Below, one piece after another: positions 1-40,147 of a stretch of DNA of 40,147 nucleotides (position 1 is the stretch's first letter; every line of letters starts with the position of its first letter). The stretch lies in assembly GCA_949738935.1 (NCBI GenBank), contig CATJCJ010000614.1, positions 1 through 40,147 on the forward strand, given 5' to 3'. The position numbers were made by a program, and so were the translations under genes. The notes beneath the pieces were generated by a model that did not search any database, was not told the origin of the DNA, and was given only the letters and a program-made list of their open reading frames with translations. The stretch comes from an uncultured Eubacteriales bacterium (lineage in GTDB: Bacteria > Bacillota > Clostridia > Lachnospirales > CAG-274).

Positions 1-16
1 CTTTTTTATGTTCCTA

Positions 17-1489
17 TTATGGTGGAGCGGAACACGCAATATCCGAACACGAGATAGTAGCCGTGTTCTGCCCCGAAATGTTGAAGGTAAAGACAATCCG
101 TCTGCCTTTGTCCCCATCATCGTAAACATAAACGGAGTTGACAAGGGTGTCTACCACCCTACGTTGATACTCAAGGTCATTCACGTCACCGCTCTTGAAC
201 GAAAGTAGCCAAAACATTATGCGCTCTTTCGTCAAGAGCGGTTTTTTCATTTCCTCTTTGGCTATCTGCCCCTCGATGTGGTTTTTCTCCGACTCAAGCT
301 CCTCAAGACGTTCCTTCGTGGTTGAGGTAATGATACCTTGTTCGATGGCAGTCATGAGGTTCTTTATTTTCTTCTTCACCTCTTTGAGCTGATCTTGCAG
401 ACCAGTGAGGTAGGTGGTGTCGGCGGATTCCTTCTCGAAGACTTCCATTGCCCTCGTTGCAATCTTCTCTATATTCTCGTCCGTGAGGACGTGCTGGACT
501 GTGAAGCGGACTACAAGCTCCTCTATCCAGTCCTTTTTCTCCACCTTCTTATTACACTGGTGCTTCCGCTTGCGGTCAATACACTTGTAATAATGGTGTA
601 CCTTCCCGGACTTCGATGTGCCACTCTCACCGACCATAGCCGACCCACAGTGACCGCAGAACAGCTTCGTGGTGAGTAAGTAGTCCTCATGGGCTTTTGT
701 CCTTGCTCGTGCCTTTGCATTGTGTGAGAGCATGGCTTGAACCTTCTCGAACAGAGCTTTATCGACAATCGCTGGCATACCGTTTGGCACAACTACGTCC
801 ATGAACTTGTATGTCCCGATATATTTTTCGTTCTTCAACAGGGTACGGAGACTGTTCTTATTGAAAGCGTTCCCTCGTGAGGTCTTGTACCCCTTCTCAT
901 TGCAGTAGTTTATGATCTGAGTTGCCGACATACCATCGGCATACATTTGGAAAATCTCTTGTACGATCTTCGCCCCTACAGGGTCAATTTGATATTTTCG
1001 GTCTTCCCCTACAGTGTAGCCCAATGCCAAACCAGCTCCCCCGGTGGCAATGCACTGTAGGGCATTTTCTTTCATGCCACGTTTGATATTCCGGGATAGG
1101 TTCTCCGAGTAATACTCAGCGTAACCCTCAAGGACTGACTCAAGGATAATGCCCTCCGGGGTGTCCGGCATGGGCTGTTTTGCATAGAAGACACGGACAC
1201 CGTTCTTCTTGAGCTTGGCTTTGTAGATGGCGGAGTCATATCTGTTACGAGCAAAGCGGTCAAGGGTGTACATGATAACCGCTTCAAACTGTCCCTTCTC
1301 GCTGTCCTTGATAAGCCGCTGGAAGCTGGGACGGTTGTCGGTCTTACCCGAAATCGCTCTGTCGCAATACTCATTTATGATCGTGAACCCATTCTTCAAG
1401 GCGAAGTCGTGACACTCACGGAGCTGACCTTCGATGGATTCTTCTCTCTGACTGTGGCTCGAATATCGAGCGTAAATTACCGCTTTCGT
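17..1489 (-). CDS. Large serine recombinase / phage integrase; the frame must start at a non-canonical ACG (1489) or ATT (1492) codon to include the catalytic YARYSS motif
   Basis: Reading the minus strand upstream of the ORF-track start (TTG at 1399) gives TKAVIYARYSSHSQREESIEGQLRECHDFA..., the resolvase N-terminus; zinc-ribbon (CGHCGSAM...C...C) and coiled-coil follow; SD GGAGGTGA just upstream. Confidence 0.9.
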   Translation of the reverse strand, partial: TKAVIYARYSSHSQREESIEGQLRECHDFALKNGFTIINEYCDRAISGKTDNRPSFQRLIKDSEKGQFEAVIMYTLDRFARNRYDSAIYKAKLKKNGVRVFYAKQPMPDTPEGIILESVLEGYAEYYSENLSRNIKRGMKENALQCIATGGAGLALGYTVGEDRKYQIDPVGAKIVQEIFQMYADGMSATQIINYCNEKGYKTSRGNAFNKNSLRTLLKNEKYIGTYKFMDVVVPNGMPAIVDKALFEKVQAMLSHNAKARARTKAHEDYLLTTKLFCGHCGSAMVGESGTSKSGKVHHYYKCIDRKRKHQCNKKVEKKDWIEELVVRFTVQHVLTDENIEKIATRAMEVFEKESADTTYLTGLQDQLKEVKKKIKNLMTAIEQGIITSTTKERLEELESEKNHIEGQIAKEEMKKPLLTKERIMFWLLSFKSGDVNDLEYQRRVVDTLVNSVYVYDDGDKGRRIVFTFNISGQNTATISCSDIACSAPP

Positions 1490-1540
1490 AATCTCACCTC
1501 CAATAGCTTCTTACGTCTCAGCAGTTCTATAGGAATAACC

Positions 1541-1900
1541 TTAGACTGCCGCAGTATTGTCTTTATCCCCCTCTAACTCCTCTCGGTTCTCAAAGTCATA
1601 GACCATGCTCATGAACTCATGCTTCGCTCTCCGGGACAGGGAACGGTAGACTCTGAGAATGTCCTGTTCGTCTTCGTCTTTCGGCTGTACCTCCGGGGAG
1701 AGGTCTTCTGCGTCAGCAAAGAAATCCATTACGGAGCAGTTCAGCTTTTCAGCGAACAGCACCATTTCGGTTTCCTTCGGAAGCGAACCGTTGTTGATGG
1801 CAGTCACCTTCGATGTAGACATACCCAAACTCTTGATAAAGGCGGTGAGTGTGACTCCTCTTGCTTTGCAAATGCGGTTGATGTTCTCTGCGAATGTCAT
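1541..1900 (-). CDS. XRE-family HTH repressor (CI-like)
   Basis: MTFAENINRICKARGVTLTAFIKSLGMSTSKVTAINNGSLPKETEMVLFAEKLNCSVMDFF HTH; RBS AGGAGG before ATG at 1900; divergent from early genes. Confidence 0.85.
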   Translation of the reverse strand: MTFAENINRICKARGVTLTAFIKSLGMSTSKVTAINNGSLPKETEMVLFAEKLNCSVMDFFADAEDLSPEVQPKDEDEQDILRVYRSLSRRAKHEFMSMVYDFENREELEGDKDNTAAV

Positions 1901-1949
1901 GGTAATTCCTCCTCGCAAAAATAAAATTCGTGTTTTTAGAATTTCCCTA

Positions 1950-1978
1950 TTGACAATTCGCAAAATAAGAATTATAAT
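1950..1978 (+). promoter_or_regulatory. SigA-type promoter (TTGACA-N17-TATAAT) of the rightward early operon
   Basis: Perfect consensus -35 and -10 with a 17-bp spacer, divergent from the repressor gene. Confidence 0.8.
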
Positions 1979-2148
1979 AAGAACAAGAAATTCGGAAATC
2001 ACGAATCGGCAATAAGAAACCGACCTCTCAGAATTGGCAGTTCCGAGAAGTTGAAGTTGTTGTATAGTCCTATAACAATAATAACAATAATTCGCCTTTT
2101 TGTCAATAGTGATTCCGATTTTCAGAACTGCGAAAGGAGGAAAATTCT

Positions 2149-2355
2149 ATGAGTCAGATTCAAGAGCGAATGAAGAAGCTCGGTATCAAACAGGTGGATA
2201 TGATCTTGGAGCTGAGAGAGCGAGGTATCACAGTCCAGCCGCCCGAAATGTCGAGTATCATTCGTGGAGTCTACACCTACCCCAAAGCGAAGGTAGTCCT
2301 CGATGAATGTGACAAGATTCTCACCGAACGTGAACGTAAGCGTGAGTCTCAGTGA
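2149..2355 (+). CDS. Small HTH protein (Cro-like/phage regulator)
   Basis: MSQIQERMKKLGIKQVDMILELRERGITVQPPEMSSIIRG..., RBS GAAAGGAGG; follows the early promoter. Confidence 0.7.
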   Translation: MSQIQERMKKLGIKQVDMILELRERGITVQPPEMSSIIRGVYTYPKAKVVLDECDKILTERERKRESQ

Positions 2356-2500
2356 TTCACAGATTAACGACCTCGCACGACCATTGATGGGGATTTTGGA
2401 AGCGTTCTACCAAGACCCGAAGAATGAGGAGGACTTTCAAAAATGGCTACTGAGTGTAGAAGAACAAAAAGCAAAAGAATCAATAGAAACAAGCTCATGA
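2342..2500 (+). CDS. Small hypothetical protein
   Basis: Open frame in a tightly packed operon; GTG start inferred. Confidence 0.4.
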   Translation: MSLSDSQINDLARPLMGILEAFYQDPKNEEDFQKWLLSVEEQKAKESIETSS

Positions 2501-3114
2501 AGGTGTATGCCTATGGCATTCTCCTGTTGCTGGTAGTAATCGGCGGTGTCATGGGGCTTCTGATTGGTAGAGCAACCGCCCCGGTCAACACTGAGATCGT
2601 AACCGAGACAGTGACAGTGGAAGTACCTGTCTACGAAGCAGACAAGCTCCCGGAACTTGGGGAAGTGTTCTACTATGACATACCTCTCTCCGACAGCCTA
2701 CAGCGATACATCTACGAGGTGTGCGCCGATGAAGGTGTCCCGGTGACACTGGTGCTGGCAATGATCGAGCATGAAAGCCGATTCAATCCCGAAGTGGTTT
2801 CCTCCACTGACGATTACGGTCTCATGCAGATCAACGAAGTGAACCATGAGTGGCTTGAAGAAGATTTTCGCTGTGCCGATATGCTGAATCCTTATCAGAA
2901 CGTGTTCTGTGGGATAAAGATTATCGCCAAGTACATTGAAAAGTACGAGGACGATTACGGCAAAGCTCTGATGGCTTACAACATGGGTGACTACGGAGCG
3001 AGAAAAGCATGGCAGAACGGTGTGACAAGCACTAACTACTCCACCAGCATTCTTGAGCTTATGCAAAAGTATGAGGAGGTGTCGCACAGTGCCAACAGTA
3101 ATGCAACTGAGTAA
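2443..3114 (+). CDS. Membrane-anchored lytic transglycosylase-like protein (SLT domain)
   Basis: N-terminal TM helix, then VPVTLVLAMIEHESRFNPEVVSSTDDYGLMQIN...AYNMG motifs; start could be 2443 or 2497. Confidence 0.8.
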   Translation: MATECRRTKSKRINRNKLMKVYAYGILLLLVVIGGVMGLLIGRATAPVNTEIVTETVTVEVPVYEADKLPELGEVFYYDIPLSDSLQRYIYEVCADEGVPVTLVLAMIEHESRFNPEVVSSTDDYGLMQINEVNHEWLEEDFRCADMLNPYQNVFCGIKIIAKYIEKYEDDYGKALMAYNMGDYGARKAWQNGVTSTNYSTSILELMQKYEEVSHSANSNATE

Positions 3115-3259
3115 CGGTAAGGTCGAGACACTTCTGACAGAACGAGACTTCGCTTACCTCATTGAACAGCACATGGGGTATGAAGCGGCTGATTACTTCC
3201 GCAGTCTCATGGAAGAACTTGAACACTACCGGGAGGAGGACGCAGACTATGACAAATAA
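3089..3259 (+). CDS. Small hypothetical protein
   Basis: MQLSNGKVETLLTERDFAYLIEQHMGYEAADYFRSLMEEL; SD GAGGAGGTG upstream. Confidence 0.5.
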   Translation: MPTVMQLSNGKVETLLTERDFAYLIEQHMGYEAADYFRSLMEELEHYREEDADYDK

Positions 3260-3644
3260 GAAAATTGGCAACGATTTTGAGTCTGACTTCTGCGAAATCC
3301 TTTTCAACGAAGGGTTTTGGGTACATAACATGGCTCAAAACGCAAGCGGTCAACCAGCAGATGTGATCGCCGCCCGGAACGGCAAAACGTACCTTATCGA
3401 CTGCAAGGTATGTTCCGTCCGAGGGTTCGCACTCTCTCGAATGGAGGAAAACCAAGACCTCTCGATGGAGCTGTGGAAAGCCTGTGGTAATGGCGAAGGT
3501 TGGTTCGCTGTACTTATCGGAGAGCAGATCGCTATGATTCCGCACTTCACCGTAAAGGCTCTGAGAAATCAGCAGTCCTATATGAATGAGCTGGAAATCA
3601 GAGAATACGGCACTCCGCTTGAGAAGTGGTTAAAGAAGAAATGA
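3249..3644 (+). CDS. Holliday-junction-resolvase / PD-(D/E)XK-type nuclease (RecU/VRR-NUC-like)
   Basis: GNDFESDFCEILFNEGFWVHNMAQNASGQPADVIAARNGKTYLIDCKVC pattern (D...DCK catalytic arrangement). Confidence 0.75.
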   Translation: MTNKKIGNDFESDFCEILFNEGFWVHNMAQNASGQPADVIAARNGKTYLIDCKVCSVRGFALSRMEENQDLSMELWKACGNGEGWFAVLIGEQIAMIPHFTVKALRNQQSYMNELEIREYGTPLEKWLKKK

Positions 3645-5038
3645 AAGTAACCGTCTCAAACACACTGGCAGTCGAAAACCCTACCGCAGAAGTAATGATG
3701 TGGTGCAAGAAGAATCTCACGATTGCGAACCCGGAATATGCCAAGAAAGCTCGTATGAATTTTTGGCTCGGTGACACCCCGGCGAAGCTCAGTCTCTATG
3801 AGCAAGATGGGGACACGCTGATTCTTCCGTTTGGTACGCTCCGCACACTGCCGGACTGTATCACCAACGAAGCATACTTTGTCAGCTCGTTTGCTGACGC
3901 TGTGGACGTGTTTTACGGTGAGGGCGATATTCCGCTCTATGACTACCAAAAAACCGCTGTGGAAGCCGTGTGCAAGGCACAGTACGGTATTCTGCAAAGT
4001 CCAGCCGGAAGCGGCAAAACGCAGATGGGTATTGCACTGGTGAAGAAATACGGCAAACGTGCATTATGGCTCACGCACACTCTCGATCTTCTCCGACAGA
4101 GTAAAGCTCGTGCAGAAATGTACATGGACGAAAAGCTCATGGGGACGATCACCGAGGGCAAGGTCAATATCGGTAAGGGTATCACCTTCGCCACGATTCA
4201 GACCATGTGCAAGCTCGACCTGTCCCGGTACAAGGATTTTTGGGACGTGATTATCGTGGACGAATGTCACCGATGTTCCGGCACTCCTACTGCTATGACG
4301 CAGTTCTACAAGGTGCTGAACAGCTTGGCGGCTCGACACAAAATCGGTCTCTCCGCAACGGTACACAGGTCAGATGGAATGATCGAAGCTACCTACGCTC
4401 TCCTCGGTCATGTGGTCTACACAGTACCCGATGAAGCTGTCGGAGACAAGATCATGAAGGTAGGCATTCTCCCGGTTGGCACTGGTGTAGAGATTGACCG
4501 AAAGTGTCTCAACACTGACGGTACTTTGAACTACGCAAAGCTCATTTCCTACCTCACAGAAAATCTTCACCGGGAGGAAGTCATTGTCAACACCTTAAAG
4601 CTCAACGAGGGTAAGAGCTGTCTGATTCTCTCTGACAGGCTCGGTCACTTGGAACACCTCATGAACTGGCTACCAGCTCACATGAGGAAGGACGCTGTGA
4701 TGGTGAGCGGCAAAATGACAACGAAAAAAGGCAAGGCAGAACGAGAACAGGCTATTGAGGATATGCGAACCGGGAAGAAAAAGTACCTGTTTGCGACCTA
4801 CGCACTGGCGAAGGAAGGTCTCGACATACCGTGTTTGGAGCGGTTGTTCCTCACTACCCCTCAGAAGGATTACGCAGTGGTGACGCAGAGTATCGGCAGA
4901 ATCGCTCGTGTTTGTGAGGGTAAGGCAGAACCTATCGCCTATGACTTCGTAGACAATATTGCCTACCTCGTGAAGTCCTACAAGAAACGCTGTACGACCT
5001 ACCGTAAGAACGGTTGCTACTTTGTTGAGGGGGTGTAG
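3626..5038 (+). CDS. SF2 DEAD/DEAH-type helicase
   Basis: Walker A SPAGSGKTQ, DECH box VDECHRC, motif III LSATV, motif VI QSIGRIAR; start may be the ATG at 3641. Confidence 0.9.
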   Translation: MVKEEMKVTVSNTLAVENPTAEVMMWCKKNLTIANPEYAKKARMNFWLGDTPAKLSLYEQDGDTLILPFGTLRTLPDCITNEAYFVSSFADAVDVFYGEGDIPLYDYQKTAVEAVCKAQYGILQSPAGSGKTQMGIALVKKYGKRALWLTHTLDLLRQSKARAEMYMDEKLMGTITEGKVNIGKGITFATIQTMCKLDLSRYKDFWDVIIVDECHRCSGTPTAMTQFYKVLNSLAARHKIGLSATVHRSDGMIEATYALLGHVVYTVPDEAVGDKIMKVGILPVGTGVEIDRKCLNTDGTLNYAKLISYLTENLHREEVIVNTLKLNEGKSCLILSDRLGHLEHLMNWLPAHMRKDAVMVSGKMTTKKGKAEREQAIEDMRTGKKKYLFATYALAKEGLDIPCLERLFLTTPQKDYAVVTQSIGRIARVCEGKAEPIAYDFVDNIAYLVKSYKKRCTTYRKNGCYFVEGV

Positions 5039-5040
5039 TC

Positions 5041-6921
5041 ATGTGCGTAAGGGGGGGGGCTTTAATTGGTCTCATAGACGTAGACGGTCACAACTACCCG
5101 AACTTATGTCTCATGAAACTCTCTGCCTATCACAAGTCTATCGGAGATCATGTCGAATGGCATAACCCCGACAGCGAACAGCAATACGACATAGTGTATA
5201 TGTCGAAAGTGTTCAGCGAAGCGTACTCCCCGGACGTTCCCGAACCCACAAATGCCGCTCGTGTAATCAAAGGCGGCACAGGCTACGCAATCAAGCTCGA
5301 AGACGGAAAAGAGGTTTACCACAAGGAATTAGACCCTCCTCTCCCGGCAGAGATCGAAAGCATATACCCCGATTACAGTCTTTACCCGGAATATACAGGG
5401 TACGGACTACCGCTGAAAAAGCAAACCGCATACGGTTTTCTCAGTCGAGGTTGTCCGAGAGGTTGTGAGTTCTGTCATGTGGCGGCAAAGGAAGGTCGGT
5501 GCGCTTACAAAGTTGCTGATTTATCTCAGTTTTGGAACGGTCAAGGCACGATCTGTCTGAGTGACCCCAACATTCTCGCTTGCCCCGGAGCGGTTGATCT
5601 GCTTACACAGTTGAAAGAGTCCGGCGCAAAGGTCGAGTTCAATCAAGGCTTGGACGCAAGGCTCATTACACCGCAGAAAGCAGAGCTGTTGGCGAGTATG
5701 AAGTTGAAAGTACCTCACTTCGCAATGGATACGATGAAGTCTCTCGAACCAGTGAAGAAGGGTGTCAAGCTCTATGTGGACGCTTACAAGCGGAAGCATG
5801 GGAAATGGGATTGGAGGAATGCAAAAGTCTTCTGTCTCACGAACTTCGATACGACCCATGAACAGGATATGCAACGAATAAGGGCAATCCAAGAGTGCGA
5901 GTGCCAACCGTATGTAATGATTTACAACAAGCCCTCTGCTCCTCCTATCACCCGGAGATTACAGAGGTGGACGAACAGCACAATGCTGTATGCCAAAACC
6001 CAAGACTTCAATGAGTATCAGCGTATGAACTACAAAACAGTTTTGGAAGGAAGTGGTGAAAAGAAAATGCGATTGATTGTTTATGACTGCGAGGTGTTCT
6101 GCGAGGACTGGCTTGTGATCTTCAAGGACATTGAGACAGGTCAGTACACAGTTATTCACAACGACACCGAAGAAATGAAGCAGTGTATCTCCGAAGACTG
6201 TATCTATGTAGGTTTCAACTCGAAGCACTACGACCAGTTCATTATCAAGGCGATATGCTGTGGGTTCACTCCACAGGAAGTGAAACAGGTCAATGACTTC
6301 ATTATTGGCGGCGGTCAAGGTTGGGAGTGTCCTATGCTCCGAGACCAGTACTTCCGTTTCAACAATGTAGACATTAAAGACGATATGCAGATGGGCTTGT
6401 CCCTCAAGGCAATCGAAGGGCATTTGGGTATGTCCGTAGAGGAAACCTCCGTATCGTTCGACATTGACCGTCCTCTGACTGAGGAAGAACTGAAAGAAAC
6501 GGTGTTCTACTGTAAGCACGATGTTGACACAACGGAAAAGCTCGTAGAGCTTCGCCGGGACTATCTGAAATCCAAAATCAACATCGGTAGGCTCGCCGGG
6601 ATTGATGAAGTCAAGGCAATGGGTATGACAAATGCCAAACTGACTGCGGCTCTCCTTCAAGGTACGAAGAAACCGCACGATGATGAACGGCAGTACCAGT
6701 ACCCTCCGAACCTCAAGCGTGATCTGATTCCGCCGGAAGTGTTCGAGTTCTTTGACCGAATGAGAAACCCGGAACTGAGCGATAAGGAGATATTCTCCTC
6801 CAAGATCGAGATTATGATTGGTGATTGTCCTGTGACTATCGGTTATGGCGGCATTCACGGTGCTATCCCGAATTATATGTGGAAGGAGGAATGTGACCCA
6901 TGCGTAAGCGAAAGAGAATAA
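5041..6921 (+). CDS. In-frame fusion: radical-SAM domain protein (N-terminal half) + family-B DNA polymerase 3'-5' exonuclease portion (C-terminal half)
   Basis: IGLIDVDGHNYPNLCLMKLSAYH and CPRGCEFC (CX3CX2C) in the first half; MRLIVYDCEVF...YVGFNSKHYDQFI...HDVDTTEKL exonuclease-like motifs from ~6067; ends just before polymerase motif A. Confidence 0.8.
   Translation: MCVRGGALIGLIDVDGHNYPNLCLMKLSAYHKSIGDHVEWHNPDSEQQYDIVYMSKVFSEAYSPDVPEPTNAARVIKGGTGYAIKLEDGKEVYHKELDPPLPAEIESIYPDYSLYPEYTGYGLPLKKQTAYGFLSRGCPRGCEFCHVAAKEGRCAYKVADLSQFWNGQGTICLSDPNILACPGAVDLLTQLKESGAKVEFNQGLDARLITPQKAELLASMKLKVPHFAMDTMKSLEPVKKGVKLYVDAYKRKHGKWDWRNAKVFCLTNFDTTHEQDMQRIRAIQECECQPYVMIYNKPSAPPITRRLQRWTNSTMLYAKTQDFNEYQRMNYKTVLEGSGEKKMRLIVYDCEVFCEDWLVIFKDIETGQYTVIHNDTEEMKQCISEDCIYVGFNSKHYDQFIIKAICCGFTPQEVKQVNDFIIGGGQGWECPMLRDQYFRFNNVDIKDDMQMGLSLKAIEGHLGMSVEETSVSFDIDRPLTEEELKETVFYCKHDVDTTEKLVELRRDYLKSKINIGRLAGIDEVKAMGMTNAKLTAALLQGTKKPHDDERQYQYPPNLKRDLIPPEVFEFFDRMRNPELSDKEIFSSKIEIMIGDCPVTIGYGGIHGAIPNYMWKEECDPCVSERE
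5051..5059 (+). repeat. Poly-G tract (G9) at codons 4-7 of the radical-SAM ORF
   Basis: atgtgcgtaaGGGGGGGGGctttaattggtctc. Confidence 0.95.
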
Positions 6922-8597
6922 TCCGAAATTTTGACGTAGCGAGTTACTATCCTCACCTCATGACGATCTGTGGGTACACCTCTCGAAACATTCCGTCCCC
7001 GGAGGTATTTGAAAACGTACTCGAACAGCGTATGAAAGCAAAAGCCGCCGGAGACAAGGCTACAGCAAACGCTCTCAAGCTGGTTGTGAACACGACCTAC
7101 GGAGCAATGCTGAATCAGTACAACGACCTGTTTGACCCTCTCATGGGACGCTCGGTATGTATCACAGGTCAGTTGTTCCTCTTGGAGCTGGCACAGAACC
7201 TTTATCAGAACATAGAGGATTTGGTAATCGTCCAGCTCAACACCGATGGTGTCATGCTTGAGTTCTACGAAGATCAGTACGATGAAGTGCTGGCAATCGT
7301 GAACGAATGGCAGTCCCGGACAGGCTTTGAGCTTGAGGAAGACTCCGTGGCTCTGATCGCACAGAAGGACGTGAACAACTACGTTGAGGTTCAGCCGAAT
7401 GGGTCTGTGAAGACCAAAGGCGGCTACTTGGTTCGTGGTATCGCCCCGGCTGGTGCGTTCAATATCAACAACAATGCCTGTATCGTAGCAACAGCTCTCA
7501 AGGAGTATTTCGTGAACGGTACTCCTGTGGAGGAAACCATAAATGGGTGCAACGATATTTTCCAGTTCCAGCTTATTGCAAAAGCCGGGGCGAAGTATCG
7601 TGAAGCCTATCACCTTGTCGATGGTGAGCAAGTCCCGGTACAGAAGGTAAACCGTGTCTATGCCACAAAGGACGAACGGTACGGAAAGCTGTTCAAGGTT
7701 AAGGCTGAGAATGACGCTACCGCCAAGATCGAAATGCTCCCGGAACACTGCATTATCGACAACGACAACCAACTTAGCATTGACGATGTGGATAAGACCT
7801 TCTACATCGAAATGGCAAAGAAACGAATCAATGATTTTTTGGGTGTAAAGCCCGAAAAGAAACCAAGAGGAGGACGAAAAAAGATGGCTACTACAGCTAA
7901 AGAAACCAAAATCACAAACCTCAATGTATATCAGAAGTTGCTCAAGGCGAGGGCTATGTTCCTTGAGTCTGATGTGCAGAAGACAGGTAAGAATATGCAC
8001 CTGTCATTCAAGTACTTCGAGCTGGATGATATTGTCCCTACCGCAACTCGAATTTTCAGCGAGGTCGGTCTGATTCCTGTTGTGAACTTCACTTCCGACA
8101 TTGCAACCATGACCGTAGTCAACACCGACAACCCCGAAGAAGTCATTCCTTTTGTAGCTCCGTTCAATCAGATCGCTCCTATCGTGAGCAATGCTGGTAA
8201 ACAGGCTACCAACGAAATGCAAGCCCTCGGTTCTTCCATCACCTATATGCGCCGCTACCTGTACATGATCGCACTGGATATTTGCGAGAGTGACAGCTTT
8301 GACGCAAATGTCGGAAAGCCTGTTGCCGCACCTCAGACCGCTCCTACCCCTCCGGCTACTCCCGAACAGAGACAGGAAGTGAAACAGGAGTTGACTGCTC
8401 CCGAAGATAACGCAACCGCTTTGCAGATCAAGGGTCTGAAAAACGTGTTGAAGAAGCTCAAGGACGCTGACCCTTCCAAGGAAGAAATGATCGCTCAGAT
8501 TGCGGTTCAGACACAGGGCTTTACCGTTATCAGCAAGTCCGACTGTGAGACTCTTATCACTCGTATCACCGCTATGCTGGAAGGAGGAAATGAGTAA
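6900..8597 (+). CDS. In-frame fusion: family-B DNA polymerase palm/catalytic portion + ERF-family ssDNA annealing protein
   Basis: Motif A FDVASYYPHLM, motif B KLVVNTTYGAM, motif C LNTDGVML; ERF domain from MATTAKETKITNL (~7884) with NLNVYQKLLKARAMF...GSSITYMRRYLYMIALDI. Confidence 0.85.
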   Translation: MRKRKRIIRNFDVASYYPHLMTICGYTSRNIPSPEVFENVLEQRMKAKAAGDKATANALKLVVNTTYGAMLNQYNDLFDPLMGRSVCITGQLFLLELAQNLYQNIEDLVIVQLNTDGVMLEFYEDQYDEVLAIVNEWQSRTGFELEEDSVALIAQKDVNNYVEVQPNGSVKTKGGYLVRGIAPAGAFNINNNACIVATALKEYFVNGTPVEETINGCNDIFQFQLIAKAGAKYREAYHLVDGEQVPVQKVNRVYATKDERYGKLFKVKAENDATAKIEMLPEHCIIDNDNQLSIDDVDKTFYIEMAKKRINDFLGVKPEKKPRGGRKKMATTAKETKITNLNVYQKLLKARAMFLESDVQKTGKNMHLSFKYFELDDIVPTATRIFSEVGLIPVVNFTSDIATMTVVNTDNPEEVIPFVAPFNQIAPIVSNAGKQATNEMQALGSSITYMRRYLYMIALDICESDSFDANVGKPVAAPQTAPTPPATPEQRQEVKQELTAPEDNATALQIKGLKNVLKKLKDADPSKEEMIAQIAVQTQGFTVISKSDCETLITRITAMLEGGNE

Positions 8598-9628
8598 TGG
8601 CTGACATTAAATGGCTTGAGGGTAATCGCTTGCAGATTGACCCTCCCAAGCGTACCAAGAAGATCACTGGTACTCGCTTCGCTACTATCCTCGGTCTGAA
8701 TCCGTGGTCTACCGCATTTGAAATGTGGTGTGCAATCACGAAGACCTTCGAGCTTCCCTTCGAGGACACGATCTACACGGTTGCTGGTAAGACCATCGAA
8801 CCCAAACAGGCGGAGTACATGAAGAAGTCCTACGGCATGGACTTGATTACTCCTACTGACCGCTACGGAGCTGACTACTTCAACAAGACGTGGGGTGACT
8901 TCTTCCCCGACAGTAAGCACCTCGGCGGTATGTGGGACTTCCTCGGTGTGGACGAGAACGGTGTCGTTGACACGGTGCTGGAAATGAAGACCACCAAGCG
9001 TATCGAGGACTGGCAGAATGACGCTCCCGAATACTACGCTCTACAGGCGGCTCTCTACGCTTATCTGCTCGGTGTGGATAACGTAGTCATGGTAGCTTCC
9101 TTCCTTGAGGAGAAAGACTACGCTGACCCTTCCAAGTATGTGCCTAACGTCAAGAACACTATCACGGTGGAGTTCAAGGTATCTGAGCGTTACCCCGACT
9201 TCGCTGAGAAGGTGGCACAGGTCGAACAGTGGTGGGCGGATTACGTTGACACTGGTATCTCTCCTGTGTTTGACGAAAAGAAGGACGCTGAGATTTTGAA
9301 AGCTCTCCGCACTCACAATCTCACCCCGGACACCGACATTGACGCTCTGATCGCAGAAGCCGAAGGTCTCAAGACCGAAGTCGATAAGGCTACTGCCGCA
9401 ATCGCTGATAAGGAAAAGCGTCTCAAGGAGATCAACGACATTATCAAGGAACACGCTATGAAGCAGTTCCGTCCCGGCGATAAGAAGGTTGAGGTCAAGG
9501 GTGCTACTTACACATGGGCTATCTCTCGTTCCGAAACCACTACCATCGACAAGAAAGCACTGGAAGCTGACGGTCTGCTCGACAAGTATCAGAAGAAGAC
9601 CGAACAGTTCCGCATGACTGTGAAATAA
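8597..9628 (+). CDS. YqaJ-like (lambda-exonuclease fold) viral recombinase nuclease
   Basis: KITGTRFATILGLNPWSTAFEMWCAIT... plus VDTVLEMKTTKRIEDW...YALQAALYAYLLG; TAATG overlap with preceding gene. Confidence 0.88.
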   Translation: MADIKWLEGNRLQIDPPKRTKKITGTRFATILGLNPWSTAFEMWCAITKTFELPFEDTIYTVAGKTIEPKQAEYMKKSYGMDLITPTDRYGADYFNKTWGDFFPDSKHLGGMWDFLGVDENGVVDTVLEMKTTKRIEDWQNDAPEYYALQAALYAYLLGVDNVVMVASFLEEKDYADPSKYVPNVKNTITVEFKVSERYPDFAEKVAQVEQWWADYVDTGISPVFDEKKDAEILKALRTHNLTPDTDIDALIAEAEGLKTEVDKATAAIADKEKRLKEINDIIKEHAMKQFRPGDKKVEVKGATYTWAISRSETTTIDKKALEADGLLDKYQKKTEQFRMTVK

Positions 9629-9641
9629 GGAGGAAACCGCA

Positions 9642-9746
9642 ATGTATATTGACCCTTTTGTAGCCGGAGTTATCGCTACCATCATGGTAGAACTGGTACT
9701 CGTAATCGGTATCGCCCTGTTCATGGGTAACAAGAAGAAAGACTAA
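9642..9746 (+). CDS. 34-aa single-TM small protein
   Basis: MYIDPFVAGVIATIMVELVLVIGIALFMGNKKKD; RBS TAAGGAGG; not in ORF track because of its size. Confidence 0.65.
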   Translation: MYIDPFVAGVIATIMVELVLVIGIALFMGNKKKD

Positions 9747-9759
9747 GGAGGATAAAAAC

Positions 9760-10200
9760 ATGAAATTTAAGAAGTTCGTAAAGTCCCTCGGCGCAGACGG
9801 TGTTCTGTATGTCCGCAACAACGGTGATCGCTGGTTGTCTTCCGGCTCTATCTTCATGAAAGTACCCGAAGACATTCGTACTGTCACTGCCTGTGACAGC
9901 GCAGATATGCTCTCCATGATTGAGGACATTATCAATTACGACACCTTCTCTCAGCCTTGTGAGCTGGTCGAAGCAATCATGCCTGTGGCTGATGGTGTTA
10001 TCAAAGACTGTGTGCGTATCTTCGCCACTGAGAACGGCATTGACAAGACTGCCATTGCCAACGATGGCTATATCCTTATCGAGCGTGGTGACATGGTGGA
10101 AATGTACGTCACCGACAAGATTTCCGCACTGGTTATCAAGAGACCTGTTGATCTCGTAGACGAAGAAGTAGTCGGAGTAATTCTCCGTACTGAATATTAA
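9760..10200 (+). CDS. Hypothetical phage protein
   Basis: 146 aa, RBS AAGGAGG, tight operon. Confidence 0.7.
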   Translation: MKFKKFVKSLGADGVLYVRNNGDRWLSSGSIFMKVPEDIRTVTACDSADMLSMIEDIINYDTFSQPCELVEAIMPVADGVIKDCVRIFATENGIDKTAIANDGYILIERGDMVEMYVTDKISALVIKRPVDLVDEEVVGVILRTEY

Positions 10201-10214
10201 GGAGGAAAACGACA

Positions 10215-10748
10215 ATGGCAAGAATCCCTATGACGAGCGGTTTCGCTCTTATTCCCGAAGGAACTTATGTGTTCCGTATCTATGACGCAAAGTATGACGA
10301 GGAGTTCGGTAAGATCGAGGTCAAGCTGGTGAATGCCGCTGGTATGACCCACACTGAACGCTTCTCCATCAAGGACAAGAACGATGAAATGAACGAGAAA
10401 GCTCTGAATGCGTTCTCCTACTTTGCGAAGACCGCAATGGGCGATTTTTCCCTTGAGGACATTGACCCCGAAGAACTGATCGACCACTTCATTTGTGCAG
10501 AAGTCGTTCATACCAAGCTCCCTTCCAACAAAGACCCTAACAAGATGGTTACTTTCGCCAACCTCGGTGACAAGTCTCCGGCTGAGTATTTCGATACTGA
10601 ACCTGTTGCTCGTGCGCTGAGTCTCAGCAGAGAAAACGGCGGTGCTAAGAACACTGCCGCCGCTCCTAAGACTGCCGCCCCTGTTCAGCAGACCGCTCCG
10701 GCGGCACAGCCTAAGAAGGGTCTCGACCTTGACGCACTGTTGGGATAA
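10215..10748 (+). CDS. SSB-like / DUF669-like ssDNA-binding protein
   Basis: MARIPMTSGFALIPEGTYVFRIYDAKYDEEFGKIEVKL beta-rich N-terminus, low-complexity linker and C-terminal LDLDALLG tip. Confidence 0.65.
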   Translation: MARIPMTSGFALIPEGTYVFRIYDAKYDEEFGKIEVKLVNAAGMTHTERFSIKDKNDEMNEKALNAFSYFAKTAMGDFSLEDIDPEELIDHFICAEVVHTKLPSNKDPNKMVTFANLGDKSPAEYFDTEPVARALSLSRENGGAKNTAAAPKTAAPVQQTAPAAQPKKGLDLDALLG

Positions 10749-10793
10749 AGGTGTGGGGAGCTATGCTCCCCCTCCTCTAAGGAGGGAACGATT

Positions 10794-11276
10794 ATGGAAA
10801 TCAAAGACAGCGGAAACCGCAGAGAGTTTTCCTCCGGGGCAGTCAGAGACATAAACGAAGGTAAAGGTCGATGTGACCTCCTTCCTCTTGGTGTGATCGG
10901 AGAAATCTGTGACAACACAGTTTTCTCCAACATCAATGAGTATATCCGAACTGGCGATAAAATGCTCCTCGTGGAAGCAATCAAGGAGTTTTCCAATATC
11001 CGTTACGGAGACTTGAACACCGCAATGCTCGAAGTCTCCAAGCATTATGAGGACGGTTGCAATAAGTACGGCGAACGTAATTGGGAGAAGGGTATTCCTC
11101 TCCACTGCTACATCGACAGCGGTGTGCGCCACTATTTCAAATGGCTCAGAGGTGATACCGATGAACCCCACGATAGAGCGTTCCTGTGGAATTTGCTCGG
11201 CGCACTGTGGACGCACAATTACAAGCCGGAGTTCTGCGACCTTCCGTTTAAGAAGGAGGACACGCACAATGACTGA
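10794..11276 (+). CDS. DUF5664-like (putative dATP/dGTP diphosphohydrolase N-terminal family) protein
   Basis: SGAVRDINEGKGRCDLLPLGVI...LEVSKHYEDGCNKYGERNWEKGIPLHCYIDSGVRHYFKWLRGD...HDRAFLWNLLGALWT. Confidence 0.75.
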   Translation: MEIKDSGNRREFSSGAVRDINEGKGRCDLLPLGVIGEICDNTVFSNINEYIRTGDKMLLVEAIKEFSNIRYGDLNTAMLEVSKHYEDGCNKYGERNWEKGIPLHCYIDSGVRHYFKWLRGDTDEPHDRAFLWNLLGALWTHNYKPEFCDLPFKKEDTHND

Positions 11277-11832
11277 GAAAGACAGACTCGACCTGTTCAT
11301 GAAGACACCACTCGCAGACTTCATTTCCGAGGACTTCAAGACCTATCTGCTCGCAGAAGGATTCTTCCGCTCCCCGGCAAGCACCAAGTATCACGGAGCT
11401 TATGAAGGTGGTCTGTTCGACCATTCCTTTGCAGTGATGAATTTCCTCGTGGAGTTGTCCGCAAAGAACGGTCTGCGCTGGAAACGTGCTGAGAGTCCCT
11501 TCATCGTAGGTATGTTCCATGACCTCTGCAAGATCGACAACTACCGTCACCCGGTAGCGGCGGAAACGCTGGACGGTCAGAAGGTCTATGATGAATCCAA
11601 GTGGGAGTACAACCCCGACACCACCTTCAAAGGTCATGGCGATAAGTCTATTATCCTTCTCTCTCAGTTCATGACTCTGACTGAGGAAGAAATCATGTGC
11701 ATTCGCTACCACATGGGTGCTTTCGTTGAGAAGGAAGAATGGAGAGATTACACAGGTGCGGTACATAGATACGCAAATGTCCTGTGGACGCACCAAGCAG
11801 ATATGCTCGCTTCTCATGTCGTAGGTATCTGA
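11269..11832 (+). CDS. HD-domain phosphohydrolase
   Basis: YEGGLFDHSFAVMNF...FIVGMFHDLCKIDNY...RYHMGAF; ATG 11269 after RBS AAGGAGG. Confidence 0.75.
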   Translation: MTEKDRLDLFMKTPLADFISEDFKTYLLAEGFFRSPASTKYHGAYEGGLFDHSFAVMNFLVELSAKNGLRWKRAESPFIVGMFHDLCKIDNYRHPVAAETLDGQKVYDESKWEYNPDTTFKGHGDKSIILLSQFMTLTEEEIMCIRYHMGAFVEKEEWRDYTGAVHRYANVLWTHQADMLASHVVGI

Positions 11833-11833
11833 C

Positions 11834-12175
11834 ATGAACAGAGCTGAAAGACGGAGAAGACAGAAACAGGGACTTCCCATTGTCAAAGAACCTGTGCTGA
11901 ATATCAAGGCGAGCGATATTCAGCAGATCAAAAAGGACGCTACCCACACTGCCGCCGACACAGCTTTTTTCCTCATGCTGGCTATCCCGGTCATGGTGAT
12001 TCATGACAAATATCCGCAGATCATGAGGAGAGTCGTGGACGGTAAATCGAGGGAGGAACGCTTCGCTGACCTCTGTCTCGACCTGTACGACAGTTTCAAC
12101 AAAGGGTATGTGACCCTTGATGATTTGGCTCAGTGTCTTTGGGAAGAAGCTGGTATCAAACTCGAAAAGAAATAA
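11834..12175 (+). CDS. Hypothetical phage protein
   Basis: MNRAERRRRQKQGLPIVKEPVLNI...; complete ORF in operon. Confidence 0.65.
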   Translation: MNRAERRRRQKQGLPIVKEPVLNIKASDIQQIKKDATHTAADTAFFLMLAIPVMVIHDKYPQIMRRVVDGKSREERFADLCLDLYDSFNKGYVTLDDLAQCLWEEAGIKLEKK

Positions 12176-12188
12176 GGAGGTACAATCC

Positions 12189-12419
12189 ATGAACTATAAG
12201 CTCAAGAACGTGAACGGTAAGGTCACTTTTCTGCTCCGCACTGGCAAGGATTTGGTGAAAAATCAGATGGCTATTGCTTCGGCACAGCACATTATCGACC
12301 ACGGCAAGATCAAGAAGTCCGATGTGAAGGGCTACCCTATCAACGTGGACGATAAGTGGTATTTCGAGGGTGAGGTCTACAAGAAGACCGCTCCTCAGAA
12401 GACGGAGGGAGAAGCCTAA
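12189..12419 (+). CDS. Small hypothetical phage protein
   Basis: MNYKLKNVNGKVTFLLRTGKDLVKNQ..., RBS AAGGAGG. Confidence 0.6.
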   Translation: MNYKLKNVNGKVTFLLRTGKDLVKNQMAIASAQHIIDHGKIKKSDVKGYPINVDDKWYFEGEVYKKTAPQKTEGEA

Positions 12420-12712
12420 TGAGAACTTTCTATTCCGAATATGTACAGCACTGCATGAGATTTTATGCGAGACACCCTCGCCCTAAGTTCCGCAGTGACG
12501 CAGACAAGCAGAACTGGAACGCTTGTGACAGTGCTATGAAGGGTTTCACCGATAAGGAACAGGACATTCTCATGACTGTCTACCGTGAAGGTGACACCAT
12601 TCCCGACAATGTATATAAGGTGTCTGTTGATCGCAACATCAAACAGGACACCATTTGGAAGCTCATTAACGAGCTGGAACGCAAGGTTGCAAAGAGGAGG
12701 AACTTGATTTGA
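12419..12712 (+). CDS. Small HTH / sigma-like phage protein
   Basis: C-terminal SVDRNIKQDTIWKLINELERKVAKRRNLI resembles a sigma-like region-4 HTH. Confidence 0.5.
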   Translation: MRTFYSEYVQHCMRFYARHPRPKFRSDADKQNWNACDSAMKGFTDKEQDILMTVYREGDTIPDNVYKVSVDRNIKQDTIWKLINELERKVAKRRNLI

Positions 12713-13497
12713 CACACTACGAGAACATACCCGGCGAACTGAAAGAGTTGAATCAATGGGTCTGTACTCGTAGTGACAGCAAAGTTCCGATGAAAGCGTT
12801 CGAGAATGAAGCCGCTTCCTCCACCAACCCTCAGACGTGGGCTACCTTCGACATGGCGAATGACGCTGTGTCGAAGGGGTTCTATGACTACTGCGGCTTT
12901 GTCTTTGCTGACAACGGTTTTGTCGGCATTGACATTGACACCGGGTATGACGAGGAAGGTTTCATGACACCGCTTGCCGCAGACATTATCGGCAAGTGTG
13001 CGAGCTACACGGAGAAATCCAAAAGCGGCAGAGGTTTTCACATTCTCCTCAGAGGTACGCTTCCCTTCAAGGGCAAGAACAACCTCGCCGGAGTTGAGAT
13101 ATACAAGTCCGCCCGGTACTTCATCATGACAGGCGATACGCTCCTCTATCGTAATATCGAGGAGAACCAAGAAGCGATTGATTATGTGGTGGAAAAATAC
13201 TTCCCGGAGACACGGCAAGAGAAAGAGACCTCCGAGTACGGTGGTCGAATCTACTCCCCGATATGGGAACTGCCGGAGAACAATCGTATCAAGCTCCGCC
13301 CTGTCTACCCTCGAATCCCGGACGGAAGCCGTAATATCTGTCTGACCTCTCTCGCTGGTATGCTTCACAATCAAGGGTACAGCAAACAGCAGATATACGA
13401 TGAACTTATTTACTGTAACACGGTTGCCTGTGAACCTCCGCTCGACAGGAACGAGCTGAGAACGATCTGCAACAGTGTTACCCGGTACAAACGATGA
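12709..13497 (+). CDS. Bifunctional primase/polymerase-type (prim-pol, PriCT-like) primase
   Basis: FADNGFVGIDIDTGY ... SGRGFHILLRG ... VEIYKSARYFIMTGD. Confidence 0.8.
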   Translation: MTHYENIPGELKELNQWVCTRSDSKVPMKAFENEAASSTNPQTWATFDMANDAVSKGFYDYCGFVFADNGFVGIDIDTGYDEEGFMTPLAADIIGKCASYTEKSKSGRGFHILLRGTLPFKGKNNLAGVEIYKSARYFIMTGDTLLYRNIEENQEAIDYVVEKYFPETRQEKETSEYGGRIYSPIWELPENNRIKLRPVYPRIPDGSRNICLTSLAGMLHNQGYSKQQIYDELIYCNTVACEPPLDRNELRTICNSVTRYKR

Positions 13498-13715
13498 TTG
13501 AACTCACACCACTACAGAATCTAAGCAACGCAATTATCTTGCAAGCGGTCAAGGACTACCGTACCGCCCTCGGTGGTAGCGGCATAGGCAAGAGACCGCC
13601 GGGAAGCGTCATTGTCGAGGTCGAGCGGTTCTTCCGCTCCGAGTGGTTCGACATACTGACCGATGTTGACGGTGAAGTTCTGATCGAGAAAATCCGCAAG
13701 GAATTTGCAAGATAA
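13494..13715 (+). CDS. Small conserved phage protein
   Basis: MIELTPLQNLSNAIILQAVKDYRTALGGSGIGKRPPGSVIVEVERFFRSEWFDILTDVDGEVLIEKIRKEF. Confidence 0.65.
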   Translation: MIELTPLQNLSNAIILQAVKDYRTALGGSGIGKRPPGSVIVEVERFFRSEWFDILTDVDGEVLIEKIRKEFAR

Positions 13716-13754
13716 AAACTAACACAAAAAGGATAAAAAGTTGCAGAAAAAGTA

Positions 13755-13783
13755 TTGACAAGTAATCTTATTTGTGTTATATT
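13755..13783 (+). promoter_or_regulatory. Promoter TTGACA-N17-TATATT (alternative -10 TATAAT at 13783)
   Basis: Intergenic, directly upstream of the DUF6273-like gene. Confidence 0.7.
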
Positions 13784-13839
13784 ATAATCACAACAGGACA
13801 AGAAACAATCTTGTTCAGATTATTAAGGAGGACAGACCT

Positions 13840-14409
13840 ATGATGGTTAAGAGAAGTGAAATGGTGGAGACCACCAACTACAACGTAGAGGACATTATCT
13901 CCTTCGAGCTGGCTGACGGTGAGAAGGTAGAAGCAATGGCTATGAAACAGGAAGCAGACGGTATGATCTTCATGCTGGTGGACTGCTTGAAGGACGAGGA
14001 GTGCATGAACGAGGAAGACTCCAACCGTGGCGGCTGGGACGCAAGCGATTTGCGTGTGAAGCTGAATGGTGAAATTCTCGAACGCTTCCCGGCTGAAATC
14101 CGTGAGCAGATGGTCGCATTCGCCAACGGCGATATGCTGAGACTGCCTACCGAGAAGGAAATCTTCGGTGTCAATGAGTACGGCGAGACTGAGGACGAAT
14201 CCGTTGAGCAGTTCGCTCCTATGAAGCTCCGCAGAAACCGTATCGCATTCCAAGGTCACAACGGTAATTGGGAATGGTACTGGCTGGCAAACAAGCATAA
14301 GCGTTCCGCTTCCTATTTCGCCCTTGTCGCCTCCTCCGGTAGTGCGGGCTGCAACAGCGCTTCCGACGCTCGCGGTGTCCGCCCCGCTTTCAAAATCAAG
14401 AATCTGTAA
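13840..14409 (+). CDS. DUF6273-like protein with C-terminal RGVRP motif
   Basis: WEWYWLANKHKRSASYFALVASSGSAGCNSASDARGVRPAFKIKNL. Confidence 0.7.
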   Translation: MMVKRSEMVETTNYNVEDIISFELADGEKVEAMAMKQEADGMIFMLVDCLKDEECMNEEDSNRGGWDASDLRVKLNGEILERFPAEIREQMVAFANGDMLRLPTEKEIFGVNEYGETEDESVEQFAPMKLRRNRIAFQGHNGNWEWYWLANKHKRSASYFALVASSGSAGCNSASDARGVRPAFKIKNL

Positions 14410-14411
14410 TC

Positions 14412-14432
14412 TGCGCCCCCTTGTGGGGCGCA
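14412..14432 (+). terminator. Strong hairpin (TGCGCCCC-cttgt-GGGGCGCA) without U-tract; possible terminator or processing element
   Basis: 8-bp perfect stem in the intergenic region. Confidence 0.5.
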
Positions 14433-14460
14433 CTCAACCCACACGAAGGAGGATATAATC

Positions 14461-14982
14461 GTGGCTTACTATATGAATAACAACAGAGACATTGAGTGCT
14501 ACAGAGGTGACATTTTCTATATCGCCAACAGCGGTCATGTGGTCGGCTCTGAGCAGAGATCGGGAAGACCCGGTATCATCGTCTCGAATGATTTGGCGAA
14601 CAAGCACTCACCCAACGTGTCAGTCGTATATCTGACTTCACAGGAGAAGAAACCTCTGCCGACTCACGTTGATGTGATCTGCAAAGTCCCTTCTACTGCT
14701 CTGTGCGAGAACATTCAGACCGTATCGAAGGAACGTCTCGGTGACTTCGTGAAGTCCTGTACTACCTCCGAAATGGAAAGAGTCGATAAGGCTATCTGTC
14801 ATGCCCTCGGTCTCACCGTTCCGGCGGAAGAACCTACTATCACAGAGGAAGATTTGAAAGCTCTCAAGGAAGCACCTGTTCAGCTCATGCCTGTCGAACC
14901 TACGGCGGCTGAGATTGAGCGTAACCTGTACAAGAACCTGTACGAGCAGTTGCTTGACCGACTGACAGGTAAGTCCGCATGA
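14461..14982 (+). CDS. PemK/MazF-family toxin-like protein
   Basis: RGDIFYIANSGHVVGSEQRSGRPGIIVSND...VVYLTSQEKKPLPTHVDV...ALCENIQTVSKERLGDFV. Confidence 0.8.
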   Translation: MAYYMNNNRDIECYRGDIFYIANSGHVVGSEQRSGRPGIIVSNDLANKHSPNVSVVYLTSQEKKPLPTHVDVICKVPSTALCENIQTVSKERLGDFVKSCTTSEMERVDKAICHALGLTVPAEEPTITEEDLKALKEAPVQLMPVEPTAAEIERNLYKNLYEQLLDRLTGKSA

Positions 14983-15152
14983 GAGATTCAGTAAAATGTA
15001 GTTCGTGCCGGAAGCGGTGTCTCTGCCGCTCCTGTCCGAACAATCAGACGTGCAAGATCGCCCTCCGGCGATATTGTAAGGCAGTCTGTTATTGCAGTAT
15101 CAATAGAAAACTCAAGGAGAACGAGAATGAACACAGACGTAATGTTCAGTAG
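14979..15152 (+). CDS. 57-aa cysteine-rich small protein (9 Cys), probable metal-binding
   Basis: MRDSVKCSSCRKRCLCRSCPNNQTCKIALRRYCKAVCYCSINRKLKENENEHRRNVQ; overlaps the start of the N6A MTase; below ORF-track size cutoff. Confidence 0.5.
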   Translation: MRDSVKCSSCRKRCLCRSCPNNQTCKIALRRYCKAVCYCSINRKLKENENEHRRNVQ

Positions 15153-15596
15153 CAAAACGGACGATTGGGCTACTCCACAAGACTTCTTCGATGAACTGAA
15201 CCGGGAGTTCGGTTTCACCCTTGACCCTTGTGCAGATCATGTCAATCACAAGTGCGCTACTTACTATACGAAAGAACAAGACGGTCTCGTTCATGATTGG
15301 GGGGGGAACGAGTATTTTGTAACCCTCCCTATGGGAAAGAGATTGCCAAGTGGGTTCAGAAATCTCTTGAGGAGAGTCGCAAGCCCAATACCCTTGTCGT
15401 AATGCTCATTCCGGCGAGAACCGATACAAGATACTTCCACGACTTTATTTACGGAAAAGCGGAAATCAGATTCTTTCGAGGACGATTGAAGTTCGGCAAC
15501 TCGAAAACCGCCGCTCCCTTCCCTTCTATGGTCGTAATATTCAAAAACAAGGAGGAAAAATCCCATGAAAGTAACACTCATACAAGCAACCCCTAA
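15127..15596 (+). CDS. Phage DNA N6-adenine methyltransferase (Dam/PF05869-like), reading frame broken at a G8 tract
   Basis: MNTDVMFSSKTDDWATPQDFFDELNREFGFTLDPCADHVNHKC...LVHDWGG in frame 1, ERVFCNPPYGKEIAKWVQK...LIPARTDTRYFHDFIYGKAEIRFFRGRLKF in frame 3. Confidence 0.85.
15299..15306 (+). repeat. Poly-G tract (G8) at the N6A methyltransferase frameshift
   Basis: catgattGGGGGGGGaacgag. Confidence 0.95.
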
Positions 15597-16167
15597 CCCC
15601 ATTGAGACTATCGCTCAGATCGCAAGTATCTGTTACGACAGTGACCCCAAGAATCCTATCGGACTGGTGAAGCACCTGTACCGCAACGGACACCACAGTG
15701 TCTTCGAGCATATCTACTTCACGTTCAAGATCGAGGGTATCTCTCGTGCTTGCTCTCACCAGCTTGTGAGACACCGCCACTGTAGCTTCACTCAGCGCAG
15801 TCAGCGTTATTGCTCTGAGGACGGTTTCGGCTTTGTGACTCCTTCCACCGTTGATGAAGGACGCTTCGCAAACGATATGGAGGACATTAAGGACTGGTAC
15901 GAGGAGTATCAGAACAGCGGTGTTCCCAACGAAGACGCACGATATGTTCTGCCGAATGCGTGTGAAACCTCTCTCTACCTCTCCTGTAATCTGAGAGAAC
16001 TCATTCACATGAGCAACGAGCGTTTGTGCCGTAAGGCTCAGTGGGAAATTCGAGAGCTGGTACAGCAGATGGTCTACTGTGTGAACGCTGACCTGTGGTT
16101 CATGCTCGTACCTAAGTGCAAGAGCGGCAGAATCATTTGTAATTCCCCTTGCGGTAAGGAGGATTAA
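15565..16167 (+). CDS. thyX: FAD-dependent thymidylate synthase
   Basis: ThyX signature RHRHCSFTQRSQRY. Confidence 0.93.
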   Translation: MKVTLIQATPNPIETIAQIASICYDSDPKNPIGLVKHLYRNGHHSVFEHIYFTFKIEGISRACSHQLVRHRHCSFTQRSQRYCSEDGFGFVTPSTVDEGRFANDMEDIKDWYEEYQNSGVPNEDARYVLPNACETSLYLSCNLRELIHMSNERLCRKAQWEIRELVQQMVYCVNADLWFMLVPKCKSGRIICNSPCGKED

Positions 16168-16170
16168 GTC

Positions 16171-16494
16171 GTGAAGGTCAACATTCTCGGTGTTCCCTAC
16201 ACCATCCAATATAAGTCCCCGGCGGAGGACAAATTCTTGCGAGAGTGTGACGGTTACTGTGACAAAAGCTCTCACAAGATCGTAGTCAATACCGAGAATG
16301 GAGACCTTGAAGATTTCCCTCGGTATCAGAAACAATGTTTGCGGCATGAGATTATCCATGCGTTTATGTTCGAGTCCGGCTTGGGCGCAAATTGGGAACA
16401 TAAACCCATCGGACATGAGGAGACAACTATTGACTGGATAGCCGCTCAGTTCCCAAAGCTCCTCGAAGTATTTGAGAAAGTAGGTGCTTTGTGA
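16171..16494 (+). CDS. Zinc metallopeptidase-like phage protein (HExxH)
   Basis: RHEIIHAFMFESGLG; GTG start. Confidence 0.65.
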   Translation: MKVNILGVPYTIQYKSPAEDKFLRECDGYCDKSSHKIVVNTENGDLEDFPRYQKQCLRHEIIHAFMFESGLGANWEHKPIGHEETTIDWIAAQFPKLLEVFEKVGAL

Positions 16495-16670
16495 TGAACG
16501 AAATTATCTGCCCTCTCCTCACTACCAACACGGTAGTTGAGGAAGACGGAACAGTCAAAATAGGTACTCAGCCTGTGTACTGCATTGAATGTCAGTGTGC
16601 ATGGTGGGTCGAAGATAAACAGAAATGTGCGGTAGCGGCGATTGGAGGTGAGCGTCATGGTAAGCGATAG
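16494..16670 (+). CDS. 58-aa hypothetical protein
   Basis: MNEIICPLLTTNTVVEEDGTVKIGTQPVYCIECQCAWWVEDKQKCAVAAIGGERHGKR; fills the gap between neighbours with ATGA-type coupling. Confidence 0.5.
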   Translation: MNEIICPLLTTNTVVEEDGTVKIGTQPVYCIECQCAWWVEDKQKCAVAAIGGERHGKR

Positions 16671-18180
16671 AGAATTGTTCGAGCTTCGTAATGGTCGAGT
16701 AATCATGGACGAAGACCTCTCCGAGAAAATGTACATCATCAAGGAGTACCACCCGGAGAGAGCGGACGAGACCAGCTCCGGCTTTGAATGGTCGGAAATG
16801 GGTATGGCTAACCTGTTCGGTATGCTCTACAACAGAGAGGTTCGCTACTGTACCGAGCATAAGAGCTGGTACACCTACCATGAAGGTGCGTGGCGCAAGG
16901 ACGAGGGTGCAATCCTCGTGTCCGAGAAGATCAAGGACTTTGTTCGTCTCATGATTCTCTACTGCGGTGAGATTGTGGACGATGATCTCCGCAAGAGCTA
17001 CACTGCATTCGTCAATAAGATGGGTGACAGACGTATGCGAGACCGAATCCTCAAGGACGCTACAGGTGAGCTTCGTATCTCCGCTGTGGAGTTTGACGCT
17101 AACCCCTACCTCATTAACTGTCTGAATGGTACATACTCTCTCGAAGACTTCTCCTTCCGGGAAGCTCGCTGGGACGATTTTCTCACCATGCAGACCAACT
17201 TCCGACACACTATCCGTAGAGACATTAAGTGTAAGCGTTGGGAGAAGTTCATTGACGAGGTTACACAGGGAGATAAGGACAAGGCGGATTTCCTTCAACG
17301 TGCGCTCGGTTACTCCATGCTCGGCATGAGCAACGAGGAGTGTATGTTCATTCTCCACGGCAAGACTACCCGAAACGGCAAGTCCACTCTGCTCAACACC
17401 ATCGAATTTATGCTCGGTGACTATGCGAAGGTTGCCCCGGTAGGTATGATCTGCCGTGGAGACAGGCAGAAGGACGCAGAAGCCGCTTCTCCTACTCTTG
17501 CCGGACTCAAGGGCAAACGCTTCGTCACCATGTCTGAGTCGAACGAGTATGGCAAGCTGGACGAGGAGAAAATCAAACAGCTCACAGGCGGTGAGGAAAT
17601 CTCAGCTCGTGCGCTGTACCAGTCAGCAATTACCTACAAGCCGCAGTTCACCCTTTGGCTTTCCTGTAATGACCTTCCGATGGTTACGGACAAGTCTCTG
17701 TTCGCTTCCGAGCGTATCAAGGTTATCGAGTTCAATCGTCACTTCACCCCTGAGGAACAGGACACTCACCTCAAGGACGAGCTGACCTCACAGGAAGCAA
17801 TGAGCGGTATCTTCATGTGGCTGGTGCGTGGCTACATCAAGTACAAGGAAATGGGACTGAAAATGTCCGACTCCCTCAAGACTGTTGTCACCAAGTACGA
17901 GAGAGACAATGACCTTGTGTTGCAGTTCCTCGAAAGCCGCTGTGTGCGTGTTCCCGAAGGCGAGAGCAATCCATACGGTGAGAAGAACAAGCGCACTCTC
18001 ATTAAGGCGAAGGATTTGTACAACGCTTTCAAGCTGTGGGCGAAGTCAGAGGGTGCTTACGTCCTCTCTGCTCGAAAGTTCAACTCCGAAATGGAACGTC
18101 ACCCGGAATGGTTCGATAGAAAATCGACTTCCAGCGGTTTCATGATTTATTGGGGACTCAAGCTCAAGGAGGTGCTGTAG
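16657..18180 (+). CDS. D5/P4-type primase-helicase (SF3 helicase)
   Basis: Walker A HGKTTRNGKSTLLNT, SF3 motif C-like LWLSCNDLPMVTDKSLFASERIKVIEF; RBS GGAGGTGAG. Confidence 0.88.
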   Translation: MVSDRELFELRNGRVIMDEDLSEKMYIIKEYHPERADETSSGFEWSEMGMANLFGMLYNREVRYCTEHKSWYTYHEGAWRKDEGAILVSEKIKDFVRLMILYCGEIVDDDLRKSYTAFVNKMGDRRMRDRILKDATGELRISAVEFDANPYLINCLNGTYSLEDFSFREARWDDFLTMQTNFRHTIRRDIKCKRWEKFIDEVTQGDKDKADFLQRALGYSMLGMSNEECMFILHGKTTRNGKSTLLNTIEFMLGDYAKVAPVGMICRGDRQKDAEAASPTLAGLKGKRFVTMSESNEYGKLDEEKIKQLTGGEEISARALYQSAITYKPQFTLWLSCNDLPMVTDKSLFASERIKVIEFNRHFTPEEQDTHLKDELTSQEAMSGIFMWLVRGYIKYKEMGLKMSDSLKTVVTKYERDNDLVLQFLESRCVRVPEGESNPYGEKNKRTLIKAKDLYNAFKLWAKSEGAYVLSARKFNSEMERHPEWFDRKSTSSGFMIYWGLKLKEVL

Positions 18181-18181
18181 C

Positions 18182-19156
18182 ATGAAATTACCTTTCATTA
18201 ACACCAAACCTGTGCGATTGATTGAACTTTTCGGGGGTATCGGCTCACAAGCTATGGCTCTCACTCGATTGAGAGTTGACTTTGAGCATTATCGACTTGT
18301 CGAGTTCGATAAGTACCCAGTCAAAAGCTACAATGCTATTCATGGTACTGATTTTGAACCTACGGACATAACTCAAATCCACGGTTCGGATTTAGGTATC
18401 GTAGACACAGACCATTACTGCTACCTCATGACCTACTCTTTTCCGTGCCAAGACTTGTCTCTCGCTGGTAAACAGCAAGGCATGAGCAAAGGTGGTGGAA
18501 CAAGATCGGGATTGCTATGGGAAGTAGAACGACTGTTGAACGAAACCGAAAACCTACCTCAACTACTCCTCATGGAAAATGTACCACAAGTACACGGTAC
18601 TAAGAACCTTGCGGATTTTGAGGAATGGATTAAGTTTCTCGAAAACAAAGGTTACTCCAACTTTTATCAAGACCTCAACGCGAAGGACTTTGGTGTGGCT
18701 CAGAATCGTAACCGCTGTTTCATGGTGAGCATTCTCGGTGACTACTGCTTTTACTTTCCTACTCCTCGGAAGCTGAATAAGGTGATGAAGGATTATCTCG
18801 AAGACTCCGTTGACGAAAAGTATTATATCAATAGTGATAAGTCTCAAGCACTAATTGATAAGCTGTTGGCAGACGCTCAGTTCAGAGAGAGAGAGAGAGA
18901 GCGTGCGTTGATCTCTCCCTTAACCATCCTCAGAGAAGGGAAATCGCAAACTGCATTTCCGCAAGAACAGACCGAGGAATTAGCAACAGAAAATCGGAAG
19001 GAACCGGAGTTGTCGAATATGATTACCGCCGCTCTGAATTATCGGAGAATTGATAAGGTGGGACTTCCTGTAGTAAAGACACTTTGTGCGAGAGATTACA
19101 AAGGGTTCGGGACAGGGTTCGACACGATGAATGGAGTGATAGAATGGAAACCGTGA
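18182..19156 (+). CDS. C5-cytosine DNA methyltransferase, N-terminal part (motifs I-VIII)
   Basis: LIELFGGIGSQAMAL, SFPCQDLSLAG, LLMENVPQV, QNRNRCFMVSILG. Confidence 0.9.
   Translation: MKLPFINTKPVRLIELFGGIGSQAMALTRLRVDFEHYRLVEFDKYPVKSYNAIHGTDFEPTDITQIHGSDLGIVDTDHYCYLMTYSFPCQDLSLAGKQQGMSKGGGTRSGLLWEVERLLNETENLPQLLLMENVPQVHGTKNLADFEEWIKFLENKGYSNFYQDLNAKDFGVAQNRNRCFMVSILGDYCFYFPTPRKLNKVMKDYLEDSVDEKYYINSDKSQALIDKLLADAQFRERERERALISPLTILREGKSQTAFPQEQTEELATENRKEPELSNMITAALNYRRIDKVGLPVVKTLCARDYKGFGTGFDTMNGVIEWKP
18884..18901 (+). repeat. (AG)9 dinucleotide repeat inside the C5 methyltransferase
   Basis: gttcAGAGAGAGAGAGAGAGAGcgtgcg, encoding RERERER. Confidence 0.95.
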
Positions 19157-19201
19157 AATTAGGTAACATCTTCGGTTACACAGGAGGGAATTTTTCGGGC
19201 A

Positions 19202-19681
19202 ATGTCTATGATAAATACTCTCTCTTCTACGCTCAACACCATGCAAGGAGGTAATAAACAGCCGATGATTATTGAAAATCCAAACCCAAAATTAGTCGGA
19301 GGGTTGGGTGAGATAAATTTCGGAAAACAATATCGTCAAGGAAACAGAGTGTATGACAGTGAATCCGTAGCAATGTGCTTGACTGCACAACCGCTCGGGA
19401 ATACTGGCGGAAACTCATACCTCTATCTCACAGACGAATCTACCGAAATTCAGCAACCCTCACTACGAATAAGAAAACTCACCCCTAAAGAATGTTATAG
19501 ACTCATGGGGTTCGATGATGAAGCATTTGAACGAGCTGAAAAGGTGAACTCGAACGCACAGCTTTATAAACAAGCCGGCAACTTTATTGTGGTAGATGTT
19601 TTAATGGCTATCTTCGACAACCTACTTGTACACAGTCGTTCGGTGTGGCTCGATGAACTTTTGAAAGACGAGGAGGAATAA
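19202..19681 (+). CDS. C5-cytosine DNA methyltransferase, C-terminal part (motifs IX-X)
   Basis: STLNTMQGGNKQPMIIE...RIRKLTPKECYRLMGFDDEAF...LYKQAGNFIVVDVLMAIFDNL; separated from the N-part by stops and frame changes. Confidence 0.85.
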   Translation: MSMINTLSSTLNTMQGGNKQPMIIENPNPKLVGGLGEINFGKQYRQGNRVYDSESVAMCLTAQPLGNTGGNSYLYLTDESTEIQQPSLRIRKLTPKECYRLMGFDDEAFERAEKVNSNAQLYKQAGNFIVVDVLMAIFDNLLVHSRSVWLDELLKDEEE

Positions 19682-19683
19682 CA

Positions 19684-19893
19684 ATGTTTGATGAATTGAA
19701 ATCTTGTCCGTTTTGCGGAGGAACAGCTCATTTGTTTGTAAACAACGGTGTAAGAGTTATGTGTCCGAAATGTGGAGCAACTTCAAAATGTGTTGTCGAT
19801 AGTATGCACGAACGTAAGGTAAATACTAACGCTGTTGCTACGGTGATTGACGCATGGAACTCTCGTTGCACAGGAGATTCACAAAATGAATGA
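19684..19893 (+). CDS. Lar-family restriction-alleviation-like zinc-ribbon protein
   Basis: LKSCPFCGGTAHLFVNNGVRVMCPKCGATS...AVATVIDAWNSR. Confidence 0.8.
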   Translation: MFDELKSCPFCGGTAHLFVNNGVRVMCPKCGATSKCVVDSMHERKVNTNAVATVIDAWNSRCTGDSQNE

Positions 19894-20035
19894 GCTTTTA
19901 GGTCTGATCGCAGACGTGAACCCGAACGAGATTGCGGCGCACATTGCTGACGGTACTCTCGCTGACTGGTGCGAGCTGTGGAGACAGCAAGCAACGGTGG
20001 CGGCAGAAAACCTCAGATTATCCGAAAAGGATTGA
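19886..20035 (+). CDS. 49-aa hypothetical protein
   Basis: MNELLGLIADVNPNEIAAHIADGTLADWCELWRQQATVAAENLRLSEKD; CAGGAG RBS. Confidence 0.5.
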   Translation: MNELLGLIADVNPNEIAAHIADGTLADWCELWRQQATVAAENLRLSEKD

Positions 20036-20110
20036 AAAATAATCCTAAACGACATTTGGAAAATAACACAAATCGGATTGAAAAATAATCTTTTCGACTT
20101 TTTATGATGA

Positions 20111-20217
20111 AGTAGTTAAAGTAGTTAAACTTTAGTTTTTGCGTAAAAGTCCCCTTATAAGAGGGCTATATAGTAAAAGTTACACGCAAAAGTCGATTTT
20201 TAACTACTTCAACTACT
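20111..20217. repeat. Structured element E1: imperfect 16-bp inverted repeat (AGTAGTTAAAGTAGTT / AACTACTTCAACTACT) enclosing nested stems
   Basis: Inner stem TTTTGCGT/ACGCAAAA (20137-20144/20184-20191), hairpin at 20151-20165, palindrome CTATATAG. Confidence 0.8.
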
Positions 20218-20295
20218 CAAGAAGAACAAGAATAAGAGGACTCTCCGGGGCGGAAACTGGCTCGAAAAGAGGACTCTCCAAGGAGGTAAACGACT

Positions 20296-20892
20296 ATGGC
20301 AAGTAAGAAAGACGCTCCTCAGAATGAGGGTGTACAGGTGATTAAGAAGAAGCCGAGAGGTGGCAACTCTCCTGTCATTGGCATGAATGGGTATGACCTT
20401 GAACCCGGAGACAATACAAAGTTTCTACAGCTCAACATGGAGCTTTTCAATATGGATAAAATTGATATGCACGATGAAGAAGCTGTGACAGAACGACTCA
20501 ATGAGTATTTTGCTTTGTATGCCAAGCATGATGTGAAACCCACTGTAGCTGGTATGGCAATGGCATTGGGTTGGAGTAGACAGCAACTATGGGCTGTTAC
20601 ACACGACCAACCTTTGGGTGGACGTGGGAACTATTGCACGTTGCCGCAGAGCGTGACCGACATTATAAAAAAAGCATACTTTTTGCTCGAAAATTTGTGG
20701 GAAAACTACGCTACCAACGGAAAAATTAACCCGGTTACAGCGATTTTCCTTGCGAAGAACAACTTCGGCTACCAAGACAAGACCGAGTATGTTGTGACTC
20801 CCAACGTCCAGCAAGACAACTATGACCCCGACTCTATCCGTCAGCGTTACCTTATCGACTCTGCAAACGACTCTGACGAAGAAAACGACTAA
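20296..20892 (+). CDS. Terminase small subunit-like protein
   Basis: TVAGMAMALGWSRQQLW...GKINPVTAIFLAKNNFGYQDKTEYVVTPN, typical of phage TerS. Confidence 0.75.
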   Translation: MASKKDAPQNEGVQVIKKKPRGGNSPVIGMNGYDLEPGDNTKFLQLNMELFNMDKIDMHDEEAVTERLNEYFALYAKHDVKPTVAGMAMALGWSRQQLWAVTHDQPLGGRGNYCTLPQSVTDIIKKAYFLLENLWENYATNGKINPVTAIFLAKNNFGYQDKTEYVVTPNVQQDNYDPDSIRQRYLIDSANDSDEEND

Positions 20893-20913
20893 CGACTATC
20901 GACTATCGACTAT
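20886..20913 (+). repeat. Four tandem 7-bp repeats CGACTAW starting at the terS stop codon
   Basis: cgactaa-cgactat-cgactat-cgactat. Confidence 0.85.
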
Positions 20914-20920
20914 GAAATCG

Positions 20921-20972
20921 CCGCCATCGGCTGTCCCGGCTCTGTTCCGGGTCGGCTGGTGGCGGTCTTTTT
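20921..20972 (+). terminator. Rho-independent terminator
   Basis: CCGCCA...CCCGG...CCGGG...TGGCGG followed by TCTTTTT. Confidence 0.8.
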
Positions 20973-21134
20973 GTGCGGATTTTTTCGGGATTCCGGGAGG
21001 TTTTCTGCCGTTGGTATTAACGCTTTAGCGTGTTAAAGCAAAATTGCACCTCCGGCGGTTTTCCGGGTTCATACCTTATTATATAAGGAAGGAAAAATTT
21101 TATCTAAAAAAGATAATTTTTTCTCCGAAAAGGG

Positions 21135-21163
21135 TTGACAATTCGCAAAAGACGAATTATAAT
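21135..21163 (+). promoter_or_regulatory. Promoter TTGACA-N17-TATAAT nearly identical to the early promoter at 1950
   Basis: TTGACAATTCGCAAAAGACGAATTATAAT. Confidence 0.8.
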
Positions 21164-21217
21164 ATAATCAGAAACAGACAAGAAATAATCTGTAAAAGAT
21201 AAACGGAGGTAAACCCC

Positions 21218-22177
21218 ATGAAAAAATATTTTGCAGTGTCGTTCAAGTATTCCGAAAGCGTGTATTGCTCCAACATTGCACACGCTGAGACCGCCGAAGC
21301 CGTCAACGCTCATTATTCAAAATATGAGTGGGTCAGCGTCAGAGAGTGCGAAGATTACGAAGTAGAAACAGCTCGCCGCAAGGGTATGCCGATTGTTGAA
21401 ATCGAAACCCCGGAAGCAGTCACCGAAGAACCCGAACAGAAAGAGGAGGAAACCGAAATGAAAGAATTTGCAATGATTGAAAAGAGAATCACCGAAGAAG
21501 CCGAGAAGAACACCGCCGACACAGTTTTCTATATCGAAAACGGATATTTCCCGACATGGGCGGAAGAACACCGCACAGACCCCGACAGAGGTTTGAAAGC
21601 CAACAGCACCAAAACCCGATGGAAGCAGTACCAAGCCGGAACAATCAGCAGAGAAAAGGCTGTCGAGCTTGCCACCAAGAGAGTAAAAAAGGAAATCGAG
21701 AAGAAGACCGCCGCAAAGCTGGCGAAGCTCGACAGGGTAGCCAATGCGCCCGACCTCACCTTCATTTCTGTTTCTGTTGATTGGGTGCGCTCCTCTACTT
21801 GGGGTTATAATCCTCATGTTGAGATCAGAACCAACACCGGGACATACACAGGAACGGCGAGCGGTTGCGGCTATGACAAAGAATCCGCCGCCATTGCGGA
21901 AGCGTTCAACAAGTGCGACAGCGTTTTGAAAGCCCTTTACAGGCTCAAGGAAAACGGCTTGAGAGCTGGCAAGACGGACGCAAGCCGCACAGCTTGCACA
22001 GGTGTAGACAATCGCAATATTTGCGGTTATGGTTCGGGCTATTCCGTTTTACCGTATTTTGAAGGCGGTGTCGGTGCTTCTTGCTTTTGGTCTATTCTGA
22101 AAGATTGCGGATATAAGACCAGCGGACACCACGGCAAACACAGCAATTTTTACAGCATAGAAAAGGAGGTCGCATAA
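21218..22177 (+). CDS. Accessory (moron) hypothetical protein
   Basis: 319 aa, own promoter and RBS; no domain recognised. Confidence 0.75.
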   Translation: MKKYFAVSFKYSESVYCSNIAHAETAEAVNAHYSKYEWVSVRECEDYEVETARRKGMPIVEIETPEAVTEEPEQKEEETEMKEFAMIEKRITEEAEKNTADTVFYIENGYFPTWAEEHRTDPDRGLKANSTKTRWKQYQAGTISREKAVELATKRVKKEIEKKTAAKLAKLDRVANAPDLTFISVSVDWVRSSTWGYNPHVEIRTNTGTYTGTASGCGYDKESAAIAEAFNKCDSVLKALYRLKENGLRAGKTDASRTACTGVDNRNICGYGSGYSVLPYFEGGVGASCFWSILKDCGYKTSGHHGKHSNFYSIEKEVA

Positions 22178-22178
22178 T

Positions 22179-22445
22179 ATGAACATCAACGAGACAATGA
22201 AAGAACTTGCACAATGGCAGAGAATGCAAGAGGAAGCCGCCGCAATGGTGGAAGCCCTCAAAGATCAGATCAAAGAACACATGACCGCCGCCGGGCTTGA
22301 AGTCCTCACAGGGGACGAACACAAAGCCACATTCAAGACGGTTTCCAACTCTCGCATTGACACCGCCGCATTGAAGAAGGGACACCCGGACATTGCGGCA
22401 CAGTACACCAAGACAACAGAAACGAAGCGTTTCACATTCGCATAA
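22179..22445 (+). CDS. Small conserved phage-type protein (coiled-coil)
   Basis: MNINETMKELAQWQRMQEEAAAMVEALKDQIKEHMTAAGLEVLTGDEHKATFKTVSNSRIDTAALKK. Confidence 0.7.
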   Translation: MNINETMKELAQWQRMQEEAAAMVEALKDQIKEHMTAAGLEVLTGDEHKATFKTVSNSRIDTAALKKGHPDIAAQYTKTTETKRFTFA

Positions 22446-22461
22446 GAAGGGAGGGTCGGCA

Positions 22462-22533
22462 ATGTTCGTTATTATCTGCATTATTCTTTTTCCGTTCGTT
22501 CTGCTCGGTGAAATCCTCAAGCAGTCCAATTAA
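22462..22533 (+). CDS. 23-aa hydrophobic mini-protein
   Basis: MFVIICIILFPFVLLGEILKQSN with GGGAGGG RBS. Confidence 0.4.
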   Translation: MFVIICIILFPFVLLGEILKQSN

Positions 22534-22547
22534 AAATATTACATCAT

Positions 22548-22578
22548 GCGCCCCGGTTCGCCGGGGTGCTTTTCTTTT
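22548..22578 (+). terminator. Rho-independent terminator (UUCG tetraloop)
   Basis: GCGCCCCGG-TTCG-CCGGGGTGC-TTTTCTTTT. Confidence 0.85.
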
Positions 22579-22946
22579 GCTCTTATCCGGGGGAGGGTGT
22601 CCCGATCTCGTACACGTCCACCGCTGGCGGCTTTGCCGCTGGTGGTTTCTTTCTGCCGGGGGAGGGTGTGTGTCGTTGCTTTCTTTGGGGTATATTCAAA
22701 CGATAGCGGCGGCGGTTGCTGTCTTTGGGGTTGTTTTCGGGGTTGTGATAGTGCTATCATGTTTTGAATAATGCTATTGACAGCGGCGGCACGATCAGCG
22801 GCGGAGGGTTGACAGCTTCCCGGACACGTCCGCCGGAGCTATCCCCCGGAGGGGGATTGACACCGCCCCGAACGTGGGGAGGGAGTCGTTTGAGTAGCCG
22901 AAAATTCCAAAAAGAACAAAAAGGACTAAAACTTATCTTATTTGTA

Positions 22947-22975
22947 TTGACATTTATCTTCCCTCGTGCTATACT
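22947..22975 (+). promoter_or_regulatory. Promoter TTGACA-N17-TATACT for the HTH/resolvase cassette
   Basis: TTGACATTTATCTTCCCTCGTGCTATACT, RBS AAGGAGG downstream. Confidence 0.8.
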
Positions 22976-23003
22976 AATCTCAAACAACACAAGGAGGTAC
23001 ACT

Positions 23004-23216
23004 ATGGTACGCAATAACATAGAGCTGGACGTTAAGGTCAAGTGCCTTGAGACCAGCACAACCCAGCAATCCCTCGCTGAAAAAATCGGTACGACAGGTC
23101 AGTATGTGAACAGAATCGTCAAGAAGAAAGACGGTCTCGTGAACAAGACCTTCGTTGAAATGATGGAAGCTCTTGGTTATGACATTGAGCTGACCTACGT
23201 CAAGAGGGACGAATAA
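23004..23216 (+). CDS. XRE-type HTH regulator
   Basis: TTQQSLAEKIGTTGQYVNRIVKKKDGLVNKTFVEMMEALGYDIELTY. Confidence 0.8.
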   Translation: MVRNNIELDVKVKCLETSTTQQSLAEKIGTTGQYVNRIVKKKDGLVNKTFVEMMEALGYDIELTYVKRDE

Positions 23217-23231
23217 ATTGGAGGTGAGTAC

Positions 23232-23813
23232 ATGAAGGTCGGTTATGTACGAGTAAGCACCTTAGACCAAAATCCGGCGAGACAAATGGAGCTGATGAAA
23301 TCTCTTGGTGTGGAGAAAATCTTCCTCGATAAGATCAGCGGCAAGGACACCAATAGACCACAGTTTAATGAAATGCTCTCCTTCCTTCGGGAAGGTGACA
23401 CGTTATACATTGAATCCTTCTCCCGGTTATCACGAAGCACCAAAGACCTCCTGTCTACGGTTGCTTTGCTGACGGAACGAGGTGTGAATCTTGTCTCAGA
23501 CAAGGAAAAAGTCGATACCACCACACCACAGGGGCGGTTTATGCTGACGGTTTTCGCCGCTCTCTCGGAACTGGAACGAGAAAATATCCTCGAAAGACAG
23601 CGTGAAGGTATCGAAATTGCCAAAACCGAAGGAAAATACAAAGGTCGGAAGCCTGTTGAGACCACGGATAGGTTCTTTTTCGTGGCAAAGGCATGGTCGG
23701 AAGGAAATCTCGCCCTCAAAGACGCTATTGAGGAGTCGGGTATGTCCTCCTCTACCTTTTTCCGTAGGTGCAAACAGTATAATATTCACAAGGGAAGTAG
23801 TAAAAGTAGTTAA
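23232..23813 (+). CDS. Small serine recombinase (resolvase/invertase family)
   Basis: MKVGYVRVSTLDQNPARQMELMK...FSRLSRSTKDLL...FAALSELEREN... Confidence 0.92.
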   Translation: MKVGYVRVSTLDQNPARQMELMKSLGVEKIFLDKISGKDTNRPQFNEMLSFLREGDTLYIESFSRLSRSTKDLLSTVALLTERGVNLVSDKEKVDTTTPQGRFMLTVFAALSELERENILERQREGIEIAKTEGKYKGRKPVETTDRFFFVAKAWSEGNLALKDAIEESGMSSSTFFRRCKQYNIHKGSSKSS

Positions 23814-23902
23814 AAATCAGTTTTTGCGTAAACTTTCACCTTATGGGTGTCCTATAGGAAGAATTATACGAAAAATCAGAAGAACAACTACTTTTACTAC
23901 TT
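23795..23902. repeat. Structured element E2: perfect 17-bp inverted repeat (AAGTAGTAAAAGTAGTT / AACTACTTTTACTACTT) enclosing nested stems; left arm overlaps the resolvase 3' end
   Basis: Same layout as E1: TTTTTGCGTA inner arm, CACC-ttatg-GGTG hairpin, TCCTATAGGA palindrome. Confidence 0.85.
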
Positions 23903-23914
23903 GAGGAGGTCAAA

Positions 23915-24469
23915 ATGGTAGCATTTTTGGGTGTAGTCGGCTTTTTTCTGATACCTGTATCGGTGATTATCATAATTATACAGGCTATTAGGAGGAAACC
24001 GCTGAAAAAGTGGCTGGCGGTATGCGGAGCTGGTGTGATCTGCTTCGCCCTGTGTCTCGCTCTCGATTGGGACACGGAATATACCACACCTCCCACTCAA
24101 GAAACTGAAATCCAACAGGCAGAAAGTGAAGAACCTGTTGTAGAAACTCAAGAAGAAAGTGAAATTCCTACTGAGGAAGTGAAGGAAATAAGCGAAGAAG
24201 TCAAGAAGTTTGCGGAGGAAAACGGAATTTCGGTAGAATTGGCTCAGAGTGTACAGGACGTTCTACTGGAAACCGATATTCCCGACTCGCTCAACATCTT
24301 AAACGGTTGGGAGCAGACTGAGGACTACGCTTACGGTCAGCGGTATATCGCTCAGTCCTACTCCCTCGCCCAAGACAAACATTTCTACGTCATGTTCTAT
24401 GTACAGGACGATGAAGTAGTGAGTGTCCGGGATAGGAAAAACGGTCTTGAGGAGCTTTGGAGAAAGTAA
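23915..24469 (+). CDS. Membrane protein with two N-terminal TM segments and Glu-rich linker
   Basis: MVAFLGVVGFFLIPVSVIIIIIQAI...; RBS GAGGAGG. Confidence 0.7.
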   Translation: MVAFLGVVGFFLIPVSVIIIIIQAIRRKPLKKWLAVCGAGVICFALCLALDWDTEYTTPPTQETEIQQAESEEPVVETQEESEIPTEEVKEISEEVKKFAEENGISVELAQSVQDVLLETDIPDSLNILNGWEQTEDYAYGQRYIAQSYSLAQDKHFYVMFYVQDDEVVSVRDRKNGLEELWRK

Positions 24470-24474
24470 CTATT

Positions 24475-24529
24475 GTGGCGCATGATTGCGAGAGCTTTTG
24501 GCTCAAACAGTCATGCGCTTTTTCTTTTT
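24475..24529 (+). ncRNA. Leader hairpin copy A upstream of terL (terminator/attenuator-like)
   Basis: GTGGCGCATGATTGCGA-[GAGC-ttttg-GCTC]-AAACAG-TCATGCGC-TTTTTCTTTTT. Confidence 0.7.
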
Positions 24530-24538
24530 GGAGGTATT

Positions 24539-26182
24539 ATGAAGAAACTACTGAAAACAATCCTTGAGAGAGTCCGAAAGAAGCCCTTCTCTTTTCAGAC
24601 CTTCGAGGACTTGTACTATATGTGCAAGGAAGCAATGAAGGAAGACACCGACCTCGGTGTGAAATATCTGAAATTGCTCTCGACTGAGATCGAAAAGGCA
24701 TTCCGCAGTCCCGGACTGTCGGAAGCGGACGTACACAAACTGTACGATCTGCATAAGCGAGTGTGCTATGCCGCCGCAAAATATGACTTTGACTCCTACC
24801 TTCTGTATGTCGAATGGAACAGAGACCCGGAGAAGAAGTTCTACCCTCCTCGCCGGAAGGTGCTGAAACAAGTAGTGGACGCTCTACAGGAGCTTGCCGA
24901 TGATAAACTGGATTTGCTGGCAGTCTCCCTTCCTCCCGGTAGCGGTAAGACCACTCTCGCTATCTTCTATCTGACATGGCTTGGCGGCAAGATTCCCAAC
25001 GACCCTATGCTGACAGGTAGCCACTCGAACTCCTTCGTCCGTGGTGTCTATGACGAATGTCTGAGAATCATGGATAAGAACGGCGATTACCTGTGGCATG
25101 AAGTGTTCCCGGATATACAGGTCACGAACACCAACGCAAAGGACTGTCGTATCGACCTCGACAAGCGTCAGCGTTTTGAGACGTTGGAGTTCACCTCTAT
25201 CGGTACAGGTAACGCTGGTCTGTATCGTGCGGCAACCCTCCTCTACTGTGATGACTTGGTGTCGGGTATCGAGGTTGCTCTGTCGAAGGAACGACTCGAC
25301 AAGCTGTGGGAAACCTACACCACTGACCTTCGTCAGCGTAAGATCGGAGACCACTGCAAGGAGCTTCACATTGCTACACGCTGGTCGGTTCATGATGTAA
25401 TCGGTAGACTTGAGCGTGAGTACGGTGACAATGATCGAGCGAAGTTCATCGTTGTTCCGGCTCTCGATGAAAATGACGAGTCCAACTTCGACTACGCTTA
25501 CGGTGTCGGATTCACTACGAGATTCTACCACGAGCAGAGAAATATCATGGACGATGTAAGCTGGCGAGCATTGTATATGAATGAACCTATTGAACGTGAA
25601 GGTCTTGTTTATGCACAGGACGAGCTTCGCCGCTACTTCGAGCTTCCGAGTGAAGACCCGGACGCTATTATCGGTATTTGCGATACGAAGGACAAAGGTG
25701 CTGACTACGCTTTCCTCCCTGTGGCTTACGTCTACGGACAGGACTACTATATTCACGATTGTGTCTGCGACAACGGTCTGCCGAACATCGTGGACGCTCG
25801 ACTGACTGAAATCCTTGTCCGAGATAAGGTCAAGTCCTGTAGGTTCGAGTCCAACTCCGCCGGAAGACGTGTGGCTGAGAAAATTCAAGAGGAGGTCAAG
25901 AAAAAGGGCGGCATTACCCATATCACGACCAAGTTCACCACTGCCAATAAGGAAACGAAGATCATCGTCAACAGTGCATGGGTTAAGGAGCATTGTCTGT
26001 TCAAGGACGCTTCCCTCTATCAGAAGAAGTCCGACTACGGCAAAATGATGGATATGCTCTGCTCCTACACCGTTGCTGGTAAGAACAAGCACGATGATAT
26101 TCCCGATGGCATGGCTATGTTGGCGGAATATGCACAGTCCTTGAGCGGTCAGAAGGTCGAGGTCTTCAAAAGACCGTGGTAA
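24539..26182 (+). CDS. Terminase large subunit
   Basis: Walker A SLPPGSGKTT, LLYCDDLVSG acidic motif, nuclease domain GICDTKDKGADYAFLPVAYVYGQDYYI. Confidence 0.92.
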   Translation: MKKLLKTILERVRKKPFSFQTFEDLYYMCKEAMKEDTDLGVKYLKLLSTEIEKAFRSPGLSEADVHKLYDLHKRVCYAAAKYDFDSYLLYVEWNRDPEKKFYPPRRKVLKQVVDALQELADDKLDLLAVSLPPGSGKTTLAIFYLTWLGGKIPNDPMLTGSHSNSFVRGVYDECLRIMDKNGDYLWHEVFPDIQVTNTNAKDCRIDLDKRQRFETLEFTSIGTGNAGLYRAATLLYCDDLVSGIEVALSKERLDKLWETYTTDLRQRKIGDHCKELHIATRWSVHDVIGRLEREYGDNDRAKFIVVPALDENDESNFDYAYGVGFTTRFYHEQRNIMDDVSWRALYMNEPIEREGLVYAQDELRRYFELPSEDPDAIIGICDTKDKGADYAFLPVAYVYGQDYYIHDCVCDNGLPNIVDARLTEILVRDKVKSCRFESNSAGRRVAEKIQEEVKKKGGITHITTKFTTANKETKIIVNSAWVKEHCLFKDASLYQKKSDYGKMMDMLCSYTVAGKNKHDDIPDGMAMLAEYAQSLSGQKVEVFKRPW

Positions 26183-26236
26183 TTCACAATTTCCACATAG
26201 TTTTCCACAGAAAATTCTAAAAAGAAGAATTAGAAC

Positions 26237-26266
26237 TTGATTTTTTACGAATTGCTGTGGTATAAT
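26237..26266 (+). promoter_or_regulatory. Putative late promoter TTGATT-N18-(TGG)TATAAT
   Basis: Intergenic between terL and portal, extended -10. Confidence 0.65.
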
Positions 26267-26295
26267 GATAAAGGTAAAAGTGTATAGAGTTTTAA

Positions 26296-26356
26296 GTGGC
26301 GCATGATTGCGATTTGGAAACTTCGGTTTCTATCGGTCATGCGCCATTTTTATTTT
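26296..26356 (+). ncRNA. Leader hairpin copy B upstream of portal
   Basis: GTGGCGCATGATTGCGA-TTTG[GAAAC-TTCG-GTTTC]TATCGG-TCATGCGCC-ATTTTTATTTT. Confidence 0.7.
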
Positions 26357-26384
26357 CAATCATTCAAAGAAAGGAGGGGCAATC

Positions 26385-27821
26385 GTGGGAAATACCGTTG
26401 ACACTTCAAAAGGTCTGTCTCAGACAAGGCAAATGAACGGCAGACGTGTTATCAAGACCAGCGTCCGTGAGATCACCGCAGATAACGTGGTCGATGTGTT
26501 GCAGAAAGCTCTTGGCACACACGAACTGAACCGCAGTGAGATTGATTACCTGTGGAACTACTACCGTGGTAAACAGCCTATTCTCCACAGAACCAAAGAA
26601 GTGCGCCCCGAAATCTGCAACAAGATTGTAGAAAACCGAGCGAACGAGATTGTCTCCTTCAAGGTCGGCTACTTGTGTGGTGAACCCATTCAGTATGTCG
26701 GCAGAAACGGTGAGGAAGCTACCGCAAAGGCTATCGCCGCTTTGAATGAGCTTATGTTCGCAGAGGATAAAGCCACTAAAGACCAAGAGATTGTCGAGTG
26801 GCAAATGATTTGCGGCACTGCATATCGTTTGGTTCTGCCGGACGAGAAGAATGAGGAAGACGAAGCCCCCTTCGAGCTTCACACTCTCGACCCTCGTGAT
26901 ACCTTCGTTGTTTATTCCAGCGAGATCGGCAACAAGCCGCTCATGGGTGTGAAGTATTACAAGGACGATGAAGAAGTTCTTCGCTTCTCTGTCTACACCG
27001 AGAACCGCTACTACCTTATCGAAGGTGACATTCTGAAAGAGGAAAAGGCTCATGCCCTTGACATGATTCCTATTTTTGAGTACCCGGCGAACAATGCTCG
27101 ACTCGGCTCTTTCGAGATTGTCCTTCCTCTGCTCGACACGATCAACAACATCGAGTCGAACCGTATGGACGGTATGGAGCAGACCATACAGGCTTTCATT
27201 AAGTTTGTGAACTGCGACATTACCGCTGATGATTTCAAGGAGCTGAAAGAGCTTGGCGCAATCAAGGTCAAGTCCGTGGACGGTGCAAACGCTGACGTGG
27301 ACGTTGTTACCAACGATCTGAACCAAGACCAGTCTCAGACTCTTAAAGAGGACTGCTACTCCGCTATCCTCACTATCTGCGGCATTCCGAACCGTAACGG
27401 TGGTTCTTCCACCTCTGATACAGGAGCGGCGGTACTGCTCCGTGACGGTTGGTCTCTTGCAGAAGCGAGGGCAAAGGACAGTGAGCATATGTTCAAGAAG
27501 TCCGAGAAGAAAATGCTCAAGCTGGTGCTTCGTATCTGCCGTGACCTCGGTGACATTAACCTTCGCTTGAAGGATATTGACATGAAGTTCACTCGTAGGA
27601 ACTACGAAGCAATTCAGAGCAAGTCTCAAGTGCTTGTCTCTATGCTACAGCAACCTAAGATTCACCCGATGTTGGCTTTCTCTCACTGTGGTATGTTCAC
27701 AGACCCCGAAAATGCTTACGCAATGAGCATGAAGCATTATGAGGAGGAACAGGAAAAGCTCGCACAGCAGAATCCAAACCCCAACCCACCTACAGACCCG
27801 GACGATAAGTCCAAGAAGTGA
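26385..27821 (+). CDS. Portal protein (SPP1 gp6-like)
   Basis: HELNRSEIDYLWNYYRGKQPILHRTKEVRPEICNKIVENRANEIVSFKVGYLCGEP. Confidence 0.9.
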   Translation: MGNTVDTSKGLSQTRQMNGRRVIKTSVREITADNVVDVLQKALGTHELNRSEIDYLWNYYRGKQPILHRTKEVRPEICNKIVENRANEIVSFKVGYLCGEPIQYVGRNGEEATAKAIAALNELMFAEDKATKDQEIVEWQMICGTAYRLVLPDEKNEEDEAPFELHTLDPRDTFVVYSSEIGNKPLMGVKYYKDDEEVLRFSVYTENRYYLIEGDILKEEKAHALDMIPIFEYPANNARLGSFEIVLPLLDTINNIESNRMDGMEQTIQAFIKFVNCDITADDFKELKELGAIKVKSVDGANADVDVVTNDLNQDQSQTLKEDCYSAILTICGIPNRNGGSSTSDTGAAVLLRDGWSLAEARAKDSEHMFKKSEKKMLKLVLRICRDLGDINLRLKDIDMKFTRRNYEAIQSKSQVLVSMLQQPKIHPMLAFSHCGMFTDPENAYAMSMKHYEEEQEKLAQQNPNPNPPTDPDDKSKK

Positions 27822-27849
27822 TGTTTGAGCGGTTCGCCGCTTCTAATAT

Positions 27850-27916
27850 CGTCAGAGAAGACGTTAATCGCAAAAGGTAGAGAAACCTTAAATCGCAAAA
27901 TAAGACAGAGAAGTCT
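27850..27916 (+). ncRNA. Triple tandem hairpin element with identical AGAGAA hexaloops
   Basis: CGTC-AGAGAA-GACG (27850-27863); AAGGT-AGAGAA-ACCTT (27874-27889); AGAC-AGAGAA-GTCT (27903-27916); linkers share AATCGCAAAA. Confidence 0.75.
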
Positions 27917-27939
27917 ACAAACGCAAGGAGGAATATCAA

Positions 27940-28509
27940 ATGGCAAAGATTGATGTAACACAGATCGAGGGTTACGCAGAAATGTCCGCAGAGGACAAGT
28001 TGAAAGCCCTTGAGGGATTCGACATTCCCGACCCGGATTACAGCGGCTATGTGAAGAAGGACGTTTTCGATAAGACCGCTTCCGAGCTGGCTGGTGTCAA
28101 GAAACAGCTCAAGGACAAAATGACCGATGATGAAGCGGCAAAGCAGAAGGAACAGGAGGAACGTGAGGAGTTGCAGTCCAAGTACGACAAGCTCTTGCGT
28201 GAATCTGAGATTTCCAAGCATAAGGCGAAGTTGCTGGGTCTCGGTTACGATGAAAAGCTGGCTGATGAAACCGCAGAAGCTATGGCTGATGGGGATATGG
28301 AGAAGGTGTTCGCCAATCAGAAGAAGCACCTCGATTCCGTAGAGAAGCGAGTTCGTGCTGACGCTCTCAAAGATACTCCTAAACCTACTCCCGATGGAGA
28401 TTCCAAGACAATGACACTCGATAAATTCCGTAAGTTGTCCCCGGCGGAGCGTGCCGCTTTCTTCGAGGAACACCCGGAAGAATACAAAGAATTATACGGA
28501 GGTAATTAA
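27940..28509 (+). CDS. Scaffolding protein (phage GP20-like)
   Basis: Acidic coiled-coil ORF between portal and capsid. Confidence 0.85.
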   Translation: MAKIDVTQIEGYAEMSAEDKLKALEGFDIPDPDYSGYVKKDVFDKTASELAGVKKQLKDKMTDDEAAKQKEQEEREELQSKYDKLLRESEISKHKAKLLGLGYDEKLADETAEAMADGDMEKVFANQKKHLDSVEKRVRADALKDTPKPTPDGDSKTMTLDKFRKLSPAERAAFFEEHPEEYKELYGGN

Positions 28510-28511
28510 CA

Positions 28512-29324
28512 ATGGCTCATAAGATTTATGACAATTTCTTCCTCTCCAATGAGGTTGAAGACCAGTTCAATTCCCACTTGAACTTACAGCAGTTCTGTAC
28601 TGTTGATAACTCTCTCGTGGGCGAAGCTGGTATGAAGCGCAAGATCAACGTCTACACCGCTACTGACGGTACTCAGAAGTTGGGTATGGGCGAGGGCAAT
28701 ACCAAGTCTATCGAAGTTTCCTACGCTGAGAAGGAGTACGAAATTCTGCTCGCTCAGAACCGTTTTGAATACTTCGATGAACAGGCTATGACTGATCCTA
28801 TGCTTGTTCCTGTCGGTGTCCGCCACATGGGTACTGATATGTTCAACACGGTCAATGCGGACATTTTCGCAGAGTTCAACAAGGCTACTCTGACTCACGA
28901 AGCTACTTCTTACGGTTTCGGCACTTTCGCTGACGCTGTTGCGAAGCTGAACCTTGAGGAGATCGAGGGTGTGAACATCTTCGGTTTCGTGAATCCGGCT
29001 GACATGGCTGAGATTCGTAAGGCTCTGAACGAAGACCTCAAGTACGTTGAGTCCTTCGCTCGTAATGGCTACGTTGGTACTGTTGCTGGTGTAAACATCT
29101 ACACCAAGAAGGACGCTGTGTCCGGCACTATCATCATTGCCACTAAGGAAGCAGTTACCATCTTCAATAAGAAGGGTACTGAAATCGAGCAGATCACTAA
29201 GAATGCTCGTTCCGAGACTGCGGCTAATACTCGTCTGAACACCATCTTCTCTCGTAAGTATTACCTTGCCGCTCTGACTGACGCTACTAAGGCAGTGAAG
29301 ATCACTGTTGCCGAGAGCGTCTAA
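28512..29324 (+). CDS. Major capsid protein
   Basis: Position after scaffold; typical length and composition. Confidence 0.85.
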   Translation: MAHKIYDNFFLSNEVEDQFNSHLNLQQFCTVDNSLVGEAGMKRKINVYTATDGTQKLGMGEGNTKSIEVSYAEKEYEILLAQNRFEYFDEQAMTDPMLVPVGVRHMGTDMFNTVNADIFAEFNKATLTHEATSYGFGTFADAVAKLNLEEIEGVNIFGFVNPADMAEIRKALNEDLKYVESFARNGYVGTVAGVNIYTKKDAVSGTIIIATKEAVTIFNKKGTEIEQITKNARSETAANTRLNTIFSRKYYLAALTDATKAVKITVAESV

Positions 29325-29349
29325 ATCTAAGAACAGGAGGACAGGAAGT

Positions 29350-29601
29350 ATGTACGAAGTTGTAAGAGCGTTCAGAGACGCTAAGAACGAAGATCACTAC
29401 TACGGTGTAGGTGACACCTACCCTGTGTCCGGCTACAAGCCTACTAAGGCTCGTATTGAGGAGCTTGAGAAGGGCAAGAACAAGCACGGTAAGGTCTATA
29501 TCAAGAAGGTTGCAGAGGACGAAACTCCCGACAACGGTTCTGAGCAGACCGATGGTGCTGACACTGCCGATCAGACTCCCGACAACGGTTCTGAGGAATA
29601 A
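29350..29601 (+). CDS. Small head protein with duplicated C-terminal TPDNGSE segment
   Basis: MYEVVRAFRDAKNEDHYYGVGDTYPVSGYKPTKARIEEL...; ACTCCCGACAACGGTTCTGAG repeated. Confidence 0.65.
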   Translation: MYEVVRAFRDAKNEDHYYGVGDTYPVSGYKPTKARIEELEKGKNKHGKVYIKKVAEDETPDNGSEQTDGADTADQTPDNGSEE

Positions 29602-29620
29602 GTAAAGGAGGTCGGATAAC

Positions 29621-29938
29621 ATGACGCACGATGAAAAGCTGACTGCGCTCAAGGCTATGGTCGGCGGCTCTGACACTGACGAAGTGTTATCCGCCTATCT
29701 GAACCTCGCCGGAGGTAAGATTATCGCTAAAGCATATCCGTACAAAAGCGAAGTGACCGAAGTTCCGGCTCAGTACCACTACCTACAGGTAGAGATAGCC
29801 GCCTATATGCTGAACAAGCGTGGTGCGGAAGGTCAGACTTCTCATACCGAGAACGGTATTACGAGACAGTATGAAAATGCCGATGTACCAGCTTCCATGC
29901 TGAAAGCGATTACTCCCTATTGTGGGGTGATTAAATGA
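29621..29938 (+). CDS. Head-tail connector
   Basis: MTHDEKLTALKAMVGGSDTDEVLSAYLNLAGGKIIAKAYPY; synteny. Confidence 0.8.
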   Translation: MTHDEKLTALKAMVGGSDTDEVLSAYLNLAGGKIIAKAYPYKSEVTEVPAQYHYLQVEIAAYMLNKRGAEGQTSHTENGITRQYENADVPASMLKAITPYCGVIK

Positions 29939-30342
29939 GGTGCATGAACAGAAACAAGGTAAAGTTCTTCTACTCTCTGTATGAAGGACGAGAACCTATC
30001 ACAGACGAGTACGGTAATGTGACAGGCGAATATGACGTAAAACACGGTAATCCGACTGAGGGCTATGCCAATATCTCTGCCGCAAAGGGTGAAACTCAGA
30101 CACGGCAGTTCGGTGAGTCTGAGACCTATGACAAGGTGATTGTCATGGATAACGAAGCTCCTCCGATTGACGAATACTCAGTGCTTTGGGTCGATACCGT
30201 TCCCCAGCTCAATAAGGACGGTTCGTTGGCGGTGGACGAGGAAGGTAACGTGCTTACCCCTCATGACTACATCGTCAAGAAGGTTGCAAAGAGCTTGAAT
30301 AACGTGTCGATTGCGATAAGCAAGGTGAACGTCAGTGGCTAA
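29935..30342 (+). CDS. Head closure/stopper-like protein
   Basis: Synteny and composition. Confidence 0.7.
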   Translation: MRCMNRNKVKFFYSLYEGREPITDEYGNVTGEYDVKHGNPTEGYANISAAKGETQTRQFGESETYDKVIVMDNEAPPIDEYSVLWVDTVPQLNKDGSLAVDEEGNVLTPHDYIVKKVAKSLNNVSIAISKVNVSG

Positions 30343-30856
30343 GAAGGTTATCAAGTTCGGATTATCGGAACGTGAGATCGACAGGGCTTTGAAGGAACTG
30401 GAACAGTACAAGCAAGACCTCATTCGTAAGACAGAAATTCTCCGTGAGAGGATTGCTGAGAGGATTGCAGATCAGTCCCGGAGCGGTTTTGCCGGAGCGA
30501 TTGTAGACGATCTGTTGAAGGGCGGTCAGAGAACCGCCGAGGTCAACGTATCAGTCGAAGTCCGGGATAATATCTCGGTGATAATCGCAAGCGGCGAGGA
30601 CGCAATTTGGGCTGAGTTTGGTGCTGGTGTGTATCACAACGGTTCAGTAGGAAGCTCCCCACACCCCAAAGGTGCGGAACTCGGTTTCACAATCGGCGGT
30701 TACGGCAAAGGCATGGGTAAAAAGGAGACTTGGGGCTTCTATGAAGACGGTGAATTGCGCTTGACGCATGGCGCACCAGCGGTAATGCCTATGTACAATG
30801 CCGTGAAGACCGTATGTACGGAAATCGCTGATATTGCAAGGGAGGTGTTCAAATGA
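30335..30856 (+). CDS. HK97 gp10-like tail completion protein
   Basis: Synteny; FGLSEREIDRALKELEQYKQDL...WAEFGAGVYHNG. Confidence 0.75.
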   Translation: MAKKVIKFGLSEREIDRALKELEQYKQDLIRKTEILRERIAERIADQSRSGFAGAIVDDLLKGGQRTAEVNVSVEVRDNISVIIASGEDAIWAEFGAGVYHNGSVGSSPHPKGAELGFTIGGYGKGMGKKETWGFYEDGELRLTHGAPAVMPMYNAVKTVCTEIADIAREVFK

Positions 30857-31257
30857 TTGACATGGAAAACGAGATTTTCAACGAAGTATCTGAGAGAGTC
30901 CGGGCGAAGTACCCGAACATTTTCATGACAGGTGAGTATGTGAAGTCTCCCTCCTCTTTCCCTTGTGTATCACTTGTTGAAGCGGACAATGCGACATTCC
31001 GAAACTCGCAGACTTCCGATGGTAAAGAAAACCATGCGGCGGTCATGTACGAGCTGAATGTCTACTCCAACAAGACCAAAGGTAAAAAGGCAGAGTGTAA
31101 AGAGATCGTGGTTTTCATTGATGAAATTCTCATGGAGCTGAACTTCACTCGACTTATGCTCGAACCTGTACCTAACCAAGACGAAGCAACCATTTATCGA
31201 ATGCTCGGACGCTACCGGGCAGTCATTTCAAAAAACAAAACGATTTATAGGAGGTAA
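30853..31257 (+). CDS. Tail terminator-like protein
   Basis: Synteny; ENEIFNEVSERVRAKYPNIFMTGEY...YELNVYSNKTKGKKAECKEI. Confidence 0.7.
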   Translation: MIDMENEIFNEVSERVRAKYPNIFMTGEYVKSPSSFPCVSLVEADNATFRNSQTSDGKENHAAVMYELNVYSNKTKGKKAECKEIVVFIDEILMELNFTRLMLEPVPNQDEATIYRMLGRYRAVISKNKTIYRR

Positions 31258-31263
31258 ACCGAA

Positions 31264-31689
31264 ATGGCAATTTCTACCTACAAGGTTTTTCTTATGAAGA
31301 AGACCGAAAATGCTTATGAAAAGCTCGTTGACATTAAGGACTTCCCCGATTTGGGTGGTGCGCCGGAAATGTTGGAGACAACTACTCTTTCCGACAAAAT
31401 GCAGACCTATATTCCGGGTATTCAGTCCCTTGACGCTCTCGCTTTCACTGCGAACTACACCAAGGACGATTACACCAAGCTCAAGGCTCTTGAGGGTGTA
31501 GAGAACGACTACGCTGTGTGGTTCGGCGGCACTGAGGAAGCTGGTGTCGTGACTCCTACTGGCACTGATGGCAAGTTCGAGTTCAAGGGTCAGCTTTCCG
31601 CTTATCCCGTTGGTGGCGGTGTGAATGAGGTAGTTGATATGAACATCACTATCGCTCCTTCCACTCCTATCACTATGGCAGAAGCGTAA
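31264..31689 (+). CDS. Major tail protein
   Basis: MAISTYKVFLMKKTENAYEKLVDIKDFPDLGGAPEMLETTTLSDKMQTYIPGI. Confidence 0.85.
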   Translation: MAISTYKVFLMKKTENAYEKLVDIKDFPDLGGAPEMLETTTLSDKMQTYIPGIQSLDALAFTANYTKDDYTKLKALEGVENDYAVWFGGTEEAGVVTPTGTDGKFEFKGQLSAYPVGGGVNEVVDMNITIAPSTPITMAEA

Positions 31690-31715
31690 TCAAGAAATAA
31701 CAGGAGGACAGACAA

Positions 31716-32045
31716 ATGGCTAAACAGCTTATTTTTACTTTTGAAGACAAGGAGTACACGCTTGAGTTCAATCGCAGAACTGTGGCGGAAATGGAGAAGA
31801 AGGGGTTCATTGCTTCCGAGATCACGGATAAGCCCATGAGTACCCTTCCGGCTCTGTTCGCCGGAGCGTTCCTTGCACATCACAGATTTGTGAAACAGGA
31901 CGTAATCGACAAAATTTATTCCAAACTTACCAAGAAAGAGGACTTGATCGGCAAGCTGGCTGAAATGTACAACGAACCGATCATGGCTCTCGTAGAGGAA
32001 CCCGAAGAAGACAAGGGAAACGTGAACTGGACAGCAACTTGGTAA
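31716..32045 (+). CDS. Tail assembly chaperone (G-like product)
   Basis: Position between major tail protein and tape measure. Confidence 0.8.
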   Translation: MAKQLIFTFEDKEYTLEFNRRTVAEMEKKGFIASEITDKPMSTLPALFAGAFLAHHRFVKQDVIDKIYSKLTKKEDLIGKLAEMYNEPIMALVEEPEEDKGNVNWTATW

Positions 32046-32482
32046 GTGACTTGCTGTCCTCCACTGAGGGGAGTGGTGGTGTAACTGCCACTGCTCCCCT
32101 CAAAACTTACACAGAGAAATTCCATGAGCTTTTTCCGTACTATCTGTCAATCGGTATGACCGAGGAGCAGTATTGGGACAGAGACAGCACACTTGTGGTG
32201 GCATATCGCAAGGCGGAAGAACTCAAAACCAACAGGAAAAATCAAGAAATGTGGCTACAGGGTGCGTATGTGTACGAAGCTCTGTGCCGGGTATCTCCTC
32301 TCCTTCATGCGTTCGCCAAGAAGGGAACGAAACCTGTACCTTATATCGCTGAACCGTTTGCTATCACTGAGAAACAGGCGGAATACAGACAGGAGGAAAA
32401 GGAAAAGAAGAACTTCGATAAGGGCAAAACGATGATGGAAGGATTCATGATACGACACAACAAAAAGTTTGAAGGGAAGTGA
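31716..32482 (+). CDS. Tail assembly chaperone GT-like fusion by -1 frameshift
   Basis: GGGAAAC slip site; -1 frame reads RELDSNLVSDLLSSTEG... to 32482. Confidence 0.8.
32015..32021 (+). promoter_or_regulatory. -1 programmed frameshift slippery heptamer G GGA AAC
   Basis: In the correct codon phase of the upstream ORF (aa|g gga aac|gtg); -1 frame continues into the 32039-32482 ORF. Confidence 0.85.
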
Positions 32483-32487
32483 GAACC

Positions 32488-35400
32488 ATGTCTACTACAA
32501 TCGAACAGTTAGAGGTTGAGGTACAATCCAGTGCCACGTCAGCCGTAAGTGGTATAGACGCTCTTGCTTCTTCTCTTGGTAAGTTGAAGACCGCTGTTAA
32601 AGGCGGTGTCGGCTTGACTTCTGTTGCGAAACAGCTCACCACACTGAACACTGCTTTGAGCAGTGTCAGTGCTGGTAATGCCGAAAATCTGAATAAACTT
32701 GCCAACGGATTAAAGACGCTTTCTTCCTGTGGAAGTCTCAAGCTGTCTTCCTCTGTGGCAACGCAGATCACGAACATCGGCTCTGCGATTCAGTCCTTAA
32801 ATGGCACAAATTTTGGTGCGCTCAATTCCCTTGCCAATGCTCTCACTCCTTTGGCGAACATCGGTAAGTCGAATTTGAACAGCTTTATCTCTCAGTTGCA
32901 GAGATTACCGCAAGCGGTACAAGCTCTCAACTCCGTGAACATCGGTAGTTTGGGTACTCAGATTTCCCAGCTCGTGTCGGCATTGACACCGCTCACGCAG
33001 ATGGGTAAGAACAACCTCACTTCCTTTATCACGCAGTTGCAGAAGTTACCACAGGTAATGACCGCTCTCAGATCGGTTGACATGGGTGCGCTGGCTTCTC
33101 AGATTCAGCAGTTGGCGAATGCCCTTGCTCCTCTCGCAACGCAAATGCAGTCTATCGCAAACGGCTTCTCCGCTTTCCCGGCGAGAATCCAGCGATTGAT
33201 TAGAAGCACTAACAACCTCACCACTGCCAACAACGGTGCGTCCATGAGTTATGCGAACCTTGCGGCGAAGATCGGTATTGCCGTAGTCGCAATGAAGCGT
33301 ATTGCAAGCGTTATCGCTGGCTGGATTACTGAATCCAACAAGTACATCGAGAACTTGAACCTGTTCACGGTGTCTATGGGCGAGTATGCGAACGAAGCTC
33401 AGAAGTACGCTGAGACCGTTGCTGAGATCATGGGTATCGACCCCGGCGAGTGGTTGAGAAATCAAGGTATTTTCATGACGCTTGCGACTGGTTTTGGTGT
33501 TGTGAGTGACAGAGCGTACACCATGAGTCAGAACTTGACTCAGCTTGGTTACGACCTCTCCTCCTTCTTCAATATCAGTTACGAAGACGCTTTCCAAAAG
33601 CTACAGTCGGGTATCTCCGGCGAGCTTGAACCTCTCCGTAGGCTTGGTTTCGACCTGTCTGTGGCGAGACTGCAACAGGAAGCTCTTAACCTCGGCATTC
33701 AGAAAAATGTCAACCTCATGACACAGGCTGAGAAAGCGGAACTGAGATACTACGCTATCATGACACAGGTCACTACCGCTCAAGGCGATATGGCTCGTAC
33801 ACTGGAAGCTCCGGCTAACCAGCTTCGTGTCTTGAAAGCACAGGTTACACAGTGCGCTCGTTCTTTGGGTAACATCTTTATCCCTGTTCTGAACGCTGTG
33901 TTACCTTATGCGATTGCTCTCGCAAAGGCTATCCGTTTGGTGGCTGACGCAATCGCAAGCCTTTTCGGATTTGCTCTGCCGGAGGTCGATTACAGCGGTA
34001 TTAGTAGTGCCGCTGGCGGTGTCGGTGACATTGCAGACGGTCTCGGTGACGCAACCGATAAAGCGAAGGAGCTGAAAAATGCACTCCTCGGCATTGACGA
34101 GCTGAACATTATTTCTCCGCCCGAAGATTCGTCCGGCGGCGGTGCTGGTGGTGTTGGCGGCGGTGCTGGTGGTCTCGGCTTCGAGCTTCCTACTTATGAC
34201 TTCCTCGGTGACGCTGTAAACAGCAAGGTCGAAGAAATCCTCACTAAAATGAAGGAATGGCTCGGTCTTACTGAGGACATTGACACATGGAGCGAGTTTT
34301 TCCATACGAGACTCGGCAGAATCCTCACTACTGTGGGTGCTATTGCTCTCGGTCTCGCAACGTGGAAGATTTCTCAGAGCGTTCTCACTGGCATTCAAGG
34401 TCTGTTGGCTTTGAAGAAAGCCGGATTGGGTAATGGTCTGACACTCTCCATCGGTCTGAGCTTTTCCATTGCTGGTATCGCACTGGAAGCGGCTGGTATC
34501 ATTGACGCTATTCAGAACGAACTCAACGGAATGAACTTCGCTCAGATTCTTGGCGGCGGTAGTTTCATCACAATCGGCGGTGCTTTCATCGGCAAGGCGG
34601 TTGCTGGCTGGATTACCTCTGCTTTCAGCGGAAGTGCTGTTGCTACAGCTCTCTCCACGGCGGCAACAAACTTGGGTCTCGGTACTGCAACGGCGGCTGG
34701 TGCGGCTTTGGGTGCTGGTATCGGCGGTATTATCGCTGGTATTCCGGCATACATCACTGGCATTTATGACGCTATCAAAAACGGTATTGACTGGCTGAGT
34801 TCTGCGCTTATCGGTGCTGGTGCTACGGCGGCTGGTGCTGGTATCGGTGCTATCATCGGTGCTTGTGGAGGTCCGATAGGAGCTGGTATCGGTGCATTGA
34901 TCGGTCTCGCAGTCGGCTTGGTGACTGACGGTATCATTCTCGTAGTTCAGAAATGGGACGTAATTGTCGAGTTCCTTGACAATTTCTTTACGAAGACCAT
35001 TCCGGGACTGTGGAGTGACTTCACCACTTGGCTCGGCAAGATTCCGAAACAGCTCGAAAAATTCTTCAAGTCGTTGCCCGGAAAAATCGAAGACTGGTTC
35101 GATGATCTGTGGCAACCGATTAAAGATTATGACTGGAACTCTCTCGGCTATAACATCGGACAGTGGTTCGGTAATGCTTGGAAGACCGCAGTCAACTTCG
35201 TAACCGTAACGATTCCGACATGGTTCACAAATATGTGGAACAGTATCAAGTCTGCTTTCAAGCAGTTCTTCACTGTGACGCTCCCTACCTTCTTCACACA
35301 GACGATTCCGAATGTGGTAACGAAGGTGGCAGAATTTTTCAAGGCACTGCCCGGAAAAATCTACAATGCGTTCGTTTCCGCAAAACAGTCCATTGTCGAT

Positions 35401-36813
35401 ATTGGCTCGGCTATCATTGATGGTATTTGGGAAGGTCTACAGTCCATTTGGAAAGCTATCACGGATTTCGTAGATGGTTTTGTACAGGGCTTCAAGGACG
35501 CACTCGGTATTCATTCTCCTTCCACCGTCTTCAAGGCGATTGGCGAGGACATTGTAGCCGGACTGTTACAGGGTATCGAAGGTTTCACCAATATGATGAA
35601 CACCGTTAAGGAATGGGGCGCAAGCGTCATTGAGTGGTTCACTAAGGGTGAAGACGGTAAGAACATCGTAGATCATTTCAAAGAAATCGGCGGTAACATC
35701 ATCGGCGGTTTCAAGGATAAGATCAGCACGACCTACACCAACGTGAAGACCAGTGTTACCACTTGGGCTTCCAAGGTCAAGGAGTGGTTTACAAGCGGCT
35801 CGTTTGGCGGTGTGAATGCTACCTCCTTCGGTACGTTTGCAAGCAATGTGATTACAGGGTTCAAGGATAAAATTTCCTCTACCTACAGTACGGTCAAGTC
35901 CTCGATTACCACTTGGGCGAGCAACGTAAAAACGTGGTTCACCAGCGGTTCTTTCGGAGGTGTGAACAGCACTTCGTTTGCTACCTACGCAAGTAACGTA
36001 ATCAATGGTTTCAAGGACAAGATCAGTTCTGCGTACACCAACACTAAGTCCTCGATTACAACGTGGGCTTCCAACGTCAAGAGCTGGTTCAGCGGTACGG
36101 CTTCTTCCAGTGCTTTTGCTGGCTATGCGAATGACATTATCAACGGCTTTAAGAACAAGATCGGTGAAGCGTACACCAATGCGAAGTCTAATATGCAGAC
36201 CTTCGCTTCCAACGTGAAGTCGTGGTTCACAGGTACGGTTTCCTACAGCTCTTTCTACTCGATTGCGTCTGACGTAATCAGTGGTTTCAAGAACGGTATC
36301 GGCAATCTGTACTCCACCTGTAAGAACACGATCAAGAGTTGGGGTTCTGACATTATCGACTGGTTCAAGGGAGTTCTCGGTATCAATTCTCCTTCTAAGG
36401 TCTTCTACGAAATGGCTGGTTTCTCCGTTGAAGGTTTCAACAACGGTTTCAGCTTCCTCGGAAAGTCTACGAAGGGTGTGGTAAGTAGCTGGGCTGACTC
36501 CTTCACTGCCGTGACACCTACAATGAGCTTTGCAGTAGATACCTCTGCGCTCAAGTATTATGACTCCGGCTCTTTCGCTAAGTCCGTGTCCGCAAACGTG
36601 ACAAGCAACACCTCTGTCACTGCGACTGGCTTCATGGAGGGTATGGAGGAGTTCTACAGAGAGTATGTAGAACCTACGATGGCTCAGATGGCGGCTGATA
36701 TGCGCCGACAGGCTGATAAGAACGAGCAGACCATCGTTCAGATCGGCAACCGAACTGTCTCTGACGCTGTAACCACTCAGCAGAAAGCAAACGGTTTCGT
36801 ATTCGCTAAGTAA
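32488..36813 (+). CDS. Tape measure protein with tandem repeats
   Basis: 1441 aa, hydrophobic segments, ~45-aa tandem repeats (SSITTWASNVKTWFTSGSFGGVNSTSFATYASNVINGFKDKI) around 35.7-36.4 kb. Confidence 0.93.
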   Translation: MSTTIEQLEVEVQSSATSAVSGIDALASSLGKLKTAVKGGVGLTSVAKQLTTLNTALSSVSAGNAENLNKLANGLKTLSSCGSLKLSSSVATQITNIGSAIQSLNGTNFGALNSLANALTPLANIGKSNLNSFISQLQRLPQAVQALNSVNIGSLGTQISQLVSALTPLTQMGKNNLTSFITQLQKLPQVMTALRSVDMGALASQIQQLANALAPLATQMQSIANGFSAFPARIQRLIRSTNNLTTANNGASMSYANLAAKIGIAVVAMKRIASVIAGWITESNKYIENLNLFTVSMGEYANEAQKYAETVAEIMGIDPGEWLRNQGIFMTLATGFGVVSDRAYTMSQNLTQLGYDLSSFFNISYEDAFQKLQSGISGELEPLRRLGFDLSVARLQQEALNLGIQKNVNLMTQAEKAELRYYAIMTQVTTAQGDMARTLEAPANQLRVLKAQVTQCARSLGNIFIPVLNAVLPYAIALAKAIRLVADAIASLFGFALPEVDYSGISSAAGGVGDIADGLGDATDKAKELKNALLGIDELNIISPPEDSSGGGAGGVGGGAGGLGFELPTYDFLGDAVNSKVEEILTKMKEWLGLTEDIDTWSEFFHTRLGRILTTVGAIALGLATWKISQSVLTGIQGLLALKKAGLGNGLTLSIGLSFSIAGIALEAAGIIDAIQNELNGMNFAQILGGGSFITIGGAFIGKAVAGWITSAFSGSAVATALSTAATNLGLGTATAAGAALGAGIGGIIAGIPAYITGIYDAIKNGIDWLSSALIGAGATAAGAGIGAIIGACGGPIGAGIGALIGLAVGLVTDGIILVVQKWDVIVEFLDNFFTKTIPGLWSDFTTWLGKIPKQLEKFFKSLPGKIEDWFDDLWQPIKDYDWNSLGYNIGQWFGNAWKTAVNFVTVTIPTWFTNMWNSIKSAFKQFFTVTLPTFFTQTIPNVVTKVAEFFKALPGKIYNAFVSAKQSIVDIGSAIIDGIWEGLQSIWKAITDFVDGFVQGFKDALGIHSPSTVFKAIGEDIVAGLLQGIEGFTNMMNTVKEWGASVIEWFTKGEDGKNIVDHFKEIGGNIIGGFKDKISTTYTNVKTSVTTWASKVKEWFTSGSFGGVNATSFGTFASNVITGFKDKISSTYSTVKSSITTWASNVKTWFTSGSFGGVNSTSFATYASNVINGFKDKISSAYTNTKSSITTWASNVKSWFSGTASSSAFAGYANDIINGFKNKIGEAYTNAKSNMQTFASNVKSWFTGTVSYSSFYSIASDVISGFKNGIGNLYSTCKNTIKSWGSDIIDWFKGVLGINSPSKVFYEMAGFSVEGFNNGFSFLGKSTKGVVSSWADSFTAVTPTMSFAVDTSALKYYDSGSFAKSVSANVTSNTSVTATGFMEGMEEFYREYVEPTMAQMAADMRRQADKNEQTIVQIGNRTVSDAVTTQQKANGFVFAK

Positions 36814-36825
36814 GGAGGGACGGTA

Positions 36826-37197
36826 ATGTCTTATATCAAGGTCAACGGATATGAATTGCCCCCTCCGAAGCGAGGGGTACACCCCATTGTCACTACAGTT
36901 GTTGACGCTGGCAGAAATGCAAACGGAGCGGTAGTTGGTCAGCGTGTGGGTCGAGACCAGTACAAGCTCGATGGGCTTGAATGGTCTTGGCTCACCGCAG
37001 ATCAATGGAGTCGCATTCTGAGTGCGCTCAGTCCGTTCTTTGTGTACGTCAGCTTCATCGACCCGGTGAAGAACAAAGAGGTCACAATCAAGATGTACTG
37101 TGGCGATAGAACAGGCGAACCCTATTGGGTGGACGAGAACGGACACCCGACACACTACAGAAATTGTAAGGTGAATCTTATCGACACAGGCGAGTAA
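36826..37197 (+). CDS. Distal tail-region protein (DUF6711-like)
   Basis: MSYIKVNGYELPPPKRGVHPIVTTVVDAGRNANGAVVGQRVGRDQYKLDGLEW. Confidence 0.7.
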   Translation: MSYIKVNGYELPPPKRGVHPIVTTVVDAGRNANGAVVGQRVGRDQYKLDGLEWSWLTADQWSRILSALSPFFVYVSFIDPVKNKEVTIKMYCGDRTGEPYWVDENGHPTHYRNCKVNLIDTGE

Positions 37198-37209
37198 AGG
37201 AGCGATTTT

Positions 37210-39432
37210 ATGCAGAAGGTATCGAAAGCATATAAAGAAAGCATGAAATCTTCCCTCCGGGAGAGAGCATATATCATGCTCTCTTTCGGACTCGTAAACC
37301 AAGAAGCACAGGCAAAGGCGAGAATCGCTCCGGGCGATTTCGCTTACTTCTCCAATGCGGCGAACCTGTTCTCGGAGAAATCCGCTGAAATGGTCTACGC
37401 AACGCTTGAGGAAGATTTCACTAAGGTAGACGGTTCGATGTTGTTCCTCCCTCGAAGGAATAGCTCGGACACTTACTACGACACTGGCTTGGTCGGCGGC
37501 ACACTGCTTTCCGAAGCACTGTATGAGCTTACGATCGACCTTAACACTGGTGCTACTGACTTCAAGGGTATCACAATCAATTTTGGTGAGAATTACCCTG
37601 TCGATTTCGACATGGTGAGCAGTAGCGGACAGACAATAGAAATTCGAGATAACACACTGGCTGAGTTTACTTCCGAGGAGGTTCTTGAGAACACGACCTA
37701 CGTCAAGCTGGTCTTCTACAGAATGAAGAACCCTCAGAGCAGACTTCGTATCTACTCTATCCGCTTCGGTTACGGTCTCGTGTACTACAACGATTCTGTT
37801 ATGAGTTCGTCTCTTGATAGTTACATTTCGCCCATTGGTGCGGACGTACCTCAGATTGACTTCTCTGTACAGCTAAAGAACTACGACCACTACTTCAACG
37901 TGGATAACCCGAAATCCGCTATTAACTTCCTTGAGACAGGACAGGAAATGGAAATCTTCTATGGCTACCAGCTCCCGGACTCTGAGGAGATCGAGTGGGT
38001 TCGAGGAAACCACCTGTTGTGTTCTGAGTGGGAGTCGGACGATTACACGGCTACAATCCGTTGCCAAGACATTTTCCGTAATATGGACTCGGAATACTAC
38101 AAAGGTACATACACCAGTGCCGGAAGAAGTTATTTCGATTTGGCAAAGGAAATTCTTACTGACGCTGGTCTCAGTGATTACTATATTGACCCTCGTCTCA
38201 AGAAACTGTACACGAAGAACCCTCTGCCGAGAGTCCAGCACAAAGAAGCGTTGCAGATTATCGCAAATGCCTGTCGATGTGTTCTCTCTCAGACGAGATT
38301 TGGTTCTGTTCAGATCAAGTCTTCCTTCAACCCGGAAGCGGCGGCTTCCTCCAATGGTGAGACCGCTTATTCACAGGTTGGGAACATTCTGAATGACAGC
38401 GTGAAGGACGAGTACGCTTCCCTCGCTGGGAATTATACGGTGGCAAACGGCGGAATGTACTTCCTTCCTCGTAACGTCAGCGGTAACGTCCTCAACACTG
38501 GCTATGTGTCGAGTGCGATTTCCGATGAAAACGGCGAGTTTGGTACGAACCCTGTTGTTACCATCGTACAGGAAGCGGCTTGTATGTACTACGGTGTGAA
38601 GTTTGTCTTCGGACACGCTCTCCCGGCGGCAATCACAATCCGCACCTACAACAACGGCTCACTCGTAGAGGAATACGAGGTTGAGGACGAGATCACGAAG
38701 ACGTTGGTTATCCTCCATGACTTTGATGATTTCGACACGATGAAAATTGAGTTCACGAAGACCGCTGAACCTCATAACCGCATTGTGCTGAATCATTTCA
38801 GTTTCGGTGACGTAACGGACTTCACTATGACTCGTACCGACATGACCTCCTCTCCGAAAGCAATCAAACAGGAGCTTATCAAGGAAGTCATTGTTCCTTG
38901 CTACAGTTATCAGAACGGTACGCTGGAAGAAAGCCTTGTGAGTGAGGAAATCGAGGTTGTGAACGGACAGGTGGAAACCTTCTTCATCGGTGAACCTTCC
39001 TACAATTTCAGAGCTACGCTCGATGAAGGAAGCTCCGGGGTCTCCATAGTGGCAAGCGGCAATTACTATGTGACGCTGAAATTCTCTAAGACTGGTACGT
39101 TCCGTTTGGAGGTCTTCGGCTATCGCTACAAAATCGTTGAGCGGTATGCAATCAAGACCCTTCACAGTCGAGGTAAGACAATCAAGTGGGAGAATCCTCT
39201 GATCTCCGATATGACGATGGCTACCGACCTTGCTGAATGGCTGGGCGAGTATTACACCGCTGGTATCGAGTATAAGTACAACACGAGGGGCAACCCGGAG
39301 ATTGACGCAAACGACATTGTGTACCAAGAGAATGAGTTCCACAAGGATATGAAGGTTACGATCTACCGTCAGACCTTGAATTTCAATCAGAGCTTTTCGG
39401 GCAAGGTTACAGCTCGAAGAATAGGAGGTTAA
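37210..39432 (+). CDS. Tail-associated/minor structural protein
   Basis: 740 aa after tape measure; KNYDHYFNVDNPKSAINFLETGQEMEIFYGYQ. Confidence 0.75.
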   Translation: MQKVSKAYKESMKSSLRERAYIMLSFGLVNQEAQAKARIAPGDFAYFSNAANLFSEKSAEMVYATLEEDFTKVDGSMLFLPRRNSSDTYYDTGLVGGTLLSEALYELTIDLNTGATDFKGITINFGENYPVDFDMVSSSGQTIEIRDNTLAEFTSEEVLENTTYVKLVFYRMKNPQSRLRIYSIRFGYGLVYYNDSVMSSSLDSYISPIGADVPQIDFSVQLKNYDHYFNVDNPKSAINFLETGQEMEIFYGYQLPDSEEIEWVRGNHLLCSEWESDDYTATIRCQDIFRNMDSEYYKGTYTSAGRSYFDLAKEILTDAGLSDYYIDPRLKKLYTKNPLPRVQHKEALQIIANACRCVLSQTRFGSVQIKSSFNPEAAASSNGETAYSQVGNILNDSVKDEYASLAGNYTVANGGMYFLPRNVSGNVLNTGYVSSAISDENGEFGTNPVVTIVQEAACMYYGVKFVFGHALPAAITIRTYNNGSLVEEYEVEDEITKTLVILHDFDDFDTMKIEFTKTAEPHNRIVLNHFSFGDVTDFTMTRTDMTSSPKAIKQELIKEVIVPCYSYQNGTLEESLVSEEIEVVNGQVETFFIGEPSYNFRATLDEGSSGVSIVASGNYYVTLKFSKTGTFRLEVFGYRYKIVERYAIKTLHSRGKTIKWENPLISDMTMATDLAEWLGEYYTAGIEYKYNTRGNPEIDANDIVYQENEFHKDMKVTIYRQTLNFNQSFSGKVTARRIGG

Positions 39433-39434
39433 GT

Positions 39435-39866
39435 ATGGCATGGGTAACACCTAAAACCGATTGGAACGGTGAAACTGCCGCAGACGGTACTTATATCGGG
39501 GACAGGTTCAATGCTGTTGACTTCAACCGCATTAAGAACAACCTCGATTACCTCCGGGAGCTGGCAATCAAGCTCTATGACGAATTTGCTATCAACGCTC
39601 TCGGCTCTGACCGTACTCCGGCAGACTACTTCTACGCTGATGAAATCAATCGGCTGGAAGAAAATCTGACTACCATAAACAACAAAACTCTGAGAAGGTC
39701 TTATGGCACTGCGCCAACTTATGTAGATAACGGAAGGACGATGGACTTTGCGGAGCTGAATAGGCTGGAAAGTGCTATGCTCGACCTTTATGACAGACTC
39801 AGCAATGAGTCGGAAGGGAGGAGAATGTTCACATGGAATTTCGGAATGAAGGGAGGTGGCTTGTAA
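39435..39866 (+). CDS. Tail/baseplate structural protein
   Basis: WVTPKTDWNGETAADGTYIGDRFNAVDFNRIKNNLDYLRELA. Confidence 0.65.
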   Translation: MAWVTPKTDWNGETAADGTYIGDRFNAVDFNRIKNNLDYLRELAIKLYDEFAINALGSDRTPADYFYADEINRLEENLTTINNKTLRRSYGTAPTYVDNGRTMDFAELNRLESAMLDLYDRLSNESEGRRMFTWNFGMKGGGL

Positions 39867-40147
39867 ATGGCATGGGAACGCTTACCTGTTAATTATACGG
39901 ACGCTGTTTGGAGCGGACTGAAACGCTATTCGATGGTAAACAACGAAGACGGTACAGTCTCCTTCCAAGACGTAACGGTCTATAGCCACAAGGAAAACTC
40001 TTTCTTTGGTGCGAAGGACGCAAACCGTATGAACGAAGCATTGAACACCATCATGTCAATGCTGGAAAACGGTACAGACTTGTACACTGCATTTCAAGAC
40101 TACTTCGCTACACAGAAGACTTTGTTCGAGCAGACCGCTACGGCTAC
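39867..40147 (+). CDS. Tail structural protein, partial (runs off window)
   Basis: MAWERLPVNYTDAVWSGLKRYSMVNNEDGTVSFQDVTVY... Confidence 0.65.
   Translation, partial: MAWERLPVNYTDAVWSGLKRYSMVNNEDGTVSFQDVTVYSHKENSFFGAKDANRMNEALNTIMSMLENGTDLYTAFQDYFATQKTLFEQTATA

Follow-up and report, generated by a model that had tools for sequence, protein, structure and literature searches.

A phage-borne Dam-type methyltransferase gene split at a poly-G tract, a probable contingency locus with relatives in phages and prophages

In a tailed phage, eight consecutive G divide a gene between two reading frames; this gene very probably encodes an orphan Dam-type (GATC) N6-adenine methyltransferase that is phase-variable by a slipped-strand mechanism. 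More than 100 related phages and prophages, mostly from the gut, have the same switch. The window, by which is meant the whole 40,147-bp stretch of DNA analysed, has a tailed-phage gene set with helicase, DNA polymerase, Erf- and RecE-like recombination, primase, terminase, portal, head, and tape-measure genes, and the contig reads as a tailed phage. Coordinates of the features are given in Table 1.

The preliminary description placed the break of the methyltransferase at the run of eight G, and this was borne out. The tract lies in the context GATT-GGGGGGGG-AACGAGTATTTTGTAACCCTCCC. In the frame of the ATG at 15127, the product MNTDVMFSS...LVHDWGG comprises 60 true residues, the G run itself coding for Gly-Gly. 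The upstream half had been described as ending at WGG, which holds for its true residues but not for the open reading frame, as this continues with 31 out-of-frame codons to a stop at 15400-15402. The downstream frame reads ...GGERVFCNPPYGKEIAKW... up to 15596; it resumes with Glu-Arg-Val-Phe-Cys-Asn-Pro-Pro-Tyr and contains the catalytic NPPY motif of family PF05869 (Dam). Each half matches this family, with 54.8 and 50.4 bits separately and 111.5 bits when joined (cut-off 28.1), and the two therefore represent one gene in two frames. The NCBIfam equivalog TIGR01712 (phage_N6A_met) gave 92.5 bits, just under its cut-off of 97.05, and no solved structure of a relative was found by sequence. 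As assembled, the window copy is OFF.

Table 1. Position of the split methyltransferase gene, its parts and neighbours, and a further poly-G tract in the window
Feature	Position	Strand	Remark
Second poly-G tract, G9, in frame	5051..5059	+	Radical-SAM ORF 5041-6921
PemK/MazF-like protein	14461..14982	+	PF02452; upstream neighbour, in the same putative cargo block
Phage N6-adenine DNA methyltransferase (PF05869 Dam)	15127..15596	+	Two frames, OFF as assembled
OFF-state ORF, 91 aa, without catalytic motif	15127..15402	+	Frame of ATG 15127
Downstream frame, rest of enzyme to stop	15297..15596	+	PF05869, 50.4 bits alone
G8 tract, probable contingency site, TGG GGG GGG = Trp-Gly-Gly	15299..15306	+	Homologous tracts G7-G11
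Catalytic motif IV, NPPY	15321..15332	+	5 codons past the tract
ThyX thymidylate synthase	15565..16167	+	PF02511, TIGR02170; downstream neighbour

The 5' end of the ThyX gene overlaps the 3' end of the methyltransferase gene, and no cognate endonuclease is present among the immediate neighbours (PemK/MazF-like and ThyX). Genes for DUF6273, the PemK/MazF-like protein, the methylase, and ThyX form a 3-kb block flanked by primase parts at 12709-13497 and 16642-18180, which looks like a cargo site. The methyltransferase is considered cargo because the records behind L196, L199, and L206 are without the gene. A second DNA methyltransferase gene (phrog_116) at 18182-19156 has no G tract. The DNA polymerase is split over overlapping ORFs at 5041-6921 and 6900-8597, the former also holding a radical-SAM domain and the latter an Erf-like domain. 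An indel error at 6900-6921 was considered for this split and rejected, as relative L197 has the same one; the split is thus no sign of a poor contig. A search of GenBank for a phage near-identical to window positions 12000-18000 found none, and neither did a comparison with 47 further genomes from this family.

The + strand of the window holds two runs of at least eight G (G9 at 5051-5059 and G8 at 15299-15306), where a second-order Markov model of that strand predicts 0.017. Runs of six or seven G are missing from the window, and so are C runs of six or more. In the methyltransferase homologues, GGG represents 19% of Gly codons outside the tract site, and the expected share of GGG GGG at Gly-Gly sites is about 3.6%. 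In a frame-neutral IMG/VR scan with the pattern Trp-Gly...Val-Phe-Cys-Asn-Pro-Pro, at least seven G were present at the site in 72 of 102 distinct genes (71%) among the matches listed. Had all homologues a fixed, non-repetitive sequence at this site, the reading in the preliminary description would have been refuted; in this subgroup that is not the case. The locus has a long mononucleotide tract within the reading frame and beyond chance, as is characteristic of contingency loci.

The census of homologues, composed of the IMG/VR scan and a scan of GTDB genomes, gave at least 165 verified copies, at least 153 of them distinct; the GTDB scan demanded seven or more G, and shorter tracts were invisible to it. 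Homologous WGG codons with G7 to G11 were present in at least 122 distinct copies from both scans, 48 in frame and 74 out of frame. Homologues with G4-5 were in frame in 26 cases and out of frame in one, and the phase differed between the two tract classes (48/74 versus 26/1, Fisher p=1.5e-8), both among the matches listed. Where G8 is the needed length, G7, G8, G9, and G10 were counted 26, 24, 27, and 1 times, respectively, among the matches listed, and the phase is close to uniform. The two OFF phases were equally common (38:36 among the matches listed). On the ML tree, ON/OFF state changed 37 times, close to the 37.6 obtained on average by shuffling (range 31-44). Having a long tract was clustered, with 17 changes versus 28.4 when shuffled; the tract is thus inherited, and the phase is not. 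Contigs carrying the gene were assigned to Bacillota, Bacteroidota, Pseudomonadota, and Spirochaetota. Many assemblies have out-of-frame tracts, some of them from isolates and one a chromosome titled complete genome (L150). Among cultured strains, Sporofaciens musculi WCA-9-b2 (L181) and Clostridium zeae CSC2 (L193) carry OFF copies, and Flintibacter muris DSM 110149 (L184) an ON copy.

Eleven near-identical contig pairs differ at the methyltransferase tract, and in 11 of 11 a gap is located there. L122 (G9, ON) and L123 (G8, OFF) have no substitution and one gap over 7,885 bp, and L043 and L044 differ at the tract with no substitution over 2,648 bp. L188 (G11) and L190 (G10), with no substitution over 5,870 bp, share an 80-kb contig, separated by about 42 kb, and within-sample variation is possible for this pair. 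In that contig (JAFUSH010000052.1), a phage of about 42 kb was apparently assembled almost twice. Further pairs differing at the tract are L080/L142, L103/L181, L146/L194, and others; two or three of the few remaining gaps in near-identical pairs are also at poly-G runs. Length polymorphism between otherwise identical genomes, the other mark of a contingency locus, was thus found at homologous loci; for the window phage, we infer switching. The phase-variable reading in the preliminary description is well supported by G7-G11 tracts in all three phases and by near-identical phages differing at the tract. The median dN/dS is 0.110 for OFF-OFF pairs and 0.118 for ON-ON pairs, and the downstream halves are of about equal length in OFF and ON copies. 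These values indicate that purifying selection acts on OFF copies, which are not dead, and they fit genes that are often turned ON again.

The window protein is 69% identical to Phi93_04 (M.Phi93DAM) over 140 aa. M.Phi93DAM methylates GATC, by which DpnII is blocked and DpnI sensitivity is gained (PMC4190342), and the specificity of the window methyltransferase is probably GATC as well. The window contains 109 GATC sites versus 142 expected. Avoidance is seen for GGCC (0 observed, 60 expected), CTAG (0 and 44), and CGCG (2 and 100). Fragment L218 (the contig of L197) is syntenic with the window and has 86% and 83% DNA identity to it in two blocks (11.2 kb); it avoids GGCC, CTAG, and CGCG, as does the window. 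The aligned part contains no GATC in L218 and 37 in the window, the difference mostly being a single base change, e.g., to GATT. GATC is likewise zero in fragment L219 (the contig of L203), and the methyltransferase gene is absent from both fragments. The 37 sites of the window versus none in L218 suggest that the gene has been functional in the window lineage. This is most naturally read as GATC restriction by the hosts of this lineage, lifted when the methylase was gained, though the sampled copy is OFF. The median observed/expected GATC ratio in methyltransferase carriers from IMG/VR is 0.85, in ON and OFF copies alike, and GATC is zero in 7 of 16 polymerase relatives (Fisher p=1.2e-5 versus carriers, with non-independent contigs). 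G048 and G050, relatives of about 40 kb without the methyltransferase gene, have near-normal GATC counts, so that avoidance seems to be host-dependent and not universal.

M.Phi93DAM and the orphan Dam methylases of lactococcal 936-type phages (PF05869) are phage-borne and have NPPY, like the window gene, but are without a G tract: the homologous site of Phi10.5 is TGGGGCAATGAA, and M.Phi93DAM reads DWGNEVVF. No phase variation has been reported for them, unlike the window family. PamA, a Dam-like orphan adenine methyltransferase of an S. aureus prophage that marks GATC (PMC12435837), resembles the window enzyme, by its description, as a small Dam-like phage orphan with NPPY; no tract or phase variation is reported for PamA, in contrast to the window gene. 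The type IIG enzyme Cj0031c of Campylobacter jejuni has poly-G in its ORF and is switched ON and OFF by slippage (PMC4889913). It shares the tract within the ORF of a DNA-methylating enzyme with the window gene, but is a chromosomal host restriction-modification gene attacking phage, whereas the window gene is a stand-alone methylase on a phage. Phase-variable type III mod genes (phasevarions) occur in Haemophilus, Neisseria, and Moraxella (see also PMC6902483). They have random ON/OFF switching of an N6-adenine methyltransferase in common with the window gene, and differ from it in being host-borne, of type III, and with other repeat units.

The G9 tract at 5051-5059 begins 10 bases past the start of the radical-SAM ATG, and loss of one base from it leads to a stop two codons past the tract; it is a candidate second contingency site. 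The tract is absent from radical-SAM homologues L196 and L199, relative L218 is without the segment 5029-6065, and no poly-G just before the radical-SAM IDVDGH start was found in the IMG/VR scan. Further runs on the gene strand of carrier contigs were 81 of at least seven G versus 5 of at least seven C, when 27.8 and 13.2, respectively, were expected. Twenty tract-bearing representatives were picked by eye, so that family shares are a guide only: 10 of the 20 genes match DNA methyltransferase families (3 C5, 1 D12, and 6 N6/N4), and 3 match PAPS reductase. Many other poly-G runs, in different genes but again at recurring positions, were seen at L026, L047, L062, L067, L075, L140, L184, and others, and some of them vary in length between relatives. 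At L149:3355, L003:5067, and L157:2418, G7-10 is located at the position of the ribosome-binding site before ATG, GATTAG(n)AGAATATG, with a shorter version of this run at L183; the length of such a run might tune translation and not frame. It is rather probable that many phages of the gut have a poly-G 'phasome' of several genes, mainly for DNA modification, in which Dam, D12, N6/N4, and C5 methyltransferases and PAPS-reductase-like proteins each have their own G7-G11 switch, giving virions with combinatorial DNA marks that would escape both DpnII- and DpnI-kind restriction.

In the mechanism proposed here for the methyltransferase, one G would be gained or lost during replication of the phage or prophage, shifting the frame at the Trp-Gly-Gly codons before NPPY. 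An ON copy would give the whole enzyme and an OFF copy a fragment of about 90 aa without the catalytic motif, although slippage during transcription or translation may let OFF copies make some product. Phage DNA from the ON state would be GATC-methylated, with DpnII-like restriction blocked and exposure to DpnI-like enzymes; that from the OFF state would be unmethylated, safe from DpnI-like methyl-dependent restriction and open to DpnII-like enzymes. A phage population may keep both marked and unmarked DNA, as bet-hedging against different host defences, and a prophage copy could also switch host gene expression.

The split could also be a sequencing or assembly error, with a true tract in frame and the enzyme always made. 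Homopolymers are error-prone, the draft assembly behind the window contig has 885 contigs and 8.6% contamination, and some of the tract-length calls may be homopolymer assembly errors. Such an error is nonetheless very unlikely: tracts are out of frame in 74 of 122 distinct homologues among the matches listed and both frames occur in many independent assemblies, while short-tract homologues are in frame, coding A/T runs of at least eight in the same loci are in frame in eight cases and out in one, and pairs identical over thousands of bases differ at the tract alone. Error also leaves unexplained the upkeep of a G tract where chance codon choice would give 3.6%. Programmed -1 ribosomal frameshifting, raised together with assembly error in the preliminary description, or transcriptional slippage on the G run could instead give full enzyme in a set ratio. 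G GGG GGG could act as a slippery sequence, a -1 slip at the G8 of the window would restore the right frame, and poly-G slippage could leak some product. Programmed sites, however, hold a fixed slippery sequence and one frame relation constant in homologues, while here tracts range from 7 to 11 and all phases, ON included, occur in near-equal numbers; near-identical genes switch between ON and OFF, and the OFF class that -1 slippage would rescue is not favoured (36 versus 38, p=0.91, among the matches listed). The presence of all phases and the equality of both OFF phases argue against programmed frameshifting, which is most unlikely.

That the window copy is a decaying pseudogene with an incidental G tract is extremely improbable. 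As assembled it cannot yield the enzyme, but each half is open apart from the break and resembles the family, dN/dS of OFF copies as a class is 0.11, and GATC sites, plentiful in the window phage, are missing from its relative where the two align. A possible, though rather unlikely, alternative accepts phase variation as real and sees its main role in host expression in lysogens, i.e., a phage-borne phasevarion, and not in evasion of restriction. Several methyltransferase copies are situated in long bacterial contigs and are therefore probably prophages, and the prophage-encoded PamA alters host gene expression (PMC12435837). Against such a main role, the GATC footprint lies on phage DNA, which suggests that the phage genome is what is protected, and the remaining poly-G genes of carrier phages often serve DNA modification as well.

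Methylating enzymes switched by poly-G are already established in Campylobacter (PMC4889913) and other bacteria. A description of phage-borne phase-variable methyltransferases of the Dam/PF05869 class was not found in the open-access literature, and prior art is possible. Bacteria are known to make their DNA methylation phase-variable, in part as a defence against phages, and in the present case phages seem to do so themselves. It becomes testable whether a phage population uses its DNA marks to hedge against both methyl-blocked and methyl-dependent restriction. Annotation will label about 60% of such genes as frameshifted or as pseudogenes, and a methylome or host-range result obtained with one phage isolate may fail for its siblings.

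Follow-up and report, generated by a model that had tools for sequence, protein, structure and literature searches.

A dinucleotide repeat as a probable three-state selector of recognition modules in a split phage C5-methyltransferase

Phase variation of DNA methyltransferases is usually described as bacterial, with either ON/OFF output or recombination-based shuffling of the target-recognition (TRD) part. The mod genes switch ON and OFF, hsdS genes vary mainly by recombination, and both belong to bacterial restriction-modification (R-M) systems or are derived from them. In C5 enzymes, the interval between motifs VIII and IX is the target-recognition region. Temperate phages of Bacillus encode multispecific C5-methyltransferases with several TRDs per polypeptide (reviewed in PMC12707154), and M.AquI and M.EcoHK31I are C5-methyltransferases built of two subunits (PMC3404938). 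C-terminal phase variation has been described in Neisseria gonorrhoeae and Helicobacter canadensis (PMC5320596). The available part of a recent review of methyltransferase phase variation contains no phage example (PMC13076061), and a search of the open-access literature found no report of a phage methyltransferase switched by a simple sequence repeat (SSR).

Here, we analyzed a 40,147-base stretch of DNA (the window), which is a phage contig of a MAG with 885 contigs and carries genes for an integrase, a terminase large subunit, a helicase, a DNA polymerase, and ERF. The window encodes a C5-methyltransferase in two cistrons, alpha and beta, and we consider it likely that an (AG)9 repeat in alpha belongs to a three-state, slippage-driven selector of the target-recognition part of the enzyme. 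The anatomy of the gene, the boundary position of the repeat, its non-triplet units, the module offset, the dual-coding frame, the selection, the three settings, and the length difference are all computed results. Coordinates are collected in Table 1.

The methyltransferase is recognizable in pieces. The alpha frame, ORF1, contains motifs I-VIII (PF00145, E=3e-44, profile positions 2-246), and its core aligns with residues 12-204 of M.HhaI, ends near residue 204, and has M.HhaI and other C5-methyltransferases as its PDB matches. Motifs IX-X lie in a downstream ORF in the original frame (PF00145, positions 270-322, E=9e-11), and a middle segment, METVKLGNIFGYTGGNFSGNVYDKYSL, begins at 19144 in the -1 frame. 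With motifs I-VIII, the catalytic PC, a TRD, and motifs IX-X, the protein is a predicted C5-cytosine DNA methyltransferase, and as a PF00145 protein it is not an N6-adenine enzyme of the mod or HsdM-HsdS kind found in phase-variable Type I and Type III R-M systems. The (AG)9 repeat is in frame within ORF1, where it is read as RERERE, and it is the sole dinucleotide run of at least 5 copies in the 40-kb window. ORF1 thus has the non-triplet repeat within a coding region that characterizes SSR-mediated phase-variable genes. RERERE as a hydrophilic linker was considered and rejected, as relatives have units of varied sequence, none with a length that is a multiple of three.

A sequence-only reading of this DNA had already recognized both motif blocks, the in-frame (AG)9, and the out-of-frame middle segment, and each is present where it was placed. 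That reading had also put (AG)9 at one of two frame breaks, and neither break falls there. Moreover, while the features it listed behind the repeat were correct, it overlooked module 1, which occupies another frame. The frame of module 1 ends at a stop codon at 19051-19053, and at the current repeat length module 1 is not fused to the core. AlphaFold modeling of the alpha chain from the window, and of a relative with a single module, gave low confidence in the TRD region, and therefore we make no structural claim about the modules. In gene layout, the window and its relatives have motifs I-VIII and motifs IX-X on separate polypeptides, the arrangement of two-subunit enzymes of the M.AquI type. 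The window modules are spread over frames and cistrons and do not form a multispecific single polypeptide.

Table 1. Features of the split C5-methyltransferase and of the neighboring Dam gene in the window
Feature	Coordinates	Strand	Basis
Alpha ORF (ORF1): C5-methyltransferase core, motifs I-VIII, plus TRD module 2 at the current repeat length	18182..19156	+	PF00145, M.HhaI alignment, ORF list
(AG)9 SSR, candidate frame selector at the catalytic-domain/TRD boundary	18884..18901	+	Position common to 53/139 relative clusters
TRD module 1, VDLSLNHPQRREIANCISARTDRGISNRKSEGTGVVEY	18907..19020	+	+2 frame relative to ORF1, directly 3' of (AG)9
TRD module 2, ALNYRRIDKVGLPVVKTLCARDYKGFGTGFDTMNGVIEW	19034..19147	+	Now in ORF1 frame; module end encodes beta start site
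Beta Shine-Dalgarno GGAG (19133-19136), 7-nt spacer, and ATG (19144), inside NGVIEW codons	19133..19146	+	Sequence
Beta ORF as read: beginning of TRD module 3, cut off after CT tract	19144..19254	+	Sequence; intact homologues in L005-L010
(CT)4 tract, point of beta frame break, within CTCTCTCT	19218..19225	+	Comparison with L005-L010
Rest of beta: remaining module 3, module 4 (~19292-19434), motifs IX-X (19463-19639)	19202..19681	+	PF00145
Phage Dam methyltransferase (PF05869), out of frame at G8 (15299-15306) just 5' of NPPY	15127..15596	+	Pfam, family comparison

Relatives carry repeats at the same position. Profile searches and a genome search gave 240 loci, some of them repeats of one contig, and after core ends were located by HMM and cores at least 95% alike were merged, 139 clusters, mostly gut-phage contigs, were judged. 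The genome-contig scan gave no match with a single protein query and gave matches with an alignment query. Host-group genomes gave only weak DNA matches, with one exception: a second C5-methyltransferase homologue that the source MAG itself carries on a different contig (L104, at G000:C93:2506-3183), in a single 507-residue frame without a boundary repeat. Apart from one second peak, starts of non-mononucleotide repeats number about one cluster per 60-base bin, whereas the bin at the core end has 36 clusters. When units of up to 10 bases were allowed, a boundary repeat was found in 53 clusters, and the unit length was 1 (12 clusters), 2 (5), 4 (18), 5 (14), or 7 (4) but never 3 or 6. The units vary (AG, GACA, CAGA, AGAGC, AACAG, CAGAA, AACAGAG, and others), and therefore neither a common repeat ancestor nor a fixed linker peptide explains the boundary repeat. 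Such modules follow one another between motifs VIII and IX in single-ORF homologues, such as that of Dulem virus 39 (L021), and two relatives (L052 and L088) have only about 150 bases in the TRD interval, space for one module. Because the modules fill the interval between motifs VIII and IX and the M.HhaI alignment ends at residue 204, we conclude that the repeat sits at the boundary of the catalytic and recognition parts.

The second peak is (TTAC)n, found just 5' of catalytic motif IV in about 20 clusters and absent from the window. In these relatives (L037, L041, L045, L059, L064, L087, L129, and others), (TTAC)3-6 encodes YLLTYS about 460-490 bases 5' of the core end, and in L182, which has (TTAC)3, the part upstream of the repeat is in another frame. 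Possibly, (TTAC)n is a third switch of the C5-methyltransferase family. Also at motif IV, an intein-like, homing-endonuclease-like insertion of about 350 residues is found at the catalytic Cys of one relative (L013, 38-1879).

What follows the repeat depends on the frame in which it is left. Three-frame translation gave module 1 in one frame, module 2 in another, and an immediate stop in the third for most repeat-bearing clusters, and the module-2 setting traverses the DNA of module 1 in a shifted, open frame. A repeat in the 3' part of a gene, with alternative C termini spread over three frames, is the arrangement that characterizes C-terminal phase variation. With modules 1 and 2 located by HMMs, the frame of module 2 is that of module 1 plus one in 20 of 21 repeat-bearing clusters and in 26 of 27 overall. 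By contrast, module 1 occurs in every one of the three phases with respect to the core (8 module-1, 14 module-2, and 9 OFF), such that all three settings are present in nature as the current states of relatives. Of 31 clusters, 30 keep the shifted frame open across module 1, versus 2.3 expected from synonymous shuffles with local codon usage, and 17 of 18 do so versus 2.15 expected once copies at least 70% identical are merged, with kinship controlled in part only and P values to be taken as indicative. In relatives that have module 1 fused in frame and no repeat, the shifted frame is mostly closed.

The length of the repeat also differs between close relatives. Two pairs of otherwise identical assemblies differ in length at the boundary. 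One pair (L005 and L006) matches over 10,109 bp with zero mismatches, and its sole difference is (GA)18 versus (GA)16, which moves the gene from the module-2 setting to OFF. Thus, repeat number alters the product between close relatives, as in a phase-variable gene. The other pair (L199 and L200), from different metagenome bins, matches over 6,904 bp with no mismatch and has (CAGA) tracts 12 bases apart, a multiple of three. Moreover, in the L078 group, one base in a poly-G tract is all that sets it apart from L079. Other near-identical sets (L029/L030 and L113-L115) had unchanged repeat lengths.

Substitutions were counted by codon between the window and one relative (L023). Module 1 in its own frame has 16 synonymous and 5 nonsynonymous codon differences, and the same DNA read in the shifted frame has 2 and 20, respectively. 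The corresponding counts are 14 and 2 for module 2, 14 and 5 for the beta N terminus, and 36 and 11 for motifs IX-X, in beta after the break. We conclude that every segment is under purifying selection in the frame of its proposed use.

One could suppose that the locus is a plain ON/OFF switch, in which a single TRD module is of importance and the rest are relics. Known mod-type switches operate in this mode, and one frame of the three is nearly always OFF. Against this, modules 1 and 2 are both under purifying selection at a fixed +1 offset, the frame through module 1 to module 2 is held open far above chance, and the module-1 and module-2 settings both occur as current states. Plain ON/OFF variation is therefore unlikely. 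The sequence-only reading had likened the gene to phase-variable mod genes, and its link to an SSR is borne out by the boundary repeat of relatives, the length change, and the choice of frame. Its analogy to ON/OFF switching is not, as (AG)n has a single OFF setting and two settings that each lead to a TRD module of their own.

Pseudogene decay, in which a methyltransferase released from selection gathered frameshifts, is very unlikely, even though the window has a beta cut at the CT tract and, close by, an out-of-frame Dam gene. The alpha/beta split is shared by the nearest viral relatives (L005-L010; about 74% DNA identity): ORF1 is followed by a second ORF that starts at a -1 frame ATG overlapping the end of ORF1 and runs to motif X. 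Moreover, GGAG, seven bases, and ATG are found inside the NGVIEW codons in most module-2-bearing clusters. Because ORF2 is a conserved second cistron with its own Shine-Dalgarno sequence and ATG, the first break is normal architecture. Judged from sequence, it is a conserved overlap of ORF1 stop and ORF2 start and not damage, and the earlier description of a gene broken in three frames gives way to one of conserved design. The second break is different. It is specific to the window and absent from L005-L010, in which beta is intact (125 amino acids) and has (CT)5 where the window has (CT)4. The difference has the size of one repeat unit, which speaks for SSR-linked variation here as well. Coding homology of the downstream part of beta starts at about 19226, and because beta 3' of the break is still conserved at the codon level, the interruption appears to be recent or reversible. 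Assembly error is possible for the CT-tract break alone. As sequenced, the window copy has alpha set to module 2 and a beta that is cut off at the CT tract, which probably leaves it inactive for now. Finally, the modules have no extra internal stops, and the codon-position counts give purifying selection in each piece in its own frame, including beta after the break. This conservation strongly disfavors long-term decay, and the fixed inactivating mutations that the sequence-only reading had set against its own proposal are contradicted by selection on every segment.

Several products might instead be made from one template with the DNA constant, by programmed ribosomal frameshifting or by transcriptional slippage at the repeat. 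Slippage at a mononucleotide repeat can bypass frameshifts in M.HaeIII (PMC3812077), and poly-G tracts are present in several relatives. However, repeats of four, five, or seven nucleotides are not ribosomal slippery sequences, and otherwise identical phages differ in length at the level of DNA. No conserved slippery heptamer was found at the ORF1/ORF2 overlap, which has a Shine-Dalgarno sequence and ATG instead, and the boundary repeat units vary in both sequence and length, unlike a conserved slippery site at a frame junction. We consider this explanation highly improbable. Least probable of all is that the frame changes arose by assembly or sequencing error, for although the window is a MAG contig without read support and short tracts are error prone, the architecture recurs in dozens of independent assemblies, is seen in Anaerocaecibacter muris strain CLA-AA-M11 (L232, not labeled a MAG) with junction G10, and has codon-level selection that agrees with the split frames.

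Repeats occur elsewhere in these phages. At the poly-G tracts of the beta region (sequence context GGVADLxYP), the frames split 9/8/1 when there are at least 7 G residues and 34/1/1 when there are fewer. In the phage Dam family (L273-L352), a poly-G tract (G6-G10) lies directly 5' of NPPY in 48 of 70 distinct loci, and loci with the tract are distributed 20/12/16 over the three frames, whereas all 22 loci without it are in frame. Near-identical Dam pairs that differ by one G exist. The suggestion that the window holds a second methyltransferase with an SSR-linked frame disruption thus agrees with the G8 tract of Dam and with the poly-G phase differences of its family. Also in the window, a radical SAM gene (phrog_9298) has G9 (5051-5059) near its 5' end (5041-5062), is in frame now, and may likewise be phase variable. 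Across 5041-8597, the radical SAM ORF runs in frame into the first half of a DNA polymerase (phrog_1252), whose second half starts at 6900 in a different frame and itself continues in frame into an ERF annealing protein. A heptamer, CGACTAT, is present three times at 20893-20913, at the end of the ORF at 20296-20892.

Split genes also occur without repeats. Two rumen phage homologues (L011 and L012; about 5700-7200) lack a boundary repeat and have about eight TRD-like modules in successive frames (f1, f2, f0, f1, f2, f0, f1, f2 in L011), several of which begin at or within the end of the preceding module. Streptococcus phages Javan141, 129, 172, 179, 131, and 117 (L105-L108, L111, and L112) have the core and the TRD/IX-X part in separate ORFs without simple repeats, and their split C5-methyltransferase is annotated as two genes. 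Because these phages are split but repeat free, a repeat switch is not a requirement for staggered modules.

How the (AG)n repeat would select among modules can be proposed as follows. Alpha would consist of the catalytic domain (motifs I-VIII) and whichever TRD module is in frame behind (AG)n, and beta, translated from its own Shine-Dalgarno sequence and ATG within the end of module 2, would supply further TRD modules and motifs IX-X in the manner of M.AquI. Slippage of the repeat would move the reading frame. In one setting, the core would be joined to module 1; in a second, the DNA of module 1 would be read in a shifted frame as a linker and the core joined to module 2; and in the third, a stop within a few codons would turn the gene OFF. 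Phages or lysogens of one population would thus differ in the sites they methylate, some methylating none, most likely as a bet against diverse host restriction enzymes. Slippage during phage growth, assembly of alpha with beta, the DNA target of each module, and an anti-restriction use are inferred by analogy with M.AquI, phage multispecific enzymes, and phasevarions. On balance, and with somewhat less assurance than for the selector itself, we favor a wider reading in which the repeats of a widespread, mostly gut-phage family are three-position selectors that join one core to frame-overlapping recognition modules or to none, and in which these, with the poly-G switches of beta and Dam, would give stochastic, heritable methylation specificity and anti-restriction bet-hedging. 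If so, phages have methylation contingency loci of their own, in which one repeat picks between two specificities or OFF by means of overlapping frames. It would also explain the broken look of these genes in phage annotation, predict mixed methylation within single phage populations, and offer a way to test whether phages hedge against host restriction. The modules would also give studies of C5-methyltransferase specificity a natural collection of TRD cassettes.

The open-access literature searched gave no phage enzyme in which an SSR chooses between recognition modules that lie in overlapping frames. As in C-terminal phase variation, a repeat late in the gene would switch the C terminus among three frames, but the cases described are bacterial genes, such as those for pilin, mafB, and a membrane protein (PMC5320596). 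Here, the alternatives are a pair of conserved TRD modules in a phage DNA methyltransferase, with one stretch kept open in two frames and an OFF state in the third. As in the Type III mod and Type I hsdS phasevarions, in which SSR slippage or TRD exchange alters methylation stochastically, the change would be one of methylation; unlike in those systems, the enzyme is a phage C5-methyltransferase and the TRD would be chosen by an SSR. Like the multispecific enzymes of Bacillus phages, the enzyme is phage borne and has several TRD modules between motifs VIII and IX, and the single-ORF homologue of Dulem virus 39 in the window's family has the multispecific type of layout. Because the modules of the window are in staggered frames and separate cistrons, however, they appear to be used alternatively and not all together. 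Finally, as in M.AquI, motifs I-VIII with part of the variable region are on one polypeptide, and the distal variable region with motifs IX-X is on another. No repeat switch has been described for M.AquI or M.EcoHK31I, whereas here the C terminus of alpha would be selectable.

Follow-up and report, generated by a model that had tools for sequence, protein, structure and literature searches.

Probable miniature pseudoknots in tandem ahead of phage scaffold genes: a possible exoribonuclease-resistant RNA

Introduction

The head-gene cluster in the window (the whole stretch of DNA that was analysed, 40,147 nucleotides) raises a question: what is the role of the 118-nt gap between the portal and scaffold genes, which is filled by three hairpins that all carry the same hexaloop, AGAGAA? 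An earlier note, made from the letters of the DNA, had placed these hairpins between the two genes, and that placement holds: the flanking genes match SPP1_portal and PHROG 172, and the gene beyond them matches a major head protein, PHROG 544 (Table 1). We also found the rest of the leader to be as the note described it, i.e., the three hairpins themselves, a common linker (AATCGCAAAA) that begins at 27866 and again at 27891, the sequence AAACGCAAGG at 27919–27928 ahead of the Shine-Dalgarno (SD) motif, and a preceding hairpin that we name P0. Many relatives have, in place of P0, a terminator-like hairpin that carries a T run.

Several other features of the locus were recorded. An Arc-like repressor (29308–29598; PHROG 3673, 9e-20) is encoded within the head cluster, by an open reading frame that overlaps the last part of the major head gene. 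The N-terminal domain of a resolvase-type serine recombinase is encoded at 23232–23813, just upstream of the packaging genes, and a run of GA dinucleotides (18881–18902) is found towards the end of the gene for a C5 cytosine methylase (18182–19156).

Table 1. Positions of the leader elements and flanking genes in the window.
Feature	Position	Strand	Details
Portal gene	26307–27821	+	Upstream of leader; Pfam SPP1_portal, 330 bits; ORF ends at 27821
Whole leader, portal stop to scaffold start codon	27822–27939	+	From ORF coordinates; homologous region in L001–L088 and others
P0 hairpin, GAGCGG-TTCG-CCGCTT	27827–27842	+	Directly 5′ of array; varies among relatives
Unit 1 (hairpin CGTC-AGAGAA-GACG, 27850–27863)	27850–27873	+	Stem 27850–27853/27860–27863; hexaloop 27854–27859; linker TTAATCGCAA; 35.8 bits, model R1
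Unit 1, proposed pairs	G27855–C27869, G27857–C27871	+	From loop-linker covariation
Unit 2 (hairpin AAGGT-AGAGAA-ACCTT, 27874–27889)	27874–27898	+	Stem 27874–27878/27885–27889; hexaloop 27879–27884; linker AAATCGCAA; 33.2 bits, model R1
Unit 2, proposed pairs	G27880–C27894, G27882–C27896	+	From loop-linker covariation
Unit 3 (hairpin AGAC-AGAGAA-GTCT, 27903–27916)	27903–27926	+	Stem 27903–27906/27913–27916; hexaloop 27907–27912; linker ACAAACGCAA; 33.7 bits, model R1; abuts SD
Unit 3, proposed pairs	G27908–C27922, G27910–C27924	+	Both partners switched relative to closest relative, L001
SD of scaffold gene, AGGAGG	27926–27931	+	From sequence; 1–2 nt past X3 of unit 3
Scaffold protein gene, first gene downstream	27940–28509	+	ATG at 27940; PHROG 172 head scaffolding protein, E 1.7e-5
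Major head protein gene, second gene downstream	28512–29324	+	PHROG 544, E 1.5e-19

Results

The window has no excess of the AGAGAA hexamer (35 occurrences found, 37 expected). A set of three 4-bp Watson-Crick hairpins that share a loop within 118 nt did not arise in any of 20,000 dinucleotide shuffles, and two such hairpins arose once in the same number. No second triplet of this type lies in the window outside the leader, and the contigs searched showed no further array; a similar sequence at 18928–18949, in a DNA methylase gene, was rejected as a chance resemblance (13.3 bits, E 0.56 in the scan with model R1). Bearing in mind that the folding energy of the leader, taken alone, is ordinary (z −1.6), the evidence for the element is comparative, not thermodynamic.

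That evidence comes in part from a scaffold-protein search that yielded 80 loci from IMG/VR, where 152 relatives were found, and seven more from bacterial genomes. Directly upstream of the scaffold start, 59 of 61 related loci (near-duplicates included) carry one or more units of the standard loop classes; three units per locus are usual and two occur sometimes, the exceptions being L083, with one degenerate unit, and L088, with none. The distance from the third loop to the ATG is mostly 27–34 nt. One of the loci, L086, belongs to a prophage of Criibacterium bergeronii. A separate search of IMG/VR with the pattern AGAGAAN{4,5}TAAATCGCAAA, which ignores both the stem and the gene context, returned 79 matches, and in 76 of these the flanking stems are complementary. 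Thus, stem letters vary freely while complementarity is kept, which strongly supports the earlier proposal that stems and loops are under selection at the level of RNA: the relatives have the loops, and pairing is retained in them.

The genes that follow the pattern matches, in so far as they had an identifiable downstream start and enough length to be read, look like scaffolds, judged by eye from their coiled-coil-like character and similar C-terminal motifs; furthermore, the array also precedes scaffolds that are very unlike that of the window in sequence. Units are present in the human gut phage records MT835537, MT836094 and MT835477. The carriers are many tailed phages, mostly of Clostridia-like gut and rumen bacteria. 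A model of the triple array (R2) matched the window alone among 399 genomes of the phylum and four sequences, the window included, among 146 relatives; it is this rarity in genomes that marks the array as a phage trait. Units are absent from portal relatives in phages of Staphylococcus, Streptococcus, Eggerthella and Aeribacillus, and blastn of the leader against phages gave nothing of note. One relative, L082 (JAFQAR010000047.1), encodes a scaffold that is 99% identical to that of the window, on a contig filed under a Bacteroidales MAG; since the RNase J of the window's assembly is Bacillus-like, one of the two may have been binned wrongly.

The key feature of the array is one that the earlier note did not contain: loop base 2 covaries in Watson-Crick fashion with a linker base, X1, and loop base 4 covaries likewise with X3. 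In general terms, a unit comprises a stem of 4–6 bp, a loop of the form A1 N2 N3 N4 A5 A6, an A-rich linker of 4–10 nt, and then X1 X2 X3 followed by A; among the units, G occurs at loop position 1 and T is possible at the last position. We calculated mutual information for 129 distinct units in which the linker had been located without use of X1 or X3. The values were 0.418 for N2–X1 (shuffle maximum 0.128) and 0.194 for N4–X3 (shuffle maximum 0.127), and the loop-linker signal was limited to these two and to N1/N6–X0 (0.25). An antiparallel, H-type arrangement (N2–X3, N4–X1) was rejected, with values of 0.027 and 0.016 and 12 of 63 unpaired in each.

Variant loops bring variant linkers with them. 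The ACAGAA loops (15 units) are followed by G-R-C and never by C-N-C, the AGACAA loops (8 units) by C-R-G, the AAAGAA loops (4 units) by T-G-C, and the AGGAAA loop by C-G-T; none of these classes has the standard linker, and on inspection all have a complementary one, as do the few variant units that an automatic rule had missed. The third hairpin of L092, with the loop AGAAAA and no clear linker, may be an exception. In a pairing-blind count across the whole of IMG/VR, both loop types were crossed with both linker types, a hairpin of at least 3 bp then being the sole requirement; this gave 12 + 39 pairing hairpins versus 1 + 1 mispairing hairpins (Fisher p=6e-10). On a tree of 79 scaffolds, quickly built and with several long branches, loop base 2 of unit 3 has switched independently at least seven times. 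Even the window and its nearest relative, L001 (scaffold 89% identical), differ in this way: AGAGAA with ACGC in the former, ACAGAA with AGAC in the latter. The units of alignment A2 were selected for pairing, and the 100% pairing found there is not counted as proof of the loop-linker contact, for which the independent tests are the mutual information, the cross-table of loop classes and the pairing-blind count; its stem covariation is usable because the stem-blind IMG/VR matches back it independently.

The letters switch together across phages, which indicates that loop and linker touch; to judge from this covariation, the contact is real and is Watson-Crick in its choice of letters. Each unit would consequently be a miniature loop-linker pseudoknot, and the leader is very probably a tandem array, usually of three, of such knots. 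We also noted that loop G1 goes with G at X0, and A1 with A or T at X0 (for example, the GGAGAT/GGAGAA units of L040, L042, L053, L075 and L081); the N1–X0 correlation suggests a third contact, which may be of a non-Watson-Crick kind.

If N2 meets X1 and N4 meets X3, the linker and the 5′ side of the loop would run in the same direction, which would make these parallel pairs reverse (trans) Watson-Crick pairs. The parallel order of two pairs is unusual, and it is a point against the proposed knot. On the other hand, longer stems are accompanied by greater loop-to-X1 distances (Spearman 0.37, p=4e-9, with X positions located by pairing), a relation to be expected of a linker that returns to the loop along the stem.

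These same data bear on whether the array acts as DNA. Inverted repeats exist in DNA too, and the element might in principle be an operator, a pac site or a chance repeat; the free variation of the stems, the fixed orientation to the gene, the strand-asymmetric loop-linker pairs and the conservation across many phages make this extremely improbable.

Discussion

What might such an array of knots do? The earlier note had seen in the loop the hallmark of ANTAR-protein targets, which require A1 and an obligatory G4 in a hexaloop (PMC8934654). The dual hexaloops of eut leaders (PMC8934654) do resemble the array in that they offer tandem hexaloops with A1 and usually G4. However, the array differs from them in that its G4 is not obligatory, in its loop-linker pairing, in its three copies and in its place in the leader of phage capsid genes. 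The data do not support the ANTAR idea, bearing in mind that G4 becomes C (AGACAA) or A (AGGAAA) and A1 becomes G (GGAGAT), the linker changing to match. Moreover, we found no terminator-like site within 27822–27939, hence no terminator that overlaps any hairpin, whereas in an ANTAR target the second hairpin overlaps an intrinsic terminator. A search of the whole assembly bore out the note's remark that no ANTAR protein lies in the window; there is one elsewhere in the assembly, on contig C312 (G000:C312:22690–22830, locus L180, 45 bits).

More broadly, the array could be a binding platform for a host or phage protein, ANTAR-like or other, that reads A1, A5, A6 and the A-rich linker after folding. 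The adenines in loop and linker are near-invariant, tandem copies are common for multivalent binding, and an ANTAR protein is encoded in the assembly. Yet the G4 that ANTAR needs is replaced together with its linker partner, the covarying bases would be occupied by an intramolecular contact, and a pseudoknot whose third loop is A-rich would itself need conserved adenines. We consider such a platform unlikely.

No Rfam 15 family reached its gathering score, and none appeared up to E=10 in the 124-nt element. STAXI RNA (RF01728; PMC2864571) is a pseudoknot that is repeated two, usually three times, and that sometimes lies near phage c4 antisense RNAs. Repeated pseudoknots are thus common to STAXI and the array; STAXI has UUCG tetraloops, occurs in Enterobacteriales and lies near DNA-manipulation genes. 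Its model did not match the element at either the gathering threshold or a relaxed E-value, and the same model run against genomes gave no match anywhere, controls included, which makes that scan uninformative. The 5′ mRNA stabilizers of Gram-positive bacteria depend on bound ribosomes or on simple stems. Such leaders (those of phage SP82, ermC, aprE and hbs; PMC7509114) slow 5′ decay and, like the array, adjoin the ribosome-binding site; none described in PMC7509114 is a tandem array of covarying pseudoknots. We found no paper on phage exoribonuclease-resistant RNAs (xrRNAs) in the open-access literature, subscription journals and preprints lying mostly outside that search. The RNA family appears to be unreported, inasmuch as there is no description in Rfam 15 or in open-access literature; its novelty is not certain.

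The closest likeness is to coremin xrRNA-C of benyviruses, cucumoviruses and others, a minimal hairpin with a conserved A-rich spacer (PMC10520033, PMC5869530) that stalls Xrn1, has a proposed loop-spacer interaction and an AAAC-bearing spacer, and is known in repeats and at intergenic positions (PMC10520033). Its layout is a 4-bp hairpin, then a conserved spacer of 8–10 nt, then a second hairpin; its hexaloop consensus is YGNNAD, with natural examples CGAGAU and CGCGAA, and G2 and A5 are needed (PMC10520033). The array likewise joins a hairpin to an A-rich spacer, has G2 and A5 in the loop, and is repeated in tandem; unit 1 of the window even has the stem GUC/GAC and the spacer GUUAA in common with the published motif. 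On the other hand, loop position 1 is A or G (GGAGAT) and never Y, whereas G2 (mostly), A5 and D6 fit YGNNAD. The spacer from stem to X1 is mostly 4–10 nt with X1=C present, and its exact sequence differs from that of coremin. After units 1 and 2 comes the next unit, after unit 3 the SD and not a second hairpin. Position 4, free in the coremin hexaloop, pairs with the linker in the array, where positions 2 and 4 both vary with their linker partners and the linker triplet is CNC, GRC or CRG. Furthermore, coremin is Xrn1-resistant and belongs to plant viruses, whereas the array belongs to DNA phages of bacteria and is known from sequence. By the published consensus the array is not coremin, and at most it would work like coremin.

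It has been observed that a flavivirus xrRNA halts bacterial RNase J1 in vitro by a mechanical block. The window's assembly encodes a full-length RNase J1-like protein (TIGR00649, 652 bits; 632 bits to the RNase J1 structure 3zq4) with its HGHEDH motif intact, and the array is placed immediately before the scaffold and major capsid genes, the products of which are needed in large amounts. It is from the likeness to coremin, the behaviour of RNase J1, the presence of RNase J in the assembly and the position before the capsid genes that we propose an RNase J stall. The array is most likely, though we say so tentatively, an exoribonuclease-resistant RNA that would protect scaffold/capsid mRNA from RNase J.

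Beyond the fold itself, we infer the following steps. The long late transcript would be cleaved endonucleolytically upstream of the array, whereupon host RNase J, digesting in the 5′-to-3′ direction, would be halted by the first knot or, should one unfold, by the one after it. The scaffold-capsid mRNA would then outlive the rest of the transcript, and scaffold and capsid proteins may be made in excess. The last knot abuts the ribosome-binding site, and a ribosome bound there may make the block complete.

Since unit 3 fits so closely against the SD, the main rival is translational control: the knots, chiefly unit 3, would adjust how ribosomes load on the scaffold gene. They might do so as an enhancer or insulator by which the SD is kept accessible, or they might be the operator through which a scaffold or capsid protein regulates its own synthesis. 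Unit 3 ends 1–3 nt before the SD, a place from which the knot could serve translation just as well, and its distance to the start codon is narrow; furthermore, the element tracks the scaffold gene even where scaffold sequences are very different. But an RNA that stays constant while scaffolds differ widely is ill-suited to autoregulation by one specific protein, loop bases that covary freely speak against a protein that reads those positions base by base, and the SD lies outside the knot. We therefore regard translational control as possible and somewhat doubtful.

In 27 of 59 loci the 30 nt ahead of unit 1 contain a run of at least four T, and strong terminator-like hairpins with a T run stand directly 5′ of the array in L040, L042, L043, L060, L076, L085 and others. 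A cis-acting RNA of the put or EAR type, which would act on RNA polymerase in antitermination or pausing, might be imagined from such neighbours. However, these hairpins are 5′ of the element, beyond the reach of a cis antiterminator, and the array is tightly coupled to the SD of one gene and not to a promoter; we judge this role quite improbable.

Returning to the RNase J block, a more general proposal, which we put forward still more tentatively, is that DNA phages possess a class of exoribonuclease-resistant RNA in which tandem 24-nt knots with parallel pairs would stop bacterial RNase J and set the dose of capsid mRNA. If that is true, the array would be the bacterial counterpart of the xrRNAs of eukaryotic RNA viruses, and xrRNA-like blocks would also have arisen in bacteria against RNase J. 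Such a function would explain how expression of scaffold and capsid is raised within one long late transcript, and a modular element of 24 nt would become available with which to stabilise mRNA in Gram-positive hosts. The RNA family itself appears to be widespread in phages of gut and rumen bacteria, and its unusually clean covariation defines what is very probably a new, tiny pseudoknot.
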